DNA of 56,465 bases from a virus. Shown piece after piece: positions 1-56,465 of this stretch. The notes below the pieces were generated by a model, which did not search any database, had not been told where the DNA came from, and worked only from the letters and a program-made list of their open reading frames with translations. The translations under genes were made by a program, and so were the position numbers. How positions within the stretch are numbered: the stretch's first letter is position 1; every line of letters starts with the position of its first letter. The stretch lies in IMG/VR virus record IMGVR_UViG_3300049459_000108, positions 1 to 56,465 of that record, one strand, 5' to 3'.

Positions 1-126
1 CCCTGAGAACGTGGGCAAGGTGTCCCGCTTCACGGCCGGTCGCCCGGCCAAGGTGCACACCAAGTACCTGCCCGATGACAGTTCCTCCGGCCCGGTTGCT
101 GTTGAGCCCACGGGTGAGGAGTCGCG
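1..126. repeat. terminal redundancy, left copy (contig circularises)
   Basis: These 126 bases are identical to 56339-56464; only the last base of the window (56465) departs from the match. A single gene reads through the join (56115 to the end, then 2-265), so this is most simply an assembly overlap of a circular or circularly permuted molecule. A true direct terminal repeat of the virion DNA cannot be excluded from sequence alone. Confidence 0.9.
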
Positions 127-265
127 TCGCATCCGCGACGTCAAGGCGTCCGACGTCTACCACCGGAACGCCATCACTCCGCCCTACCCCGGCCCGAAGC
201 ACCCCTACCAAGGGGCTCAGGTCCGCACATGGGCTACGAGCACTTCGCTGTCTGCCAAATCTTGA
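2..265 (+). CDS. 3' part of a phage protein that starts at 56115 (hypothetical)
   Basis: This open frame has no start of its own. In circular coordinates it continues exactly in frame from the ATG at 56115, giving one protein of about 162 residues. The C-terminal part contains a Pro-rich stretch (TPPYPGPKHPYQG) and ends in a Ser-rich tail. I do not recognise the family. The stop codon TGA (263-265) lies inside the first of two operator-like sites at 261-291, the same arrangement as at the end of the nuclease gene at 36669. It is the first gene of the long accessory operon that continues to 11143. Confidence 0.8.
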   Translation, partial: PENVGKVSRFTAGRPAKVHTKYLPDDSSSGPVAVEPTGEESRRIRDVKASDVYHRNAITPPYPGPKHPYQGAQVRTWATSTSLSAKS

Positions 266-291
266 ATACGTGATAGAACTTGAATCCGTGA
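261..291 (+). promoter_or_regulatory. tandem pair of 13-bp operator/stoperator-like sites
   Basis: Two copies of the CTTGAATNCGTGA motif lie head to tail at 261-273 (variant base A) and 279-291 (variant base C), 18 bp apart, directly in front of the RBS and ATG at 303. Neither copy has a convincing -10 box 17 bp downstream of TTGAAT. A repressor or stoperator role therefore fits better than a promoter. The first copy overlaps the stop codon of the preceding gene. Confidence 0.65.
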
Positions 292-302
292 GGACGGGAA
301 CC

Positions 303-506
303 ATGCAAATCCGCCGTGCCCTTGGGGCTGTCGCCCTTGTCTCGCTCGCCCTTGTGAGCGGATGGGTGATGCGACCCAACCCCAACGCCCCTGCACAGCC
401 CACGAGTCACACGGTGACCTGGAACGAGGGCTTCGCCGACTCGAAGCAGGACGACTGTGAACAGGGCTTCAAGCCCGCCTGTGACTGGCTCGCCAACAAC
501 CGCTGA
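303..506 (+). CDS. small secreted or membrane-anchored protein, hypothetical
   Basis: 67 residues. It starts at ATG 303 after a purine-rich GAGGACGGGA. The N-terminus looks like a signal peptide or anchor: a basic start (MQIRR) followed by an Ala/Leu/Val-rich segment of about 16 residues. The rest is short and polar, with two Cys (DDCEQGFKPACDW) that could form a disulphide outside the cytoplasm. No family is recognised. It is the first complete gene downstream of the tandem operators, so it is probably controlled by the immunity repressor. Confidence 0.6.
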   Translation: MQIRRALGAVALVSLALVSGWVMRPNPNAPAQPTSHTVTWNEGFADSKQDDCEQGFKPACDWLANNR

Positions 507-519
507 CAGGAGAACTTCC

Positions 520-786
520 ATGCAGATCTGCGCCCGCTCTCTCGCCCGTGTCCCCAAGCACGCCCGTAAGGGTCCGAAGGCTCCGCTCATCCTCCTGGAG
601 CACTTCCGCCTCAATCGCCAGGACTTCCGCAGGGGCTTCGCGTGGGCCTTCCGCCGCAACAAGCCGCGCATCGTGATCCTGCCCATCGTGGCCGCGCCGG
701 TGATGGACGGCTACGGCTCCCGCTACGCGTCCCCCTCGCTCGACCTGTACCGCCCCATGGTCACTACTCCGCTCGACCTGGTCTGA
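520..786 (+). CDS. hypothetical basic protein
   Basis: 88 residues from ATG 520, preceded by ACAGGAGAA. It is strongly basic in the first 60 residues (many Arg/Lys, e.g. RRGFAWAFRRNKPR), followed by a short hydrophobic stretch (IVILPIVAAPV) that is too brief for a confident membrane helix. No family is recognised. It begins only 14 bases after the previous stop, so it belongs to the same operon. Confidence 0.55.
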   Translation: MQICARSLARVPKHARKGPKAPLILLEHFRLNRQDFRRGFAWAFRRNKPRIVILPIVAAPVMDGYGSRYASPSLDLYRPMVTTPLDLV

Positions 787-797
787 GAGGCAATCCA

Positions 798-977
798 ATG
801 GTCATCAGCTCTAGCGAGGCATACGCGGCATTCCGTCAGAGCAACGGCAGCGGGGACTTCACACGCTGGGGGGCCTCGAATGAGGTCACTCGCAGAACCA
901 ACCCCCTGGTACGTGGCACCCGTTCACTCGGCGGAGGTCTGATCCCGGCCAGGAACTTCTACCTGTTCTCACGCTGA
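798..977 (+). CDS. small hypothetical protein
   Basis: 59 residues from ATG 798, in the same operon as the previous gene and 12 bases after its stop. The upstream GAGAGG is a usable but not strong RBS. The product is polar, with no Cys and no membrane segment, and ends in an aromatic NFYLFSR. No family is recognised. Confidence 0.45.
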   Translation: MVISSSEAYAAFRQSNGSGDFTRWGASNEVTRRTNPLVRGTRSLGGGLIPARNFYLFSR

Positions 978-1063
978 CACGTGAGGGGTTCCTTCGTGCC
1001 CTTCGGGGCGCGTTGGAATCCGGCCCGCGTCCTAGCAATGCCGGTGAATGGAAGGACAGCGCA

Positions 1064-1294
1064 ATGCCCGTGATTGACGCGAAGGTCATTCGTGGCCATC
1101 TGCAAGGCAAGACCACGTTCGAGCTCTGCGAGGACTTCGAGCACCTGAGCAAGTCCGTGCGGCCGATGCCGTGGGCAGAGCAAGCCATCTCTGACGTGCT
1201 CTTCGAGCGCGACAGTGTGGCGTGGCTTCAGTGGCAGTTGGACGGCGACTACTTCGGACGCTCCATGCCTCACAGGTTCTTCGGCCTGGTCTAG
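1064..1294 (+). CDS. hypothetical protein
   Basis: 76 residues from ATG 1064, chosen because GGAAGGA lies at 1050-1056, whereas the upstream in-frame start has no RBS. The product is soluble, acidic and rich in Trp, Phe and Asp (for example WLQWQLDGDYFG). No domain is recognised. It is the last gene before the strong terminator at 1308-1340. Confidence 0.6.
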   Translation: MPVIDAKVIRGHLQGKTTFELCEDFEHLSKSVRPMPWAEQAISDVLFERDSVAWLQWQLDGDYFGRSMPHRFFGLV

Positions 1295-1307
1295 CTCGCC
1301 CATAGAG

Positions 1308-1340
1308 AAAGGCCCGGATACTCGAATTATCCGGGCCTTT
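1308..1340 (+). terminator. intrinsic terminator
   Basis: A perfect 13-bp inverted repeat (AAAGGCCCGGATA with TATCCGGGCCTTT) around a 7-base loop, ending in TTT. It separates the 303-1294 gene group from the next one. Its A/T-flanked symmetry means it could act in both directions. Confidence 0.8.
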
Positions 1341-1372
1341 CGCGGTCCATCATACGCGAAAGGCTCAACATC

Positions 1373-1591
1373 ATGTCCGTTTCCCTGCGTAAGCCCTACG
1401 CCCTCGAAGTCGCCACCATCGGCGCTGCGTTCAGCGAGACGACGCACGCCATCAAGGGCTCCTGGACCTACCTCCAGACCAACTACACCGCGTGCGGACG
1501 AGCCGCCACCGGGAAGCTCTCTCGCCTCAACCACGCGACCGGCAATCACACGGTCGCGATCACCTGCCAGTCCTGCCTCAAGGCGAAGTGA
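1373..1591 (+). CDS. hypothetical protein with C-terminal CxxC
   Basis: 72 residues from ATG 1373. One Cys lies near the middle (TACGRA) and a CQSC pair sits at the very C-terminus, which may bind zinc. The upstream sequence (CGAAAGGCTCAACATC) gives an AAAGG RBS. No family is recognised. It is the first gene after the 1308-1340 terminator. Confidence 0.6.
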   Translation: MSVSLRKPYALEVATIGAAFSETTHAIKGSWTYLQTNYTACGRAATGKLSRLNHATGNHTVAITCQSCLKAK

Positions 1592-1601
1592 GGGGCCTGA
1601 G

Positions 1602-1733
1602 ATGCCGACGTACCGCTACTGCACCTGCTGCGGCTTCGACTGTGTGTCGGACACGGAGGCCGTAGAGCCCTTGTGCCCCGAGTGCCGTGAGGCCGGGTGC
1701 GCCGCCAACGAATCTCTCTGCGACTCCTGCTGA
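1602..1733 (+). CDS. tiny Cys-rich zinc-ribbon-like protein
   Basis: 43 residues with nine Cys. CTCCGFDC and CPECREAGC form two knuckle-like motifs of the kind that bind zinc, and a final CDSC closes the chain. The start is ATG 1602, with GAGGGGCCTGAG just upstream. Such minimal zinc ribbons are common in actinophage accessory operons; the role is unknown. Confidence 0.6.
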   Translation: MPTYRYCTCCGFDCVSDTEAVEPLCPECREAGCAANESLCDSC

Positions 1734-1753
1734 CCGTAGGCAGTGAGCGTGAT

Positions 1754-1779
1754 TCAGGCCGGCCACAGGTCCGGCCTGC
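1754..1779 (+). terminator. GC-rich hairpin, possible weak terminator
   Basis: An inverted repeat AGGCCGG...CCGGCCT lies between two genes and is not followed by a clear T run. It may act as an RNA stabiliser or partial terminator. The call is weak. Confidence 0.3.
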
Positions 1780-1831
1780 GTCGCGGCCTCTGTGCGGCCA
1801 GTGCACCCAAGAACTCTCGTAAGGAATTCCC

Positions 1832-2026
1832 ATGCGCAGTCTCATTCTCGTCAACCCCTTCAAGGGGATCACGGTCGGCCGTATCTACCGCAAGTGGGGG
1901 CGGCTCCACATTCCCGGCCGGTACAGCGTGATGCACCACCTCAAGGGCTCCTTGCCCAGTGGTCGCACGCTTTCGCGCCGCGAGGCCATCCGTACGTTCC
2001 AGCACTCCGCCAAGAAGGGCTTCTGA
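1832..2026 (+). CDS. small basic hypothetical protein
   Basis: 64 residues from ATG 1832 after TAAGGAATTCCC. It is very basic (Arg, Lys and His throughout) with a Gly-containing start and a C-terminal AKKGF. It may bind nucleic acid, but no fold is recognised. Its stop overlaps the next start (TGATG at 2024-2028), so the two are translationally coupled. Confidence 0.6.
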   Translation: MRSLILVNPFKGITVGRIYRKWGRLHIPGRYSVMHHLKGSLPSGRTLSRREAIRTFQHSAKKGF

Positions 2027-2187
2027 TGCCCACCAAGACCGGAACCGCTCGACGCACAAGGACGAGTGTCCCTGTGGTCAAGGGACAAGCGGACTTGCTC
2101 ACCGAATGGCGAGAAACCGGGTTGATCACTACTTCCCAGTTTGCCACCTTCACCCGCACTACCCAGCCCACCGTGAAGGGACGCTGA
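2026..2187 (+). CDS. small hypothetical protein, HTH-like sequence
   Basis: 53 residues, with ATG 2026 overlapping the preceding stop. A basic N-terminus (TKTGTARRTRT) is followed by a segment (LITTSQFATFTRTTQPTVKGR) that reads loosely like a helix-turn-helix. That is only a visual impression. Its stop overlaps the next ATG at 2187. Confidence 0.5.
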   Translation: MPTKTGTARRTRTSVPVVKGQADLLTEWRETGLITTSQFATFTRTTQPTVKGR

Positions 2188-2426
2188 TGTCCACCAAGTT
2201 CCAGTCCGAAGAGGTGCAAGACCTCTACTACCACCTGCCCGAGGACGAGGCAGGCGACAGCTCTGAGGGACCTGCCTGGTACGGCCTCTACCAGCTCGAA
2301 GCCGTGATCCTCACCGAGGACTCCCGCGGATTCGTCTACATGCGCAAGTACGCCACCACGGCCGAGCTTAACGAGGCGTGGGAACTGATCATCCAGAACA
2401 CCTATCCCGAAGAGGGCGCCGCCTGA
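2187..2426 (+). CDS. acidic hypothetical protein
   Basis: 79 residues, with ATG 2187 overlapping the previous stop and its own stop overlapping the next ATG at 2426. It is acidic and has a WYGLYQLEAVILTEDSRGF-like beta-strand pattern. No family is recognised. The tight overlap chain (2026, 2187, 2426) points to coupled translation of a small set of partners. Confidence 0.6.
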   Translation: MSTKFQSEEVQDLYYHLPEDEAGDSSEGPAWYGLYQLEAVILTEDSRGFVYMRKYATTAELNEAWELIIQNTYPEEGAA

Positions 2427-2701
2427 TGGAAAACGGAGCCATAGCTACTCCCCGCGCGGACGGCCTTGTGGTCGAGCGCGAATACCGGGGGCACGGAATC
2501 TACTGGGTGCACCTGTACGGCCCCAACACCCACGCATTCCTGAAGCGAGGGACGTACGTGGTCGCTGCTGAGGCCCGTAAGTGGGCCACGGAGCTGGGCA
2601 AGTCGTCCGGCGGTTGGTTGTCCGGTGGTGCTGGATGGAACGGCACCAAGGGCGGGGGCAATCACGCCCACGTCAGCAAGTGCTACGTCTTCAATTCCTA
2701 G
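2426..2701 (+). CDS. hypothetical protein with Gly-rich C-terminal half
   Basis: 91 residues from ATG 2426. The N-terminal half looks like a small beta-rich domain (YWVHLYGPNTHAF). The second half is Gly, Ser and Trp rich and ends HVSKCYVFNS. No recognised family. The next gene follows after a textbook TAGGAGGA RBS. Confidence 0.55.
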   Translation: MENGAIATPRADGLVVEREYRGHGIYWVHLYGPNTHAFLKRGTYVVAAEARKWATELGKSSGGWLSGGAGWNGTKGGGNHAHVSKCYVFNS

Positions 2702-2710
2702 GAGGAAATC

Positions 2711-3010
2711 ATGAGCAATCAGAAGGCTTTCGCGATGATCGAGGGCCGATTCTCCGATCACGTGAAGAGGTTCAACCACGCGGACGTGAGCGGCGCCGAC
2801 TCGGACGATCATTACTGGACGGTCAAAGACCGGCTCGAACTCGCCCGCGTGGCGCTGGAGCGGGCTCCGGAACTCCGGGTGACCACCCTTGCGCGTTCAC
2901 TGGGGGACGTCTACCAGGCCGTACGCAAGAACCTGACGCCCGACGAGCTGAAGCGCTGGGAAGAGAGCGACGAGGCGCTTGAGGATCTGCTCGACAAGTA
3001 CGGGCTGTAG
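2711..3010 (+). CDS. acidic helical hypothetical protein
   Basis: 99 residues from ATG 2711, preceded by AGGAGGAAATC, one of the best RBSs in this operon. The protein is predicted mainly helical and strongly acidic at its C-terminus (EESDEALEDLLDKYGL). No motif allows a function to be named. An acidic helical shape is compatible with a DNA-mimic or adaptor role, but nothing in the sequence shows that. Confidence 0.65.
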   Translation: MSNQKAFAMIEGRFSDHVKRFNHADVSGADSDDHYWTVKDRLELARVALERAPELRVTTLARSLGDVYQAVRKNLTPDELKRWEESDEALEDLLDKYGL

Positions 3011-3058
3011 GCGCGGCGAAACACAAGAAGAGTTCAAGAGCCAGAGGGGTTTCTAGTA

Positions 3059-3523
3059 ATGGTCGACTTTCAGGTGAGCTGGAGCAAGAAGACGCCGGGC
3101 AAGACGCACGTGTCCTTCTCGGGCGACCGCACGCCGTGCAATGACGGGCTTCCCGTGATCGAGGCGAAGCCGTTCTACACGTCCAAGTTGAAGGATGTGG
3201 ACTGCCACATCTGTGGGGCATACGTGCTCTTCGACATGGAGGCCGCACGCTCCGCAGCTCGGAAGTACGTGAACAACCAAGCCAGCACGGCCAAGTGGGA
3301 GAACGTTGACCGCTTTGACTTCGCGAGCAGAGTCACCGAGCGAGCCGCGGGAGTCGCATTCGCCATCCAGCGGAAGCACGGGAGTTGGAACTCCAATCAC
3401 GCGTTCTCCGAGTTCATGGCCGGTGGCGGGTGGATGACCGACAAGAGCACCGAGGCCGGTCTCATCGGCATGACGGCACTCGCGGTCTTCGAGGCACTGA
3501 AGGAGCGTGACGCGCCCCAGTAA
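3059..3523 (+). CDS. hypothetical protein
   Basis: 154 residues from ATG 3059 after AGAGGGGTTTCTAGTA. Four His/Cys positions near residues 27-52 (TPCND and DCHICGAY) might bind a metal. The C-terminal half is helical. No family is recognised. The T-ending hairpin at 3547-3572 terminates this group. Confidence 0.65.
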   Translation: MVDFQVSWSKKTPGKTHVSFSGDRTPCNDGLPVIEAKPFYTSKLKDVDCHICGAYVLFDMEAARSAARKYVNNQASTAKWENVDRFDFASRVTERAAGVAFAIQRKHGSWNSNHAFSEFMAGGGWMTDKSTEAGLIGMTALAVFEALKERDAPQ

Positions 3524-3546
3524 CTGACTCCGCCAAATCTCTTCGA

Positions 3547-3572
3547 GGCCAGGAATCCCCCTGGTCTTTTTT
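3547..3572 (+). terminator. intrinsic terminator
   Basis: A 7-bp stem GGCCAGG/CCTGGTC with a 6-base loop is followed by TTTTTT, about 24 bases after the 3523 stop. Confidence 0.75.
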
Positions 3573-3592
3573 CATGCCCGAAAGGTCTCACC

Positions 3593-3961
3593 ATGCGTAT
3601 CCCGTTCATCACCAACTGGCTTATCCGACGCGAGATGCAGGAGTCGGCATTGAACTTGCTCATGCTGTCGAACTGCAAGCTCCAGGACGACATGACGGCC
3701 CTGGGAAGTCAGGTCAAGGAGCTGGCTGTGATGAGCCGTCGGCGGGAGCGGCTGGTGATCGCTGCCCAGCGCTTCGCCCAGGTCTTCGATGACGCGGGCC
3801 TCGCGTACGACGAGGGCGACCGGCTCAACGACCGGCAGATGAGTGCCCTGACGGCACTGCTGAGGACTGCCGGCCACGAGGTTGCGGCTGACACCTGGGA
3901 GAGCCACCAGGTCCCGGACTCCGAGGACGAGGACCCGATTACCAAAGCTCTCGCGGGCTGA
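3593..3961 (+). CDS. hypothetical helical protein, distant paralogue of the 4256 product
   Basis: 122 residues from ATG 3593, preceded by AAAGGTC. Predicted all-helical. Residues 53-115 (AAQRFAQVF..AGLAY.., a later ALLRTAGHEVAA, then an H..DSEDED tail) follow the same residue spacing as residues 14-75 of the protein at 4256-4741 (AAAAFVDAW..SGLAY.., LFRAFHYPSTA, EEHSETDE). That suggests an old duplication. The function is unknown. Confidence 0.65.
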   Translation: MRIPFITNWLIRREMQESALNLLMLSNCKLQDDMTALGSQVKELAVMSRRRERLVIAAQRFAQVFDDAGLAYDEGDRLNDRQMSALTALLRTAGHEVAADTWESHQVPDSEDEDPITKALAG

Positions 3962-3985
3962 TCTCTGCACGGTTCCTGTTTGGTG

Positions 3986-4010
3986 GCGGCCGGGAATCCC
4001 GGCCGTTCGC
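3986..4010 (+). terminator. strong hairpin, possible terminator
   Basis: A perfect GGCCGGGAATCCCGGCC palindrome, extended by flanking GGC/GCC, lies between two genes. There is no T run, so termination would be weak. It could also be an operator or RNA-stabilising element. Confidence 0.35.
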
Positions 4011-4037
4011 CACGGATAACCGAAGGAGAGGAATGCA

Positions 4038-4253
4038 GTGGAACCCCTAGACGAGGCCATTCGGCGTGTTCTCGCAGATCGCGGCGGAGAAGCTACCAGT
4101 TCGGAACTCCTGTACTGGCTGAAGTACCGAGGAAACGCAGCCTTGATCAGGGCCGCCGTGGCTCGCATGGCAGATGTGACAACAGAAAAGCGGTACGGCG
4201 TTCGCGGTGCCCCCGCGACCGTTTATCGAGTCCTTAGCAACGAGGAGAGCTGA
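4038..4253 (+). CDS. stand-alone winged-helix-like domain, same family as the C-terminus of the DUF3987 protein
   Basis: 71 residues from GTG 4038, which follows AGGAGAGGAATGCA. The whole protein aligns by eye with about residues 345-410 of the protein at 6539-7852. Both share an xLIR/xAIRxVL start, GGEA..S.LL, a central LNAAAI-like helix, and a RGAP...YR[VL] end. This looks like a small winged-helix DNA-binding module that exists both free and fused in the same genome. The free copy may compete with or recruit the larger protein; that is inference. Only two bases separate it from the next gene. Confidence 0.7.
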   Translation: MEPLDEAIRRVLADRGGEATSSELLYWLKYRGNAALIRAAVARMADVTTEKRYGVRGAPATVYRVLSNEES

Positions 4254-4255
4254 AA

Positions 4256-4741
4256 ATGTCCCGTAAGAACAACACGCTGCGTAAGAAGCAGCTCGCCGCC
4301 GCTGCGGCATTCGTCGACGCATGGACGACGTCGGGCCTCGCATACAGCCTCTCCGATTACAACTGCACGTTGACGTGCGAAGAGGCCGACACGATGGCTG
4401 GTCTCTTCCGCGCTTTCCACTACCCGAGCACGGCCGAGGGAATCGTTGAGGAGCACTCCGAAACCGACGAGTGCGGCAACAAGCACCACCTGTGCCCGGC
4501 TTGGACGTTCGATGTCGCGTTGGTCGGCGTCAAGGGCGGCGAGTTCACCATCGTCGCGGATGGCGACGACGTCCAGGGGGCGGAGGCCAACGCCCGAGCC
4601 CACATGCGTGGACTGGTAGAGGAGAACTGGCCCGGCCGTGAAGTCGGGATCATCCTCACTGGCGCCGACGAGGGTGCTCCGGGCGAGACCTCTCTTTACT
4701 CCTGGATCGATGCCCGCAACTGCGAAAGCCGAGTCGCGTAA
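4256..4741 (+). CDS. hypothetical protein
   Basis: 161 residues from ATG 4256 after CGAGGAGAGCTGAAA. The N-terminal helical part resembles the 3593 product. The middle carries a TDECGNKHHLCP segment that could bind metal, and the C-terminal half looks like a small alpha/beta domain. No recognised family. Its stop overlaps the start at 4741 (TAATG). Confidence 0.65.
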   Translation: MSRKNNTLRKKQLAAAAAFVDAWTTSGLAYSLSDYNCTLTCEEADTMAGLFRAFHYPSTAEGIVEEHSETDECGNKHHLCPAWTFDVALVGVKGGEFTIVADGDDVQGAEANARAHMRGLVEENWPGREVGIILTGADEGAPGETSLYSWIDARNCESRVA

Positions 4742-5067
4742 TGGAATTTCAGGTAGGCCCCGATGTTCCTCACCTGTTCGCCGATGCAGTAGCGGCTTTC
4801 ATACGCGGCTACTCCGACTCCGTATGGCTGCACGAACAGACCGACGAATGGACGGAGTTGTGGACCTCCTTCCGCGACGCCGAGACGGCATCGGTGAAGG
4901 TCTCGTTCGAGGCCGGCCGACTCATGACGTGGGTCTGGGGCGCGCGGTGGGCCTGGCGAGACGAGGCCACGCGGCAGAGGGCTAAGGAGGAACTCCGCCC
5001 GCAGTGGCTCAAGTACATGCGCGAGCCCGCGCCCATGAGGCCCCACCGTCGCCTGAACTTCCTCTAA
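4741..5067 (+). CDS. hypothetical Trp-rich protein
   Basis: 108 residues, with ATG 4741 overlapping the upstream stop. It has seven or more Trp (SVWLHEQTDEWTELWTSF; WVWGARWAWRDE) and a basic C-terminal tail. It is soluble and probably helical. No family is recognised. Confidence 0.6.
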   Translation: MEFQVGPDVPHLFADAVAAFIRGYSDSVWLHEQTDEWTELWTSFRDAETASVKVSFEAGRLMTWVWGARWAWRDEATRQRAKEELRPQWLKYMREPAPMRPHRRLNFL

Positions 5068-5075
5068 GGAGAGTC

Positions 5076-5336
5076 ATGAAAGCACCGGTCATGAACATCA
5101 GCTTCGTGGAGTATCCCGAGCCGAAGCGCTGGACCTCGGACGGTGGACGACTCCACTGGGTGGCTTACGGGGACGTTGTGGTGACGTGCTCCGAACACGG
5201 GGAAGTGGGCCGGACTCTTGCAACTTCCAGCCTCGCCAAGGAATACCCCTGGTACGAGGGGAACGCCGTGTTGGCACAGGACAACCACATGTGGTTTGAC
5301 CACGGCATAGCCCAAGGCCATCACCGCCGTGACTGA
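5076..5336 (+). CDS. hypothetical protein
   Basis: 86 residues from ATG 5076, after TAAGGAGAGTC. A small beta-rich protein (FVEYPEPKRW, VVVTCSEHGEVG) with a His-rich end (HMWFDHGIAQGHHRRD). No recognised family. Its last eight bases overlap the start of the Lsr2-like gene at 5329. Confidence 0.6.
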   Translation: MKAPVMNISFVEYPEPKRWTSDGGRLHWVAYGDVVVTCSEHGEVGRTLATSSLAKEYPWYEGNAVLAQDNHMWFDHGIAQGHHRRD

Positions 5337-5661
5337 GCCTGACCCGGAGTTGGTTCGGGAATTCATGGTCGCCTCTCGACTGAGAGAGCCAGGGGATAGG
5401 CGTGCAGTGACTCCCCCTGAAGTGCGCTTCTTCAATGCGTACTACCCAGCGCACTTGGAACGAGAGCGACGCGAGACCGAACGGCAGGCCCAGCAGGAGG
5501 AGTTGGCCCGTCGATGCCGCGAGTCTGCGGAGAAGCGGGCGCATCAAACCTGGCTCATGCGCGACATGCGCGAGTGGGGCCGAGAGAACGGCTTTTTCGT
5601 TGGCACGCGGGGCCGTATCCCGCGGAAGGTAATCGACGCCTACAAGGAGGCAAAAGGATGA
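5329..5661 (+). CDS. Lsr2 C-terminal-type DNA-binding protein
   Basis: 110 residues from GTG 5329, overlapping the previous gene. The last ~35 residues (MREWGRENGFFVG and TRGRIPRKVIDAYKEA) match the Lsr2 DNA-binding domain pattern: xIRxWAxxNGxxVSxRGRIPxxVxxAYxxA. That includes the Arg-Gly-Arg hook that enters the minor groove of AT-rich DNA in actinobacterial Lsr2. The N-terminal ~70 residues are acidic/basic mixed and helical and do not look like the Lsr2 oligomerisation domain. The protein may silence or counter-silence AT-rich DNA, or compete with host Lsr2. Family assignment is firm for the C-terminus; the role is inferred. It overlaps the next gene by ATGA. Confidence 0.8.
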   Translation: MTEPDPELVREFMVASRLREPGDRRAVTPPEVRFFNAYYPAHLERERRETERQAQQEELARRCRESAEKRAHQTWLMRDMREWGRENGFFVGTRGRIPRKVIDAYKEAKG

Positions 5662-5996
5662 CGCACTCGCACATGGCTATCGGACTGATCCCCGACAACT
5701 TGGTCAACCTGACGGTGGTTGTCTCTTGGACGCCGACGGAGAAGGAATACACGATCACGCTCCTGAACGCGGACGGCAAGGCGACGGGGGAGTACGAGGC
5801 CAACGGGGGAGAGCCCTTCGGGTACGAACCGACCTTCCTCGACCTCGACATGAGCGTCTACCTCGGGCTCAAGTCCTTCCACCCGCGTACGGCCCGACTC
5901 GCTCAGTCGCTCGCTGGCTTCAGCTACTTCGAGTGGATCAACCCTGCCGCGATGTCGAGCAAGGACCGCGCGAAGTACATGGAGGCCGCCAAGTGA
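5658..5996 (+). CDS. hypothetical protein
   Basis: 112 residues, with ATG 5658 overlapping the preceding TGA and GGAGGCAAAAGG upstream. The first ~45 residues look like beta strands (NLTVVVSWTP, EYTITLLNADG), then a helical end (SSKDRAKYMEAAK). It sits between the Lsr2-C-like and Lsr2-N-like genes. No recognised family. Confidence 0.6.
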   Translation: MTHSHMAIGLIPDNLVNLTVVVSWTPTEKEYTITLLNADGKATGEYEANGGEPFGYEPTFLDLDMSVYLGLKSFHPRTARLAQSLAGFSYFEWINPAAMSSKDRAKYMEAAK

Positions 5997-6229
5997 GTGC
6001 GATGGACACCTTCTACCTTGACGCTGCTCTGGTCGCTGACCGTGCGGCGGACGCTGCCGCGATACCGAACCTGTCCAAGAGCCTGGCCCGCCTGACGAGC
6101 GTCTTCGAGGACTGCGGCCATCTGGCCGGCGCCTACTACTGCCCGGAGAAGGTTGCTGGCCTCCTGGTGTCCCATGTCGTCGAGGAGTACCAGGCTGGCC
6201 GTCGAGCTCTGGTCGGTAGTTCCACCTGA
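5993..6229 (+). CDS. hypothetical helical protein
   Basis: 78 residues. I prefer GTG 5993 over ATG 6002 because GGAGG at 5981-5985 is correctly spaced and the GTGA overlap couples it to the previous gene. The product is helical and Ala/Leu-rich, with two Cys. No family is recognised. A terminator follows. Confidence 0.55.
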   Translation: MSAMDTFYLDAALVADRAADAAAIPNLSKSLARLTSVFEDCGHLAGAYYCPEKVAGLLVSHVVEEYQAGRRALVGSST

Positions 6230-6246
6230 GTCGAGTGCATTTAGTG

Positions 6247-6275
6247 AGGGCCGGGAATTCGTTTCCGGCCCTTTG
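6247..6275 (+). terminator. intrinsic terminator
   Basis: An 11-bp stem AGGGCCGGGAA with TTTCCGGCCCT around a tetraloop, ending in TTT, between the 6229 stop and the next gene. Confidence 0.7.
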
Positions 6276-6327
6276 CCATGGGCGCTCGGAGAGCGTACGG
6301 ACAATTCTTCTAGAAGGGGTACATGCA

Positions 6328-6516
6328 ATGGCGCGAAAGGTAATCGAGACAGTGTGGTGCGACGCCTGTGCAAAGAAGGGTTTGGAAGTCGTGGGAACCG
6401 TGACGCTCACGATCATGGACGACCGATACGACCTGTGTGACGAGCACGGGAAGCGGTTCAGGGATCAGCTTGCCGCCGCCCTGGCCCCGTCCCTTGACGC
6501 CGCGCTGTCCGCATAA
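6328..6516 (+). CDS. Lsr2 N-terminal-like protein with CxxC (putative)
   Basis: 62 residues from ATG 6328 after AGAAGGGG. It begins MARKVIETV, continues with a strand-turn-strand that includes TVTLTIMDDRYDLC, and ends in a helix (KRFRDQLAAAL). This order and the start resemble the N-terminal dimerisation domain of Lsr2, which begins MAxKV, carries a xYxIDL strand and a LRxxL helix. An added CDAC and CDEH quartet could bind zinc, as in some actinophage Lsr2-like proteins. The resemblance is moderate. The DNA-binding half is encoded separately at 5329-5661. Confidence 0.5.
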   Translation: MARKVIETVWCDACAKKGLEVVGTVTLTIMDDRYDLCDEHGKRFRDQLAAALAPSLDAALSA

Positions 6517-6538
6517 TCGAGAAAGCAGAGATCACCTC

Positions 6539-7852
6539 ATGACCACGTTTGATCAGATGTCCTACGGCCCTCTGGGTGCGGCTGTGGAGGCCGCCATGCC
6601 CACGAGCGAGGCCGACCCCATCGGCGTGTGGGCTGCAAGCCTCTCCCTGTACTCCGCTGCGATCAGCCGACGTGTCCGGCTCGACAACCGTCGCCCGGTC
6701 GTGGTCTGGACCGTGCTCGCCGGCCGAAGCGCCATCGGGCGCAAGGGCTACGCACTCGGCACCGCAAACGCTGTGCTCGCCAAGTCGATCGGGGGATTCA
6801 TTCACTCCCGTAAGCGCTCTGGGGTGTCGTCCGGCCCTTCCCTGGTTGACATGCTCTCCGGGCTGGAGCTGGACACGATGGGCGCGGACGGAGGCATTGA
6901 CGGCCGCTGCGTACTTCTCGAAGAGGAGTGGGCCTCAGTGCTGAAGGATCAGAAGAAGTGCAGCAAGTTCAGCACGTTCTTCCGAACGGCATGGGATGGG
7001 AAGCCCATATCGAACCGGACGAAGAAGGACGGGCTTCAGAGTGTCGCTCAGCCCCTTCTCGGATTCCACGCCCACATCACTCCGGGTGAGTGGGGCAAGT
7101 ACGTCTCGTCGAGCGAGGCCCTGGGCGGCTCGTATAATCGACTTCTTCCCGTGCTGGTTGAGCGCTCGAAGATGCTCCCGTACGACAATAAGCCCCAGGT
7201 CCCGGATACCCGTCAGATCAGAGAGGCATTTGACTGGGCTGAGGAAGAGGACCGGGTGATGCACTTCAGCGCCGAGGCCGGCGAGCGGTTCGACGAGATC
7301 CGCGCCATCGTCGAAGACCGCATGGCCGAGCTGCCCGAGCTGCTGGCGTCGTACATGGAGCGGTCGGCCGAGCAGGTTCAGCGTGTTGCCGCAGTGCTCA
7401 GCGCCACGGAGATGAAGGAGGAGATCAGCCGTGACGCGGTGGAAGCGGCCTGGAACTTCGTCGCCTACTCCATGGCCAGCGTCGAAAAGCTGGTGAAGGA
7501 CTCTGCCAGCAACAACGACGGGGCCAAGCCTATGAAGACTCCCGAGGACCTGATCAGGGACGTGCTGAAGCGGTACGGGGGAGAGGCGAAGGCTTCTGAC
7601 CTGCTGCGTCCCCTGTGGGGGAAGCTCAACGCGGCGGCCATCAAGGAGACCGTTGAGGGCATGGACGACGTGGAGATGTGGACGGAGAAGACCGGGGGCC
7701 GCGGGGCCCCCAAGATGATGTATCGCCTGATCGAGACAGGCGAGGAGCCCGAGCAGGCAGAGGCGAAGGTGATCGACATCGACCTTCTGAGAGGCAAGGC
7801 CAAGCCCGCTCAGCCTCCGGTCGTCAGCAACATCTTTGAGGGACTTATCTAG
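6539..7852 (+). CDS. DUF3987-type primase/helicase-like protein with C-terminal winged helix
   Basis: 437 residues from ATG 6539. The N-terminal two thirds resemble the DUF3987 family of phage and plasmid replication-associated ATPase-like proteins. There is a degenerate Walker A region (AGRSAIGRKGYAL), an acidic VLLEEEWASVL strand equivalent to Walker B, and the later YNRLLPVLVERSK segment. The C-terminal ~70 residues are a small winged-helix-like domain repeated as the separate gene at 4038. It may act in replication or in repressing host functions. Activity is uncertain because the P-loop lacks the usual GxxxxGK[ST]. The RBS is weak (GAGAAAGCAGAG). Confidence 0.65.
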   Translation: MTTFDQMSYGPLGAAVEAAMPTSEADPIGVWAASLSLYSAAISRRVRLDNRRPVVVWTVLAGRSAIGRKGYALGTANAVLAKSIGGFIHSRKRSGVSSGPSLVDMLSGLELDTMGADGGIDGRCVLLEEEWASVLKDQKKCSKFSTFFRTAWDGKPISNRTKKDGLQSVAQPLLGFHAHITPGEWGKYVSSSEALGGSYNRLLPVLVERSKMLPYDNKPQVPDTRQIREAFDWAEEEDRVMHFSAEAGERFDEIRAIVEDRMAELPELLASYMERSAEQVQRVAAVLSATEMKEEISRDAVEAAWNFVAYSMASVEKLVKDSASNNDGAKPMKTPEDLIRDVLKRYGGEAKASDLLRPLWGKLNAAAIKETVEGMDDVEMWTEKTGGRGAPKMMYRLIETGEEPEQAEAKVIDIDLLRGKAKPAQPPVVSNIFEGLI

Positions 7853-7854
7853 CA

Positions 7855-8103
7855 ATGCAGAACGGAAAGAAAGACGGCACTCTCATCCGACCCTCAAAGC
7901 GGGTCGAGGAGTGGGAGACCGTTGATGACATCGAGACCGCGAAAGAGCGCGTCAAGTATTGGGCGGAGTTCTTCACGGAGAAGGGTTTCGGGAAGCGCTT
8001 CGGTTTCTGGCACGAGGCGAGCCCTACGGGGCACAAGGTACTGCTGATAGACCGCTCGATCCCTGAAGACGACAACCCGAAGAGCAAGGGGAAAAAGAAA
8101 TGA
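7855..8103 (+). CDS. hypothetical basic protein
   Basis: 82 residues from ATG 7855, two bases after the previous stop. It has a helical middle (AKERVKYWAEFFTEKGFGKRF) and a Lys-rich end (PKSKGKKK). Its ATGA overlap with the next gene at 8100 couples the two. No recognised family. Confidence 0.65.
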   Translation: MQNGKKDGTLIRPSKRVEEWETVDDIETAKERVKYWAEFFTEKGFGKRFGFWHEASPTGHKVLLIDRSIPEDDNPKSKGKKK

Positions 8104-9662
8104 CCACGACCATCCGTGTCCCCGGACAGATCCGCCGCCACGTCCTGAAGGCCGGGGAGTCCAACTCCTCCCAGCCCGGTTGGGTGGACCTCTACGCGGC
8201 CTGCCTGGCAGGCGACAGAGAGTTGAAGCGGCAGGGGATGAACACGCTCAACACGATCGAGCTGCACCTGACGAACGCCGCCATCGGGTCGGCCCTCGAC
8301 ATCGCCCGTGACTGGCTCAACGACGACAACGGCAACAACGTCATGGCGGGTAAGTCGATGCTCAAATTCGAACTGGAGTACGAGCCGGACGACCCGCGCG
8401 AGATCCGGCACGAGATCAAGATGCCGAAGAGCATCGCGGGATACTTCGAGCCCAAGTACGGGCAGCCGTCCCCGTACAAGAACGAGTCCGATGTCATCGA
8501 GACCGACATGGATCGCCTGCATTGGGTGAGCAACGGCGCTCACGGCCGGGTCCGTACCGAGACGCTGGGGTTCATCCTGACCAAGATGGACCGGATGAAG
8601 TACCACGACCACTCGGCCGTGGCGCGGGCCGCGAAGAAGTTCGTCGACACCTTCACCGAGCCGTACGAGGCGACTCAGCGGCTCATCACCGGGTACCTCT
8701 CGATGGATGAGGACCAGGCCCCGGACTTCACCGAAGCAATTCACGGCCTCGATGGCGAGCCCGAGGAGCCGAAGCGTCTGGTCGTGATCGCCTGCGGCGG
8801 GAAGAAGTCGGAGAGGCCGGAGAAGATTCCGGCTGAGCAGCGCTACATCGGGAACTACTTCACGGCCTGCCTGTTCGCCGCTGAAGTGATGGACGGCCCC
8901 ACGATGGTGCTCAGTGCTCTGCATGGTCTTATCCCTCTGAGCAAGGAGATCGGGCCGTACGACATCACCTTCGGTGATCGAAGGGCAGTGCGGGAAGACG
9001 TGCTGAAGCAGCAGGCGGAAGAGTTGGGTCTCCTCGATGCCAAGGTGACGATCCTTGGTGGGGAGAAGTACGTGAAGGCGGTTCGGCAGATCTGGCCGGA
9101 CGCGGAAGCGCCGCTGAAGGGCGGCATAGGGCAGCAGCTCAAGCAGCTCGCCGGGATGTACGCGGGCGAGGTCCTGGAGGACGACGAGCGCCAGGAGCAG
9201 GAGCCTGATGAACTCCCGGAGCGGGCCTATCAGACCAAGCTCCAGGAGGTTGGCTACCTCCCTCACCGCAACCAGCCGAAGCCGCGGGTGCTCTGGTTCG
9301 GAGGCAAGGCCGGAAAGGCGAATCCGAAGCCGGGCCGGTGGGTGAAGGCTGAAGTGATCTACACCGGTGAGGGCAAGTACGCCATCAACCGACTCGGCAC
9401 CGATGACGAGCTGATGACGGGCACTCTGCGGTCTCTGATCCACTGGGGACCGCTGGAGGACCCCAACTCCGAGCGGAAGCCCGAGTTCGTGAAGGAATTC
9501 GAGCAATGGGATGAGGAGCCCGAGACCGTTGAAGAGGTGGTGCCGGCGGGCGAGTACGAGGTGCCTGAGAACTGGCTCGAACTGGCTCAGGAGGGCAACA
9601 CGGACGCGGCTAAGGCGTACTGGACGCGCCGCTGCGACGAGTACAGAAGGACCGGTAAGTGA
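8100..9662 (+). CDS. large protein with central DUF6884 / YaaA-like domain
   Basis: 520 residues from ATG 8100. Residues ~226-352 form a recognisable DUF6884-like domain: RLVVIACGGKKS, then a Y.GNYF.AC helix, VLSALHGLIPL, PYDITFG, VTILGGEKYV and a final QQLKQLAGMY. These motifs resemble the YaaA/DUF328 fold. The N-terminal 220 residues hold an alpha/beta region rich in Asp/Glu; the C-terminal 150 residues are charged, with an SH3-like piece (PKPGRWVKAEVIYTGEGKYAI). DUF6884 proteins are common in actinobacteria and their phages and their activity is not established. It is one of the two largest products of the accessory operon and the last large one. Confidence 0.65.
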   Translation: MTTTIRVPGQIRRHVLKAGESNSSQPGWVDLYAACLAGDRELKRQGMNTLNTIELHLTNAAIGSALDIARDWLNDDNGNNVMAGKSMLKFELEYEPDDPREIRHEIKMPKSIAGYFEPKYGQPSPYKNESDVIETDMDRLHWVSNGAHGRVRTETLGFILTKMDRMKYHDHSAVARAAKKFVDTFTEPYEATQRLITGYLSMDEDQAPDFTEAIHGLDGEPEEPKRLVVIACGGKKSERPEKIPAEQRYIGNYFTACLFAAEVMDGPTMVLSALHGLIPLSKEIGPYDITFGDRRAVREDVLKQQAEELGLLDAKVTILGGEKYVKAVRQIWPDAEAPLKGGIGQQLKQLAGMYAGEVLEDDERQEQEPDELPERAYQTKLQEVGYLPHRNQPKPRVLWFGGKAGKANPKPGRWVKAEVIYTGEGKYAINRLGTDDELMTGTLRSLIHWGPLEDPNSERKPEFVKEFEQWDEEPETVEEVVPAGEYEVPENWLELAQEGNTDAAKAYWTRRCDEYRRTGK

Positions 9663-9772
9663 GTCCCAACGAGATGCCCAAACACCAGCCCAACATGCCG
9701 GTTCAGGGCAGGTACACAGAAGTCGCCCGTAAATGGCGCCTTCTCAGCATTAGGGAATGCTGGGATAACTGA
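9659..9772 (+). CDS. tiny hypothetical protein
   Basis: 37 residues from GTG 9659 in a GTGA overlap with the preceding stop, with AGAAGGA at 9644-9650. The product is basic with a C-terminal WRLLSIRECWDN. It is supported only by the overlap and the RBS. The terminator follows immediately. Confidence 0.4.
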   Translation: MSPNEMPKHQPNMPVQGRYTEVARKWRLLSIRECWDN

Positions 9773-9777
9773 AGACA

Positions 9778-9817
9778 GAGAGGGCCCCGGACAGGAGAAG
9801 TGTCCGGGGCCTCTTTC
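9778..9817 (+). terminator. intrinsic terminator
   Basis: A long stem (GGCCCCGGACA with TGTCCGGGGCC, extended by GAG/CTC) with a 7-base loop, followed by TCTTTC, six bases after the previous stop. Confidence 0.8.
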
Positions 9818-9837
9818 ATGAGCCTACAGGAGAAGGA

Positions 9838-10005
9838 ATGACCGACAACGAGTACATCGTGAGTGAGCTGAGTAAGGCTCTGCGCGATGGGAGCGAGACG
9901 ATCAAGCTCAAGGCCATGGGCCTTCACGGGGAGTCCCGTTGGGTGTCGCTCAACCGCGAGGACTTCGGCAAGGTGCTGGGACTCTTCCAGGAGGAGAGCA
10001 AGTGA
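9838..10005 (+). CDS. small hypothetical protein
   Basis: 55 residues from ATG 9838, directly after the RBS AGGAGAAGGA. Helical and acidic, with a WVSLNREDFGKVLGLF core. No family is recognised. Its stop overlaps the GTG at 10002. Confidence 0.6.
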   Translation: MTDNEYIVSELSKALRDGSETIKLKAMGLHGESRWVSLNREDFGKVLGLFQEESK

Positions 10006-10151
10006 CCAGCTGGACCCTGTGGGGCGATGGCCCTGACCCGATGGACGAGGGCCTGACCGAGGAAGAGGCTCGTGAGGCGGTCGATGAGCATGAGGCTTCC
10101 GGTCAGCACGGCGTATACGCCGAGTCTGAGGACGGAGAGGTGATCGAGTGA
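10002..10151 (+). CDS. small acidic hypothetical protein
   Basis: 49 residues from GTG 10002 in a GTGA overlap, with GGAGGAGAGC as RBS. Very acidic (LTEEEAREAVDEHEASG). Unknown role; it could be an anti-restriction-like or regulatory mini-protein, but no motif shows that. Confidence 0.55.
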   Translation: MTSWTLWGDGPDPMDEGLTEEEAREAVDEHEASGQHGVYAESEDGEVIE

Positions 10152-10189
10152 GCTTTTCCTGACTGTCAGACCCGAGAGATACCGTTGGT

Positions 10190-10222
10190 GGCCCGTCCCG
10201 AGAGGGACGGGCCTCACTCTTT
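10190..10222 (+). terminator. intrinsic terminator
   Basis: A perfect 10-bp stem GGCCCGTCCC/GGGACGGGCC with a GAGA tetraloop and a T-rich tail CTCACTCTTT, before the gene at 10232. Confidence 0.75.
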
Positions 10223-10231
10223 AGGAGACCC

Positions 10232-10396
10232 GTGAAGAACTACCGGCTGAAGTGGACCGAGGACGGAAGGAAGCGCACTTCCGTCGTGGCCTACAACAAG
10301 TCGAGCGCCGAACATCGCAAGCTGGAGCTTGAGGGCCAGGGCGTGAAAGACGCGGAGATCATCATTGATGCGCCGATCTTCGGGGGGAAGGTCTGA
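10232..10396 (+). CDS. small hypothetical protein
   Basis: 54 residues from GTG 10232 with TTTAGGAGACCC upstream. It begins with a strand-like NYRLKWTEDGRKRTS, then a helix (AEHRKLELEGQG) and AEIIIDAPIF. The pattern suggests a small alpha/beta domain. Its TGA overlaps the ATG at 10396. Confidence 0.6.
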   Translation: MKNYRLKWTEDGRKRTSVVAYNKSSAEHRKLELEGQGVKDAEIIIDAPIFGGKV

Positions 10397-10692
10397 TGGG
10401 CAACGCAGGGACCGAAATGTGGGTCGCGATAGCCATGGGCGTCTCGGGGCTGAGGTCAGAGGAGTGCGATCTGAGCTTTGAGCGGGCTGAGGATGGAAGC
10501 GTGCTCGGCACGTTCACGTTCGATGCCTCCAAGGAGTGGGAGGCCGCAAGATTGATCATGCATCTGATCGCCGACACCTACGGGCCGGTGACAGCCTCCA
10601 AAGGCAAGGGTGATGTCGCGGTCTACAGCGTGAGGTTCAGCTACCCGCCCCTGCTGGACGACCCGATCAAGAAGGCGGAGGCCAGTAAGTGA
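10396..10692 (+). CDS. hypothetical protein
   Basis: 98 residues from ATG 10396 (TGATG overlap). Mixed alpha/beta, with a FTFDASKEWEAARLIMHL helix. No recognised family. It overlaps the next start (GTGA at 10689). Confidence 0.6.
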   Translation: MGNAGTEMWVAIAMGVSGLRSEECDLSFERAEDGSVLGTFTFDASKEWEAARLIMHLIADTYGPVTASKGKGDVAVYSVRFSYPPLLDDPIKKAEASK

Positions 10693-11006
10693 GCGCGCTG
10701 GAGCTGCGGCAGGTGGATGGCTCTGAGTCGTACGACCTGTACGCGGAGGGCAAGCGCGTTGGCGTTCTTGCTTGGGCGGGTCGTGACGACGATGACCCGG
10801 AGGACTTCCAGCCGGGTTGGTTCGCGGAGCTGTACGGATCGAACATGTGGCAGCGGTCCACGGACTACGACCCGGACATCAAGGTGACCATCGCGGTTGC
10901 TCAGCAGCTCAACGAGGAGTGGGCGGAGCACGAGCGGAAGATGAGACGCATCGACGGCAACAGGCCCCGAACGGTCTCGATACCGTCCGGAGGGCAGCCG
11001 AAGTGA
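10689..11006 (+). CDS. hypothetical protein
   Basis: 105 residues from GTG 10689. The first half looks beta-rich (YDLYAEGKRVGVLAWAG), with an acidic loop DDDDPED; the second half is helical and basic at the end. No family is recognised. It overlaps the HTH gene at 11003. Confidence 0.6.
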   Translation: MSALELRQVDGSESYDLYAEGKRVGVLAWAGRDDDDPEDFQPGWFAELYGSNMWQRSTDYDPDIKVTIAVAQQLNEEWAEHERKMRRIDGNRPRTVSIPSGGQPK

Positions 11007-11143
11007 AGCCGAGCATTGAGGGCCTGCGTCACCTGCGTAGGCAGGGATGGACGTACAAGCGCATCGCCGAGGAGTATGGCCTGTCCGAGGGCGAGGTCTA
11101 CATGATGCTCAGCGGCGGCACAGGGGGGAAGCCTCTGCGCTAG
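11003..11143 (+). CDS. small helix-turn-helix protein
   Basis: 46 residues from GTG 11003 (GTGA overlap; GGAGGGCAGCC upstream). Nearly the whole protein is one HTH of the sigma-region-4 or resolvase type (LRRQGWTYKRIAEEYGLSEG). A lone HTH of this size is likely a DNA-binding regulator or partner subunit. It is the last gene of the plus-strand accessory operon and abuts the convergent late operon across the terminator at 11152-11196. Confidence 0.65.
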   Translation: MKPSIEGLRHLRRQGWTYKRIAEEYGLSEGEVYMMLSGGTGGKPLR

Positions 11144-11151
11144 GCCCTGAA

Positions 11152-11196
11152 ACAAAGAAAGGGCCCCTCGGCCGAAGCCGAGGGGCCAATTCCTTA
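11152..11196. terminator. bidirectional terminator between converging operons
   Basis: A perfect 11-bp stem GGCCCCTCGGC/GCCGAGGGGCC with a CGAA loop. On the minus strand it is followed by CCCTTTCTTTG, making it the end of the late operon. On the plus strand it closes the accessory operon. Confidence 0.85.
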
Positions 11197-11250
11197 CTCA
11201 CTCTCTCAACCCAGGTGCACCCCTGCACCTAGTTAGATGGCGGGCTCGTC

Positions 11251-11451
11251 CTACTCGGTCGAGGCCGCGAGTGCCTTGCGGGTCTTGGTGTCCTCGTGCG
11301 TGGCAGCAGCCACACCGACACCGAGGAGACCAGCAGAGGCGGTCACGATGGCTTCCCACGGGACATTGGGCCAGAGGATCAGAAGTGCCGGCACGAGTGC
11401 CGCAAGCACGGAGTAGATGCGGACTCCGTGGGTGGAAACAAACTTGGTCAT
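11251..11451 (-). CDS. holin
   Basis: 66 residues from ATG (11451) with AAGGAGAG upstream. There are two hydrophobic segments at about residues 13-28 and 34-50 (VLAALVPALLILWP; ASAGLLGVGVAAA). They are separated by a short turn, and the tail is charged (HEDTKTRKALAASTE). Size, topology and position directly after the endolysin fit a small two-helix holin that permeabilises the membrane at lysis. It is the last gene of the minus-strand late operon, with the bidirectional terminator after it. Confidence 0.75.
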   Translation of the reverse strand: MTKFVSTHGVRIYSVLAALVPALLILWPNVPWEAIVTASAGLLGVGVAAATHEDTKTRKALAASTE

Positions 11452-11460
11452 GGGCTCTCC

Positions 11461-12285
11461 TTAGCTGAACAGACGCTTCCAAGTGGTCGGACCGGGGTAG
11501 CCGTCGGCGTCCGAACCGGTCCAGTGCTGGGCCTTCTGGAACGCCTGCACCGCCTTGCGGTCTGCCTCACCCCAATGAGGGCCAGGACCAACGCTGTAGA
11601 AGCGGCCGTAGCCCTTCTTCACGAGCTGCTTCCCGAGCTGGGTGACGTAGGCGTTGTTCGCGCCGGCCTTGAAGTACTTGGTGCCAGGGAAGGCGGGAGC
11701 CTCCGCCGCGGGCTTGCTGGGCTTGCCCGAAGTCGCCTTTGCGCCAGCCCACTTGGCCATGGATGCCCGGTCGGCGAACGCGGCGACGTTCGTGTCTACC
11801 GGGGTGCTGGTGTACTGGTGGATGAGCCACTCGCCCCGAATATCCGGCCTACCGGGCTTCCCGTTGTAGCCCGCGATCCACAGACCATCTGCCGCGTAGC
11901 TGGACTGGTCGCGGTTCTTCCAATAGTCGACGTTGCAGTACAAAAGCACCCGCCGGTTCCCGGCCTTGGTCTTGAGGTACTTGAGGAACGCGTCCTTCTC
12001 GGCACTGGAGACCGAAGGGTTCTCCCAGTCGAGGGCGAGGAACTCGTCCTCCTGGGCGCCCGCGTGCGCGAGGAAATAATCGGCCTGAGCCTTCATGTCC
12101 CCGCCGCGAACGAAGTGGTAGTGCCCCACAACCCGGTTGTTGTCACGGGCCCGCTGCACCTGAGCAGCGTGCTTCGGATTCACGTACGACGTGCCTTCAG
12201 TCGCCTTGACGATCACGAAGTCAAAGCCGGTGAGCGAGTAGTCAGATGCCTGATAGTTCGATACGTCGATTCCCTTGATAGTCAT
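11461..12285 (-). CDS. endolysin: GH25 muramidase with C-terminal peptidoglycan-binding domain
   Basis: 274 residues. The catalytic domain (about 1-180) is glycosyl hydrolase family 25: GIDVSNYQ with Asp7, ALDWENP with Asp86 and Glu88, and VDTN with Asp164 are the family's active-site positions. It cleaves the MurNAc-GlcNAc bond of the cell wall. After a Pro/Ala/Lys linker (~187-200), residues ~201-274 form a peptidoglycan-binding-like domain (WGEADRKAVQAFQKAQ; GPTTWKRL). There is no signal peptide, so release depends on the holin. The ATG overlaps the stop of the upstream membrane protein (TAATG). Confidence 0.92.
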   Translation of the reverse strand: MTIKGIDVSNYQASDYSLTGFDFVIVKATEGTSYVNPKHAAQVQRARDNNRVVGHYHFVRGGDMKAQADYFLAHAGAQEDEFLALDWENPSVSSAEKDAFLKYLKTKAGNRRVLLYCNVDYWKNRDQSSYAADGLWIAGYNGKPGRPDIRGEWLIHQYTSTPVDTNVAAFADRASMAKWAGAKATSGKPSKPAAEAPAFPGTKYFKAGANNAYVTQLGKQLVKKGYGRFYSVGPGPHWGEADRKAVQAFQKAQHWTGSDADGYPGPTTWKRLFS

Positions 12286-12569
12286 TAGTCCTCCGTGGGA
12301 TTCGTCGCCAGTCGCATTACCGCGAGGCGGTTAGGGTCAAGAGAAGTAAGAAGTTGGATTAGCCGGGCGTTCTCCTGCTCAATCCGTGTAAGGCGGTTCT
12401 TGATCTCAGTCAGGTCGCCGGCGAGGCGGTCAGCCCGTTCCTTCTGGGCTTCCGCTTCTTCACGCCAGACCTTCGCGGCACTGGTCCTGTGACTTGCGAG
12501 GACAACCACGACAGCCGCAACGAATGCCGCCAAGGTCCCCGAGATAGAGAGGACGTTAGAAAGGGTCAT
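12285..12569 (-). CDS. membrane protein with coiled coil, lysis-cassette partner
   Basis: 94 residues from the ATG at 12569 (RBS CTGGAGTCCC; the upstream in-frame start lacks one). One hydrophobic helix near residues 12-27 (LAAFVAAVVVVLAS) is followed by a long charged heptad-like segment (EEAEAQKERADRLAGDLTEI and beyond). A single N-terminal anchor plus coiled coil, directly before the endolysin, is typical of a second holin, pinholin or lysis regulator. Which of these cannot be decided. Confidence 0.6.
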   Translation of the reverse strand: MTLSNVLSISGTLAAFVAAVVVVLASHRTSAAKVWREEAEAQKERADRLAGDLTEIKNRLTRIEQENARLIQLLTSLDPNRLAVMRLATNPTED

Positions 12570-12590
12570 AGGGACTCCAGGAGGGCAGCA

Positions 12591-12624
12591 CAAAGGCGGC
12601 CCCGGACCGAAGTCCAGGACCGCC
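12591..12624 (-). terminator. minus-strand terminator after the tail spike gene
   Basis: On the minus strand GGCGG...CCGCC forms a 13-bp stem with two small mismatches around a TTCG tetraloop, followed by TTTG. It lies 15 bases after the stop of the tail spike gene and separates it from the lysis genes. Confidence 0.7.
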
Positions 12625-12638
12625 CTTGAAGGTGTTCG

Positions 12639-15383
12639 TTAGGCCATGAGAAGGGGCGTGATTTGGTTCGCCGCGTACGCGTAACCGGTATCCGAAAGGT
12701 GAACTGAGTCAGTTCCGGCCGTGCCGACTGCTGCCGGGTTACCCCAGTAGCCGAGGGAGTTCCAGTAGTCCCAGGAAGTACGGCCGAGGGTCCAAAGGTC
12801 TACGATCGCGCCGCCGTAAGCCTCGGCAAGGCCGCGGGCTCGAACTGCGTAATCCTGGTAGACGTAATTCGTCACATCGTGCTTTCCAAGGTGGGGAAGT
12901 ACGAACATGATGTCCGTGGCGCCATTGTTGGCGTTCTTCACGGTCTGAATGTACTTCGCTACCGAGTTAGCCCACGCGTCGCCACTGGTCGGCGGAGTCG
13001 CCGCAGCGTCATTCGGGCCAGCGGTGAAGATAACCAGATCTGCCGGGTAGCTCTTTCCGCCATTCCAAACTGCGTTCAGGGCAGTGTCAGCAGGATTGCC
13101 GAAGGTCGACGCCTTAGCGCCTGCCTTAGCAAGGTTGTCGACGACAATGCCCGAGGCGTTCTCACCCGAGACGCCAACAATGGAAAGGTACTGTCCTGTA
13201 CCGGAAGCCGTGCCATTCCACGTAATCGTGACCGTGTGGTCACCAGCCGAAAGGCCGCTGACAGTGGTAACGGCAATGTCGGTAGCCCCACCAGAAGCCT
13301 GAGGAACCGCCACAGTTCCACCAGCATCGATCTTGTACGTGTACCCGGCGCGAGTGCCACCGGTGACGGTGTAGATCTTCAGCGTGCTGCCGGTGAACTT
13401 GAACTGGCTGCTAGCACCCGTGGTGTCCGCGTAGATGTACGTGCAGCCCGGACCGTAGTTGCTGCCTCCGAGGGTCCACGAACCGGTCTGCGTGATGACG
13501 CAGCCGACGCTTCGCCACGAGGTGAGGGCCTGAGTGTCCTCGGCTCCAGAGATGTACGTGCCAGAGCGGGAGGTGCTGTAGAAGCCGGAACCTCCGTTGC
13601 CAAACTTGGACTGGAGGGCCTGGCGCACGTTGCCGACCCACCCACCAGAGTGAAGGTTGCTCGCGTAGTAACCCTGAGACGCAGAGCCACCCACGACCAC
13701 GATGCGGGCCTTGCCCCCAGTGGCCGCGGCGTCTCGCTTCGGCTTCCAGAACTCGCCCCAACTCGGCGGCGCATAGACGCCCTTGGTCGCATAGGCAGTC
13801 TTGGCGGTCAGCGCGTATGCGGCTGACGGGATGCGAGCCTCGGAGTAGTTGTTACCGGCAACAGTGGTGATGTTGTTGCCCAACGTGACTCGCTCGTTGG
13901 TCCCGTCGTCATAGAGGCCGGCAGTCGCCGCGTGAAGGTACGCGCCGTCGAGCTGCACGTCACGAGCACCAGAGATGCGCACGCCGTACTGAGGGCTCGT
14001 GTTTGCCGTGCCCCCGTCGTCAGTGCCGGGGTAGCAGGTGACACCGTTGACGACCACGGGAGACCTGTTGAGCAGAGCCAGGCCCGCGTAGCCACCGCCA
14101 CCAGGACCACCGTTACGGCCGTCCCGTCGCGTCATCAGAGCGTTGATGATGAAGGGCGCATTACCCGTGGCGTCGATACGTACGCCATCCCAACCAGATC
14201 GGTCGGTCGAGCACGCGGAGAGAGTGGCCGAGCCAGAACCAGGCCAGTTGCCCCATGCTCCCGTGAGCCAGAACCCGTGACCGCCAGTCCACTCGGAGCG
14301 GCACGTATTTAGGGTCGAGTTAGCGCAGTTGATGAGCTTGAAGCCGGTCGCCCAGCAGCCGATTGCCTGGCAGTTGATCATGGTCAGGTCGGTGTTCCGC
14401 TCGAACGCGAAACCGTTTGCGTGGCAGTTGTCCACCATCACGCCCTCAAGGCGCCAGGAGTAGGGCCACTCACCACCCGCGTTGGAGCCGGTGATGATGC
14501 CGTTGTTCGGCAGCTTCCGGACACATACGTCCCGCATTACAACGTTCTGGACGTTGCCCTTGGCGTAGATGCCGTCAAGGCTTCCAGAGGCCACCTTCGA
14601 GCCGTCGAGCATGAGGTTAGAAATGCGCTGTTCACCGTTGATGGCCGGGTGAACTCCATCATTGTCGCCAATGATCTGGATCATGGAACCCGAGTTGAAC
14701 GTCGGCGCAGCCTGGATGTAGCACGGGAAGTCGTCGTCCCTCATGCCAGGGCCGATCATGAGGTTGGAATGAGAACCAACCAGAGAGACACCCTTGGGGA
14801 GGTCGAGGGGTGCGGAGATCTTGAACACGCCCTTGGGGATGTAGACGACTCCGCCCACGCCTGCGTCGTTGATGGCTCGCTGAATGGCTGTGGTGTCGTC
14901 GGCCGTGCCATCGCCTTTGGCTCCGTACGGGTTGCTCTTGACGTTGATCCAGTCGAGCGCAGAAGGCACCTGGGCTGAGGATATGAGCCCCGAACCGTCG
15001 AGCGTGGCGAAGCCCAGAGGGGCGCCCATACGGGTCTCAATCTCCGCCACAGCGGCAGCCTGAGTCCCGTGAGGGTCAGGGGCAGTGAGGTGGGCGCTAA
15101 GGCGTTCTCCCACGTTGGTGGCCAAGATGGCGACACGCACGCCGGCCCCGAAGTCGAGCCACAGGCGCTCAGCGCCGTCGTCCGGTCCCTGGAACTCCGA
15201 GATCATGCCGTTCTCATCGGCCGTGAGGGAATCAATCGGGGCGCCGTTCGAGTCCAGGAGGTCAGTGACCTGATCTCCCTCGGACGAGCTGTACCAAACG
15301 GTTCCGACCACCCCCGGTACGCGGGCACCCGCGACATCCTCAGCGACATCAGAAGCAGTACCGCCAAACAAATTACGAGCCAT
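12639..15383 (-). CDS. tail spike: beta-helix (pectate-lyase-like) plus SGNH hydrolase
   Basis: 914 residues from ATG 15383. Residues 1-110 form an N-terminal attachment region. A parallel beta-helix domain of the Pectate_lyase_3 type starts near residue 145 (VKSNPYGAKGDGTADDTTAI) and runs to about 520. The C-terminal third is an SGNH/GDSL esterase: block I GGSASQG near residue 565, block III AGPND near 787, and block V DSVHLSD near 891 with the catalytic Asp-x-x-His. Such a protein would bind and trim a host surface glycan, for instance by deacetylation. It is the last tail gene, as expected for a host-range determinant. Enzyme motifs are seen; the substrate is unknown. Confidence 0.85.
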   Translation of the reverse strand: MARNLFGGTASDVAEDVAGARVPGVVGTVWYSSSEGDQVTDLLDSNGAPIDSLTADENGMISEFQGPDDGAERLWLDFGAGVRVAILATNVGERLSAHLTAPDPHGTQAAAVAEIETRMGAPLGFATLDGSGLISSAQVPSALDWINVKSNPYGAKGDGTADDTTAIQRAINDAGVGGVVYIPKGVFKISAPLDLPKGVSLVGSHSNLMIGPGMRDDDFPCYIQAAPTFNSGSMIQIIGDNDGVHPAINGEQRISNLMLDGSKVASGSLDGIYAKGNVQNVVMRDVCVRKLPNNGIITGSNAGGEWPYSWRLEGVMVDNCHANGFAFERNTDLTMINCQAIGCWATGFKLINCANSTLNTCRSEWTGGHGFWLTGAWGNWPGSGSATLSACSTDRSGWDGVRIDATGNAPFIINALMTRRDGRNGGPGGGGYAGLALLNRSPVVVNGVTCYPGTDDGGTANTSPQYGVRISGARDVQLDGAYLHAATAGLYDDGTNERVTLGNNITTVAGNNYSEARIPSAAYALTAKTAYATKGVYAPPSWGEFWKPKRDAAATGGKARIVVVGGSASQGYYASNLHSGGWVGNVRQALQSKFGNGGSGFYSTSRSGTYISGAEDTQALTSWRSVGCVITQTGSWTLGGSNYGPGCTYIYADTTGASSQFKFTGSTLKIYTVTGGTRAGYTYKIDAGGTVAVPQASGGATDIAVTTVSGLSAGDHTVTITWNGTASGTGQYLSIVGVSGENASGIVVDNLAKAGAKASTFGNPADTALNAVWNGGKSYPADLVIFTAGPNDAAATPPTSGDAWANSVAKYIQTVKNANNGATDIMFVLPHLGKHDVTNYVYQDYAVRARGLAEAYGGAIVDLWTLGRTSWDYWNSLGYWGNPAAVGTAGTDSVHLSDTGYAYAANQITPLLMA

Positions 15384-15396
15384 CAGTTACCTCTCA

Positions 15397-16464
15397 TTAG
15401 GCGAATGTGTTCGCTTCGATTACTCCCGAGATGCTGAAGGTGCTTCGGGCGGGGAACCCGCGAAGACCGTCAAGTCCCTCGCCCAACTTGGTGTTGTTGG
15501 GGTAGTGCAGGTATAGCGTCGTAGATCCCGGATTAGTCGTCGCAGTAACCCCGATCATGTTCGGCAGGTTGCCGCTCTTGTCGGGGTTCGACAGATAGCC
15601 GTGAAGGGTCTGGATTCCAGTGCGGTGAGCTGCCTGGGGGAGCGTGATGCCGACTCGCCAGTTGGAACCGGTGGCCATTGCGCCGAAGTCGTACCCATTC
15701 GCAATGGTGGCCTGGAACCAATACGAGTTGGGTCCGATCCAACGCCACTTTCCGGTACGCACGTCAACACCATTGTTGGAGGTGTTCACCAGGCCAGGGG
15801 TATAGGTGCGGTACTTGCCGAGATCACGCGTCGGAAGAAAGGCGTCTCGGCCCGTGAAATACTCGGATTGCCCTCCGTTGGCGTTGTTGTCCATGTCATA
15901 GACGAAGGTGCCGGCCGGTTGCAGAGGGCCGGCATAGAGGATGTTCCACGGAACACCGACGGCTTCAGGCATGTCGAACGGCATGACGTTGGTCAGGCTG
16001 ATAGCCCCGCTCTTGGCCGGTACGTTCACCAGGTGAAGGGGCATCTCCCACTTCCAACCAGCCGCCTTGGTGAGACTGGGAGCCTTCGGGGTAGCCGCGG
16101 CCTGGCCCTGCACGACCTTCACGTTGACCTGGCCGGCTGACGAGAGGTCCGCACGGAGAACGATCAAGTCAATCCGTGGCAGTGAGCCGGTGTTAGCTGC
16201 GATCGTGACCGTCTGCGTAGCGGTGCTTTGGTAGTAGAAGCCCCCCACCAGGGCACGGCCCGGTGCGACGGACACCGACGTGTTGGTGACAACAGCGGCG
16301 TAGAAGGGCAGTGACGATGAGGAGATGGACGACGACGTAAGTGGGTAGTCAACCTTGTCCTTACCGAACAGTTTCGCCATGACTTGCCACTGGCCGTGGT
16401 CCATCATCTGCGATCCGCCGTTAGCGCTATCAGTGGAAAATGGGTAACTGATCTCGTTTGCCAT
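15397..16464 (-). CDS. minor tail / tail-tip protein
   Basis: 355 residues from ATG 16464, overlapping the upstream stop (TAATG). It begins ISYPFSTDSANGGSQMMDHG and is beta-rich throughout, with Ser/Thr/Gly-rich stretches. The first ~170 residues resemble the N-terminal 'upper baseplate' domain found in siphovirus tail-tip proteins (ALVGGFYYQSTATQTVTI; PRIDLIVLRADLS). The second half may be a carbohydrate-binding or spike-docking domain. Assigned from position between the hub and the spike plus this beta signature. Confidence 0.7.
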   Translation of the reverse strand: MANEISYPFSTDSANGGSQMMDHGQWQVMAKLFGKDKVDYPLTSSSISSSSLPFYAAVVTNTSVSVAPGRALVGGFYYQSTATQTVTIAANTGSLPRIDLIVLRADLSSAGQVNVKVVQGQAAATPKAPSLTKAAGWKWEMPLHLVNVPAKSGAISLTNVMPFDMPEAVGVPWNILYAGPLQPAGTFVYDMDNNANGGQSEYFTGRDAFLPTRDLGKYRTYTPGLVNTSNNGVDVRTGKWRWIGPNSYWFQATIANGYDFGAMATGSNWRVGITLPQAAHRTGIQTLHGYLSNPDKSGNLPNMIGVTATTNPGSTTLYLHYPNNTKLGEGLDGLRGFPARSTFSISGVIEANTFA

Positions 16465-17696
16465 TACTTCCTCGCCTCTAGCTTGCGCAGCTTTTCGCGC
16501 ATCTCGAATACCGTCTTGTAGATGTTGAGCGGGTTACCTGAGCCCTGCTCTCCGATGGTGGGGGTGATGGTTTCCGTCTGTCCGCCCTGATCCACGGTGA
16601 TGGACACTTCACGCACGATGTCTTGGTACTCCGTGCCGTCCACGGAAATGGTCACTCGATCACCCACGAAGTAATCCCGGCCGAACTTGATCTGCTCGGT
16701 ATCGACGGGGTAGATCTGGAAGTTTCCGTTCTTGGCGCCCTGGGAAAGGGCCTCCGTTGCGGCATCTATAACGGCCTGCTGGGCCGTGGCGAACTGCTCG
16801 TCAGTTACGGACAGATCAGCCTTGATGGGTGCGCCCGTGGTCGGGTCTGCCTTGATGGGAAGGTCTCGACGGTCGAGGAACTGCTCGATCTGCAAGCCCC
16901 ACTCGGCTTCGGTCTCGGTGTCGATCTGCTGGTACAGGTACCGGCCCTTGCCGGTGCCCTGGCAGGCCACAATCACGCGAGTGACGGTCGGGGCAGTCAG
17001 GGACCACGTGAACTCTCGGAGGTTGCCGAGGTCCGTGCTGAAGCGGACCGACTTGGAGAGGTCCCTCGGAGTGAACAAGCTGAGGTTGATGACCTGCTTG
17101 TTCGGGTCCCATAGGAACCGGTAGCCCACGGTCGTCGTGTCGATCCACGATTCGAGCTTGGTCCCGATCACGTCCCACTGGAGATTGTCAGAGACCGTCT
17201 TGCCGAGGCTGGTGTCAGATCCGATGTTCACGCCGCTGATGCGGCGGTTGGTCTGAGCACCAGGACCAAGAGACTGGTTCAGCTCGGACCAGATCAGATG
17301 CCCACCCGGCCCCGAGACTTTCCGGCCGTCGTCGTTGGCCTGCCACTGCTGCGTGGCCCCCTTGGTGGGGTCGGGGAAGGCTAGCCGCGTGTACGGGAGC
17401 TTGTTGTCACACTTGCCCCCGAAGTACAGCGAACCGACCCCGGAGTGTTGATCGTTGGTCCAGTAGTGCTGAAAGCTCTCGATCTGCCCCGTGATCAGGG
17501 GGGTGCTCACGCCCTCCTGGTAGATGGCGACGCCGCCACCCTTCTGGAGAAGGTCAGCCTGAGGCGTGCCGGCCTTCACAAGGATCTGCCACGAGCCCTG
17601 TTGGCAGTATCGGACGACGAGATCCATAGAGATCCATGTGTCGATCACGCCTATTCGGTTCAGAGCAGCGTCGCGCACCTCCACCCGGTAACCCAT
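16464..17696 (-). CDS. tail hub / baseplate protein (ReqiPepy6 Gp37-like)
   Basis: 410 residues from ATG 17696, preferred over GTG 17702 because TGAGG is correctly spaced. The sequence matches the Siphovirus ReqiPepy6 Gp37-like family: an N-terminal YRVEVRDAALNRIGVID, a DLVVRYCQQGSW strand pair, GQIESFQHYW, and a C-terminal VGDRVTISVDG followed by REVSITVDQGG. These proteins correspond to the Tal/gp27-type hub below the distal tail protein. The last residues are coiled-coil-like (EMREKLRKLEARK). A Gly-rich domain in the middle may be extended or cleaved. Confidence 0.8.
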   Translation of the reverse strand: MGYRVEVRDAALNRIGVIDTWISMDLVVRYCQQGSWQILVKAGTPQADLLQKGGGVAIYQEGVSTPLITGQIESFQHYWTNDQHSGVGSLYFGGKCDNKLPYTRLAFPDPTKGATQQWQANDDGRKVSGPGGHLIWSELNQSLGPGAQTNRRISGVNIGSDTSLGKTVSDNLQWDVIGTKLESWIDTTTVGYRFLWDPNKQVINLSLFTPRDLSKSVRFSTDLGNLREFTWSLTAPTVTRVIVACQGTGKGRYLYQQIDTETEAEWGLQIEQFLDRRDLPIKADPTTGAPIKADLSVTDEQFATAQQAVIDAATEALSQGAKNGNFQIYPVDTEQIKFGRDYFVGDRVTISVDGTEYQDIVREVSITVDQGGQTETITPTIGEQGSGNPLNIYKTVFEMREKLRKLEARK

Positions 17697-17708
17697 GTGC
17701 ACCTCATG

Positions 17709-18692
17709 TCAGTAAGTCGCGTATCGGGGAATCAATTTCATGTTCACGGTCGGCGTCCCGCTGCCTGCGACCAGCGTTGTGTTGACGGTCGAAGTGCCCG
17801 CGGGGAGGGACCAGAGAGACGGTCCCGGATTCATCAGAGGGAAATAATTGACGCCTCTGTCGTCCAGCACCGTCTTGTATCCCGGCCGGGTGTCGATGGT
17901 GAGTGTCCGACCGGTCTGGAGCGCGTCAGCTCCACCGGCCTGAGCCGGTATGCCGAACTTGGTGCCGTCAGGGCCGGTCAGCTCGAAGGTCTTCAGCGGC
18001 CCTGTGAGGGTCCAGACGGGCCAAGCCTCGATGTCACCGGGGTTGGTGATCCTGAGCGTGTCGGTGGCCGCCGTGCCGGCGCCCAGCTTGACGGGGAAGA
18101 ACGGATTCTTCAGGAACTGCTGAGACGAGCCGAAGGACCAGTTGGCAGCAACTTCGAGATCTCCGTAGAACCACGGGTCTGGTGCCACGAGCTGTATGCC
18201 GTAGGTGATCCACTTGAATCCAGCGGCATCCGCGGACTCATTTCCTTCCATGCCCCCGGCGTAGTAGCACTGGAGTCGACGGGGCACGCCGTCTTGCTCG
18301 ATGAAGGTCAACAGGCAGTAACCACCCTTGGGGTTAAGGGTGTTGGCTAGCTTCCTCTTGAACTGCCTGAGCGTCTTCCGGTCGATGCCGTAGACGAACA
18401 TGGGCAAGAGGATCTGCCGGGCTGAGGCCCTGGTCCCTCGGTACATGGAGCCGTCGAGGTTGGGCGAGTCATCGGTGTGCAGTTCGAACGGAGGTAGGTC
18501 GAGACCTGACACCCCCGGCTGAAGCACGATGGTCGGCCATGCGCCGTTCTCGATGCCGGTCAGGGGGATCTCCTCCCCCTGACCATTGGCACCTCTGATC
18601 GACACGTATGTGCGCTGCCAATCCTCTGGTACCGGCACAGTTGGCTTTTGATAAGCAACTACCGGAACCTTTGGCCTTACGGGAATCGGCAT
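17709..18692 (-). CDS. distal tail protein (Dit-like)
   Basis: 327 residues from ATG 18692 with AAGGAGTGTC. Located directly downstream of the tape measure, it shows the features of the siphophage distal tail family. The N-terminal beta domain has YVSIRGANGQGEEIPL and a GTRASARQILLPMFVYG strand. The following RKTLRQFKRKLANTLNP helix and LTFIEQDG hairpin are typical of Dit, and the C-terminal part looks like a galectin-type domain. It forms the ring joining the tail tube to the tip. Confidence 0.82.
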   Translation of the reverse strand: MPIPVRPKVPVVAYQKPTVPVPEDWQRTYVSIRGANGQGEEIPLTGIENGAWPTIVLQPGVSGLDLPPFELHTDDSPNLDGSMYRGTRASARQILLPMFVYGIDRKTLRQFKRKLANTLNPKGGYCLLTFIEQDGVPRRLQCYYAGGMEGNESADAAGFKWITYGIQLVAPDPWFYGDLEVAANWSFGSSQQFLKNPFFPVKLGAGTAATDTLRITNPGDIEAWPVWTLTGPLKTFELTGPDGTKFGIPAQAGGADALQTGRTLTIDTRPGYKTVLDDRGVNYFPLMNPGPSLWSLPAGTSTVNTTLVAGSGTPTVNMKLIPRYATY

Positions 18693-18709
18693 ATGACACT
18701 CCTTGTCGA

Positions 18710-21700
18710 TTACATGTTGGCCATCACCTCTGCGTACTGCATCGCTCGAAGAACGGACTGAGTGGTGTTCTCGGCCTTCGCCTCATGAATGTGGATCTCG
18801 TATCGAGGCCCCATGAGATTGGCTGTCTCGCGTGCGTTACGAACACGCTCACCACCCTTGAAGTTCACCAGCTCGGGACCTCGCTCACCGACGAGAGCAA
18901 CACCCGAAGAAGCCGAACGAGTACCAGTCCAATAACCCTTGATCTTGGTTACCTTGGTGGACTTGGTCGTCTTACCGCCCACGGTCCTTTCGGTGGTCGT
19001 GGTCGTGGTTCCCTTTGCCGGGTCGGTAACCGTGGTCGTAACCGTGGTGACCTTCCGGCCCTTGGAATCAGTTGAGTAAGTCGTACTGACCCGAGTCGTC
19101 TTCTTGCTCTTGGTACTGCCTCCGCCCTTGACCGCCTGGCCATTGCCAGTCAGCCAAGTAAGGAGCGACGCCAGGCCCGAATCAACGGGCGTCTTCGAGC
19201 TGATCTTGAGCTTCTTCTTCAAGGTCTTCACGATGGTGTCGGCCAGGCCCTCAATCTTCTTGATCAAGGACTTATCCTGCTTAGTCAGGCCGTCGACAAG
19301 CGACTGAGCGGCCTTCTTGCCTGCGGAGTAGTACGAGCCGGCAACCGTCTTCCCGAGGGAATCAGAAGCCGTTCCGATAGCCGCATAGGTGTTGTTGAAC
19401 TCCTTGACCTGAGAGTCGGTGGCGTTCAGCAACTCCTTCGCCATGTTGCCGCCCTGCTCCGGACCGGCGTCGGAGATCTCGGCAATGATCTCCTTGGAGA
19501 AGCCTCGCTTGGTCAGAGCACTGATGTCGCTCTGGAACGTCTTGATGGCTGCAAGACGCTGCTTGAGGCTGGAGATTGCCGAAGACGTAGAAACCCCATC
19601 GGAGTTGAACACGTCCGTAAGCGACCGCAAGCCCTTGGCCTTGTCCGAGATGGACGTAGCCATTTCTGACTCGTCCTTCTTCACGGCAGCCAACTTGTCG
19701 TTAGCGGCCTTGAGCTTCGGAGCCAGATCAGCCCGAGACTTCACGATCTTCTGGAGAGTCTTGTTCTCCTTGTCGAGCCACTTGTTGAGGGAATTCGCAG
19801 TGCCCTTACCGATCCTGCCCGAGGAGAACGCCTTAGTGATGATCTCGTAGAGCTTCTTCACCGCGGAGTTCAGCGAGGACACGCCCTTCTCGGCGTCCGC
19901 AGCAATACCCGTCGTCCGCTTGGTTCCTGAGGCGTAGCCTCGAAGACCCTTGGTGCCGGCCACCAAGCTGTCCTGGTGGTTCAGGACGGTTTCCCCGCCC
20001 TTGAAGTTGACCAACTCCGGACCCTCTTCACCGACCCATGCCCAACCGGCTTCAGCACCCTCGGTACCAGTGGCATATCCCTTGATACCGCCGAGCGCCT
20101 TACGCCAGCCCGAACCGTAGCGGTGGACTGCGTAGTTGAGGCCCGCATAGATGCTTGCCATTGGGTCAGTGATTCCGCGGGACTTGTACGGACCGGCATA
20201 GGCCGCGAAAGTTCCAGGAATCGTCTGCATGAGTCCCTGTGACGGATGACCGGCCTTAGCGTTGCTGTCCCACAGGTTGATGGCCTTCGGATTTCCTCCA
20301 GACTCAACCTGAATACGGTGCAGCACTAGCCCAAGGTCAGACATGGGAAGCCCGAGCTGTGCAAGGGCCATCTTCACCTGAGGCGTCCACCGCTCCACCT
20401 TGCCGCCAACACCAGGGGTGCTGAATTGGCTCTGAAGGAGCTTTTCAATATTGGCGCCACCCTTGGAGGACAGGTGATCTCCACTGAAGTCGAAGAGACC
20501 TTCCAGGTTCGGAAGCGAATCCTTCGCCGTGGAGTAGATGTCCCCAATGACCTGACTCGCATAGTCCTTCGGGCTCTGCCAAATCTCCCGAAGTCCCTTG
20601 ACGGTGCTGATAACGCCGTCGTACTGGGCCCGCACCATTTCCTGAACACCATTGACCGTATCGGAGATAGCTCCCATCGGGTCGGTGATCAGTTCCTTTC
20701 CGCCGTTCCACAGACCCTTTACAGAGTCCCAGGCGCCGCCGAAAAGGTTGTCTACGAGGCCGGTCAGAGTCTTGACCGAGAACAGGTCGTTAACGTAACG
20801 ATTGCCTCGATCAAGAATGTTGCCGTGACCCTTCCAGACGTCATCCCAGAAGTAATCACCGGCGATGGGGCTCAGGGCTCCACCGACAGTGCCGACAATC
20901 TGAGTGAGGCCATCAGGAATAGGAAGACGACGAAGGATCTTCCAGCTGTCCTTAGTGAGGAAGTTCCTCATCGTGGTCAGTCGGTCAGAAATATCCGAAC
21001 CGATGTAGTGGGAGCCGGAAGTACCGGACCCGATCACACCGCCCTGGATATCGCCACCGATGGCACGAGTGGAGGAATCCATCGTCATCGTCTGAGCGGC
21101 ACCACGAACGTCATCACCAAGGTTGAAGGACCGAGCCGTGTCAATGAGGCTTTGCAGGCCCAACTTGTCGAGGATGCCGCCCTTGGCGAACTTCATTGCC
21201 TGACGGACACCACCAACGCCCTTGGTGCGAGCGATGTTGTTGAGCCGGGTCACCTGGTCGGCACCCATCGCGGCCGTCCACTCAGGCCGCATGACGGCCT
21301 CACCACCGGACAGCTCAAGCTGCCCACCCGTGGGACTGGAGAAGACATGGACGTCTCGACCGGGGGTGTACCCCGGAAGGACACCACCAAGAGCCTTCTT
21401 GCTCCCCTTGCCCTTGCTCTTCCCCTTCGAACTGCCGCCGCCGCCCTTGTGGTTGGCGATGTCGTTCAGACGGGAGTTAAGGGTCTTCGCCTCGTCTGAG
21501 GTGTCGTTCAGCTTCTTCTTCAGGTCGTCGACCTCGCCGACGATCTTGTTCGTCTTGAGGCCGTTCAACTTGCCGACACGGCTGATCAGAGACGAGTCAC
21601 CAGAGCCGAGCTTCTTCGAAGCGGAGTCCGCAGCGTCCTTGACGCCCTTGACCTGGCCCTGAAGAGCGTTGAGGGACTTGCTGTTCAGCTTTCCGGCCTG

Positions 21701-24436
21701 CTTGGCCGTAGCGCTGATGGACGAGTCCAGCGCCTGAGCCTTGGTCTTGGAGTCGTTGAACTCTCCGTCGAGACCTCTCAGGCTCTTGTCGTTGAGGGAG
21801 GAAACCCCCGACATGGCCTTGCCCACTGCTTCCTTGAGCGCAGTGCTTCGCTTGTCGGCAGCAGAGAACTCTTCCTGGAGAGCGCTGAGCTTGAGGCCCT
21901 TCAGGTTGGTCGTAGCGGTGTCAGCCTCGCGGACAGCCTTAGCCGCCTTCTCCGCAGCGGACCTGACGCTGTGGTCGGCGCCGGCCAAGTTGTCGGCCAT
22001 CTCGTTGAAGTCTTCGCCGCGGAAGTTCCTGATCTTGGTCCGAAGACTCTCGATCTCGTTGTCAAGCTCCTGGATCTTGCGCTTGGCCTGGTCCGTGTCG
22101 ACGTCAATAGCGTCGGTCTGGCGGTTGTTGCCTCGGACACGGTCCACCGCACGCTGACGGACGTTGCGAGTGTCTCCGTCGTTGTAGGCACCTCGCTGAG
22201 CCCTGTAGCCCGTCCTGTAGCCCCCACCCGATGCCCTCGACTGGAGCCCGCGGGCTGTCTGCCCGGCGATCCTGGTAGCGCCCCTGCCAGCCTTGAACAG
22301 GCCCTTAGCCAGGCCGGCAACAGGAGAGAAGACCTTGGTCATCAGACCGAACGTCTTGATCACGGCACCCAGTGCGAGCGACGCGACGCCGACTAGCGCG
22401 GCGAACTTGCCGATCTTGATAACAGCGTCAGTGATGCCAGGGTTGTCCTTGAGAACCTTTACGGCCTTCTTGACCCAATCACCCAGGATGGTGAGGTCCT
22501 TGAACAGCTCGGCAATGAGCTTGCTCGAAGGCCCCTTCAGGGCGCCGCCGACACCGGAGAGGGTATTGAGAAGACCACCCTTGTACTCGTAGTGGTCTAC
22601 GACCCGGTTGCCTTGCTTGTCGAGCTTGTAGTCCCCACCCTTGTCCTTCTTATAGACAGGGGTCTTCTTGCCCATGAGAGCCGAACCGGCGCGGGCGTAC
22701 TCATACTCACCGGTCTTGGGGTTCTGCTGAATGAACATGTCACTCAGGCCGTACTTGGTCTGCTCCCACATGTTCGCCAGCCGGGCGGAAACCGTGGCCG
22801 TACCCAGACGCTTGGCCGGCGCGTCAGACGTGCCGGTACCAATCTTCTTGCCCTTCCCAAGAATGGCTTCCACGATGCTTTCACCAGGAACACCACCGGT
22901 GTTCATGGCATCTTGCATCCACGACATCATCTGAGACGCGGCCGTGGACTTCGTGGGCGACTTCCAGTTAGCGCCCTTTTCCTTCTTCAGCTTCTCTTGC
23001 TTGGCAAGTTCCTTCTTAGTGAGGTCCCTGTCCTTGAAGCCGAGAAGGTTGGCGAGTTCCTGAACGGTCAGACCGGCGTTCTGAGCAAGGCTCTTGACGT
23101 TGCGCAGGCTTGCACGGTCCGACTCCTGAATGGTGGCAACGGCCTGGTATGCGCGCTTGACCATCTCGGGATCGGTGATGCCGGAGTACGCTGCAAGGTC
23201 ACCAATCGACATAACGAGGTTGGTGGCACGGTTAGTTGACTTCTTCGAGCTGAGGCCGTGCGACTGGGCGGCACGGGTGTACAGCGTGCCGTACTGGAAC
23301 ATGTCCTCAACGGCGTACGGCGTCTGAGTTCCGTAGTCCTTGAGGGTGTTGATCTGCCTGGAGGCGTCCTTAGAGTTGACACCCATCTTCTCAAGTGCGC
23401 TCTGAGACTGCATGATCGAGTCAGCAGCCTTGACACCGAGATACGACATGGCGGAAGCCGCAGCAAGCAGAGGCGTAACCATGTTGCGGTTGATGTTCCG
23501 CCCGAACTCGCTCACAGAGGTGCCGAAGGAATTGAGCTTCTGGCCCATGTTGTAAGTGGCCTTAGTCCAGCCCTTTTCGGCCTTCTTGGCGTTGTCCTGG
23601 AGAGACCTGACAGTTGCGTCGTTCGCCCTGATCTGCTGCGCTGACGCCTTCTTGGCGGCCTGAGCCGCAGCAATAGCACCTTGAGCCGATGCAATGTTGC
23701 GAGCCTTCTCGTAGTTCATCGTGGCGAGAACTTCGGCCCTGCGGGTGTTGTACGCGGACGTGTAAGCGGCCTGCGCCGTACGAGCGGCCTTGACTGCCTC
23801 AGTGGCCTCCATCTGGGCCTGTCGGATGACGAGAGTCGACAGCTTCTTGGCCTGGGCCTCACGGGCCTGGGTCTGCTTGAGGTTCTCGGCCTCGACCCTG
23901 CGCTGTTCAAGGATCTCTGCCGCGGCCCACTGCTTAGCCTCGTTGATGCGGACAAGGGAAAGCCCCTTGTTCTCCTTCATCATGGACGAGACATTCTTGG
24001 TGTACGAAGCGGCTACTTCGGAGCCGTAACGCACTTCGAGATTGCGGGCGTTGAGGGCAATGCGCTCACGCTGACGAGCTGCCTTCTCCCTGGCAACCGT
24101 CCGAGATACCTCAGCCTTGGCCTCTGCGTCCGTGACGGCAGCGAATGCCTTGATCTGGGCAGCAGCCTCAGACTGGTTGTACGCCTTGCGCTTCGCGGCG
24201 GCTTCCTGCTCCAGCTTCACACGCTTGGCGGCCTCTTCGCCGTAGCGAGCGGTTACGTACTCTTCGAGCTTGGCCCGGAGATTCGCAGTCTGCCGGGCAA
24301 GCGTCTCAGTCTTCCCACTGAATGCAGCGATTTCCTTCTCGGCACGCTCAAGCTGTGCCTTCAGCTGGGACTGATCCAGCTCGGGGGTAATCTTGATCCA
24401 GGCGTTTCCGACCTTGATGCTTCCAGATTCGGCCAT
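18710..24436 (-). CDS. tape measure protein with lytic transglycosylase domain
   Basis: 1908 residues, the longest gene. The first ~320 residues are a long charged coiled coil, followed by a region of Gly/Ala hydrophobic segments typical of TMPs (AALVGVASLALGAVIKTFGL near residue 690). A soluble lytic transglycosylase/SLT domain lies at about residues 1360-1450 (VLHRIQVESGG with the catalytic Glu, then SQGLMQTIPGTFAAYAGPYK). It would open the peptidoglycan during DNA injection. Two similar Gly-rich stretches (EEGPELVNFKGGE and ERGPELVNFKGGE) repeat. At roughly 1.5 angstrom per residue, the known TMP rule predicts a tail near 0.28 micrometre. Confidence 0.93.
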   Translation of the reverse strand: MAESGSIKVGNAWIKITPELDQSQLKAQLERAEKEIAAFSGKTETLARQTANLRAKLEEYVTARYGEEAAKRVKLEQEAAAKRKAYNQSEAAAQIKAFAAVTDAEAKAEVSRTVAREKAARQRERIALNARNLEVRYGSEVAASYTKNVSSMMKENKGLSLVRINEAKQWAAAEILEQRRVEAENLKQTQAREAQAKKLSTLVIRQAQMEATEAVKAARTAQAAYTSAYNTRRAEVLATMNYEKARNIASAQGAIAAAQAAKKASAQQIRANDATVRSLQDNAKKAEKGWTKATYNMGQKLNSFGTSVSEFGRNINRNMVTPLLAAASAMSYLGVKAADSIMQSQSALEKMGVNSKDASRQINTLKDYGTQTPYAVEDMFQYGTLYTRAAQSHGLSSKKSTNRATNLVMSIGDLAAYSGITDPEMVKRAYQAVATIQESDRASLRNVKSLAQNAGLTVQELANLLGFKDRDLTKKELAKQEKLKKEKGANWKSPTKSTAASQMMSWMQDAMNTGGVPGESIVEAILGKGKKIGTGTSDAPAKRLGTATVSARLANMWEQTKYGLSDMFIQQNPKTGEYEYARAGSALMGKKTPVYKKDKGGDYKLDKQGNRVVDHYEYKGGLLNTLSGVGGALKGPSSKLIAELFKDLTILGDWVKKAVKVLKDNPGITDAVIKIGKFAALVGVASLALGAVIKTFGLMTKVFSPVAGLAKGLFKAGRGATRIAGQTARGLQSRASGGGYRTGYRAQRGAYNDGDTRNVRQRAVDRVRGNNRQTDAIDVDTDQAKRKIQELDNEIESLRTKIRNFRGEDFNEMADNLAGADHSVRSAAEKAAKAVREADTATTNLKGLKLSALQEEFSAADKRSTALKEAVGKAMSGVSSLNDKSLRGLDGEFNDSKTKAQALDSSISATAKQAGKLNSKSLNALQGQVKGVKDAADSASKKLGSGDSSLISRVGKLNGLKTNKIVGEVDDLKKKLNDTSDEAKTLNSRLNDIANHKGGGGSSKGKSKGKGSKKALGGVLPGYTPGRDVHVFSSPTGGQLELSGGEAVMRPEWTAAMGADQVTRLNNIARTKGVGGVRQAMKFAKGGILDKLGLQSLIDTARSFNLGDDVRGAAQTMTMDSSTRAIGGDIQGGVIGSGTSGSHYIGSDISDRLTTMRNFLTKDSWKILRRLPIPDGLTQIVGTVGGALSPIAGDYFWDDVWKGHGNILDRGNRYVNDLFSVKTLTGLVDNLFGGAWDSVKGLWNGGKELITDPMGAISDTVNGVQEMVRAQYDGVISTVKGLREIWQSPKDYASQVIGDIYSTAKDSLPNLEGLFDFSGDHLSSKGGANIEKLLQSQFSTPGVGGKVERWTPQVKMALAQLGLPMSDLGLVLHRIQVESGGNPKAINLWDSNAKAGHPSQGLMQTIPGTFAAYAGPYKSRGITDPMASIYAGLNYAVHRYGSGWRKALGGIKGYATGTEGAEAGWAWVGEEGPELVNFKGGETVLNHQDSLVAGTKGLRGYASGTKRTTGIAADAEKGVSSLNSAVKKLYEIITKAFSSGRIGKGTANSLNKWLDKENKTLQKIVKSRADLAPKLKAANDKLAAVKKDESEMATSISDKAKGLRSLTDVFNSDGVSTSSAISSLKQRLAAIKTFQSDISALTKRGFSKEIIAEISDAGPEQGGNMAKELLNATDSQVKEFNNTYAAIGTASDSLGKTVAGSYYSAGKKAAQSLVDGLTKQDKSLIKKIEGLADTIVKTLKKKLKISSKTPVDSGLASLLTWLTGNGQAVKGGGSTKSKKTTRVSTTYSTDSKGRKVTTVTTTVTDPAKGTTTTTTERTVGGKTTKSTKVTKIKGYWTGTRSASSGVALVGERGPELVNFKGGERVRNARETANLMGPRYEIHIHEAKAENTTQSVLRAMQYAEVMANM

Positions 24437-24446
24437 CGGTCCCCCT

Positions 24447-25189
24447 TTAGAGGTTGTTCATTCGACTGAAGAAATCCACCACCTCATGCGTCGAGGCGTA
24501 GGCCGGCGCTTCAGGCTCGATGACTTCTTCCTCTTGGCCGGGTCGCGGCAGGGGAGCAGGAGCGGCTATCTCTTCCGCGTCCTCACCCGAGTTGGCTTGG
24601 TAGAAAAGCCAGTTGGAAAGCTCAAGGGCGTCAGAGACCCGAGCGAGTATGTGTTCTGAGTTGGACCACTCGGCGGACTCGTCAATGGCCGCCGCCAGGG
24701 ACGAGCGCCCCGGTTGATTGAGTAGAGATCCAATCAGGACGTTGATCCGGCGTATGGAGAGCTGTCCACGCCATAGATCCAGAAAGTCAACCCCGAAGAA
24801 CTGAAGCAAATCTGCTTCCAGCTCTCCGGGGAATTTCCGGATGATGTAGACAGCTCGGCTCAGTTTCCCGAGATCTGGTTGATCTTCTCGTTGAACTCCT
24901 GGAAGTCACGGATCGTCGGCTTCGACTTCCGGTACTCCTGCCACTGGGCCTCACCGAGGACGATGCGGACGGCCTCAAAGTCGTTGTCCGCGAAGACGAC
25001 ATCGACCGGGTAATCCAGCGGGGACGGCAGAACGTAGACCTTGCCGTTGTGCTCGACGGTGATCTCATCGCCCTTCGCCTCAGCCTCAGCGGCACCCAGC
25101 TCGGCGTCTGCGTCGGGAACCTCGGTCTCGACAACGACCTCATCGGCGGGCTTGGCGGGCTTGGCGGCAGTCTTCTTCGCAGCAGTCAT
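24447..25189 (-). CDS. tail assembly chaperone long form (frameshift product)
   Basis: Fusion of the 109-residue upstream ORF with the 24447-24863 frame through a -1 slip at GGGAAAC (24863-24869). The predicted product is about 247 residues. The downstream frame (LSRAVYIIRKFPGELEADLL, then QFFGVDFLDLWRGQLSIRRI) is helical and acidic. It has no good start of its own at 24809 but is open back to the slip site. This GT-type protein and the short G-type protein load the tape measure during tail assembly, as in phage lambda and most siphophages. Confidence 0.82.
24860..25189 (-). CDS. tail assembly chaperone short form
   Basis: 109 residues from ATG 25189 (GGAGTTCAC upstream). The N-terminal 40 residues are Lys/Ala then acidic (AAKKTAAKPAKPADE). 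The rest contains VYVLPSPLDYPVDVVFADND and WQEYRKSKPTIRDF, a pattern common to actinophage G-type chaperones. It ends in the slippery heptamer and TGA, so most ribosomes make this form. It lies between the major tail protein and the tape measure, as in all related siphophages. Confidence 0.85.
   Translation of the reverse strand: MTAAKKTAAKPAKPADEVVVETEVPDADAELGAAEAEAKGDEITVEHNGKVYVLPSPLDYPVDVVFADNDFEAVRIVLGEAQWQEYRKSKPTIRDFQEFNEKINQISGN
24863..24869 (-). other. programmed -1 ribosomal frameshift site
   Basis: On the minus strand the zero-frame codons TCG GGA AAC TGA contain the canonical X XXY YYZ heptamer GGGAAAC. Slipping back one base gives GGG AAA then CTG AGC CGA, the frame of the downstream ORF. 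The zero-frame stop follows immediately, as usual for tail chaperone frameshifts. Confidence 0.85.
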
Positions 25190-25359
25190 GTGAACTCCAA
25201 AGGAAGTAAAGGGGTTTGGGTGGGTGTGAGAGAGGCCGGGAGATCAAACCCTCCCCGGCAGAGGGGAGTCATTTGCATGGACATCAGCGGAGGCGGAGAC
25301 TGGTCCTAGAGCGTCCGATCATGTCGGGCGTGCCGTCTCGAATCAGAAGGGAGACGGCT

Positions 25360-25620
25360 ATGGTGAATTACAACGACCCGGCTTCGCTCGAAGCGGAGGC
25401 TCGGAAATATCGGTCTTGGGCCGAGGACAAACAGGAAACGATGGCTGCCCGACGTCAGCACGGAGAAAAGCCCTCCGAGCAGGACGAAAGGCAGCTCAGG
25501 CGACTTCAGCGGGAAGCGGCAGAGTATGAAGAGACAGCGCAGAGAATGCGCTTCGGCCCTTCCGCAACGCATGAAAACCAAAGTTCCCTGAACGAGCAGG
25601 CCAAGAGGTATCGCACCTGA
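25360..25620 (+). CDS. plus-strand inserted gene (moron-like), hypothetical
   Basis: 86 residues from ATG 25360 with AGAAGGGAGA just upstream. It is the only plus-strand gene inside the minus-strand structural operon, wedged between the major tail protein and the tail chaperones. The product is highly charged and helical (EARKYRSWAEDKQETMAARR; RQLRRLQREAAEYEETAQRM) and probably forms a coiled coil. A symmetrical terminator at 25623-25648 follows. These features fit an independently expressed 'moron', possibly active in the lysogen. No recognisable family, and no clear sigma70 promoter upstream. Confidence 0.7.
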   Translation: MVNYNDPASLEAEARKYRSWAEDKQETMAARRQHGEKPSEQDERQLRRLQREAAEYEETAQRMRFGPSATHENQSSLNEQAKRYRT

Positions 25621-25622
25621 CG

Positions 25623-25648
25623 GGGGAGGGCCCAGGTGGGCCCTCCCC
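25623..25648. terminator. symmetrical terminator
   Basis: Perfect inverted repeat GGGGAGGGCCC/GGGCCCTCCCC with an AGGT loop, directly after the plus-strand gene and in the gap after the major tail protein stop on the minus strand. It probably serves both. Confidence 0.7.
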
Positions 25649-25679
25649 GGCAAGGGAGTTGGGAATTAATTCCCGAGGA

Positions 25680-26270
25680 TCACGGACCGACAGGGGCCGT
25701 CATGTCCTGGTTCGTCAGGACGTAGCCGAGCGTGCCGTCGGAGTCGAGGGCGTCAATGGTGAGCTGGTACTCCTGAGCCGCGTTCCGAACGAGGGTGATA
25801 GCACCTCGGTCCTGGATCATCGACCGCGGGATGACGACGCGGTTGAGGTGCGAGCCCTGGCCCCAGTCCACGACGAGGGAAATCTCCTGAAGGTCCGGCG
25901 TGCTGGACAGGTCCAGGCGCCAGGTGTCGACAGCGCCGCCACCCTGAGGCGTGATGCCAACCCAGGAAGCACCCCAGAACAGTTCCGTGGTGTTGATGTT
26001 GGTCTCAGCGAAGGTGGCTGCGACGGTGAAGGTCGCAGCGCTCACGTTGAACAGAACCGGGACGGCGCTCTGCCACACGTTGACCGGGTCGGCGGTCACG
26101 GTCGGGGTGATCACAACACCCGCGTCAGTGACGTAGCCAAGGGACTTGTAGCCGGTCGGGGCGGTCTTGCCGTCACCCACCGCAGTGGGCAGCGTTGCGC
26201 CTACGGCAGGCGCGATGTAGACAGCGCCATTGGGCGCGAAACGGATCTTCGAGGCGTCGGTATTGGCCAT
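25680..26270 (-). CDS. major tail protein
   Basis: 196 residues from ATG 26270, chosen for the AAAGGAGCC RBS; the upstream in-frame start has none. The sequence has the usual major-tail-protein pattern: an N-terminal FAPNGAVYIAPAVGATLP, GYVTDAGVVITP, repeated beta strands, and FAETNINTTELFWGASW. It lies between the tail terminator and the tail assembly chaperones, where siphophages place the tube protein. It is preceded and followed by terminators, so it may have its own transcript level, as expected for an abundant protein. Confidence 0.85.
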   Translation of the reverse strand: MANTDASKIRFAPNGAVYIAPAVGATLPTAVGDGKTAPTGYKSLGYVTDAGVVITPTVTADPVNVWQSAVPVLFNVSAATFTVAATFAETNINTTELFWGASWVGITPQGGGAVDTWRLDLSSTPDLQEISLVVDWGQGSHLNRVVIPRSMIQDRGAITLVRNAAQEYQLTIDALDSDGTLGYVLTNQDMTAPVGP

Positions 26271-26286
26271 GCAGGCTCCTTTGGGA

Positions 26287-26315
26287 AACAAAAAACGGCC
26301 CCAAAGGGACCGTTA
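26287..26315 (-). terminator. minus-strand terminator before the major tail protein gene
   Basis: On the minus strand AACGGTCCCTTTGGGGCCGTT forms a stem of about 9 bp and is followed by TTTTTTG. It lies between the tail terminator gene and the major tail protein gene and overlaps the leader of the latter. It could attenuate read-through or stabilise the tail protein mRNA. Confidence 0.75.
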
Positions 26316-26335
26316 AGGCTGCGGAGTTGTGGGGG

Positions 26336-26725
26336 TCAGTCGTCAGCTACGAGGTACAGACAGACCTCGCCCGAGTACGCGGGCTCAAGGGATTGCATGT
26401 CCGGGTGCCAGCTCGGGGCGGCTTGCTCACGCACGTCGAGCACCAGGACGCCGTTGATGCTCTGTCCTGGCAGCTTCTCAAGTAGGTATTCCCGGACGGT
26501 GAAGGCGAGTGCGCCGGCCTCAGCCGGGCTCTCGGCGTACACGTCGTAGAGGACGTACAGGCGGTCAACCCGGTCCCGCTTGCTGCGGTAGCCCCCGGAC
26601 AGCATGAGGTAGATGGTCGTCTCTCCCACAGACCGGCCTACGAGAGTGCCGGTGACCGCACCTGTGGGGATCTCAGGGATTGACCTGAGGTAGCTGACAA
26701 GCAGGGGTATCGGATCAGCTCTCAT
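26336..26725 (-). CDS. tail terminator protein
   Basis: 129 residues from ATG 26725, overlapping the previous stop by ATGA. It begins PIPLLVSYLRSI, contains DRLYVLYDVYAES and ends VCLYLVADD. This alpha/beta pattern (N-terminal helix, central strands with a Tyr-rich edge) and its position just before the major tail protein match the lambda gpU-type tail terminator that caps the finished tube. Confidence 0.72.
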   Translation of the reverse strand: MRADPIPLLVSYLRSIPEIPTGAVTGTLVGRSVGETTIYLMLSGGYRSKRDRVDRLYVLYDVYAESPAEAGALAFTVREYLLEKLPGQSINGVLVLDVREQAAPSWHPDMQSLEPAYSGEVCLYLVADD

Positions 26726-27111
26726 TCGACCCGCTCACTCTCGAGTACGGATCGGAGATAGAACCGGCCTGCGTGCCGACGTCCTGCCGGGTCGCGGTAG
26801 CCGCGCTCCTGGAGCATCGCGTGCCTCGCGCGGTCGTTCTCCTCGATCACGACGTAGCCGACCCACTCATCCCCGACCTGTTCGACGTAGGGGTGAATGT
26901 TCTTCTTGATCGAGTACGTGTCAGTGGTGACGTGAGGGCCGCGGGGGGCGGCCTTGATCATGTTGCCCGCCATCTCACCTGTCTTGGCGGCGACAAGGGC
27001 TCTGACCTGACCAGACTTCATGAGCTTGGTTTCAAAGCCGTTGTCGGTCTCGAAGGTGAAGTGCTTGGTCCCAGAGCGGGTGTACTGCTTGCCTCGCTTC
27101 GGAGTGGGCAT
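26722..27111 (-). CDS. head-tail connector / neck protein (HK97 gp10-like)
   Basis: 129 residues. A basic start (PTPKRGKQYTRSGTKHF) is followed by the helix RALVAAKTGEMAGNMIKAAP and a strand pair EQVGDEWVGYVVIEENDRAR. HK97 gp10-like neck proteins share this layout and gene position, after the head closure protein and before the tail terminator. Overlaps at both ends (TAATG and ATGA) show tight coupling. Confidence 0.65.
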   Translation of the reverse strand: MPTPKRGKQYTRSGTKHFTFETDNGFETKLMKSGQVRALVAAKTGEMAGNMIKAAPRGPHVTTDTYSIKKNIHPYVEQVGDEWVGYVVIEENDRARHAMLQERGYRDPAGRRHAGRFYLRSVLESERVE

Positions 27112-27440
27112 TACTTAGTCACCCCCCGGACGTTGATCATGGTGTATTGACGAGCGCCCAGACTCCACTTCCATGGCTCGCCCTCGGGCGTCCAGAGCTT
27201 TGCCTGAAACAGGATTTGGTCGGACGAATCCACCTCCAAGTTGCCAGGGAGATAGATCGTCGCCTTGTTCGTGGTCGTCTCCCGGACGGGAGTCTCTGCC
27301 TTGTGCGACCGCAGGTAGGGGACGCCAGCACCAAGCCCGGACCAGACAACCGTGTATGTGTCCCAGTCGCGGTGATGGCCGTAGGCGTCCTCTACGAGCG
27401 GCGTTCGGCGAACTTCGATGTAGTCATTGAAGAGGGCCAA
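27111..27440 (-). CDS. head closure (stopper) protein
   Basis: 109 residues from TTG 27440 with AGGAG correctly placed. It is beta-rich (YIEVRRTPLVEDAYG; KATIYLPGNLEVDSSDQILF) and ends YTMINVRGVTK. The position between adaptor and neck genes and the small beta-barrel pattern fit the SPP1 gp16-type stopper that closes the portal after packaging. Confidence 0.65.
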   Translation of the reverse strand: MALFNDYIEVRRTPLVEDAYGHHRDWDTYTVVWSGLGAGVPYLRSHKAETPVRETTTNKATIYLPGNLEVDSSDQILFQAKLWTPEGEPWKWSLGARQYTMINVRGVTK

Positions 27441-27456
27441 AGGGGGACTCCTGTCA

Positions 27457-28014
27457 TCAGTTTCGTGTCAAGGAGATCGACCCCAGAGGCGGCCGGTACT
27501 TGGTCAGCATCGACTTTGCGGCCTCCGAGAGGCCCGAGTTGTAAGCGCTCTGCGCGTACTCGACTTGCAGGTCTCCGGTCTTCTCCATGACCGTGCCAGG
27601 AGAGACGGAGAGCCATCGAATGACCTCGGAGCAAAGGGCCGCTCTGACGGTGGCCGGCACAGTGGTCCAGCCCCAAGAAGCGGTCACAGTGAGGGTGCTG
27701 CCATCAGCAGCACAGGGGACGTACAGGGATCGACCTCGGACGTACCAGTCCGCTTGGTCCAGGTCCCCGACGCCAACCAGCGTCACGGAGGAGATGGCCA
27801 GGCCAGGGAAGAGGGCAGACGCCAAGGGCGCCTTGCCCCCCTCTACCTGTGCCTCAAAGGACTCGTCTGTGTGTCTCTGGAAATCTGTCCAGCAGTAATC
27901 CACGACGAGCCCGGTAGCGTCATCTATGAACGCTGAGATCCTGGCTTCCTCCGTGGCGTCCGTCGCAGGTCGCCCGAGACGGGCGATCACATCGTCAGTC
28001 GTCACGAGAGCCAT
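27457..28014 (-). CDS. head-tail adaptor protein
   Basis: 185 residues from ATG 28014. It begins ALVTTDDVIARLGRPATD and continues with helices ending EEARISAFIDDATGLVVDYC, the usual start of gp6/gp15-like connector proteins. The C-terminal helices (VRAALCSEVIRWLSV) complete the fold. Directly downstream of the major capsid gene, six bases from its stop. Confidence 0.75.
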   Translation of the reverse strand: MALVTTDDVIARLGRPATDATEEARISAFIDDATGLVVDYCWTDFQRHTDESFEAQVEGGKAPLASALFPGLAISSVTLVGVGDLDQADWYVRGRSLYVPCAADGSTLTVTASWGWTTVPATVRAALCSEVIRWLSVSPGTVMEKTGDLQVEYAQSAYNSGLSEAAKSMLTKYRPPLGSISLTRN

Positions 28015-28019
28015 AGGGA

Positions 28020-29102
28020 TCAGGTGGTGGACTCGGTGATGGAGACCTTCAGACCACGGACGAACTTCTCGCCGATGACCGTGCCACGGACCGAGTAGTC
28101 AGGGTCTTCCTTGACGGTGGCGAGACCGTACATGGTGTCGAGGCCGATCGTGTCAGCCTTCTTGCCGTAGTCGTAATCGACCAGCATTCGGGTAGCGACG
28201 CCGTTGACGTTCTGGACGGAGCCGGTAACCGCACCCATCGGGATGGCGGGGCAGGCGGAGGCCAGGAGAAGCGCCGACTTGTGGAAGAGGTACATCTCCA
28301 GGCCGAAGCTGTTGTGAATGACGATGTCGAAACCGTAGATACGGCCGATCACGGCCCGACGCAGGGCGTTGGTGTCACCGGAGTAGTCGACCGCAACGAA
28401 CTCGGGGTCCTTCAGGAGGATCGCCTCGACCTCGGGGCCGGCGATCAGGAACCGCTCAGAGACCGGAACCTCAGCCAGGTTGAGCGCCATACGCGCATCG
28501 ACCAGAGCGGTACGCAGGGCCAGGGCCCGAGCCGACATGTTCGCCGGGGTGCCATCCGACTTCGGGAGGGTGACAGTCACGTCGCCACCGACCGCAGTCT
28601 TCTGACCAGCGGTCAGAGAGCTTCGGTTGACGTTGGCCTTGATGAAGGCCGCCGTGGTGTCATCGAAATACTCGGCGAAGCCCCTCGTGAGCTTGCTGAG
28701 AACCTGAGTGCCGAACTGGCGGAGGTCGAAGGCAACCTGCTCCATCGAGAGCGAGGTCGCGTTCGAGGCCAGCGTGGTGAGCTGGACCGGGAACCGGGAC
28801 TCGTTGACGAAGCCATTCGGGGCCCGACGGTCGGCGGACGGAAGCGGCCTGTCCGTGGCTGCGGCGAAGACGTTCTTGTCACCGGTGATCGGGTTGACGA
28901 TCGGGGAAGAGATGCCCCCGGCCTGGACCGGGATACCTCGGGACTCGCGGTTCACGTTGATGACGTCACCGATGCCACCGCGGAAGTTCAGTTCCGAGTA
29001 TCGGGCCGGGATGGCACCAAGGGTGAGCTGTCGGTCCAGGATGCCGAGAGCGGCGATCGTGACCTGAACCGGGTCCAGATTAAAGTGATGCGTGGTAGCC
29101 AT
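28020..29102 (-). CDS. major capsid protein
   Basis: 360 residues from ATG 29102. Assigned from order (portal, scaffold, capsid, adaptor) and content. There is an N-terminal arm (ATTHHFNLDPVQVTIAALG), a spine helix region (MEQVAFDLRQFGTQVLSKL), RFLIAGPEVEAILLKDPEFV, and the strand-rich end DTMYGLATVKEDPDYS. These features agree with HK97-fold capsid proteins of actinophages (P22 coat-like group). The codon use is strongly GC-ending, as expected for a highly expressed gene. A terminator/attenuator precedes it on the same strand. Confidence 0.85.
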   Translation of the reverse strand: MATTHHFNLDPVQVTIAALGILDRQLTLGAIPARYSELNFRGGIGDVINVNRESRGIPVQAGGISSPIVNPITGDKNVFAAATDRPLPSADRRAPNGFVNESRFPVQLTTLASNATSLSMEQVAFDLRQFGTQVLSKLTRGFAEYFDDTTAAFIKANVNRSSLTAGQKTAVGGDVTVTLPKSDGTPANMSARALALRTALVDARMALNLAEVPVSERFLIAGPEVEAILLKDPEFVAVDYSGDTNALRRAVIGRIYGFDIVIHNSFGLEMYLFHKSALLLASACPAIPMGAVTGSVQNVNGVATRMLVDYDYGKKADTIGLDTMYGLATVKEDPDYSVRGTVIGEKFVRGLKVSITESTT

Positions 29103-29120
29103 TAAGCCTCCATGAGGGCA

Positions 29121-29148
29121 TTAAAAAAGCCCCCCAGATGGAGGGCTG
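29121..29148 (-). terminator. minus-strand hairpin with T run between scaffold and capsid genes
   Basis: On the minus strand GCCCTCCATCTGGGGGGC is followed by TTTTTTAATG. The shape is that of an intrinsic terminator, yet it sits inside the structural operon directly in the capsid leader. It may set the scaffold to capsid ratio or mark a separate capsid promoter. Confidence 0.7.
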
Positions 29149-29168
29149 AACGGAGGGAAGGGAGAGGC

Positions 29169-29693
29169 TTAGAGGAAAGCCCCACCCGCGATGTAGTCCG
29201 CCAGATCGGAAGGATTGATACTGGTGAACTCGCCATTGCCGCCCTTGTTGTGGCCGGCGCCTGCGATCTGCGGGAAGCCCGTTCCGGAATTCGCCTGCTT
29301 AGGCAGGGACTCAATGAACGACTTGACCGCGTCCGTGTCCGGGCGCGAGTCCTCACCCGTGAACCGGTTGAGGTCGAGGAAAGAAAGGTCAGGGAGTTCA
29401 GCGCCAGCACCTACGGCCTGAAGCCGCAGTTCAGCACTGACCAGCTCAGTGGAGACCTCTCCAAGGGCGGACGTCCGGCCCTCGGTGCGTGCGACCTCAA
29501 TAGCGGCCTGCTGCTCGGTCTGGAGCTGCTGAAGCTCGGTACGCGACGTGTTGTAGTTGGTCTCGTTCTGTCGAGAGAGAGCCTTCCAACGGTCGCGGTC
29601 GGCAATGACCTCTTCCAGCGTCGGACCAGCGGGAGGAGTCGGAGGATTTCCCTCGTTACCAGTCTGTCCGGCGTTGTCGTCCTGAGTAGTCAT
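29169..29693 (-). CDS. scaffolding protein
   Basis: 174 residues from ATG 29693; a second in-frame ATG at 29705 is possible, but GGAACAACG fits the inner one. The product is acidic, Gln/Glu-rich and largely helical (LEEVIADRDRWKALSRQNET), with a Pro-rich linker. These are standard properties of capsid scaffolds, which drive shell assembly and leave before packaging. It lies between portal and capsid genes. Confidence 0.8.
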   Translation of the reverse strand: MTTQDDNAGQTGNEGNPPTPPAGPTLEEVIADRDRWKALSRQNETNYNTSRTELQQLQTEQQAAIEVARTEGRTSALGEVSTELVSAELRLQAVGAGAELPDLSFLDLNRFTGEDSRPDTDAVKSFIESLPKQANSGTGFPQIAGAGHNKGGNGEFTSINPSDLADYIAGGAFL

Positions 29694-29733
29694 ACGTTGT
29701 TCCATTTCGGAATGGACTCACCATTTCGGCGGG

Positions 29734-31170
29734 TCAGGGCTTAGCCTCGTGGATCTTCCGGTTTGCGTTCCCGGAGTTCCCCTGAGGAGGCTTGTTGGGA
29801 TTGGGCTGCTGCCCCTGTGGCGGTACCTGAGGCTGGGGCATGAGCTTCTGAATCTCTGCCTGAGCCTTGGCGTCCTGCTTCCGCATTTCGCGGAAGTCGG
29901 CAATCTGGGCGGCGGAGAATCCGGCCTCAAACCACAGGAATTCAAGAGGCACATCGAGCTGCTTCATCTTGAGCAGTGCGTCAATGTGCTGGGCTTCGGT
30001 GCGATATTCGGGGTCCTTCCAGCGTGTCTCCATCTCGAAGGCGTCCTTGCGTTTGTCATTCTTGACCGCGAAGCAGATTCGAATGACTCGCTCCCACGCT
30101 TCACCGAAGTGGAGCATCCGCTCTCTCACCTTGGCGACAAGCCCGGCTTCTGCCGAGATGATCGCCTCACCGGAAGGGGCGGTAGTCGTGTTGACCAGGA
30201 AGTAATGACTGGGGACCCTCGAAACAGTCGCGAGGTGCTGGACGAGCATGTCGACCAGATCCACGTAATTGGACAGGTCAGCGGCAGCGAAGGAACCGAA
30301 CTTGGCGTTCGGGTCTTCGGCCTGAAGTAGCTTGTCCTGGCCGACGTTGTACGGCTCAACAGGATTGCCCTGGGCGTCTTCCTGGATCTCCAGACCAGTG
30401 ACAAAACGCTGGGGGAAGGCCGCGAACTCGGACGCGGTAAGCGCGTCCATGGTCGTCTTGTTGATCGCATCCTGAATGGGGATGCAGTTGACCAGTTCAG
30501 AGACAGGGTCCATGCCGAGTCGAGAGCGATTCTCGAAGGGCACTACAGGAACGATGCCGAGAGGGTTGGGCTTGGTAACGCCTCGGTCCCACTCGGTAGT
30601 GCCGTAGGCCACCTCATAGACGTAGTCCTCAGTCCATAGGGTGACCTGCTGCCGGCCCCATGAGTCCGTCTCGAAGCGGGCCGCGGCCTCCAGCTCCCAC
30701 AGGGAACCGGCCTTATAGGAGACACCCATACGAGAGCCAGGTACGGGGGTGATGGTCGGCTCACCCTTGGCGTCCGCCCACACAACGACGTACGAGGTAC
30801 CCGTGATCAGGGCTTCGAGGTGCACCGACGACGAGTAGGCGTCCATGCTGGACCGCTGCCAGAACTCCCGTGCATCCTTGCCGTCGTCCTCTCCGGAGAT
30901 CCGGAAGGAATCAACGTGAAGCCGCTCGTTCGTGGAGTCGACGATGGTTCCACAGAAGTTGTCTCGCCACTGCTCGAAGACAGAGGCGAACGCCGCCTTG
31001 TACTTCATCTGCGAGAAAGCGAGCTTCTGCTGTTCGCCCTCGTAGTACTGCGAATACTTCTGCGAGTCGTGAAGCGGTCCCGGAACCTTCCCGTACAGGT
31101 ACATGAGCCACTGATCAGGAGTTTCCGGCTTACCTATGAATGCCGTGTGACTTCCAGGGGGGACGATCAT
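29734..31170 (-). CDS. portal protein
   Basis: 478 residues from ATG 31170 (AGAGGCCCGCC upstream). It has the SPP1-gp6/phage portal family pattern: YLYGKVPGPLHDSQKYSQYY at the start, FRISGEDDGKDAREFW, VVPFENRSRLG, the stem/crown helices around AISAEAGLVAKVRERMLHFG, and a Pro/Gln-rich C-terminal tail. It forms the dodecameric vertex through which DNA enters and leaves. It follows the large terminase after 14 bases. Confidence 0.92.
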   Translation of the reverse strand: MIVPPGSHTAFIGKPETPDQWLMYLYGKVPGPLHDSQKYSQYYEGEQQKLAFSQMKYKAAFASVFEQWRDNFCGTIVDSTNERLHVDSFRISGEDDGKDAREFWQRSSMDAYSSSVHLEALITGTSYVVVWADAKGEPTITPVPGSRMGVSYKAGSLWELEAAARFETDSWGRQQVTLWTEDYVYEVAYGTTEWDRGVTKPNPLGIVPVVPFENRSRLGMDPVSELVNCIPIQDAINKTTMDALTASEFAAFPQRFVTGLEIQEDAQGNPVEPYNVGQDKLLQAEDPNAKFGSFAAADLSNYVDLVDMLVQHLATVSRVPSHYFLVNTTTAPSGEAIISAEAGLVAKVRERMLHFGEAWERVIRICFAVKNDKRKDAFEMETRWKDPEYRTEAQHIDALLKMKQLDVPLEFLWFEAGFSAAQIADFREMRKQDAKAQAEIQKLMPQPQVPPQGQQPNPNKPPQGNSGNANRKIHEAKP

Positions 31171-31184
31171 AGGCGGGCCTCTTT

Positions 31185-32747
31185 CTAGAAGCCCACGACA
31201 CGTGACCTTCTTAGCTTCATTCGTCCATCAGCGATGGCATCTGCTCGTGCCTCCATGGCGATTACTGCGCACACAGCGAGGTCGATTTTCCGTTTGGATC
31301 TGGGGGAGTCTTTTTGGATGAGAAGACCCTGAGGGACTTCCCTGGTAACGGCGTTGAGGACATGCCGAGTAAGGCGAGGATCACCGTCGTGCTTGAGGTC
31401 GCCCACCATTGCGGCGGTGCGGAAACGCTCGACGGCCTGAACCATCCGAGTAGGTTTGTTGGTCCAGAACTCGAATACGGTGTCGTCGCCATGCGTGATG
31501 GACCATCGCCCAATGGCTTCCTGCCAGTAAGGCGGGTCGGCGTACATCCACGCCACGCGGTATGTCTCGAAGGCTCGATGAACCGCAGCTTCTACCGCGA
31601 GAACATCGACTTCCCATTCGTCATGAGCGTGTTCTGGGCGTTCCCAAACACCAATGACAAACAGTTTGGCGTCTCGTAGGCGGACGCCCACAATCCCTGT
31701 CGCGTCTCCGCGGATAGATCCATCGAAGCCGAGGGCTATCTGATCGCCGGGCTTGATGGGGTCCTGGTCGTCCTCACGGGCATCCCACTCGGGCTTACTC
31801 ATCCAACCGTCCGAAGACTCTGCAATGCGGTTGCAGAAGAAGCGGAGGTAAGTGGAGTCGGGAGTAGTACGGTCGTAGAGGATCGTGCGAGTCAGGCCGG
31901 TAATGTCGGCCCAACTGGCATCGCCATACGCCTCGGTGAGGGCCTGGCGGACCTTGGCCTCATCCCGCATCTCGTCAGGCTCGATAGAGCCTTCAATGCA
32001 GTCGTACAGCCAAAAGCCCTGGGTGATCATGTCACTCTCGTGAATGACCTGGGCGACGCTGTCCTCGTTGGGGTTATAGGCGTTGGTCGTGGTTACCCAG
32101 CGGGAACCGACCGCAGCCAGCTTCTCAACGTTGCGCTTGAGGGTCTGGAAGAATTCCGGGCCGCCGTTGCTGCCCACCCAGTGGTGGACCTCGTCCATCA
32201 GGACGAACGTGGGCCTGTTGCCCTCGTTGGTACGGCCGGCAGTCGCCTTCGGCTTGATGGAGCCAGGCTTACCGGTCTTGAACTGGATGACAGCCTTGCC
32301 GATGTCGAGGCTGTATTCCTTCTCGGCAGGAGACTCGGACAGGCAGCCACGGATGAACTCCATGGTCTGTTCGGTCTGCTCGTACGCCGTGGCACCGACC
32401 TGCACAGTGGGCAGGGCAACCGCCTTCGCCACCGGAAGCCCGAAGGCGTTGAAGTGGGAGAAGCGGCAAGGGCCGATGAACTCGACGATCGCCAGCGTGG
32501 CGAGAAGAGGTGTCTTACCCCATCCCTTAGCACGCCGTAGCGTTCCAGCCGAGTAGCGCCAGGTTCCATCAGGCTTGATCGCGTAGAACCAGAGGACGAA
32601 CCGAAGCTGTTCCTTGGTGAACTGCCAGGGCTCGCCCGCTCGGTCTCCGTCAGGCTGAACGATGTACCTGCTGCACCAGCGGATGACCTCGTACCCCAAG
32701 GTCTCCTTGGGGGAGGGAACCCCCTCAGGCAGATTTCCTGTCTGCAA
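31185..32747 (-). CDS. terL: terminase large subunit
   Basis: 520 residues from TTG 32747, with AGAGGTGA upstream. N-terminal ATPase: Walker A-like RAKGWGKTP at residues ~72-80, Walker B VLMDEVHHW at ~182-190. C-terminal RNase H-like nuclease: IALGFDGSIRGDATGIVGV and later Asp residues near NGKRKIDLAVCAV-type helices. It powers packaging and cuts the concatemer. The class cannot be fixed by eye, so cos versus headful packaging remains open; an HNH gene nearby often goes with cos-type phages. Confidence 0.92.
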   Translation of the reverse strand: MQTGNLPEGVPSPKETLGYEVIRWCSRYIVQPDGDRAGEPWQFTKEQLRFVLWFYAIKPDGTWRYSAGTLRRAKGWGKTPLLATLAIVEFIGPCRFSHFNAFGLPVAKAVALPTVQVGATAYEQTEQTMEFIRGCLSESPAEKEYSLDIGKAVIQFKTGKPGSIKPKATAGRTNEGNRPTFVLMDEVHHWVGSNGGPEFFQTLKRNVEKLAAVGSRWVTTTNAYNPNEDSVAQVIHESDMITQGFWLYDCIEGSIEPDEMRDEAKVRQALTEAYGDASWADITGLTRTILYDRTTPDSTYLRFFCNRIAESSDGWMSKPEWDAREDDQDPIKPGDQIALGFDGSIRGDATGIVGVRLRDAKLFVIGVWERPEHAHDEWEVDVLAVEAAVHRAFETYRVAWMYADPPYWQEAIGRWSITHGDDTVFEFWTNKPTRMVQAVERFRTAAMVGDLKHDGDPRLTRHVLNAVTREVPQGLLIQKDSPRSKRKIDLAVCAVIAMEARADAIADGRMKLRRSRVVGF

Positions 32748-32763
32748 GGGCGTTCACCTCTAT

Positions 32764-33186
32764 TCAGTCACTCAGGAGTCGGAACAGCTCCTCATCTAGG
32801 TCTGTGTTGGTTGGTTCAGCAGCGGCCGTCTCGTCGGCCTGGTCCTCGGGGTCCTCAAGGGACATGCGCAGTCGCGCCCTGTCCTCGGTGGTCGCACCCC
32901 ACTTGGCAACGCGCTGCCGGATCTCACCAGCGAGCTTCACGTCTCCCTGGTAGAAGGCGTCCACCAACTTCACAGTGATCTCAAGCTCGGCCCAGTCGGT
33001 CTCAGCCCATGCGCCGGCCTGCGGCGAGGTCGCCCACGTCCGCCAGAAGCGGCGGGCGCCAGCACTCTTGATTCCGAGGCCCGGCGGGAGGGCTCGGCCC
33101 TCGGTGGTCGAGGAGCTGAGTGTCTGCGCGTGCAAGTGCTTGTTGCGTCGCTGGGCGTTTTCCTTCGGCTTCGGTCCGCGGGTCAT
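32764..33186 (-). CDS. terminase small subunit (putative)
   Basis: 140 residues from ATG 33186, directly upstream of terL. A basic N-terminus (GPKPKENAQRRNKHLH) precedes a helical region with RRFWRTWATSPQAGAWAETD and LEITVKLVDAFYQGDVKLAG, as in P27-type small terminases of actinophages, and then an acidic tail. It should bind the packaging site. The ATG overlaps the stop of the small Cys protein (ATGA). Confidence 0.75.
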   Translation of the reverse strand: MTRGPKPKENAQRRNKHLHAQTLSSSTTEGRALPPGLGIKSAGARRFWRTWATSPQAGAWAETDWAELEITVKLVDAFYQGDVKLAGEIRQRVAKWGATTEDRARLRMSLEDPEDQADETAAAEPTNTDLDEELFRLLSD

Positions 33187-33359
33187 CAGAGCCTCACCGC
33201 TCCCGGATCGATCCCGTAGAGGTCGCCCAGCTCCTCAAGCTCGAACAGGGCGTCCTGACGCCAGGACCGCTCAGCGGCCTTGCTTGGCCGGCGCTTCGGT
33301 ACCTCAGGCCCGCAGAAGTCGTAGGGGCAGTCAAAGCACCTGCCGTTGCACGCGGACAT
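33186..33359 (-). CDS. small Cys-rich protein upstream of terminase
   Basis: 57 residues from ATG 33359 with GGAGGTGTCCC. CNGRCFDCPYDFC holds four Cys, a likely zinc or iron-sulphur site, followed by a basic then acidic helix (FELEELGDLYGIDP). It overlaps terS by ATGA. Possibly a packaging or late regulatory partner; no family is recognised. Confidence 0.6.
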   Translation of the reverse strand: MSACNGRCFDCPYDFCGPEVPKRRPSKAAERSWRQDALFELEELGDLYGIDPGAVRL

Positions 33360-33390
33360 GGGACACCTCCGAAGGTGAGTAAGTAGGAAT

Positions 33391-33416
33391 GAAAGAAGCC
33401 GCCCTCAGGGGGCGGC
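33391..33416 (-). terminator. minus-strand terminator after the tRNAs
   Basis: Stem GCCGCCCCCTGAGGGCGGC on the minus strand, followed by TTCTTTC. It lies between the tRNA at 33422-33495 and the small Cys gene at 33359, so the tRNAs may form their own transcript. Confidence 0.7.
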
Positions 33417-33421
33417 AGTGA

Positions 33422-33495
33422 TGGTGTGCCTGACCGGATTCGAACCGGCGTCGCCTCCGGGAAGGGAGGAGTCCTAGCCGCTAGACGACAGGCAC
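33422..33495 (-). tRNA. tRNA, Glu/Gly-type with irregular anticodon loop
   Basis: A complete cloverleaf on the minus strand: 7-bp acceptor GTGCCTG/CAGGCAC, D arm GTC..GAC, T arm GCCGG-TTCGAAT-CCGGT, discriminator A and an encoded CCA. The anticodon stem is perfect (CCTCC/GGAGG) but encloses only six bases, CTTCCC. Reading U33 as the first T gives anticodon TCC (Gly). Sliding to a 7-base loop gives TTC (Glu) with C at position 33 and one stem mismatch. The D-arm sequence is closest to tRNA-Glu. Isotype is therefore uncertain, and the tRNA may be non-standard or decayed. Confidence 0.75.
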
Positions 33496-33550
33496 CGTGC
33501 TTCGCTCCCCTGATCAGGGGCAGTTTCAGCACCTACGGGCGCTACCCGTA

Positions 33551-33627
33551 TGGCTCCCAGACCTGGACTCGAACCAGGGACAACACGGCTTAACAGGCCG
33601 CTGCTCTGCCGACTGAGCTATCGGGGA
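33551..33627 (-). tRNA. tRNA-Asn (GTT)
   Basis: A minus-strand cloverleaf with acceptor TCCCCGA/TCTGGGA (one mismatch), D arm GCTCAGTCGGCAGAGC, anticodon arm GCGGC-CTGTTAA-GCCGT, T arm CCTGG-TTCGAGT-CCAGG and an encoded GCCA end. U33, GTT and A37 are all normal for tRNA-Asn. Confidence 0.92.
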
Positions 33628-33740
33628 TTGATTCACCCACGGTCTTCGCCGTAGGTCTTGGTGCGGTGTCAGGGGCCGTCAATCCCGCCCTCAGCCCTGG
33701 CGTAGATGCGAGGTCCCTTGCGCGCCCGCAGCATGAAGAC

Positions 33741-34004
33741 ATGACTGACGTGCTGCTCTACTCGACGGATACCGTTCCCGCCTGCCACATCACAGGGAGT
33801 TGGGGCATCTACTGGGTGAGAAGCAGCGGCCCTCTGGAGGAGGTGCTAGAAGGGGTCAAGGCAGGCGTTGCCGAATGGGGAGCCCAAGCAGTGGTCGGAC
33901 TGCGGATTGAGCCGATCCCGCTCGTTCACGGGGCCGGGGGAGTGGCAACCGAGGTCCGATACCTGGTGTACGGAACCCCCGTCACTTACGAGGGCGGGGC
34001 CTGA
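33741..34004 (+). CDS. YbjQ/DUF74-like protein
   Basis: 87 residues from ATG 33741 (GAAGAC upstream; the longer frame back to 33666 is not supported and would enter tRNA leader sequence). LLYSTDTVPACHITGSWG, then a long helix ending AEWGAQAVVGLRIE, then EVRYLVYGTPV follows the YbjQ (PF01906) pattern xxxTTxxxxGxxI...ALGANAVVGxx...xxGTAV. YbjQ proteins form small oligomers of unknown function. The gene stands alone on the plus strand, opposite the tRNAs and HNH gene, so it may be another moron-like cargo gene. Confidence 0.65.
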   Translation: MTDVLLYSTDTVPACHITGSWGIYWVRSSGPLEEVLEGVKAGVAEWGAQAVVGLRIEPIPLVHGAGGVATEVRYLVYGTPVTYEGGA

Positions 34005-34005
34005 C

Positions 34006-34326
34006 TCAGCGGCCCTCGCTGTACGTCTTGTGCTTGTGGCACGTCTTGCAGAGAACCCACAGGTTGTCTGGCTCCCAGGAGCCACCGCGGGCTACCGGAA
34101 CGATGTGGTCAACCTCCAGCTCTTTGTGCGATCCGCACTGCTGGCAAGTGAACCGATCTCGAACAAGTATTCGAGAGCGACGCTTCGACCAATCCCTCGG
34201 CCTCGAAGCATTTCGAGCACTTGTTCTATTCCAGCTCTTCCGAGTCTGGTGGTCGAGGCATCGGCCGTCCCTGGCCGAGGGGACCAAACAGCCTGTGTTC
34301 AGGCAGATGCTTTTGGCTCTCGGCAT
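34006..34326 (-). CDS. HNH endonuclease
   Basis: 106 residues from ATG 34326 with AGGAGAGACC. C-terminal HNH nuclease: CQQCGSHKELEVDHIVPVA, then NLWVLCKTCHKHKT, giving two CxxC zinc knuckles plus the DHI and N/H catalytic positions. The first 45 residues are basic and also hold Cys. HNH proteins encoded next to the terminase commonly take part in cos cleavage during packaging, so this one likely acts with TerL. Confidence 0.85.
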   Translation of the reverse strand: MPRAKSICLNTGCLVPSARDGRCLDHQTRKSWNRTSARNASRPRDWSKRRSRILVRDRFTCQQCGSHKELEVDHIVPVARGGSWEPDNLWVLCKTCHKHKTYSEGR

Positions 34327-34590
34327 GGTCTCTCCTGTGGTCTGTGGCCCCGGCCGGGTACTGGTCTGGCGGCCGGGGCCGTGCCCTGGATGCCTAGTCA
34401 GGAGCCTGGACTCAACCGACGGATCAACAGGGAAAACTGGTACAGATGAGACTTAGTTAGTACTTGAAAGTATGACAGTCAGGGAGTTAGGCAAGGTTCC
34501 TTAAGAACTCATTAAGACACTCACTAGTTCTTCACAACTTGTACTCATCTGTGATGTTCGCTCGCTCGTTTCACTCGCTCTCTCACTAAG

Positions 34591-34654
34591 GATGTCGGTG
34601 TCAAAGCCGTTGGTCTGGGACAGAGTTGACCTCAAGTGAGGCCCAGGTCACACC
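34591..34654 (+). repeat. dispersed 64-bp control element, copy A
   Basis: It begins GATGTCGGTGTCAAA and ends GAGGCCCAGGTCACA, with the same overall length and block spacing as the copy at 54694-54757, while the middle has diverged. Each copy contains a short palindrome before AGGTCACA (here CTCAAGTGAG). It lies directly upstream of the repressor operators. Confidence 0.6.
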
Positions 34655-34655
34655 G

Positions 34656-34690
34656 TCACAGACTCAAGATCCAGCCATCACGGAGTCAAC
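34656..34690 (-). promoter_or_regulatory. two reverse-oriented operator variants upstream of the repressor gene
   Basis: TCACAGACTCAAG (34656-34668) and TCACGGAGTCAAC (34678-34690) are imperfect copies of the 13-bp motif, read on the minus strand as CTTGAGTCTGTGA and GTTGACTCCGTGA. They lie 22 bp apart, upstream of the repressor promoter. They probably modulate its own expression or a leftward promoter. Confidence 0.55.
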
Positions 34691-34717
34691 CCATTGAAGG
34701 TTCGTACACCGAAGGAA

Positions 34718-34747
34718 CTTGATTTCGTGACAACCCGTCGGTACCTT
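34718..34747 (+). promoter_or_regulatory. repressor promoter with overlapping operator
   Basis: -35 TTGATT (34719-34724), 17-bp spacer, -10 TACCTT (34742-34747). The -35 lies inside CTTGATTTCGTGA (34718-34730), a variant of the genome-wide operator. Same geometry as the promoters at 36665, 37571 and 43714. It implies autoregulation of the repressor. Confidence 0.7.
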
Positions 34748-34775
34748 GGATGAAACTTCGAGAGGACCGCCAGAC

Positions 34776-35294
34776 ATGACCAAGCTGCCGGACAACGAGA
34801 CCCTAAGACGCTTTTTCCGCGAAGGTCTGACCGATAAGGAAATCGCCAAGGCTTTCGGCTGCTCAGTTCAGGCGGTCAATATGCGGTTTACGCAAATTGG
34901 TCTTGAGCGAAAGCCATTCGCTAATACGGCTGCCGCCATTCTGGAAGCTGCTTGGCCGCGGGATGAATTCGATCGGAGTAAGTTCAGTCGCTTCAACCGC
35001 GTACGCGACCTCTCGTCGTTCATACGCAGTCGTCTCGGGGACTCAACGCTGACGGAAAAGCAGCTACAACGGGCCGAGCGCTTCGCGGCTCACCTTGAGC
35101 TGAACGGCCTCATCCTGACGCTCGACTGGAGCCAAGAGAACCCGTGGGTGTTCGAGCCCAGGGAGTCATCAGATGGCAGACTAGTCATCCGCTGGCCCGA
35201 GGGTCGAGAGCTGCCCAAGGGTCCCCACCTGGAGGCGATCTCCCTCCCTCCCGCTCCGACTGAGTCCGAGAGTGACGCGGGGATAGATGCCTGA
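34776..35294 (+). CDS. immunity repressor, mycobacteriophage L5 type
   Basis: 172 residues. I take ATG 34776 (RBS GAGAGGA) rather than the upstream TTG, which lies in the -10 box. The N-terminal HTH (LRRFFREGLTDKEIAKAFGC, then SVQAVNMRF) is followed by a domain with WPRDEFDRSKFSRFNRVRDL, LTEKQLQRAERFAAHLELNG and LVIRWPEG. The same order (LRRKGFNQTEIAELYGVTRQ, a WPW..KS..FQRLRDH-type segment, DLVLEFDP, a later LLIRV) is that of the L5/Bxb1 repressor family as I know it. It should bind the 13-bp sites as a monomer and maintain lysogeny. Its promoter carries three operator variants. Confidence 0.82.
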   Translation: MTKLPDNETLRRFFREGLTDKEIAKAFGCSVQAVNMRFTQIGLERKPFANTAAAILEAAWPRDEFDRSKFSRFNRVRDLSSFIRSRLGDSTLTEKQLQRAERFAAHLELNGLILTLDWSQENPWVFEPRESSDGRLVIRWPEGRELPKGPHLEAISLPPAPTESESDAGIDA

Positions 35295-35317
35295 TTCCAC
35301 TCTAAACCGGACAATCT

Positions 35318-35350
35318 AGAGCCTTCCACGGAACCCCGTGGGGGGCTCTC
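35318..35350 (+). terminator. terminator after the repressor gene
   Basis: A 14-bp interrupted stem AGAGCC..CCACGG/CCGTGG..GGCTCT 24 bases after the repressor stop, followed by CTGCGTTT. The T run is short but the stem is strong. Confidence 0.65.
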
Positions 35351-35424
35351 TGCGTTTACTTTGCCATCTCTTTACCTTAGTTACTACAACCAATTTGGGA
35401 GTCCACTTCCTGGAAAGTCGAGTA

Positions 35425-35452
35425 TTGCCGTCACGCGATCAAGCTGTATTGT
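35425..35452 (+). promoter_or_regulatory. sigma70-like promoter for the 35510 gene
   Basis: -35 TTGCCG, 16-bp spacer, -10 TATTGT. It lies in the 215-bp gap between repressor and next gene, which also holds a second possible pair (TTGCCA at ~35373 and TACAAC at ~35397). No operator copy is present here, so this promoter may escape the repressor. Confidence 0.45.
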
Positions 35453-35509
35453 GAAAGCAGGGGGAAGGTCCTCTTCCACTTACGGATCTGTGACTCGGTC
35501 GGTGAACAG

Positions 35510-35866
35510 ATGAACATAACGCGCACGTGGCTGGGTGAGATTTCTCGGGGGCAGGCGGACAGGCCAGTCCGTCAACACACCTGGGATGCTCAGACAGTTG
35601 AGGTGCGAGCGGACTACGACACCTTGGGGGTGCTGGTCCTCTACACACAGGGAGTGGTGGGTGACTGGGTGGACCTGGTCATCTCGGATCTGTCCCTTGA
35701 CTCAATCACCGGACCTCGGATTCACGCCCTGGAACGTGAACTTGGGGCTCGTGTCTCCGCGTTGGAGATCGCACGGACCACTTACGGCCGTGGCCACGCC
35801 GAGATCCCCGGCAGCAGCGCGTTCACCGTCATCAGACTGAGCAACCTAGGAGGCATTGCGCATTGA
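35510..35866 (+). CDS. hypothetical protein
   Basis: 118 residues from ATG 35510; the RBS (GGTGAACAG) is weak. Beta-rich start (VEVRADYDTLGVLVLYTQG), a helix (RIHALERELGARVSALEIAR), then a C-terminal strand ending VIRLSNLGGIAH. No recognised family. Its stop overlaps the TTG start of the nuclease gene, so it belongs to the replication operon. Confidence 0.6.
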   Translation: MNITRTWLGEISRGQADRPVRQHTWDAQTVEVRADYDTLGVLVLYTQGVVGDWVDLVISDLSLDSITGPRIHALERELGARVSALEIARTTYGRGHAEIPGSSAFTVIRLSNLGGIAH

Positions 35867-36669
35867 GTGTTGAGAATCAGCCGCGGTCGGTCTCACAGAC
35901 AGAGCAGTACGAGAAGTGCGCATGGCGCTGGTACCTCCAGCGGGTAGAGCGTGTACAGCCCAGACCGGCCGCGTGGAGCTTCCATGGGACGGCCTTCCAC
36001 TCCGCCGCAGAGGCGTTCGAGAGGTCGTCTCGTACGTTGGAGGCCGATGAGGTCACGGACCTCTTCCATGACCAGTACACGGACATGGTGAACAAGGCCC
36101 TGGAGCTGGAGCCCAACACGGACAAGTGGTTGGCCGCAGGGCGCTACACGGGCGGCGAGGACATCGAGCGCCGCTACGTCCTGGGGATGGACCAGACAGC
36201 GGCCTACGTCGAGTGGAGCAAGGTCAATCGGCCGGCACTCTGGACGGAGCCGAACAAGGGAGGGCCGGCACTTGAGTTGTCCTTCATGGTCGAGCTGGGT
36301 GGCATCAAGGTGCGCGGCTTCATCGACCAGGCCCTCGAAGAGGATGAGGTCGAGTGCGAGGAGGACGAGGTCAGGGTCCGGGACCTGAAGACCGGCACCA
36401 TGAAGTCCAAGTTCCAGCTTCAGACGTACGCCGTGGCGATGCGTCAGCAGTGGGGCGTGAAGGTCAAGCGCGCTGACTGGTACCTCGCCAAGACGGGCAA
36501 GCTGTCCCGGCCTGTGAAGGTGGACCAGGTGAGCGAGGACGAGATCGGTCAGAGGTTCGCGGACATGGACGCAGGCGTGAAGCGTGGGGACTTTCCCGCT
36601 AACCCCGGCTTCGATTGCAACTTCTGTGATGTATCGCACGGGTGCATATTTTTTTCATCCAAAACTTGA
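35863..36669 (+). CDS. Cas4/RecB-family nuclease with Fe-S cysteines
   Basis: 268 residues from TTG 35863 with AGGAGG at 35849-35854. PD-(D/E)XK core: the RGFIDQALEED Asp, VRVRDLKTGT with the D-x-K pair, and QLQTYAVA of motif IV. A Cys in YEKCAWRWYL (residue 19) and CNFCDVSHGC at the end give the four Cys that hold a [4Fe-4S] cluster in Cas4 and AddB. It likely trims DNA ends during phage replication or recombination. The stop TGA lies within the operator and promoter at 36665, separating this gene from the repressed operon. Confidence 0.85.
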   Translation: MSVENQPRSVSQTEQYEKCAWRWYLQRVERVQPRPAAWSFHGTAFHSAAEAFERSSRTLEADEVTDLFHDQYTDMVNKALELEPNTDKWLAAGRYTGGEDIERRYVLGMDQTAAYVEWSKVNRPALWTEPNKGGPALELSFMVELGGIKVRGFIDQALEEDEVECEEDEVRVRDLKTGTMKSKFQLQTYAVAMRQQWGVKVKRADWYLAKTGKLSRPVKVDQVSEDEIGQRFADMDAGVKRGDFPANPGFDCNFCDVSHGCIFFSSKT

Positions 36670-36694
36670 ATCCGTGACGAAGGTGATCTAGCTT
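36665..36694 (+). promoter_or_regulatory. repressed early promoter P1
   Basis: Operator CTTGAATCCGTGA (36665-36677) contains the -35 TTGAAT (36666-36671). After exactly 17 bp comes a weaker -10 TAGCTT (36689-36694). It drives the ATPase gene downstream, whose leader carries AGAGGAAAGGAAAG. Confidence 0.75.
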
Positions 36695-36738
36695 GGGATT
36701 AGAGGAAAGGAAAGAATATTTACAGCCTTGCGCAATCA

Positions 36739-37536
36739 GTGTTGGTCAAGGGGGCGGCAGGGGAGCCGCTCCCTTCGCCGTTCAAGGGCCTGGCCGCTCA
36801 TGAAGTCGAGTTCCGGCGTGGTGAGTTCTCGCTCATCGCTGCCGGCCCCGGCACAGGCAAGTCCCTGTTCGCCCTGAACCTGGCGCTGTTCGGCGGCATC
36901 CCGGTCATGTACTTCAGCGCGGACTCCAACGCTGCAACCCAACTCACCCGCGCCACAGCCATCCTGACGGGCGACAACGTGCGGGATGTGAAGCGGAAGC
37001 TCCTGGCCGACGAGTTCGACGAGTACATGGGGTACCTGAACAAGCGTTGGTGGATTCGGTTCGACTACGACGCCAGGCCCACCCTGAAGGACATCGAATC
37101 GAGGCTCAGGGCCTACTTCGAGGTCTTCGGGATGTTCCCCCACCTGATCGTGGTGGACAACATCACGAACGTGGCGGGGGATAACCCGGCCGGTGACGCG
37201 GAGAGCTTCACGTTCGGACTGGAAGCCATGTGTGAGTACATGTCAGAGATGGCCCGGTACACGGGCGCTCATGTGCTCTCGCTCCACCATGTCACGGGGG
37301 AGCACAGTGACGGTCTCAACCCCATCCCGTTGTCGGGCGTGAAGGGCAAGATCGGCCGAGTCCCGAACGTCATCCTGACGCTCTTCAAGGAGATCGACGG
37401 CATGGACGGGCGCATCATTCACGCCTCTCCCGTCAAGAACCGCGAGGGGTTCGAGGACTCCAGCGGGCAGACGTACAGCTCGTACGAGTTCAACTCAACG
37501 AACATGCGGCTCACGGACATCGCCAACACCCTGTAA
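36739..37536 (+). CDS. RecA/DnaB-like ATPase
   Basis: 265 residues counting from GTG 36739. Walker A AAGPGTGKSLFALNLAL, Walker B LIVVDNITN, and a sensor-like LSLHHVTGE with a C-terminal VPNVILTLFKE place it in the RecA-like/DnaB-like (AAA_25) group that acts as replicative helicase, loader or recombinase. The start is doubtful: GTG 36739 has no RBS, whereas ATT at 36718, in frame and extending the protein by seven residues, sits 8 bases after GAGGAAAG. The long leader and P1 promoter with operator put it under repressor control. Confidence 0.85.
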   Translation: MLVKGAAGEPLPSPFKGLAAHEVEFRRGEFSLIAAGPGTGKSLFALNLALFGGIPVMYFSADSNAATQLTRATAILTGDNVRDVKRKLLADEFDEYMGYLNKRWWIRFDYDARPTLKDIESRLRAYFEVFGMFPHLIVVDNITNVAGDNPAGDAESFTFGLEAMCEYMSEMARYTGAHVLSLHHVTGEHSDGLNPIPLSGVKGKIGRVPNVILTLFKEIDGMDGRIIHASPVKNREGFEDSSGQTYSSYEFNSTNMRLTDIANTL

Positions 37537-37570
37537 GTGAGATAGGCCACAGCCCAGATGGATCTTAAAA

Positions 37571-37600
37571 CTTGAATCCGTGACGAGGTCGGCCTATATT
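37571..37600 (+). promoter_or_regulatory. repressed early promoter P2
   Basis: Operator CTTGAATCCGTGA (37571-37583) with -35 TTGAAT (37572-37577), 17-bp spacer and a near-consensus -10 TATATT (37595-37600), the best of the set. It is followed by AGGAAAGGGGCGGGGAA and ATG 37624. Confidence 0.8.
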
Positions 37601-37623
37601 GGAAATAGGAAAGGGGCGGGGAA

Positions 37624-37974
37624 ATGAACGGAAGAACTTGCGGGTACAGCCTTCAGAGGGAAATCGTGGATGTCCTTCTGGATGAGAACCCCGAAATCTC
37701 AGGCAATGAGATTCGAAATGCTGGTGGGGGTGTTGTCGCTCTCGTCCTCTCGGTCGAGAAGCCGAAGCGAATGCGTCTCTACCGTCTGGCCAAGGAACTG
37801 AAGTTCCACTCTCGTCACAGTGCCGCTCAGGTGGTTGCAGTGACGATGCCTACGGCAGGCGGGCCGGCATGGGAAGTTCTGCCCCTCTCGTACCTCCAGG
37901 CGCTTGCCGACGAGGCAGCAGACCTCAAGAGCCAGCACAGGCTTGAGGCGGCCCTGAGAGCCAGTGCCCGCTAA
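37624..37974 (+). CDS. hypothetical protein, first gene after P2
   Basis: 116 residues from ATG 37624. It starts with a helix (LQREIVDVLLDENPEISGNE) that resembles a winged-helix start (GNEIRNAGGGV), followed by a basic helix (PKRMRLYRLAKELKF) and helical C-terminus. It may bind DNA, but no family is certain. Its 3' end overlaps the endonuclease VII gene by 11 bases. Confidence 0.6.
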   Translation: MNGRTCGYSLQREIVDVLLDENPEISGNEIRNAGGGVVALVLSVEKPKRMRLYRLAKELKFHSRHSAAQVVAVTMPTAGGPAWEVLPLSYLQALADEAADLKSQHRLEAALRASAR

Positions 37975-38401
37975 GCCCCGAGCCGGATACCGGCAGTGCT
38001 CAAAGTGCGAGAAGAACAGGGCCGTTCGGTTCTTCACCCCTCAGGGGCGGGTGTGCTCGACCTGTAGGAAGAAAACCCGCAGGGCCTCGTCACACGAAGC
38101 GCGGGTGACCAACACCTACGGCCTAGAGCCTGGCGAGTTTCAGGCCCTCATGGACTACCAAGGCGGCGTGTGCGCCATCTGCGGACAGCCAAGGCGTTAC
38201 CGGCTCGACGTAGACCACGACCACAAAACCGGCCTGGTCCGAGGACTCACCTGTCGACTGTGCAACCGGCGAATTCTGCCGGGCGCAAAGGACAACCCCG
38301 AAACGCTGCGATCCGCAGCTGACTACCTAGATGACCCGCCCGCAGTCCGCTTTCTTGGACCGCGCTTTCACGTGGATACACGAGGAGTTACCGATGAGTG
38401 A
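37964..38401 (+). CDS. endonuclease VII (HNH, recombination endonuclease)
   Basis: 145 residues from GTG 37964. Zinc-ribbon start (CSKCEKNRAVRFF, CSTCRKK), then the T4 endonuclease VII-like core: YQGGVCAICGQP, DVDHDHKTGLVRGLTCRLCN and a helical NPETLRSAADYL tail. Such enzymes cut branched DNA (Holliday junctions) before packaging. The YGLEPGEFQALM helix preceding the core is typical of the family. It overlaps the following small gene. Confidence 0.88.
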   Translation: MPAKPRAGYRQCSKCEKNRAVRFFTPQGRVCSTCRKKTRRASSHEARVTNTYGLEPGEFQALMDYQGGVCAICGQPRRYRLDVDHDHKTGLVRGLTCRLCNRRILPGAKDNPETLRSAADYLDDPPAVRFLGPRFHVDTRGVTDE

Positions 38402-38531
38402 GGCATCCATCAAGCTCGACTACCGCAAGTGGCGGGGCGAGAAGGAATATCTGGGCTGTACCAATCGGCAGTACAACTTCCCCGTCCACGTGAGGCGGAT
38501 CGGTGAACCGACCCCGCAGCTCGGTAAGTAA
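38394..38531 (+). CDS. small basic hypothetical protein
   Basis: 45 residues from ATG 38394 with CGAGGAG. It is basic (LDYRKWRGEKEYLG), with a single Cys. It overlaps the genes on both sides, by eight bases upstream and by the primase start at 38503 downstream. Unknown function. Confidence 0.5.
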   Translation: MSEASIKLDYRKWRGEKEYLGCTNRQYNFPVHVRRIGEPTPQLGK

Positions 38532-38904
38532 GCCTCCGATCGCTGCGGTTCTAAAGCACTACTACTCAATAGACGTAAAAGAGCGGGCAGGGTGGTCAAA
38601 GACACTCTGCCCGCTTCACGTTGAGGAGAACCCCAGCGCCTCGGTCAGTACCGAGAAAGACCGATGGAACTGTTTCGTCTGTCAGGTCTCTGAGGACTCG
38701 ATAGACGTTGTGATGCGAGAGGAAAAACTTGGCTTCCGAGAAGCCCAGGCATGGGCACATGCCCGGTTCGGTGGAAGCGGCGAAAACGTACTTCCAGCAG
38801 TTCAAGGGGAGCCCGGCCGAGGAGTACATCAAGGCTCGCGGCCTGGCGGACGTAGCCGAAAGGTTCACCCTCGGGTACGTCGGTTCGGCGCAGACTGGTC
38901 ATGA
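38503..38904 (+). CDS. DNA primase, zinc-binding N-terminal part
   Basis: 133 residues from GTG 38503 (GAGG 7 bases upstream). CHC2-type zinc domain: CPLHVEENPSASVS then WNCFVCQVSEDSIDVV, with IAAVLKHYYSIDV in front as in DnaG-like primases. After about residue 90 the frame no longer looks like a primase (Arg/Gly-rich tail). The continuation, a TOPRIM part, is in the +1 frame from 38759. Either two chains cooperate or a frameshift joins them. Confidence 0.78.
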   Translation: MNRPRSSVSKPPIAAVLKHYYSIDVKERAGWSKTLCPLHVEENPSASVSTEKDRWNCFVCQVSEDSIDVVMREEKLGFREAQAWAHARFGGSGENVLPAVQGEPGRGVHQGSRPGGRSRKVHPRVRRFGADWS

Positions 38905-39430
38905 GCAGTATTCGAGAAGCCTGGTGGTCCCGTATCTGCGCCCTGCGGGTGGGCCTCATGCAGTAGCGACTCTTCGCTTCCGCTGCATAGCCGACAAGTG
39001 CGTACGGGACGAGGCCGGCAACTACCTGGCGCCCTCCCGCAAGGAGAACCACCGCGGGCATGGAAAATACCTGTCGCTTCCCGGTGACATGCCACGGCTG
39101 TTCAACACCCGCTCTCTGATTGTCAGTTCCCCGTTCATCGTCCTCACTGAGGGCGAGTTCGATGCGATGGCGTGGGAGTCGGTTGGGGCGCCGGCCGTCG
39201 CTTACCAGGGCACAGGGAATTGGCGCGACCACTTCATCCCCACACTGCTCGGATTCGGGACGGTCTACATCATCGCTGACGGAGACGACCCCGGCATTGC
39301 CGCCGCCGAGAAGCTAGCTGCCCAACTGCCTAACGCCAAGGTCATCATCCTTGGCGATGGCCACGATTCAAATTCTTACCTTCACGAGTTCGGGGCTGCT
39401 GCCCTGCGAGAAAGGATCGGCCTTCAGTGA
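38759..39430 (+). CDS. DNA primase, TOPRIM part
   Basis: 223 residues from ATG 38759 inside the previous gene. It begins right where the zinc domain ends (SVEAAKTYFQQFKGSPAEEY). It then shows the primase core (LADVAERFTLGYVG), the TOPRIM motifs VLTEGEFDAMAW and IIADGDDPGIAAAEKLA (Glu and the Asp-x-Asp pair), and a final HDSNSYLHEFG. No clean RBS precedes the ATG. Together the two frames equal one ordinary phage primase, so a frameshift product, translational coupling or a sequence error are all possible. Confidence 0.82.
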   Translation: MPGSVEAAKTYFQQFKGSPAEEYIKARGLADVAERFTLGYVGSAQTGHEQYSRSLVVPYLRPAGGPHAVATLRFRCIADKCVRDEAGNYLAPSRKENHRGHGKYLSLPGDMPRLFNTRSLIVSSPFIVLTEGEFDAMAWESVGAPAVAYQGTGNWRDHFIPTLLGFGTVYIIADGDDPGIAAAEKLAAQLPNAKVIILGDGHDSNSYLHEFGAAALRERIGLQ

Positions 39431-39627
39431 CGTCGATTTGGGAGCCCGGTACACGAGTCCGGGTCAAGGCATCTGTCGAAGACGCAACGGCCGGGATGGT
39501 CGGCGTAGTTGAGCCAGTCGAGTACGCCCAGCGTGAGGCCGCAACTTCCGTGGTGCTGGACATTGCCGAGGGCGTGACCACCGGTGTCGGCGCCTTCTTC
39601 TACGACAACGAGCTGGAGGCGGAGTGA
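39427..39627 (+). CDS. small SH3/KOW-like protein
   Basis: 66 residues from GTG 39427 in a GTGA overlap. Beta-barrel-like sequence (WEPGTRVRVKASVEDATAGM, then VVEPVEYA) reminiscent of KOW or SH3 folds, with an acidic end. It resembles the N-terminal half of the following gene (GDEVIIAAPSTKWAQQFKGE). Unknown role. Confidence 0.55.
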   Translation: MTSIWEPGTRVRVKASVEDATAGMVGVVEPVEYAQREAATSVVLDIAEGVTTGVGAFFYDNELEAE

Positions 39628-40070
39628 CTTACAAGATCGGTGACGAGGTCATCATCGCGGCCCCTTCTACTAAGTGGGCTCAGCAGTTCAAGGGCGAGCG
39701 CGGAACCATCGTGGACATCGTTGACGGGGAGCCGTACGGATTCAACGTGAAGCTGGAGCAATGGTCACTTGGCTTCGCGGAATCCGAGTTGGTGGCTGCT
39801 GACCTCGTAGATGTGCTGGACGAGATCAGCGAAGCCCTCTGGGTCAAGGTGATGGAGCCTGTTGAGGACGAGGTGAATCACCCCTCGCACTACAAGTGGC
39901 TTCCGAATGGCCTTGAAGTAATCGACATCACCGAGAACCTGATGAACAACCTCGGGAACGTCGTGAAGTACGTGCTTCGGGCGGGTCACAAGACGGAGGA
40001 CCCGCTTACGGACCTGCGTAAGGCCGCTTGGTACATCGAGCGCGAGATCAAGCGTCTGGAGAGTGTGTGA
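39624..40070 (+). CDS. SH3-like domain plus DUF3310 protein
   Basis: 148 residues from GTG 39624 (GTGA overlap). Residues 1-60 form a KOW/SH3-like domain. Residues ~85-148 (VNHPSHYKWLPNGLEVIDIT, then NVVKYVLRAGHK and DLRKAAWYIEREIKRLE) are a clear DUF3310 domain, found in many phage nucleotide-metabolism or replication clusters. Its biochemical role is not firmly established. It is coupled to the phosphoesterase gene by a GTGA overlap. Confidence 0.8.
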   Translation: MTYKIGDEVIIAAPSTKWAQQFKGERGTIVDIVDGEPYGFNVKLEQWSLGFAESELVAADLVDVLDEISEALWVKVMEPVEDEVNHPSHYKWLPNGLEVIDITENLMNNLGNVVKYVLRAGHKTEDPLTDLRKAAWYIEREIKRLESV

Positions 40071-40876
40071 AGCGTGTTGTAGTTGTCTCCGACGTCCAGG
40101 CGCCCTACGAGGACAAGCGGGCACTGAAGAACGTCATCCAGTTCATCGGGGAGTACCAGCCCGACGAGGTCATTCAGATCGGTGACCTCGTGGACTACCC
40201 CGCTCCGTCCCGCTGGTCAGCAGGGACACGGGCTGAGTTCGAGGGCAACGTCATCCGGGACTCTGAGTACACCAAGGCGAACTTCCTTGAGCCTCTGCGG
40301 GCCGTCTACAGCGGCCCCCTAGGTGTCCTGGAAGGAAATCATGACGAGCGCCCTCAGAAGTACCTTGCCAGTCGGGCGCCGGCCCTCGCCGCGGAAGACA
40401 CCTATTACCGGTTTGAGAACCTGCTCGACTTCGCGGCCTACGACGTTCAGAAGCTCACGCCCTACTACGACTTCGCGCCCGGTTGGGTGGCGATCCACGG
40501 GCACGAGAGCCCCGGCATGAACCAGGTACCCGGAGCCACGGCTCGACTCAAGGCAGTGAAGGCCGGCACAAGCGTGGTCATGGGCCACACACACCGACTC
40601 GCGGTCTCGCCCCACACCACGGGCCACAACGGCAAGTTGAAGACGATCTACGGCTTCGAGGTCGGTCACCTCATGGACGTCCGTAAGGCGGGCTACCTGA
40701 AGAACGGCCCGGCCAACTGGCAGAAGGGCTTCGGCCTGTTCTACGTCGGCAAGTACAACGCCGTGCCCCACGCGATCCCGGTCGAGGATGACGGCTCGTT
40801 CGTGGTCGAGGGCCAGCGATTCGGAAAGATCAAGCGAGGGCCAAAGGGCCACTTCGCGCAGAAGGAAGTGCGATGA
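40067..40876 (+). CDS. calcineurin-like metallophosphoesterase
   Basis: 269 residues from GTG 40067. Motifs in order: VVVSDVQAPY (the D-x-H of motif I is D-x-Q here), IQIGDLVDY (GDxxD), GVLEGNHDE (GNHD), AIHGHES and MGHTHRLAV (GHTH). This arrangement is a class III phosphoesterase of the calcineurin-like superfamily, often annotated in phages as DNA-repair-type nuclease or phosphatase. The His-to-Gln change in motif I is seen in the sequence and could alter metal preference. Confidence 0.85.
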   Translation: MKRVVVVSDVQAPYEDKRALKNVIQFIGEYQPDEVIQIGDLVDYPAPSRWSAGTRAEFEGNVIRDSEYTKANFLEPLRAVYSGPLGVLEGNHDERPQKYLASRAPALAAEDTYYRFENLLDFAAYDVQKLTPYYDFAPGWVAIHGHESPGMNQVPGATARLKAVKAGTSVVMGHTHRLAVSPHTTGHNGKLKTIYGFEVGHLMDVRKAGYLKNGPANWQKGFGLFYVGKYNAVPHAIPVEDDGSFVVEGQRFGKIKRGPKGHFAQKEVR

Positions 40877-41424
40877 CGGAAATCGACTGGGAGGCCCTTG
40901 AGCCCCTGGCCGAGAAGGTTGCTCGTGAGATCGCTGGTAAGTGGCAGATCGTTGAAGTCGACGATGTGAAGCAAGAGATCCTGCTTCACGCCTACTCGGA
41001 GAAGCACCTGATCGCCCAGTACCAAGGCAACACGGAAATCCTCCGGAAGGTCTTTTGGAACGCCGGGCGGCGGTATGCCGCGAAGGAGCGGGCCTACCTC
41101 GATCTCATGGACGATCAGTACTTCTACACACCGGATGAAGTCCGGGGAGTCATGCGGTCGTTCATCTACACCGATGCCGAGGTATCCGAGCAGATCGGCA
41201 AGAAGGATGACCTGACGCGCTGCGTCATCACGGACAACATCCTCTCTGCTCGACTGGACGCTGAGAAGGGCATCAAGCGTCTGAATCGGGATTACCAAGA
41301 GGTAATCATGCGGCTGTTCGTCTACGGGCTGACTCCTGATAGCGAGACCGACCGCAAGCGCGGATACCGGGCCATCGACGCCCTCACCGCGGAAATGAAC
41401 CGCAACATCCGGACCGGAAGGTAA
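40873..41424 (+). CDS. sigma-factor-like protein
   Basis: 183 residues from ATG 40873 (ATGA overlap; GAAGGAAGTGCG upstream). The segment around VDDVKQEILLHAYSEKHLIA resembles sigma70 region 2 (D[VL]xQE...), followed by an ILRKVFWNAGRRYAAKERAY stretch. The C-terminal helices (LNRDYQEVIMRLFVYGLTPD; RAIDALTAEMNRNI) resemble region 4. It could redirect host RNA polymerase to the late genes, whose promoters show no obvious sigma70 pair. The assignment rests on pattern only. Confidence 0.6.
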   Translation: MTEIDWEALEPLAEKVAREIAGKWQIVEVDDVKQEILLHAYSEKHLIAQYQGNTEILRKVFWNAGRRYAAKERAYLDLMDDQYFYTPDEVRGVMRSFIYTDAEVSEQIGKKDDLTRCVITDNILSARLDAEKGIKRLNRDYQEVIMRLFVYGLTPDSETDRKRGYRAIDALTAEMNRNIRTGR

Positions 41425-41426
41425 CC

Positions 41427-41633
41427 ATGCTCACCACTCTTAAGACGTACTCCGCCCAGGACCACAAGTTCAGCTTCCTCATCTCCTACACGAACGGGGG
41501 CGAGGGCGGCGCCACTCTGAGCGTCTTCGCTGGCAAGGACGCCGTGACTGTCGATCTCACGTCAGAGGACCTGAGCGCCCTCTCTTCCACCGTCGGTGAG
41601 GCGCACTACGCCTCTTCCTCCACCCTCGTCTGA
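41427..41633 (+). CDS. small hypothetical protein
   Basis: 68 residues from ATG 41427, which follows GGAAGGTAACC. Beta-rich, with Gly and Ser/Thr (KFSFLISYTNGGEGGATLSV). No recognised family. It sits between the sigma-like gene and the reductase. Confidence 0.6.
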   Translation: MLTTLKTYSAQDHKFSFLISYTNGGEGGATLSVFAGKDAVTVDLTSEDLSALSSTVGEAHYASSSTLV

Positions 41634-41650
41634 TCGGAGCCCCACCCACC

Positions 41651-43675
41651 TTGACTAACTGGAAGACCGAAACCGCCAAGACCGTCTATGAGCGCACGTA
41701 CCGGCGCGAGAAGCCGAACGGTGAGCTGGAGACATGGCCCGAGACTGTACGGCGGGTGGTTGACGGGAACCTGGCCCTGGTCCCCGAGAGATACATCGAA
41801 GAGGGCGAGCGTGAGCGCCTGGTCGAGCTGATCGAGTCCTGGAAGGTGATGCCTGCGGGCCGTCACCTCAAGTCGAGCGGCGTCAACGACTACGCCCTGA
41901 ACAACTGTTGGGCGGCTGGCTGGTATCCGAAGGACCCTGCCGAACACTTCACGTTCACCCTGCTGCGACTGGCCGAAGGTGGGGGAGTAGGCGCCAACTA
42001 CTCGAACCACTACCTCGCGGAGTTCCCGGATGTGGTGACCTCGGTGAAGGTTCACATCGTCTGCGACCCTTCCCACCCTGACTATCTGGACATGGTGGAA
42101 GCCGGACTCATCTCCACTGAGTACGCCTACACGTGGGCCGGTGCCTACGGCGTCGAGGACTCGCGAGAGGGATGGGCTGAGGCTCTCGGGGATCTCGTCC
42201 GCACGGCTCACGATCCGGAGACCAAGCACCAGGACCGCGTGTACGACGTGTCCCGTGTCCGCCACAAGGGCGCTCCGCTGCGGTCGTTCGGTGGCACGGC
42301 TTCGGGGCCGGCACCGTTCGCAGAGATGCTGATTGAGGTCGGGAAGATCCTCACTCAGTCGGTCTTCGGGCCGGTCGAGTACGCCCCGCTCACGGGTATG
42401 GCCGGTATGGAGATCGACCACGAGATTGCTCGCTGCATCGTCTCTGGCGGCGTCCGTCGCTCCGCTCGCATGTCCATCATGCGGTGGGACGACCCGCAGA
42501 TTGACGAATTCCTGGCCTGCAAGGCTGACCAGTCGAAGCACTGGACGACCAACATCAGCATCGAGATCGACGACGAGTTCCTTTGGGCCGTAGAGGACGG
42601 CCACATGGGCGCACAGCTCGTCCTCAACGCCCTTGCCGAGGGCGCTCTGTTGAACGGTGAGCCGGGCTTCTGGAATAGCTCCCTGAGCGCTGTGGGCGAG
42701 GTCGATGGGGTCTACACCACGAACCCTTGTGGTGAGGCTCTGCTGACGCCTGCGGAGCCGTGCAACCTGGGCTCGGTCAACCTCGGCGCGTTCGTGGACG
42801 AGTCCGGGAACCTGGATTCTGAGGGCCTCGTCGAGGCTCACCGGCTGGTGACTCGGTACCTGATCCGGGCTACGTGTGCGAAGGTCGCTGACCCCAAGTC
42901 GGCTGTGGCCATCGCCAAGTACCGCCGCATCGGCGTTGGTCACACGGGGTTCGCCGATCTCCTGGCCAAGATGGGCCTGAAGTACAGCGAAGCTGCCGAT
43001 GACTGGCAGGTCAACGACATCCTTCGGCTACTGGCCGAAGAGGTGGACGAGGCTGCTGCGGAGTACGCGAACGAGATGAGGATTCCGGTCCCCATCAAGA
43101 AGCGTGTGGTCGCGCCGACAGGCACCATTTCCAAGGTGGCCGGAGTCTCCGGAGAGGCAACACATGTTCCTTTCGCTGACTACTTCCTTCGTCGTATCCG
43201 CTTTTCTCTTCTGGAGCCGGAAGAGGCGCGAAAGGTGGAGCAGTACCGGGAGCGGGGCTACCACGTTGAGCCGTGCATCTACGCGGCGAACACAGCGGTT
43301 GTCACCATCCCGACGAAGGATCCGCTCATCTCTCAGGTCATGGACCCGTCCGTGATCGAGCACGCAGGCATGCTCTCCCTTGAGGACATGCTGAAGGTCC
43401 AGGCCCTCTACCAAAAGCGCTGGGCTGACCAGGCCGTGAGTTACACGGCCTCTGTCGACCCTGAGAAGTACAGCGTCGAGGACGTGGCCGGCGTCCTGCT
43501 GAAGTTCATGCCACAGCTCAAGGGCAGCACGATCTTTCCGGAGATGTCGCGGGACCAGGCGCCGTACGAGCGCATCACGCGTGAGGAGTACTTGGCGGAG
43601 GCGACTCGGCTCGGTATCGAGACCGAGGACACCGGCTTCGACGAGATCTGTGCTTCCGGTGCCTGCGGCATCTGA
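41651..43675 (+). CDS. nrdJ: class II (adenosylcobalamin-dependent) ribonucleotide reductase
   Basis: 674 residues from TTG 41651, with GGAG 10 bases upstream. Catalytic features: NNCWAAGW with Cys86 (first redox Cys), EGGGVGANYSNHY, the finger-loop NPCGEALLTPAEPCN (Cys360 radical, Glu362, second Cys downstream), RRIGVGHTGFADLL and PTGTISKVAGVSGE. The end, CASGACGI, carries the C-terminal redox Cys pair. No small radical subunit (NrdB) gene is present, which fits the B12-dependent single-chain class. It makes deoxynucleotides for phage DNA and so works with ThyX and the deaminase. Confidence 0.9.
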   Translation: MTNWKTETAKTVYERTYRREKPNGELETWPETVRRVVDGNLALVPERYIEEGERERLVELIESWKVMPAGRHLKSSGVNDYALNNCWAAGWYPKDPAEHFTFTLLRLAEGGGVGANYSNHYLAEFPDVVTSVKVHIVCDPSHPDYLDMVEAGLISTEYAYTWAGAYGVEDSREGWAEALGDLVRTAHDPETKHQDRVYDVSRVRHKGAPLRSFGGTASGPAPFAEMLIEVGKILTQSVFGPVEYAPLTGMAGMEIDHEIARCIVSGGVRRSARMSIMRWDDPQIDEFLACKADQSKHWTTNISIEIDDEFLWAVEDGHMGAQLVLNALAEGALLNGEPGFWNSSLSAVGEVDGVYTTNPCGEALLTPAEPCNLGSVNLGAFVDESGNLDSEGLVEAHRLVTRYLIRATCAKVADPKSAVAIAKYRRIGVGHTGFADLLAKMGLKYSEAADDWQVNDILRLLAEEVDEAAAEYANEMRIPVPIKKRVVAPTGTISKVAGVSGEATHVPFADYFLRRIRFSLLEPEEARKVEQYRERGYHVEPCIYAANTAVVTIPTKDPLISQVMDPSVIEHAGMLSLEDMLKVQALYQKRWADQAVSYTASVDPEKYSVEDVAGVLLKFMPQLKGSTIFPEMSRDQAPYERITREEYLAEATRLGIETEDTGFDEICASGACGI

Positions 43676-43713
43676 GTAATTCCAAGTGATCGCCGCCACA
43701 ATGGCAGCTAAAA

Positions 43714-43743
43714 CTTGAATCCGTGACACATGTAGCGCATTAT
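43714..43743 (+). promoter_or_regulatory. repressed early promoter P3
   Basis: Operator CTTGAATCCGTGA (43714-43726) with -35 TTGAAT (43715-43720), 17-bp spacer and -10 CATTAT (43738-43743). It is followed by AAGGAAG and GTG 43766. Confidence 0.75.
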
Positions 43744-43765
43744 GAAAACAAGGAAGTGAATCCGA

Positions 43766-44287
43766 GTGAGCTATCCGGACCCGTTCGACGAGCGTTCACC
43801 CTGGGATGAGACTCCCGAGACCACGACCCCTAAGAAAGAGGACCTGCCTGTGACTTCTGCTGCCTCCCATGGCCCTGCACCCTTCGAAATCGGCTTCACC
43901 CTCAAGGCCGGCAACGGCTTCGACGCCGAGTGGCTGACCCCCCGAGTGAGCGGCCACGACGCTGCGGAGACCGCACGGCGCGGCGCCGAGCTGCTGACGG
44001 CTCTCAAGTCTGAGGGTCTGATCGACCTCACCGCGAAGGCCGCTGACTACACCCGCAGTCAGTACAAGGGCGGAGGCAATCCGGGCGGCGGTTCCGCCCC
44101 GAAGCGGTTCAACGGCGGCAGGGTCGAGAACACCGGCGCCGCTCCGAAGACGGCTGGCGACGACTGCCCGCACGGCCGATCGCTCGTCTCGAAGGCGAAC
44201 TGGACGGCCCTCTTCTGCGACGGCCCTGACGGCGACAAGTGCGAGCCGCTGTGGAAGCAGAAGGACGGCTCTTTCAAGGCCAAGTAA
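43766..44287 (+). CDS. hypothetical protein with C-terminal Cys/His cluster
   Basis: 173 residues from GTG 43766. The first 30 residues are acidic and Pro/Thr-rich. The middle (FEIGFTLKAGNGFDAEWLTP, then HDAAETARRGAELLTALKSE) looks like a small alpha/beta domain. A Gly-rich linker leads to DCPHGRSLVSKANW..FCDGPDGDKCEPLW, which probably binds zinc. Promoter P3 and the downstream terminator make it a one-gene transcription unit, suggesting a high-copy product such as a ssDNA-binding protein; that function is inference only. Confidence 0.65.
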   Translation: MSYPDPFDERSPWDETPETTTPKKEDLPVTSAASHGPAPFEIGFTLKAGNGFDAEWLTPRVSGHDAAETARRGAELLTALKSEGLIDLTAKAADYTRSQYKGGGNPGGGSAPKRFNGGRVENTGAAPKTAGDDCPHGRSLVSKANWTALFCDGPDGDKCEPLWKQKDGSFKAK

Positions 44288-44304
44288 GACCGCACGCTGT
44301 TAAT

Positions 44305-44337
44305 GGGGAGCCAGGAAAGGCCCTGGCTCCCCTTTTT
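44305..44337 (+). terminator. intrinsic terminator
   Basis: An 11-bp stem GGGGAGCCAGG/CCTGGCTCCCC followed by CCTTTTT, 18 bases after the 44287 stop. Confidence 0.85.
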
Positions 44338-44349
44338 CATGGGAGAAAA

Positions 44350-45054
44350 ATGGAATTCCGGTCGGACATGACCGTCAACCTGATCAAGCACGCAGCGGAA
44401 GACGCTGATGTCGCTTTCGCTGCTCGGGTCTCGACCCTGGGCGGTGAGACTCGCTTCAATGAGGTCTCTGACAAGGATTCCGGGCTCATCAACTTCCTGA
44501 TGCGTGACCGGCACGGCTCGCCTTTCGAGCACACCAGTTTCACCTTCTACATCGAAGCCCCAATTTTTGTAGCCCGAGAGTTCTTCCGGCACAGGGCCGG
44601 ATGGTCCTACAACGAGGAATCGGGTCGCTACAAGGAGCTGGACCCCGTCTTCTACGTGCCGGCCGATGGTCGGCCCCTGCGTCAGGTGGGTAAGCCCGGC
44701 GCTTACCGCTTCGAGCTGGGTACCTACAAGCAATCCATGGCTGTGAGCGGCGATATCCGCCGTATCAGCGCCGAGGCGTACAGCTCCTACAAGCGGCTCC
44801 TGGACCTCGACGTTGCCCGCGAGGTAGCCCGCATGGTGCTGCCGGTGAACATCTACACCAGCTTCTACGCCACCTGTAACGCCCGGTCCCTCATGCACTT
44901 CCTGAGCCTGCGTATCAAGGACTCCAAGTCCACATTCCCGTCGTTCCCTCAGCGTGAGATCGAGATGGTTGCAGAAAAGATGGAATCCACTCTCGAAACC
45001 TTCATGCCCCAGACGTTCGCAGCATTCGAGAGCAACGGGCGGGTCGCCCCTTGA
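44350..45054 (+). CDS. thyX: flavin-dependent thymidylate synthase
   Basis: 234 residues from ATG 44350 (GGGAGAAAA). ThyX signature: FFRHRAGWSYNEESGRYKEL, i.e. RHR, then the active-site Ser. The gap after RHR is eight residues, one more than the usual RHRX7S. Other conserved parts: HGSPFEHTSFTFYI, AREVARMVLPVNIYT and the NARSLMHFLSLR end. It makes dTMP from dUMP with FAD and methylene-tetrahydrofolate. It comes after the terminator, so it probably has its own or read-through transcription. Confidence 0.93.
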   Translation: MEFRSDMTVNLIKHAAEDADVAFAARVSTLGGETRFNEVSDKDSGLINFLMRDRHGSPFEHTSFTFYIEAPIFVAREFFRHRAGWSYNEESGRYKELDPVFYVPADGRPLRQVGKPGAYRFELGTYKQSMAVSGDIRRISAEAYSSYKRLLDLDVAREVARMVLPVNIYTSFYATCNARSLMHFLSLRIKDSKSTFPSFPQREIEMVAEKMESTLETFMPQTFAAFESNGRVAP

Positions 45055-45161
45055 TACCTCTCCTGATTTTGGTTCCCGCTGTAGCTCTGGCCTTTGTGGG
45101 GAACTACATCATCTCCCGGTTCTTCATGAAGCGCATTCTTCGAATCCTTGGCTACCGATGA
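45051..45161 (+). CDS. tiny membrane peptide
   Basis: 36 residues from TTG 45051 in a TTGA overlap with thyX. One hydrophobic helix (LLILVPAVALAFVGNYII) and a basic end (KRILRILGYR). The overlap with both neighbours (next ATG at 45158) supports it. Function unknown. Confidence 0.5.
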   Translation: MIPLLILVPAVALAFVGNYIISRFFMKRILRILGYR

Positions 45162-45343
45162 CCAACCTCGGATATGTCCTGGTCTACGGCTGGGATAACG
45201 GCGGTGTTGAAATCGATTGCCTTCTCTGTGGCGAGAGCATCGCCGCGGGCGGATGTGCCTGCTGCGAAGGCAACGAAGTGAAGCTATTGGACCTCGTTAC
45301 CGCTAGCCGTGATCACGTCTGTAAGGAGCCCTCGAATGTATGA
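45158..45343 (+). CDS. small Cys-rich hypothetical protein
   Basis: 61 residues from ATG 45158 (ATGA overlap). Five Cys in CLLCGESIAAGGCACC suggest a zinc ribbon. It overlaps the next small gene at 45336. Unknown role. Confidence 0.6.
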   Translation: MTNLGYVLVYGWDNGGVEIDCLLCGESIAAGGCACCEGNEVKLLDLVTASRDHVCKEPSNV

Positions 45344-45443
45344 CTCCGCTGACCTGTTCAGCCTGTTCTTGCTCGGCGTCCTCTTCGGCGCTGTCGGGAT
45401 GGTATTCACCCTCGCTTACATCGGTAGGAAGGCCCAGCGCTAA
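45336..45443 (+). CDS. tiny membrane peptide
   Basis: 35 residues from ATG 45336 with TAAGGAGCC upstream. One membrane helix (LFSLFLLGVLFGAVGMVFTL) and a basic C-terminus (GRKAQR). Its stop overlaps the next ATG (TAATG). It is paired with the similar 36-residue peptide at 45051. Confidence 0.5.
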   Translation: MYDSADLFSLFLLGVLFGAVGMVFTLAYIGRKAQR

Positions 45444-45634
45444 TGGCAGAGAAGATTCGCGTGACTGTCGTTACGGAGTACACCCCCGATCTCGACCACT
45501 ACCCAGTCCAGACGGTTGAAGCTGCCATGCGGTTTGACGCGCAAGAGAACCCATTCGTGGAGTTCCCGGAGGCGTATCTCGACGATCCGAGCGAACTCGT
45601 GTCCGTCACTTACGAGGTTGTTCCCGCAGAATAG
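45443..45634 (+). CDS. small hypothetical protein
   Basis: 63 residues from ATG 45443. Beta-rich (IRVTVVTEYTPDLDHYPVQT; LVSVTYEVVP) and acidic. No recognised family. It lies just upstream of the DNA polymerase. Confidence 0.6.
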   Translation: MAEKIRVTVVTEYTPDLDHYPVQTVEAAMRFDAQENPFVEFPEAYLDDPSELVSVTYEVVPAE

Positions 45635-45642
45635 GAGAGCGT

Positions 45643-47469
45643 GTGAAGGTCCTGCGATACCAGATCAGGCGTCAACCGGTCCGGATCAATGTCTGTGAGA
45701 CGCCTTGGGACCTTGACCGCTTCATCGATTTCGTAGAAGCCAATCCCGTAATGGGCTTCGATACGGAGACGACAGGGCTCGACTGGTGGAACTCAGACCG
45801 AGGCTTCCGTATTCGTCTCGCCCAGTTCGGCAACGGCGTTGAGAGTTGGGTTCTGCCGGTTGAGGTAAACCCGCAATTCAAGGTCGCTGCCGTCTGGGCG
45901 CTTCGGAAAGCTCACAGGCTGATTGCCCATAACGGCACGTTCGATCAGCACGTCAGTGAACACACTCTTGGCGTCTCGCTCGAAGAGCTGGCTCCGAAGG
46001 TACTCGATACCAAGATCTTCGCTCACCTCGTTGACCCGAGGCAGGTCAAGGAATTCGGGCCCGGCCTGAAACTCGAAGAGCTGGTGAAGTTCTACATCGA
46101 CGCCGTTGCGGGCGCTGAGGTCAAGGGCTCGATGACCCAGATAGCCAAGCGGTACAAGGTCAAGAAAGAGGCCATCTGGCCTGTCGTTCGGACCTTCGAT
46201 GAAGAATATCTGCTCTACGCAGGTATGGACCCTATTTGGGCCTACCGACTTCTTCACATCCTCATGCCCAAGGTGCCGGCGCGTTCGAGGGCTAAGGGCC
46301 TGATCGGCTGGGAACACCGGCTCGCGCACGTCACGGCCCTGATGGAACGTACTGGGTACCTCGTAGATGTCCCATACGTCGAGGCCCGAATAGCAGAGCT
46401 GAAGGTCGAAGAGGAGAAGTGGCTTCGAGAGGTCTACAAGTGGGGCGTCGAGAACGTCAATTCCGACGCGCAGCTCATTAAGGCTTTCCAAGGGTTCGGC
46501 TTCAGGCTGACCAAGAAAACCAAAAAGGGCAATCTGTCGATGGATGCCGAGGTTCTGGACTCCATCGATCACCCGCTAGCCGAGGCAGTCAAGAAGGCTA
46601 CGAAGGCCGCTAAGTGGCGGAAGACCTGGTTCGAAGCAGCCCTCAAGGGCATGGATTCGCAAGGTCGAGTGCACGCGAGCGTGAATGCGCTCCAGGCGCG
46701 CACGGCGAGGATGAGTATTACGGGAGCCATCCCGGCACAGACATTCCCTGCGGGGGACGGTTATGTGCGTTCTTCCTTCTTGGCCGAAGAGGGTCATGTC
46801 TCCGTGTCGATTGACTTCGGAAACATGGAACTGCGGGTCATGGCTGCGGCCTCGAATGACCCGATCATGATGAAGACGTTCCTTGCTGATGAGGACCTGC
46901 ACAACATCACGGCCATTGCAGCATTCGGGCCGATGAAGCCGGGCCAGAAGAAGCACGAGAAGAGATCCGCGGGTAAGGGCACCAACTTTGCCATTGGATT
47001 TGGTGGAACGTGGCGGGCTGTCACTGACGGGTTCGGAGTCCCCGAAGAGGACGCGAAGAAGGCTGTAGATGCCTTCTGGGAAACGTACCTAGGCGTCGGG
47101 CGCTTCGGAGACAAGCTCAAGGATGAAGCCCGGAGGACGGGCTACATCTTCACAGCGACAGGTCGACGCGTCCCGGTAGACCGGCGCCGCCTCTACGCGG
47201 CCCTGAACTACTACATCCAATCGTCTGCACGGGACATCACGGCTCGGGCAATCATCAATCTCCACCTTGCTGGATTTACTCCCTGGATGCGCCTCCCGGT
47301 GCATGACGAAATCATCTTCTCCTTTCCCAAGGAGAGGGCAAAGGAACTGACCGAGAAGGCAGCTCGAATCATGGAATTCACCTTCAAGGGGCTTCTGATT
47401 CCGGCTGAGGGTGAGATCGGTGAGCGCTCGTGGGGCTCGATTCTTGACATGGAAGAAAGCAAGCACTAG
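45643..47469 (+). CDS. family A DNA polymerase with 3'-5' exonuclease
   Basis: 608 residues from GTG 45643 (GGAGAGC). Exonuclease: VMGFDTETTGLDWW (Asp40, Glu42), AHNGTFDQHV and YLLYAGMDPIWAYRL. Polymerase: motif A VSIDFGNMELRVMAAAS, motif B KRSAGKGTNFAIGFGG, motif C LPVHDEIIFSF. There is no 5' nuclease domain, and the length is typical of phage PolA-like replicases. Motif A has FGN in place of the common YSQ. It should replicate the genome with the primase pair and the ATPase. Confidence 0.95.
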   Translation: MKVLRYQIRRQPVRINVCETPWDLDRFIDFVEANPVMGFDTETTGLDWWNSDRGFRIRLAQFGNGVESWVLPVEVNPQFKVAAVWALRKAHRLIAHNGTFDQHVSEHTLGVSLEELAPKVLDTKIFAHLVDPRQVKEFGPGLKLEELVKFYIDAVAGAEVKGSMTQIAKRYKVKKEAIWPVVRTFDEEYLLYAGMDPIWAYRLLHILMPKVPARSRAKGLIGWEHRLAHVTALMERTGYLVDVPYVEARIAELKVEEEKWLREVYKWGVENVNSDAQLIKAFQGFGFRLTKKTKKGNLSMDAEVLDSIDHPLAEAVKKATKAAKWRKTWFEAALKGMDSQGRVHASVNALQARTARMSITGAIPAQTFPAGDGYVRSSFLAEEGHVSVSIDFGNMELRVMAAASNDPIMMKTFLADEDLHNITAIAAFGPMKPGQKKHEKRSAGKGTNFAIGFGGTWRAVTDGFGVPEEDAKKAVDAFWETYLGVGRFGDKLKDEARRTGYIFTATGRRVPVDRRRLYAALNYYIQSSARDITARAIINLHLAGFTPWMRLPVHDEIIFSFPKERAKELTEKAARIMEFTFKGLLIPAEGEIGERSWGSILDMEESKH

Positions 47470-47477
47470 GAGAGCGA

Positions 47478-47681
47478 ATGAAGCTGAGTGAGCTTATTGC
47501 CGATGCTGAACGGACGCTGAAGGAGTTCGGAGACGTTCCCGTTGTCACTCCCGACCCCGGCTGTTCCTGCTGTTCCACTGGAGATTTCGAAGAGGTCGCG
47601 ACCCGTGTAGAGCGGAACTCGGTTCGCATCTGGGTTGGAGCTGACGCTGTCTCGGTACCTGTCGCATTCATTGTGGCCTGA
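47478..47681 (+). CDS. small hypothetical protein
   Basis: 67 residues from ATG 47478 with AGGAGAGCGA. A helix (LSELIADAERTLKEFGDVPV), then PDPGCSCCSTGDFEE and two strands. The layout resembles a family of small actinophage proteins with 'DVPVVTPDPGC', but no function is known. Confidence 0.6.
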   Translation: MKLSELIADAERTLKEFGDVPVVTPDPGCSCCSTGDFEEVATRVERNSVRIWVGADAVSVPVAFIVA

Positions 47682-47826
47682 GCCCTTGGACGAGGAACTT
47701 GAAGAGGTCTTGGACTGCGAATGGTGTCAGAACGCTGACTCTGTAGGGCTTTTCGACCTGAACGACGTAGAAACCGGCCTGTGTGCCGAATGTGCAGAGA
47801 ACAACGCCGTGGAGAGGTGCGAATGA
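47671..47826 (+). CDS. small zinc-ribbon-like protein, start uncertain
   Basis: 51 residues if started at TTG 47671, which overlaps the end of the previous gene; an in-frame TTG at 47635 would give 63. CEWCQNADS and CAECAENNA form a two-CxxC zinc ribbon. It overlaps the next ATG (47823). There is no clear RBS for either start, so translation may be coupled. Confidence 0.5.
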   Translation: MWPEPLDEELEEVLDCEWCQNADSVGLFDLNDVETGLCAECAENNAVERCE

Positions 47827-48086
47827 CTGAGAAGTATGAGGACGCCAACAGCATCATGTCGGATCTCGAAAGTCAGATGGCTCTCGCCAACCTGATCAAG
47901 CGAGGCGAGTACGCGGCTGGTATCGCTGTTCTGTCCGGGGACATCCTGAAGTCCGCTCTGGCGGCTGGCGTGCCCTACGCCATGGCCGAGGAGATGGCCG
48001 GCGACTTCTGGAAGGCCGAGATGCTGGCGGACACAGTTGCCGGCCTTCTCCGCAACGCTGAGTTCGAGGAGGACGAGACCGAATGA
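47823..48086 (+). CDS. helical hypothetical protein
   Basis: 87 residues from ATG 47823 with GAGAGGTGCG. All-helical and acidic (SIMSDLESQMALANLIKRGE; MAEEMAGDFWKAEMLADTVA). Its ATGA overlap with the next gene at 48083 points to coupled translation. No recognised family. Confidence 0.65.
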   Translation: MTEKYEDANSIMSDLESQMALANLIKRGEYAAGIAVLSGDILKSALAAGVPYAMAEEMAGDFWKAEMLADTVAGLLRNAEFEEDETE

Positions 48087-48280
48087 AGATGCCCCAGTAC
48101 ATCGTCTGGGGGCTCTGGGGCAACTTCTCCGAGAGCCGCACCGCTTCAGACATTCGCCACGCGAAGAAGATCCAGTCAGGTTGGAAGGGACGAGACGCGG
48201 ACCGCATCGAGATCCACGGGATTGCGAGCCTCGTCGAGCTGGAGGAGCTGGCTTGGGAGCGTCCGAGGCGCGCGGAGTGA
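48083..48280 (+). CDS. small hypothetical protein
   Basis: 65 residues from ATG 48083 (ATGA overlap; GAGGAGGACGAG upstream). Begins KMPQYIVWGLWGNFSESR, with a basic middle. It overlaps the lipoprotein gene at 48277. No recognised family. Confidence 0.6.
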   Translation: MKMPQYIVWGLWGNFSESRTASDIRHAKKIQSGWKGRDADRIEIHGIASLVELEELAWERPRRAE

Positions 48281-48465
48281 GGTTCCTCGCCGTAGCGGCG
48301 GTTACCGCGCTCCTGGTCCTCTTCCTCACGGGGTGCGACGACCGGAGGTGTCTCCAGTCGCACAGCGACATCATGCCTATCACTCAGGTCAACGCTCAGG
48401 GACAGCCCTACATCACGTGGATTCCCATAACGACCTGCGACAAGTACGAGGAGCCGAAGCCCTGA
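48277..48465 (+). CDS. putative lipoprotein
   Basis: 62 residues from GTG 48277 (GTGA overlap; CCGAGGCGC). Signal peptide RFLAVAAVTALLVLFLTGC with the lipobox LTGC, so Cys19 or thereabouts would be lipidated and exposed outside the membrane. The mature part is short (about 43 residues) with two more Cys. A lipoprotein in an early operon could block superinfection, as in other phages; that is inference. Confidence 0.7.
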   Translation: MRFLAVAAVTALLVLFLTGCDDRRCLQSHSDIMPITQVNAQGQPYITWIPITTCDKYEEPKP

Positions 48466-48908
48466 GCTGCAAAACCCTGTACCACTGCAAGTACGGGCGC
48501 GGCGAGAAGCGGCCGTGCCGGGACTGCTACTTCCTTGGTCTGGCTGATGCAGCTAGCGAACGTGGGGACTGCATCCGTAAGCAGGTCGGCGCGGTCCTGG
48601 TCCGAGCGGACCACCGGACCGCCGCCACTGGCTACAACGGCAGCGAACCGGGAGGCCCGAGCTGCCTTGAGGGCGAGTGCGAACGGTGCCTCAGTGATGT
48701 GCCGGCCGGGACCGGCTACGAGGGATGTATCGAGTACCACGCCGAAGCCAACGCCATCATGTGGAGCCGTCCAGAGGACCGCATCGGAGCGACCCTCTAC
48801 GTGACGTGGGAGCCCTGCGGGGACTGCCGGAAGCTGATCCGCGGTGTTGGCATCGCCCACGTGGTGTGGCTCGAAGACCTGACCAAGCTCCGTCGCTGGA
48901 CGGTCTGA
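48462..48908 (+). CDS. dCMP deaminase
   Basis: 148 residues. The only in-frame start compatible with its neighbours is CTG 48462, which overlaps the lipoprotein stop (CTGA) and has GAGGAG seven bases upstream; the ATG at 48222 would overlap two genes. Zinc site: HAEANAIMW (His, Glu) and EPCGDCRKL (two Cys). The N-terminal KTLYHCKYGRGEKRPCRDC adds a further Cys cluster, and there is a long CLEGECERCLSD insertion as in phage-type enzymes. It converts dCMP to dUMP, the substrate of ThyX. Confidence 0.88.
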   Translation: MSCKTLYHCKYGRGEKRPCRDCYFLGLADAASERGDCIRKQVGAVLVRADHRTAATGYNGSEPGGPSCLEGECERCLSDVPAGTGYEGCIEYHAEANAIMWSRPEDRIGATLYVTWEPCGDCRKLIRGVGIAHVVWLEDLTKLRRWTV

Positions 48909-48920
48909 AGGAATGAAACA

Positions 48921-49037
48921 TTGGCGATGAGCAAGGAAGAGTGGCTTGCCCGCGAACTGGCCAAGATGCCTGCGCGAGGCGATGTGTGGAGAGCCAACGT
49001 CATGAAGACGTGGGGCTTGAAGCCAGTCACTCAGTAG
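48921..49037 (+). CDS. tiny hypothetical protein
   Basis: 38 residues from TTG 48921 (AAGGA eight bases upstream), or 36 from ATG 48927. Basic and helical (KEEWLARELAKM, then VMKTWGLKPVTQ); the end resembles short phage proteins that begin from a degraded HTH. It is the last gene of the early operon before the terminator. Confidence 0.45.
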   Translation: MAMSKEEWLARELAKMPARGDVWRANVMKTWGLKPVTQ

Positions 49038-49039
49038 AG

Positions 49040-49081
49040 ACGCAAAGAGCCCTCCCCTTCCGGGGAGGGCTCTTCTTGCGT
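49040..49081. terminator. bidirectional terminator between early operon and integrase
   Basis: A long inverted repeat: ACGCAA..AGAGCCCTCCCC and GGGGAGGGCTCT..TTGCGT, with a TTCC loop and T-rich flanks on both strands. It ends the plus-strand operon and the minus-strand integrase. Confidence 0.85.
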
Positions 49082-50671
49082 TTACGCCGCGTCCTCTTCG
49101 TGCCACACGATCTCGATGAAGGCAGGGTCCCACCGCTTACCCCGCCCAACCGGGTGGATGATCACTGACCTGATGCTCTGAAGGAGGCGTGTCCGCCTCT
49201 CAGGCATGGACAGGTTCTTCCAGTCCGCCAGGGCATCGGGAGAGAGTAGCTTCTTCTGCTTCTTCTGAAGCGTCAGCTTCCCGCGCTTGGTCTGAAGCTC
49301 TGCCCGCTCGGTCTCAAGCTCTTCGATCGCGTCGAGGGACTGGCCCATCGAGATGCGCTTGTCCTTGCGACGCTCCCGGACGTCATCCATCTCCTTGGCG
49401 ATCTCGGCCAGGCGTGCGTCATGGATCGTCTCGTCGATCTCCTCGGCAGCCTTCTCGACCGCATCACCAAGCCCCTCACGAGTCCCCAGGAGGAAGGCAG
49501 ACTCAACGAGGTCATCGACGGGCGGCCCAACCCGTGTAACGCCTCCACATCCGCCCTGTGTGTTCAGGCAGGCGTACCGGAAGCCGTAACGGTCGAAGTT
49601 GGGGGTCCCCCTCGTGTAGGGGTTCGGGTACATCGCGGTGAGGCACTTACCGCACCGGGCGATGCCTGAGAGGAAGTGCTTCGCGCTGGTGTCGTGCAGC
49701 TCCTGCTTGCCACCCTTGTTCGCCTCCTTGCGCCGCTTCAGCTCGTTGACGCAGGCCCAGTACTCATCGGGAGTGCATGCACTGTCCCAATCACCCCTGA
49801 CAGGGTTCCCCTCAGAGTCGAGAACGACATAGTCAGGGAGCCACAGGCGGCCGGCACTTCGCCTCTCGTCCTGAGGGGCGTACATGCGGAAGCCAGCGTT
49901 GCGGGGATTCGTGAGGATCGCCTCTGCGGCACTGTGCTGGATCTCCCGACGTCCCTCACGGGATCGCTTGGTCTTCCGGGGCTCGTAACCGAACTCCATG
50001 AGGTCACGGCGGAAGGTTCCGACTTTCAGGCCGCCAGGGACGGCCCGGATCGCCTTGAGTAGGAACGGGTGCTCTGTCTCGTGCAGAGTCTTACGGTCCT
50101 CGTTCCACCCGAAGGGGCGCGGTGCTCCATGCATGGCGCCCTTGTAGGCGATGCGGCGGTTCGTGCGGCTCGTTCGGCGCTTGATGTTGCCGATCTCCAT
50201 GTTGCCCATGGTGGCCTGCATGACGAACATGCCGCGGCCTTCGATGGTGGAGAGATCGACGCTGCCCTCTACGGATCGGCCGATGTAGCTGGGGTTCATC
50301 TCGAAGACGCGGCAGATGCGGGCCGCGTCGTACACGAGACGGGCCAACCGGTCGGAGTGAAGGAAAAGAATCCCCTTGATCACTCCCGCTTCGAGGTCCT
50401 TCAGCATGGCCTCAAAGTCGGTCCGCTCGATGAACGGATCGGAGGCCGGCGTGTCGTTGTCGCAGTAGTCGCGGACGACAGCCGCGCCCTTACGAACCAG
50501 CTCGGGATCATGCTCGACGAGGAAGCGGATCGCTTGCTCTTGTTCCTTGACTTGCTCCTGGACCTCACGCCATGAGGACTGCACTCCGGCTAGGGCCTTG
50601 TCGAAGCTGACGCGGCGGTACATCCCGAGGGGGATGCAGGTGTCCGATACGACGTGTTGGAGGACTACCAA
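49082..50671 (-). CDS. int: large serine integrase
   Basis: 529 residues from TTG 50671 (AGGGA ten bases upstream); an ATG at residue 17 would leave too short a lead before the catalytic region. The resolvase domain has Ser22 in MYRRVSFDK, the acidic DNDTPASDPF loop and the Arg-rich ILFLHSDRLARLVYDA. A recombinase domain follows (ILTNPRNAGFRM), then a zinc ribbon (ARCGKCLTAMYP; ACLNTQGGCGG) and a coiled coil near residues 415-485. It catalyses attP x attB integration without host factors. An operator overlaps its upstream region, so it is probably repressed in the lysogen. Confidence 0.93.
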   Translation of the reverse strand: MVVLQHVVSDTCIPLGMYRRVSFDKALAGVQSSWREVQEQVKEQEQAIRFLVEHDPELVRKGAAVVRDYCDNDTPASDPFIERTDFEAMLKDLEAGVIKGILFLHSDRLARLVYDAARICRVFEMNPSYIGRSVEGSVDLSTIEGRGMFVMQATMGNMEIGNIKRRTSRTNRRIAYKGAMHGAPRPFGWNEDRKTLHETEHPFLLKAIRAVPGGLKVGTFRRDLMEFGYEPRKTKRSREGRREIQHSAAEAILTNPRNAGFRMYAPQDERRSAGRLWLPDYVVLDSEGNPVRGDWDSACTPDEYWACVNELKRRKEANKGGKQELHDTSAKHFLSGIARCGKCLTAMYPNPYTRGTPNFDRYGFRYACLNTQGGCGGVTRVGPPVDDLVESAFLLGTREGLGDAVEKAAEEIDETIHDARLAEIAKEMDDVRERRKDKRISMGQSLDAIEELETERAELQTKRGKLTLQKKQKKLLSPDALADWKNLSMPERRTRLLQSIRSVIIHPVGRGKRWDPAFIEIVWHEEDAA

Positions 50672-50776
50672 CGGATCGTTCCCTGTCTGCTAGCTGCGCT
50701 GACGCAGGTGTCCATGCTGGTCAGCGGCTCGCAAGCCCGTACCGGGAGCGATTATCACACATTCAAGAAAAGTGTG
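50672..50776. other. candidate attP zone
   Basis: The 105 bp between the integrase start and the AhpC-like stop contain an inverted repeat (CACAC at 50757-50761 and GTGTG at 50772-50776) and the reverse operator at 50755-50767. Large serine integrases commonly have attP next to their own gene. Because homology to ahpC ends at about 50780-50790, the crossover should lie there, at the right edge of this zone. No core dinucleotide can be named. Confidence 0.45.
50755..50767 (-). promoter_or_regulatory. operator in the integrase leader
   Basis: TCACACATTCAAG, read on the minus strand as CTTGAATGTGTGA. On that strand it overlaps TGTGATAAT, an extended -10-like sequence that could be the integrase promoter. 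The repressor would thus block int transcription. Confidence 0.65.
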
Positions 50777-50938
50777 TTATTCGCTTGCCTTGGGCCACGC
50801 GAAGACCACCAACCAACCCTTCTCTTCGCGGTTGAGCTTAAGCCACTCCCGGTCGATCTGCTGGAACTCCTTGCCCTTCTCCAGCGAGACACAGGCAGCG
50901 AGGTCAAACTCCGGGAACTGGTCGCCAACGTTCAGCAC
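50777..50938 (-). CDS. N-terminal fragment of an AhpC-type peroxiredoxin (attP-linked)
   Basis: 53 codons from GTG 50938, with GAAGGAG nine bases upstream. The sequence VGDQFPEFDLAACVSLEKGK, then EFQQID and VVFAWPK follows, residue by residue, the start of actinobacterial AhpC (MLTVGDKFPEFDLTACVSLE...VVFAWPKDFTFVCPTE). It stops (ASE, TAA) just before the peroxidatic-Cys segment, so the product cannot be an active peroxidase. The gene lies directly upstream of int on the same strand, where attP is expected. The likely meaning is a captured ahpC 5' end that restores a hybrid host gene after integration; see findings. Confidence 0.75.
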   Translation of the reverse strand: MLNVGDQFPEFDLAACVSLEKGKEFQQIDREWLKLNREEKGWLVVFAWPKASE

Positions 50939-51185
50939 GTGCGGGGGCTCCTTCAACAGGGGGGTTGGACGTACCAGGCCATCTCACACCTTGGACCACT
51001 GATCAGGGAAATCGGCTGGGGCGTGACCACTGATAGGTAGGTGTGATCAGTCGGCGGCCGGCCTGCGTGGGGATGGGGTGTCCGTGACGGGCTGGCGCGA
51101 AGCGCCGCGACTCCGTTCGTCCCCGGCTCCGGGGACTCTGTGCGCAAGGGACTTGACCGAAGTCCGATCGATCATGGTACGGTCA
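50939..51185. other. control region between the AhpC-like fragment and the 51272 operon
   Basis: No gene is supported. It holds two direct copies of GACCACTGAT (50994 and 51024, 30 bp apart), several TGATCA sites, a GC-rich hairpin near 51087-51104 (GGCGCGAAGCGCC), and a possible rightward promoter (TTGACC at 51153, TACGGT at 51178, spacer 19). The direct repeats would sit upstream of the fragment's minus-strand start and may be its regulator sites. Confidence 0.4.
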
Positions 51186-51198
51186 TCACGCATTCAAG
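51153..51198 (+). promoter_or_regulatory. putative promoter and operator for the HTH/zinc gene
   Basis: -35 TTGACC (51153-51158) and a loose -10 TACGGT (51178-51183). The reverse operator TCACGCATTCAAG (51186-51198) covers the start-site region. A bound repressor would block this transcript. Confidence 0.5.
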
Positions 51199-51212
51199 TT
51201 CTACAGGCAAAA

Positions 51213-51271
51213 GTGACCCCCGGCGAGGCGGCAACCTCCCGAGGGTCTGACAACGAAGAGGTAAGTCTTCG
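51213..51271 (+). promoter_or_regulatory. structured mRNA leader with RBS-sequestering hairpin
   Basis: Hairpin 1: GACCC(51215)..GAGG..CCTC..GGGTC(51243). Hairpin 2: CGAAGA (51254-51259), six-base loop, TCTTCG (51266-51271), directly abutting ATG 51272. The second stem folds over AAGAGG, the only RBS. This could control translation. Whether it senses anything is unknown. Confidence 0.5.
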
Positions 51272-52183
51272 ATGCAGGTCAAGCGTACCAAGCACACGTC
51301 CGGTTTCACCGTCCTCCCGAACTCCATCCTTCAGCGCCAGGACCTCAGCCTCACGGCTCGCGGCCTCCTGGGTCTGCTTCTCTCGCAGCCTGAGAACACG
51401 GCTGTCACGGTCAAGGAGTTGACCGAGGACGTTGCCGAGGGGCAGAAGCGCGTCACGAACGCGATGAAGGAACTCCAGGCCCACGGCTACGTCATCTGCA
51501 CCCGTATGCAGAACGAGCGTGGCCACTGGGCGACTTCCGTCGAGGTCTTCGACGTTCCGCAGTCCGAGGCTCCGAAGAGCGACGAACCGAAGTCCGGTCG
51601 TCCGAAGCGGCGGCTCGTCGGGATCATCCCCTTCGGGGAAAAGAACCAGGAAAAGAACCCCCCTGTCCCCCAGACCTCGGTTGCCGTCGAGGAAGAGGGG
51701 CGGGGGGAAGAAGCTCCGCAGCAGTCAGAAGAGATTGGCCGCGCTGCGGCTGTCCTTGGCCGCCTGAGTGACGCTGTGCCGTCGCTGAAGCTCTCGGCCG
51801 GTGACGTGCTGAAGCTCGCTCCTGTGGCCGCTGAGTGGCTTGCCCGTGGTGCCTCTGAACTCCAGCTCCGCAACGAGCTGACCGAGGGCCTTCCGGCCAC
51901 CATCAAGAGCCCGCGGGCTCTCCTGGCCGACCGGCTGACTCGCAAGATGCCGCCCGTCCCGGTCGTGGTCGAAAAGCTCGTGGAGTGCCCCGAGTGCATG
52001 GGCTACCTGCCGCGTGGTCAGAAGACCGGCATCTGTGGCCGGTGTGCTGGTGTCCAGCCGACTGCCAGTGAGCCCACCCCTGTTGGCCAGTCCGATGAGG
52101 CTGCCTCCCTGCTGGATGCCATCCGCCAGCGCCGCTCTGCCGGGACCGTCAAGGGCTCCCGCCGCGGCTTCGCAACTGCCTGA
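51272..52183 (+). CDS. winged-HTH and zinc-ribbon protein, plasmid/AICE-type
   Basis: 303 residues from ATG 51272. The first ~80 residues (GFTVLPNSILQRQDLSLTAR, then GLLGLLLSQPEN) match the actinobacterial winged helix commonly found in plasmid and integrative-element replication or control proteins. Then come a charged, disordered Pro/Glu linker, a helical domain at ~150-215, and a C-terminal zinc ribbon (CPECMGYLP..CGRCAG). It may be a replication initiator, an excision or replication activator, or a transcription factor. The operator in front of it places it under lysogeny control. Confidence 0.7.
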   Translation: MQVKRTKHTSGFTVLPNSILQRQDLSLTARGLLGLLLSQPENTAVTVKELTEDVAEGQKRVTNAMKELQAHGYVICTRMQNERGHWATSVEVFDVPQSEAPKSDEPKSGRPKRRLVGIIPFGEKNQEKNPPVPQTSVAVEEEGRGEEAPQQSEEIGRAAAVLGRLSDAVPSLKLSAGDVLKLAPVAAEWLARGASELQLRNELTEGLPATIKSPRALLADRLTRKMPPVPVVVEKLVECPECMGYLPRGQKTGICGRCAGVQPTASEPTPVGQSDEAASLLDAIRQRRSAGTVKGSRRGFATA

Positions 52184-52218
52184 CGAAAACCCTCTCACCC
52201 CAACTGAAGGAGACAACT

Positions 52219-53013
52219 GTGTCCAGCTCTGCCCTTCCCTGGTACGTGAAGCTCGTCCTCAGGGTTGCTGTCCCCGCTGCTTGCCTGGCGGCGCTGTACC
52301 TCTCCATCCCCGGAGAGATCGCGATGGCACGAACGGCGGGATGGTCTGAGCACTACGCCCCCGCCATGCCGATCTGCGTCTCGGTGTACGCCCTCGCTGC
52401 TGCCGCCATTGCTGCCTACCGGAGAAAGGCCAGCCTTCCCGGACAGGTGACGGCCCTCATCGGCGCCGTGGTGGCTCTCGCCCTGGCCATCTGCGCACAG
52501 TCCATCTCTCACCTGATCCAGCAGAGCTACATGGGCAGCAGCGCCGTCCTGGTGGTGGCTGTCAGCTCCGTGCCTCCGCTGGTCATCGCGCACATGATGC
52601 ACATGGCAGAGACCCCCTCTCAGGTGAAGACGGCCGACGAGGAGAAGGCAGAGCTGCGAGGGATGATCGACTACCTGTCTGAGGAACTGACGACTTCGCT
52701 GGGATCTCAGTCCCTCACCCTGGTCTCTCGCGCGGCTGGCATCGTGAGGGAGATCGAGAACCTGTCCAAGACGACTGAGGGACTGGCCGAGGAGGCTGAG
52801 AAGGTCTCTCAGGAAGTCGAGGAGTCCCTGTCGGCTCCCAAGACCAAGGCTCTCGCCGCGAGGATCGTCAGGGCGAGAGAGACCCTGAAGGCTCAGGGGG
52901 ACAAGGTCACCGTGGATGCCGTCTGCAAGTCTCTCGGGATCTCTCAGGCGACGTACTACCGCTACAAGGGTCCCGAGCAGTCGACTGAGGCACTACTTCC
53001 TCTGAGCATCTAG
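52219..53013 (+). CDS. four-helix membrane protein with C-terminal HTH (DUF2637-like)
   Basis: 264 residues from GTG 52219 with AAGGAGACAACT. Four membrane helices at about residues 12-32, 48-66, 76-96 and 104-124, then a long helical stalk (EEKAELRGMIDYLSEEL; EEAEKVSQEVEE), and a C-terminal HTH (VTVDAVCKSLGISQATYYRY). The membrane part resembles the DUF2637/Spd proteins of Streptomyces plasmids. A membrane-tethered DNA-binding protein could sense the envelope or tether phage DNA; that is inference. Two terminators follow. Confidence 0.75.
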   Translation: MSSSALPWYVKLVLRVAVPAACLAALYLSIPGEIAMARTAGWSEHYAPAMPICVSVYALAAAAIAAYRRKASLPGQVTALIGAVVALALAICAQSISHLIQQSYMGSSAVLVVAVSSVPPLVIAHMMHMAETPSQVKTADEEKAELRGMIDYLSEELTTSLGSQSLTLVSRAAGIVREIENLSKTTEGLAEEAEKVSQEVEESLSAPKTKALAARIVRARETLKAQGDKVTVDAVCKSLGISQATYYRYKGPEQSTEALLPLSI

Positions 53014-53028
53014 CCCGGCCGGAAACAC

Positions 53029-53064
53029 AGAGAACCCCCCACACCCAGACTGTGAGGGGGTTCT
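53029..53064 (+). terminator. terminator 1 after the membrane-HTH gene
   Basis: Stem AGAACCCCC..ACA / TGT..GGGGGTTCTCT with a 7-base loop, ending in TCTTGCT. A second hairpin lies 30 bases on. Confidence 0.75.
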
Positions 53065-53094
53065 CTTGCTCTGAGACTAGCCGGAAATGCAGAA

Positions 53095-53122
53095 GGCCCC
53101 CGGCCGAAGCCGGGGGCTCTCT
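53095..53122. terminator. terminator 2 (bidirectional)
   Basis: GCCCCCGGC-CGAA-GCCGGGGGC with TCTCTCC after it and GAAGG before it. It lies between plus and minus operons, so it probably serves both. Confidence 0.65.
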
Positions 53123-53187
53123 CCTTCCCGCCCACTAGCGCCGTCGAGACGTACCGGGGGAGAACGCCTCTCCAGTAGGCGGGAAAC

Positions 53188-53358
53188 TCATCCCCTCTGA
53201 GAGTTCAGAGGGTAGGGCCGGGGCTGTCGTGCCTCCACGCGATAGCAGGGCCTCTTGTGGAGGAAGATCTCCGAACCAGGCCCGGAGTCCCCGAAGTTGA
53301 GCCTCTTGTCGTACGGCTCACCGACCTTGATCGGCTCGCCGCAGTAGTCGCACCTCAC
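53188..53358 (-). CDS. small zinc-finger-like protein
   Basis: 56 residues from GTG 53358 with GGAGGCACAACG. It begins RCDYCGEPIKVGEPYDKRLN and later has HKRPCYRVEA, giving a CxxC plus His and Cys, a likely zinc finger. Last gene of the small minus-strand cluster 53840-53188. Function unknown. Confidence 0.6.
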   Translation of the reverse strand: MRCDYCGEPIKVGEPYDKRLNFGDSGPGSEIFLHKRPCYRVEARQPRPYPLNSQRG

Positions 53359-53391
53359 CGTTGTGCCTCCGGGGTCGTCATCGCTTCCGAA

Positions 53392-53601
53392 TCAGTTCCA
53401 TGACCTCGTTCGCCATGTCCGCATCTGGTCCATGGCCTCGTTCGCCAGCTTCTCCCAGGCCCTACGCAGGTCCATTCCTGTGCCACAGGGGAAGCGCTCG
53501 TAGGTGCAGGTCTCGCAGAGGCGTTCGTGCTTCACCCATTCCGCCGCAGCAGCCGCAGGCGTACCCGGCTTGGGCGCCGGCCGCTTCCTGCGGGGGCTCA
53601 C
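53392..53601 (-). CDS. small Cys-containing basic protein
   Basis: 69 residues from GTG 53601, overlapping the upstream gene by four bases. Lys/Arg/Pro-rich start (SPRRKRPAPKPGTPAAAA), then CETCTYERFPCGTG, a possible zinc or metal site, and a helical end. Family not recognised. Confidence 0.6.
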   Translation of the reverse strand: MSPRRKRPAPKPGTPAAAAAEWVKHERLCETCTYERFPCGTGMDLRRAWEKLANEAMDQMRTWRTRSWN

Positions 53602-53840
53602 TTCACGGCCTTGGCACTCTCACTCTCCTCAACGAGGGGCGTGAGCTTCTTGACCGCCCGGCAGGGAGCACATGCGTAGTAACCGAGGCTGCAACTAGAG
53701 GGCCGCTCCAGGAGTGACACGAGGACAGAACGTTGGGGTCCCTTGTGGTAGTCGCACCAAGTAGGGTCGTTCACTGTCGGCAGCTCCTTCGCGTAGGTGC
53801 CGGCGCGGGTCCGGGGGCCAGGCAAGGCCCTCGGGCCCAT
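53598..53840 (-). CDS. small Cys-containing protein
   Basis: 80 residues from ATG 53840, chosen because AAGGAAAG fits it; longer in-frame starts have no RBS. Residues near the middle (WCDYHKGPQRSVLV; YYACAPCRAVKKL) carry Cys and His in a zinc-ribbon arrangement. First gene of the minus-strand trio, divergent from the GntR gene, which may control it. Confidence 0.6.
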   Translation of the reverse strand: MGPRALPGPRTRAGTYAKELPTVNDPTWCDYHKGPQRSVLVSLLERPSSCSLGYYACAPCRAVKKLTPLVEESESAKAVK

Positions 53841-53930
53841 TTCTTTCCTTCTTTGGCCCATAGAATGCCCTAGAACACCCAAGAACTCCACCGATCGCCA
53901 GCAGTTCTATGCCGTGCCATGGTCGGAATC

Positions 53931-54155
53931 ATGATCGAGTGGGACGACACAAGGCCGCGGTGGGAACAGGTGGCCGAGCGGATCAAGGCCGACATCGAGG
54001 CCGGCACACTGCGCTCTGGGGCCCGTGTGCCCTCTGTCGTTGCCCTCACGAGGGAGTACGGCATCGCCCAGGCCACTGCTCACAAGGCTCTGGTGTCCCT
54101 CAGAGAAGAGGGAGTCATCAAGACGACCCGAGGCATGGGCAGTTTCGTGATCTAG
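53931..54155 (+). CDS. GntR-family regulator, HTH domain only
   Basis: 74 residues from ATG 53931; ATG 53919 is also possible and neither has a strong RBS. The whole protein is a GntR winged helix: RPRWEQVAERIKADIEAGTL, SGARVPSVVALTREYGIAQA, TAHKALVSLREEGVI, TTRGMGSFVI. Lacking an effector domain, it resembles the short YtrA/KorSA-like regulators of actinobacterial elements. Two operator copies lie 22 and 43 bases after its stop. It is divergent from the minus-strand Cys-rich trio and may control it and the palindrome GGGTATACCC at 54668. Confidence 0.8.
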   Translation: MIEWDDTRPRWEQVAERIKADIEAGTLRSGARVPSVVALTREYGIAQATAHKALVSLREEGVIKTTRGMGSFVI

Positions 54156-54176
54156 CGTCAGATCTTGGGTGATGCG

Positions 54177-54210
54177 TCACACACTCAAGAAACTGGATCA
54201 CGCATTCAAG
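54177..54210 (-). promoter_or_regulatory. tandem pair of operators after the GntR gene
   Basis: TCACACACTCAAG (54177-54189) and TCACGCATTCAAG (54198-54210), 21 bp apart, in reverse orientation. Neither has a usable -10 on the minus strand. They may act as stoperators or repress a promoter for the 54257 gene. Confidence 0.65.
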
Positions 54211-54256
54211 TTTGTGATACCTCTAGAGGCACGCAAGAGAGCGAGCCGGGGTATCC

Positions 54257-54667
54257 ATGAACTCGAAAATACAACTCCTGGGCGCATCTGGGGCCTCGGT
54301 GGCTGCTATAGCAATGGCAGCGTTCTTCCCAAGAGTCGATCCACCCATTGATGCCCGTGCTTACAGCACCTCAGTGCCGGATGATGTGCCTAATACCTAT
54401 GGTGTCGAAGAGACTCCTGAGGCAAAGCTAGCCAAAAAGCCTTCACCTCCCATTACTGTGGCACTAATTGCTAAGGAGCAGCCCATAAAGGCAGCTCCAA
54501 AGCCAGTCACAAAGGAGAAGGTAGTTCGGAATAGGCACAGGAAGCCTTCATATAGCTTCACTACCAGGGAGAGAGTGGATACTAGAGTGTCTAGGTTCCA
54601 AGGTGACCGGCCTTCGGAGGGCCGGCACAGGTACCAAGCTCCTAGTCACTTCTTCTCACGGCGGTAG
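54257..54667 (+). CDS. secreted or membrane-anchored protein, foreign-looking
   Basis: 136 residues from ATG 54257; the RBS is weak (GGGGTATCC). N-terminal hydrophobic segment (LLGASGASVAAIAMAAFFP), then a Pro/Lys/Ala-rich low-complexity middle and a basic, Arg/His-rich end. Codon use is unlike its neighbours, with many A/T third positions (CTAGCCAAAAAG, ATTACTGTG), which points to recent arrival. Function unknown; a surface protein made by the lysogen is one option. Confidence 0.6.
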   Translation: MNSKIQLLGASGASVAAIAMAAFFPRVDPPIDARAYSTSVPDDVPNTYGVEETPEAKLAKKPSPPITVALIAKEQPIKAAPKPVTKEKVVRNRHRKPSYSFTTRERVDTRVSRFQGDRPSEGRHRYQAPSHFFSRR

Positions 54668-54677
54668 GGGTATACCC
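54668..54677. promoter_or_regulatory. perfect 10-bp palindrome
   Basis: GGGTATACCC just after the 54667 stop and 8 bp before a -10-like TACAAT (54685). The size and symmetry fit a dimeric regulator site, for example the local GntR protein. No direct proof. Confidence 0.35.
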
Positions 54678-54693
54678 AACCGCCTACAATATA

Positions 54694-54757
54694 GACGTCG
54701 GTGTCAAAATCGGCGATCCGAGACGCACACCCCTCAATCTGAGACTCAGGTCACAGG
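54694..54757 (+). repeat. dispersed 64-bp control element, copy B
   Basis: Starts GACGTCGGTGTCAAA and ends GAGACTCAGGTCACA, matching copy A at 34591. The palindrome before AGGTCACA is CTGAGACTCAG here. It follows directly on a TACAAT -10-like box and leads to a GTGGGGTTTTTT stretch, possibly an early terminator. Confidence 0.6.
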
Positions 54758-54944
54758 TTGTGGGGTTTTTTATTTCCTTCCACACCCCTGTCTGAGGGGG
54801 AGTTGAGCCCTGTTGAGGACGAGGCCGGCGTCAGCCGGGGGTCAATTGGGGGCGGAATAGAGGGTTTGGGGGAAGGAAATGCCAATTGGGGCAATCTTTT
54901 AAACCCGTACAGGATGACAGGAAGGTACCCCCGGTGGGTCCAGT

Positions 54945-55190
54945 TCAATTGAAATAAAGTATTACCCCCATATACACATGCGTTATCAGATAGAAATGCG
55001 CATTCGAATACGAGTTGCGTTTGTACATAAACACATTCATAGGCACGTGAATATACCTATGCGTGTATGCGTGCATTCCCATAAACGAATACGTGAATAC
55101 AGATATGTGGAGTAATGGGATGTCACTGTGCGTATTCATTCCTACCGTCACAGTGCGTGAGAAAGCGCATTTTATGGTCACTCACAGTCT
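54945..55190. repeat. low-GC stretch with iteron-like repeats
   Basis: A region much richer in A/T than the rest, with many copies of short related words: GCGCATTC, GTGCATTC, GCGTATTC, CGTGAATA and GAATACG on both strands. Also TCACTGTGCGT and TCACAGTGCGT, 26 bp apart. The arrangement is what an origin of replication or a multi-site protein-binding region looks like. Confidence 0.5.
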
Positions 55191-55222
55191 TGACAGTGTG
55201 ACCTGGATCACGCCATATATGG
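55190..55222 (+). promoter_or_regulatory. putative strong-(-35) promoter
   Basis: -35 TTGACA (55190-55195) and, after 17-18 bp, CCATATATGG (55213-55222), a palindrome that includes a -10-like CATATA. The -35 is flanked by TCACAGT and CAGTGTGA, an inverted repeat that may be an operator. Confidence 0.5.
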
Positions 55223-55275
55223 GACATTCAGGGACATAAAAAGGGGCAATTGGGACGAATCAATAGCACCCAAAC

Positions 55276-55288
55276 CTTGAATACGTGA
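55276..55288 (+). promoter_or_regulatory. operator/promoter-like site
   Basis: CTTGAATACGTGA. With TTGAAT as -35, the 17-bp position holds only TCTTTG; GATATT or TATTCT are closer than usual (13-14 bp). It is better called an operator than a promoter. No gene follows for 800 bases. Confidence 0.55.
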
Positions 55289-56014
55289 CGCCTTGATATT
55301 CTTTGGTTGTCGGAAAGGGAAAGGCCCAAAGCCTCCCCGGATCGGCCCCCCGCGAAGCGGGGATGGCCACCGGGTAGAGGGGGCCAGACCCCCCGATTGC
55401 ACAAAGGGTAGGCCCACCAAGGGTCTATTTGGTGCGCCCAAAGGATGGGTGTATCAGAAAGGTGGTGTTGGTCATGGTCATGTGCCGTGGTCCGTAATGA
55501 GCTAGACCTTTGTTCGGATAGGTGGTCCGGGCAGGGTGACAAAGGGTGCGTCTACTAGACGTGTGGCGATACGCACGCCACAAGCGGGGTTTGATCTCCC
55601 GCTCGCTTCGGACGGCTGAACCGCTCGCCGGTGCTATTGATACGCACTGGCCCCCCGGCAGGGGGGCGGGGATGGACTGTCCTGGGTTCTAGTAGGGGTA
55701 TCTCTCAAGAGAGTAAGCAGGGGTTGCGGGCCCGAATGCGGGGCCCGATGACAAGCGCGGCTTTACGCGCCTTCCCTTGCTGGAATCTTGTTGAGCGGAG
55801 CGGTCCGCCTTTGGTCCTCTGAGACAGTCACAGGGTGCTTTTCTAGGCCGGTGACAGCCCGTCCAGTCCCGAGCAAAGGGTCTCGTTACCTCTCGCACTC
55901 TGTGCGCGAGGGTCGTTGTCATGCGCGCTTGCGTATGGCGGCGGCCGTCGCAAACGGGCGCGGGGGGTGCGGGACTGTGCGCGTTCGCTGATCACCGTGC
56001 GGACGGCACGAACC

Positions 56015-56042
56015 GGGGCGGGGGGCATTGCCCCCCCGCCTC
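56015..56042 (+). terminator. G/C-run hairpin, possible terminator
   Basis: GGCGGGGGGC-ATT-GCCCCCCCGCC forms a very stable stem, with T-containing sequence downstream but no clean T run. Placed just upstream of the 56115 gene, it may insulate the accessory operon. Confidence 0.4.
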
Positions 56043-56114
56043 ACACACTGTTGCTGACTAAATTCATTCCCTTGTTGATTGTTGCCCTATCCGTCATCCC
56101 TTTGAGAGGTTGCT

Positions 56115-56465
56115 ATGGGTGCTTTGAAGAATGCGCGTAAGCGTCAGGAGAAGCGTGCGACAGCTGATGAGCTGCGTACGGCCTCTGAGATCCACCGTGC
56201 CCGTCTGGCACGTCAGCAGACCACGCAGGTTGCGAACATGTGCCGACCCGGCGGGTACTACGGTGCGCCTTTCCCGGATGAGGTGGATAAGGACCAGGCC
56301 GCCTACGTCAACGGGAAGGGTCGGAAGGTGACTATCACCCCTGAGAACGTGGGCAAGGTGTCCCGCTTCACGGCCGGTCGCCCGGCCAAGGTGCACACCA
56401 AGTACCTGCCCGATGACAGTTCCTCCGGCCCGGTTGCTGTTGAGCCCACGGGTGAGGAGTCGCGG
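56115..56465 (+). CDS. 5' part of a phage protein completed at 2-265 (hypothetical)
   Basis: From ATG 56115 (TTTGAGAGGTTGCT upstream). The first ~75 residues are basic and helical (ALKNARKRQEKRATADELRT; EIHRARLARQQTT), followed by MCRPGGYYGAPFPDEVDKDQ. It runs off the window in frame and continues at position 2, giving about 162 residues. No family is recognised. It heads the long accessory operon. Confidence 0.75.
   Translation, partial: MGALKNARKRQEKRATADELRTASEIHRARLARQQTTQVANMCRPGGYYGAPFPDEVDKDQAAYVNGKGRKVTITPENVGKVSRFTAGRPAKVHTKYLPDDSSSGPVAVEPTGEESR
56339..56464. repeat. terminal redundancy, right copy
   Basis: Identical to bases 1-126. The next base (56465, G) differs from base 127 (T), most likely an end-of-contig error. 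Confidence 0.9.

Follow-up and report, generated by a model that had tools for sequence, protein, structure and literature searches.

A viral record of 56,465 bases, analysed here as a whole (the window), raises the question of whether Lsr2 can be found divided over two genes. The sequence-only reading of this DNA had placed an Lsr2-like C-terminal domain in the product of the gene at 5329 and an Lsr2-like N-terminal domain in the product of the gene at 6328, with two small genes between them, and had proposed a two-piece protein whose halves might assemble, or else a DNA-binding half that might act as a dominant-negative of host Lsr2. These two products are hereafter referred to as P1 and P2, respectively. 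The window carries genes for a portal protein, a terminase, DNA polymerase A, a Toprim-domain protein, ribonucleotide reductase and ThyX, and its closest named relative is the Streptomyces phage Ponzi (PQ723756). The features discussed below are collected in Table 1.

Table 1. Positions of the P1 and P2 genes and related features in the window.
Feature	Position	Strand	Description	Support
P1	5329..5661	+	110 aa, GTG start; short helix, long charged helix (residues 29-86) and C-terminal Lsr2 DNA-binding domain	
Lsr2 DNA-binding domain of P1	5563..5652	+	includes the GTRGRIP loop (RGR at about 5608-5616)	PF23359, 2KNG match
Intervening small gene 1	5658..5996	+	homologue of Ponzi gp71	tblastn, 51% identity
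Intervening small gene 2	5993..6229	+	homologue of Ponzi gp70	tblastn, 39% identity
Hairpin	6246..6273	+	12-bp stem, 4-base loop; between the P1 transcription block and P2	RNA fold
P2	6328..6516	+	62 aa, stand-alone homologue of the Lsr2 dimerization domain, zinc-type; CxxC at 6358-6369, CxxH at 6436-6447	
DUF3987 helicase-like ATPase gene	6539..7852	+	constant neighbour of P2	PF13148, E=2e-19
Serine integrase	49085-50671	minus	resolvase domain	

Lsr2 domains encoded by two separate genes

The analysis confirmed that an Lsr2 DNA-binding domain is encoded by one of the two genes and a zinc-type Lsr2 N-domain by the other. Regarding P1, residues 79-108 match the Pfam family PF23359 (Lsr2_DNA-bd) with 43.2 bits (E=2.4e-11), above the cut-off of 26.9 bits, and the alignment spans positions 8-37 of the 37-position profile, with the RGR loop kept. 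The only confident PDB match of its AF2 model (mean pLDDT 90; helices 6-15, 29-86 and 99-109) is 2KNG, the Lsr2 C-domain (prob 1.00, 54% identity, rmsd 1.4 over 35 columns). The assignment of this region to the Lsr2 DNA-binding domain, as first read from the sequence, is thus practically certain. A PF23359 scan of the 56-kb record, in which this domain scored 44.3 bits, found no second one. No Lsr2 N-domain is present in P1, where the DNA-binding domain is preceded by the short and the long helix, and with a match to PF23359 only, P1 is not a complete Lsr2 with both domains in one chain.

The long helix of P1 runs into the DNA-binding domain; throughout the 12 aligned homologues, charged residues make up 40-56% of it and its heptads are weak. 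With its many i,i+4 salt bridges it appears from its composition to be more like a stiff single helix than a coiled coil, and the weakness of the heptads leaves a role as a coiled-coil dimerizer unsupported. Full-length P1 homologues can be found in 11 other distinct elements, and the DNA-binding domain is the best-conserved part of the protein (76% mean identity vs 47% over the whole length). In the homologue of contig L014 (6834-7244) the DNA-binding loop reads RGC rather than RGR, so that minor-groove binding may have been lost.

The top Pfam match of P2 is PF11774, the Lsr2 dimerization domain, colinear over residues 1-50 to profile positions 1-49, with 13.8 bits (E=0.047) against a cut-off of 29.6 bits; this sub-threshold match is the sole Lsr2 domain of P2, which is likewise not a complete Lsr2. 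PF11774 is also the top match, again sub-threshold, in 7 of the 15 P2 homologues (best E=0.0027). While the Pfam search with P2 thus stays below the cut-off, profile-profile comparison was positive. With hhalign, the P2 profile scored 34.0 against a profile built from diverse Lsr2 N-domains, and 28.7 once the most divergent member was left out, where a column-shuffle null gave 9.3 +/- 1.9 (maximum 16.8 of 200) and 20 unrelated neighbour families reached at most 14.2; these controls rule out a chance likeness. The neighbour family at 5076 aligned with the P2 profile over 11 columns around a CSEHG motif, which was not treated as homology. The score against plain Lsr2 drops to 17.7, above the controls but not strongly so, after trimming of shared N-terminal residues, from which part of the plain-Lsr2 signal therefore comes.

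The gap between P2 and plain Lsr2 is closed by intermediates, namely full-length actinobacterial Lsr2 proteins in which CxxC/CxxH or CxxH/CxxH ligands occur at the same places as in P2. Against the N-domains of these zinc-type proteins the P2 profile scores 45.2 (prob 96%), and 37.4 with the shared start trimmed. Full-length Lsr2 with zinc-type ligands (CxxC/CxxH, CxxH/CxxH or partial) can be found in actinobacterial genomes at loci L071-L076, L079-L081, L084, L086, L091 and L099; no description of such proteins was found in the open literature searched. The Cys/His quartet of P2 itself, CxxC...CxxH, is invariant at all four ligands in 15/15 homologues.

The AF2 model of P2 (pLDDT 88.9) has as its top PDB match 4E1P, the Lsr2 dimerization domain, with TM 0.57/0.63 and a non-significant Foldseek E-value of 1.5, so that the structure prediction suggested for the 6328 product did not refute an Lsr2 N-domain fold. 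The model has strands at 25-29 and 32-36 and a helix from 38, and follows the treble-clef pattern of a CxxC knuckle, a beta-hairpin and a CxxH at the helix start, the zinc itself being absent from the model. The strand-helix order of the Lsr2 N-terminus that had been read into the 6328 product is correct, even if not demonstrable from the sequence of P2 alone. In the classification of Kaur and Subramanian (PMC4999995), Lsr2 (4E1P) is a treble clef with no zinc in its solved structure. Since the Lsr2 N-domain has been so classified, and since zinc-type full-length Lsr2 exists, the quartet is probably not an addition, contrary to how it was first described. Taken together, homology of P2 to the Lsr2 N-domain is very probable, and P2 is read as a stand-alone zinc-type (treble-clef) Lsr2 N-domain that presumably binds zinc.

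Distribution and gene neighbourhood

IMG/VR was scanned with P1 and P2 individually as well as with alignments, which gave 15 further viral contigs, and Ponzi was reached via a named-phage search. P2 is present in 16/16 viral records, including every contig found through P1; among the strong P1 loci found by P1 alone, 12/12 also have P2. P1 is missing in Ponzi and in contig G010, while two contigs begin at P2, so that the presence of P1 there cannot be judged. The Ponzi homologue of P2, gp67, is annotated as hypothetical. Among Streptomyces genomes, 19/296 have a match to the P2 profile at E<=0.01, the three weakest of which (L050-L052) are unrelated proteins, and strong P1 homologues are rarer (1/296). 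In genomes of the class, matches at E<=1e-4 were found in 4/395, one of them a bridging full-length Lsr2; a search for P2 in plasmids gave no match. In three elements (L005 7566-8183, L014 7563-8177, L015 7584-8186) the P2 frame extends upstream into a domain of about 140 aa of unknown family, which gives either a protein of about 200 aa that ends in P2 or a gene with two possible starts.

The constant neighbour of P2 is a gene for DUF3987, a predicted helicase of mobile elements (PMC5862659). It shares the strand of the P2-type domain and lies downstream of it in 27/27 elements, in most of them immediately and in some at a distance of a few hundred bases, these elements being related phages and prophages, most of them found by their P2 domain, and not independent events. 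In the same 27/27 elements an Lsr2 DNA-binding domain can be found near the P2-type domain, supplied by P1 in 14 (12 of them distinct), by a full-length Lsr2 only in 6 and by a fused protein in 7. Full-length Lsr2 is also present in 6 of the 14 P1 elements. One further element (G047) combines a weak P1-like protein, DUF3987 and a full-length Lsr2 without P2. The gene order in two Streptomyces elements (L055, L056) is full-length Lsr2, P2, DUF3987; the Lsr2 directly upstream of the P2 gene is extended at its C-terminus by about 110 aa (L055 7934-8770, L056 7679-8455). Nothing on Lsr2 together with DUF3987 was found in the open literature searched.

Over 12 elements, P2 distances track DUF3987 distances (r=0.83), and a P1-P2 co-divergence beyond that with DUF3987 was not seen (partial r=-0.10, reached by 1554/2000 permutations); co-divergence as proof of a P1-P2 pairing was thus tested with a negative result. 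A functional tie between P2 and DUF3987 appears fairly likely. The hairpin between the two blocks folds at about -23 kcal/mol as RNA and is terminator-like with a short T run; it was not called by a scan for T-run terminators, and neither a sigma-70 promoter nor a T-run terminator was called between the P1 and P2 genes. Because strong hairpins occur at a comparable place upstream of P2 in 13/16 elements, P2 may start a new transcript with DUF3987. The hairpin is absent in L005, L014 and L015, where the P2 frame extends upstream. Near the P1 and P2 genes, a search for replication-origin repeats gave weak two-copy repeats only.

The two small genes between P1 and P2 are present as originally described; they overlap by a few bases and matched no Pfam family. 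The small gene preceding P1 (5076-5336) encodes a protein 96.5% identical to its counterpart in contig L007 (7748-8005), while the flanking genes are only about 43-74% identical to theirs, which suggests a recent exchange. Further downstream, the protein encoded at 8100-9662 contains a DUF6884 domain, and PADLOC matched it to PDC-M57A and, weakly, to DpdC.

Possible roles of the separate domains

Both domains can also be found in a single chain. Twelve Streptomyces proteins (among them L058-L063 and L104) combine, in Lsr2 order, an N-terminal P2-type domain, a middle region and a C-terminal Lsr2 DNA-binding domain, the middle region being BRCT-like in most of them, at or just below the Pfam cut-off. 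In 7 of 7 cases with wider context read, the fused chain lies upstream of DUF3987, in the same slot. The L058 protein has a charged helix before its DNA-binding domain, as in P1, and a homologue of the window gene at 5993 lies upstream of it. No Lsr2-BRCT protein was found in the open literature searched. These fusions lend support to the proposed two-piece protein, while a simple fission of Lsr2 into two genes is not supported. Fission is insufficient as an explanation, an intact Lsr2 coexisting with P1 and P2 in 6 elements, and it is further disfavoured by the conserved hairpin between the genes and by the co-divergence of P2 with DUF3987 and not with P1. Nor are the halves always paired and co-evolving, given the 6 elements that have P2 and a full-length Lsr2 without P1 and the negative partial correlation. 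A split-and-assemble reading is, at the level of sequence comparison, partly supported.

The explanation that we favour, with about an even chance of being right, is that P2 serves a DUF3987 module as an Lsr2 N-module of the zinc type, the DNA-binding half coming from P1, from Lsr2 or from a fusion. P2 would be a zinc-binding dimerization or oligomerization domain of the Lsr2 type, a treble clef in which the CxxC/CxxH ligands are retained, and would form a conserved module with the helicase-like ATPase encoded downstream. Such a module would need an oligomerizing P2-type domain together with a minor-groove DNA-binding domain of the Lsr2 type, the latter being supplied differently per element: in one chain with the P2 domain, by a full-length Lsr2, or by P1, where the long charged helix takes the place of the Lsr2 N-domain and carries the DNA-binding domain. 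Since P1 holds the only Lsr2 DNA-binding domain in this phage, P2 would here bring DNA-bound P1 (or host Lsr2) together on AT-rich phage DNA as a nucleoprotein complex, and the DUF3987 ATPase would act on this complex during replication or its control. Speaking against the module is that the phage has its own genes for a Toprim-domain protein and DNA polymerase A in another block; because of these genes, the DUF3987 protein need not be the main replicative helicase. A physical assembly of P1 with P2 is doubtful.

It can alternatively be hypothesized that P1 acts alone as a counter-silencer, occupying AT-rich sites without bridging and thereby blocking the Lsr2 of the host or of a co-resident phage, with P2 being a separate protein. 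This is somewhat unlikely, although it would account for the missing N-domain of P1 and for a charged helix closer to a single helix than to a coiled-coil dimerizer, and it agrees with the phage full-length Lsr2 that accompanies P1 in 6/14 elements and with the lack of P1-P2 co-divergence. Separated domains of Lsr2 or H-NS do antagonize silencing, as in the N-terminal fragment of CgpS (PMC7074111) and in H-NST (PMC8612146). However, these antagonists are N-terminal fragments and not DNA-binding domains, and the regular presence of P2 at the strong P1 loci found by P1 alone, as well as the fusion of both domains elsewhere, argues against P1 working on its own. It is less probable still that P2 has no functional link to Lsr2 and is a small zinc protein of the generic treble-clef kind that serves the DUF3987 ATPase, its likeness to the Lsr2 N-domain reflecting a shared fold only. 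The constant synteny and co-divergence with DUF3987 would fit such a protein, as would the second PDB match of the P2 model, the zinc HNH protein 5H0M, with a lower rmsd than 4E1P, and the viral DUF7455-type proteins that also match P2; but the colinear profile match to zinc-type full-length Lsr2 is far above the controls, and the P2-type domain is fused to an Lsr2 DNA-binding domain elsewhere. Finally, the obligate split protein of the sequence-only reading, with P1 and P2 assembling into an Lsr2-like bridging factor, is the least probable of these alternatives: fused proteins that share the domain order and occupy the same genomic slot, including the one with a P1-like charged helix, and the fact that P1 and P2 hold the only Lsr2-type domains in the window speak for it, whereas the lack of co-divergence, the intact Lsr2 in 6/14 P1 elements, the 6 elements with P2 and without P1, and the conserved hairpin that parts the transcription blocks speak against it.

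Comparison with known systems and significance

Compared with Lsr2 from M. tuberculosis (PF11774 and PF23359; 4E1P, 2KNG), P2 is like the N-terminal dimerization domain in its profile and, with a non-significant E-value, in its predicted fold. The phage domains are nevertheless encoded by separate genes, P2 has zinc ligands and stays below the PF11774 cut-off, and P1 carries a long charged helix where Lsr2 has its N-domain. Full-length zinc-type actinobacterial Lsr2 proteins (e.g., L073 and L081) have CxxC/CxxH or CxxH/CxxH in the N-domain placed as in P2 but, unlike P1 and P2, keep both domains in one chain and have no tie to DUF3987 in the data read. The Streptomyces fused proteins share the P2-type N-domain, the Lsr2 DNA-binding domain and the position upstream of DUF3987, and differ from P1 and P2 in being single chains of about 240-270 aa, usually with the BRCT-like middle.

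Separate Lsr2 domains can also be found in other phages. As in P1, the Lsr2 DNA-binding domain is freed from its N-domain and attached elsewhere in the Ku-Lsr2 C-domain fusion of mycobacteriophage cluster J, where the partner is Ku, a known DNA-end protein, while P1 has a helix only (PMC8612146). Kumao gp4 and Anthony gp32, considered as stand-alone C-domains, were both found to be full Lsr2 proteins. Stand-alone Lsr2 N-domains of about 70 aa, like P2, are present in Microbacterium phages (Loca gp20, ON260814); unlike P2, these proteins are without zinc ligands, have a basic tail and have no DUF3987 among their annotated neighbours. Ponzi gp67 is a direct P2 homologue (67% identity) upstream of the DUF3987 homologue gp66, but unlike the window, Ponzi is without P1 and has a full-length Lsr2 (gp63) 3 kb downstream. 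A split Lsr2 was not found in the open literature searched.

A further possibility, which we consider improbable, is a bipartite zinc-dependent Lsr2, in which P2 and the DNA-binding rod P1 would assemble on AT-rich phage DNA and link it to the DUF3987 helicase, and in which the zinc or redox state could set silencing against replication. No xenogeneic silencer described so far is known to work in two parts that come from separate genes and are coupled to a helicase; if P1 and P2 do assemble, they would constitute a natural two-component xenogeneic silencer. With regard to the family, actinobacterial phages and Streptomyces elements exchange the two Lsr2 domains as individual units, and an Lsr2 N-domain with zinc ligands exists both alone and in full-length Lsr2. 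These zinc-ligand N-domains fit the published view of Lsr2 as a zinc-less treble clef and supply the missing ligand-bearing relatives, while the constant pairing with DUF3987 suggests that Lsr2-type proteins have a part in the replication of mobile elements.
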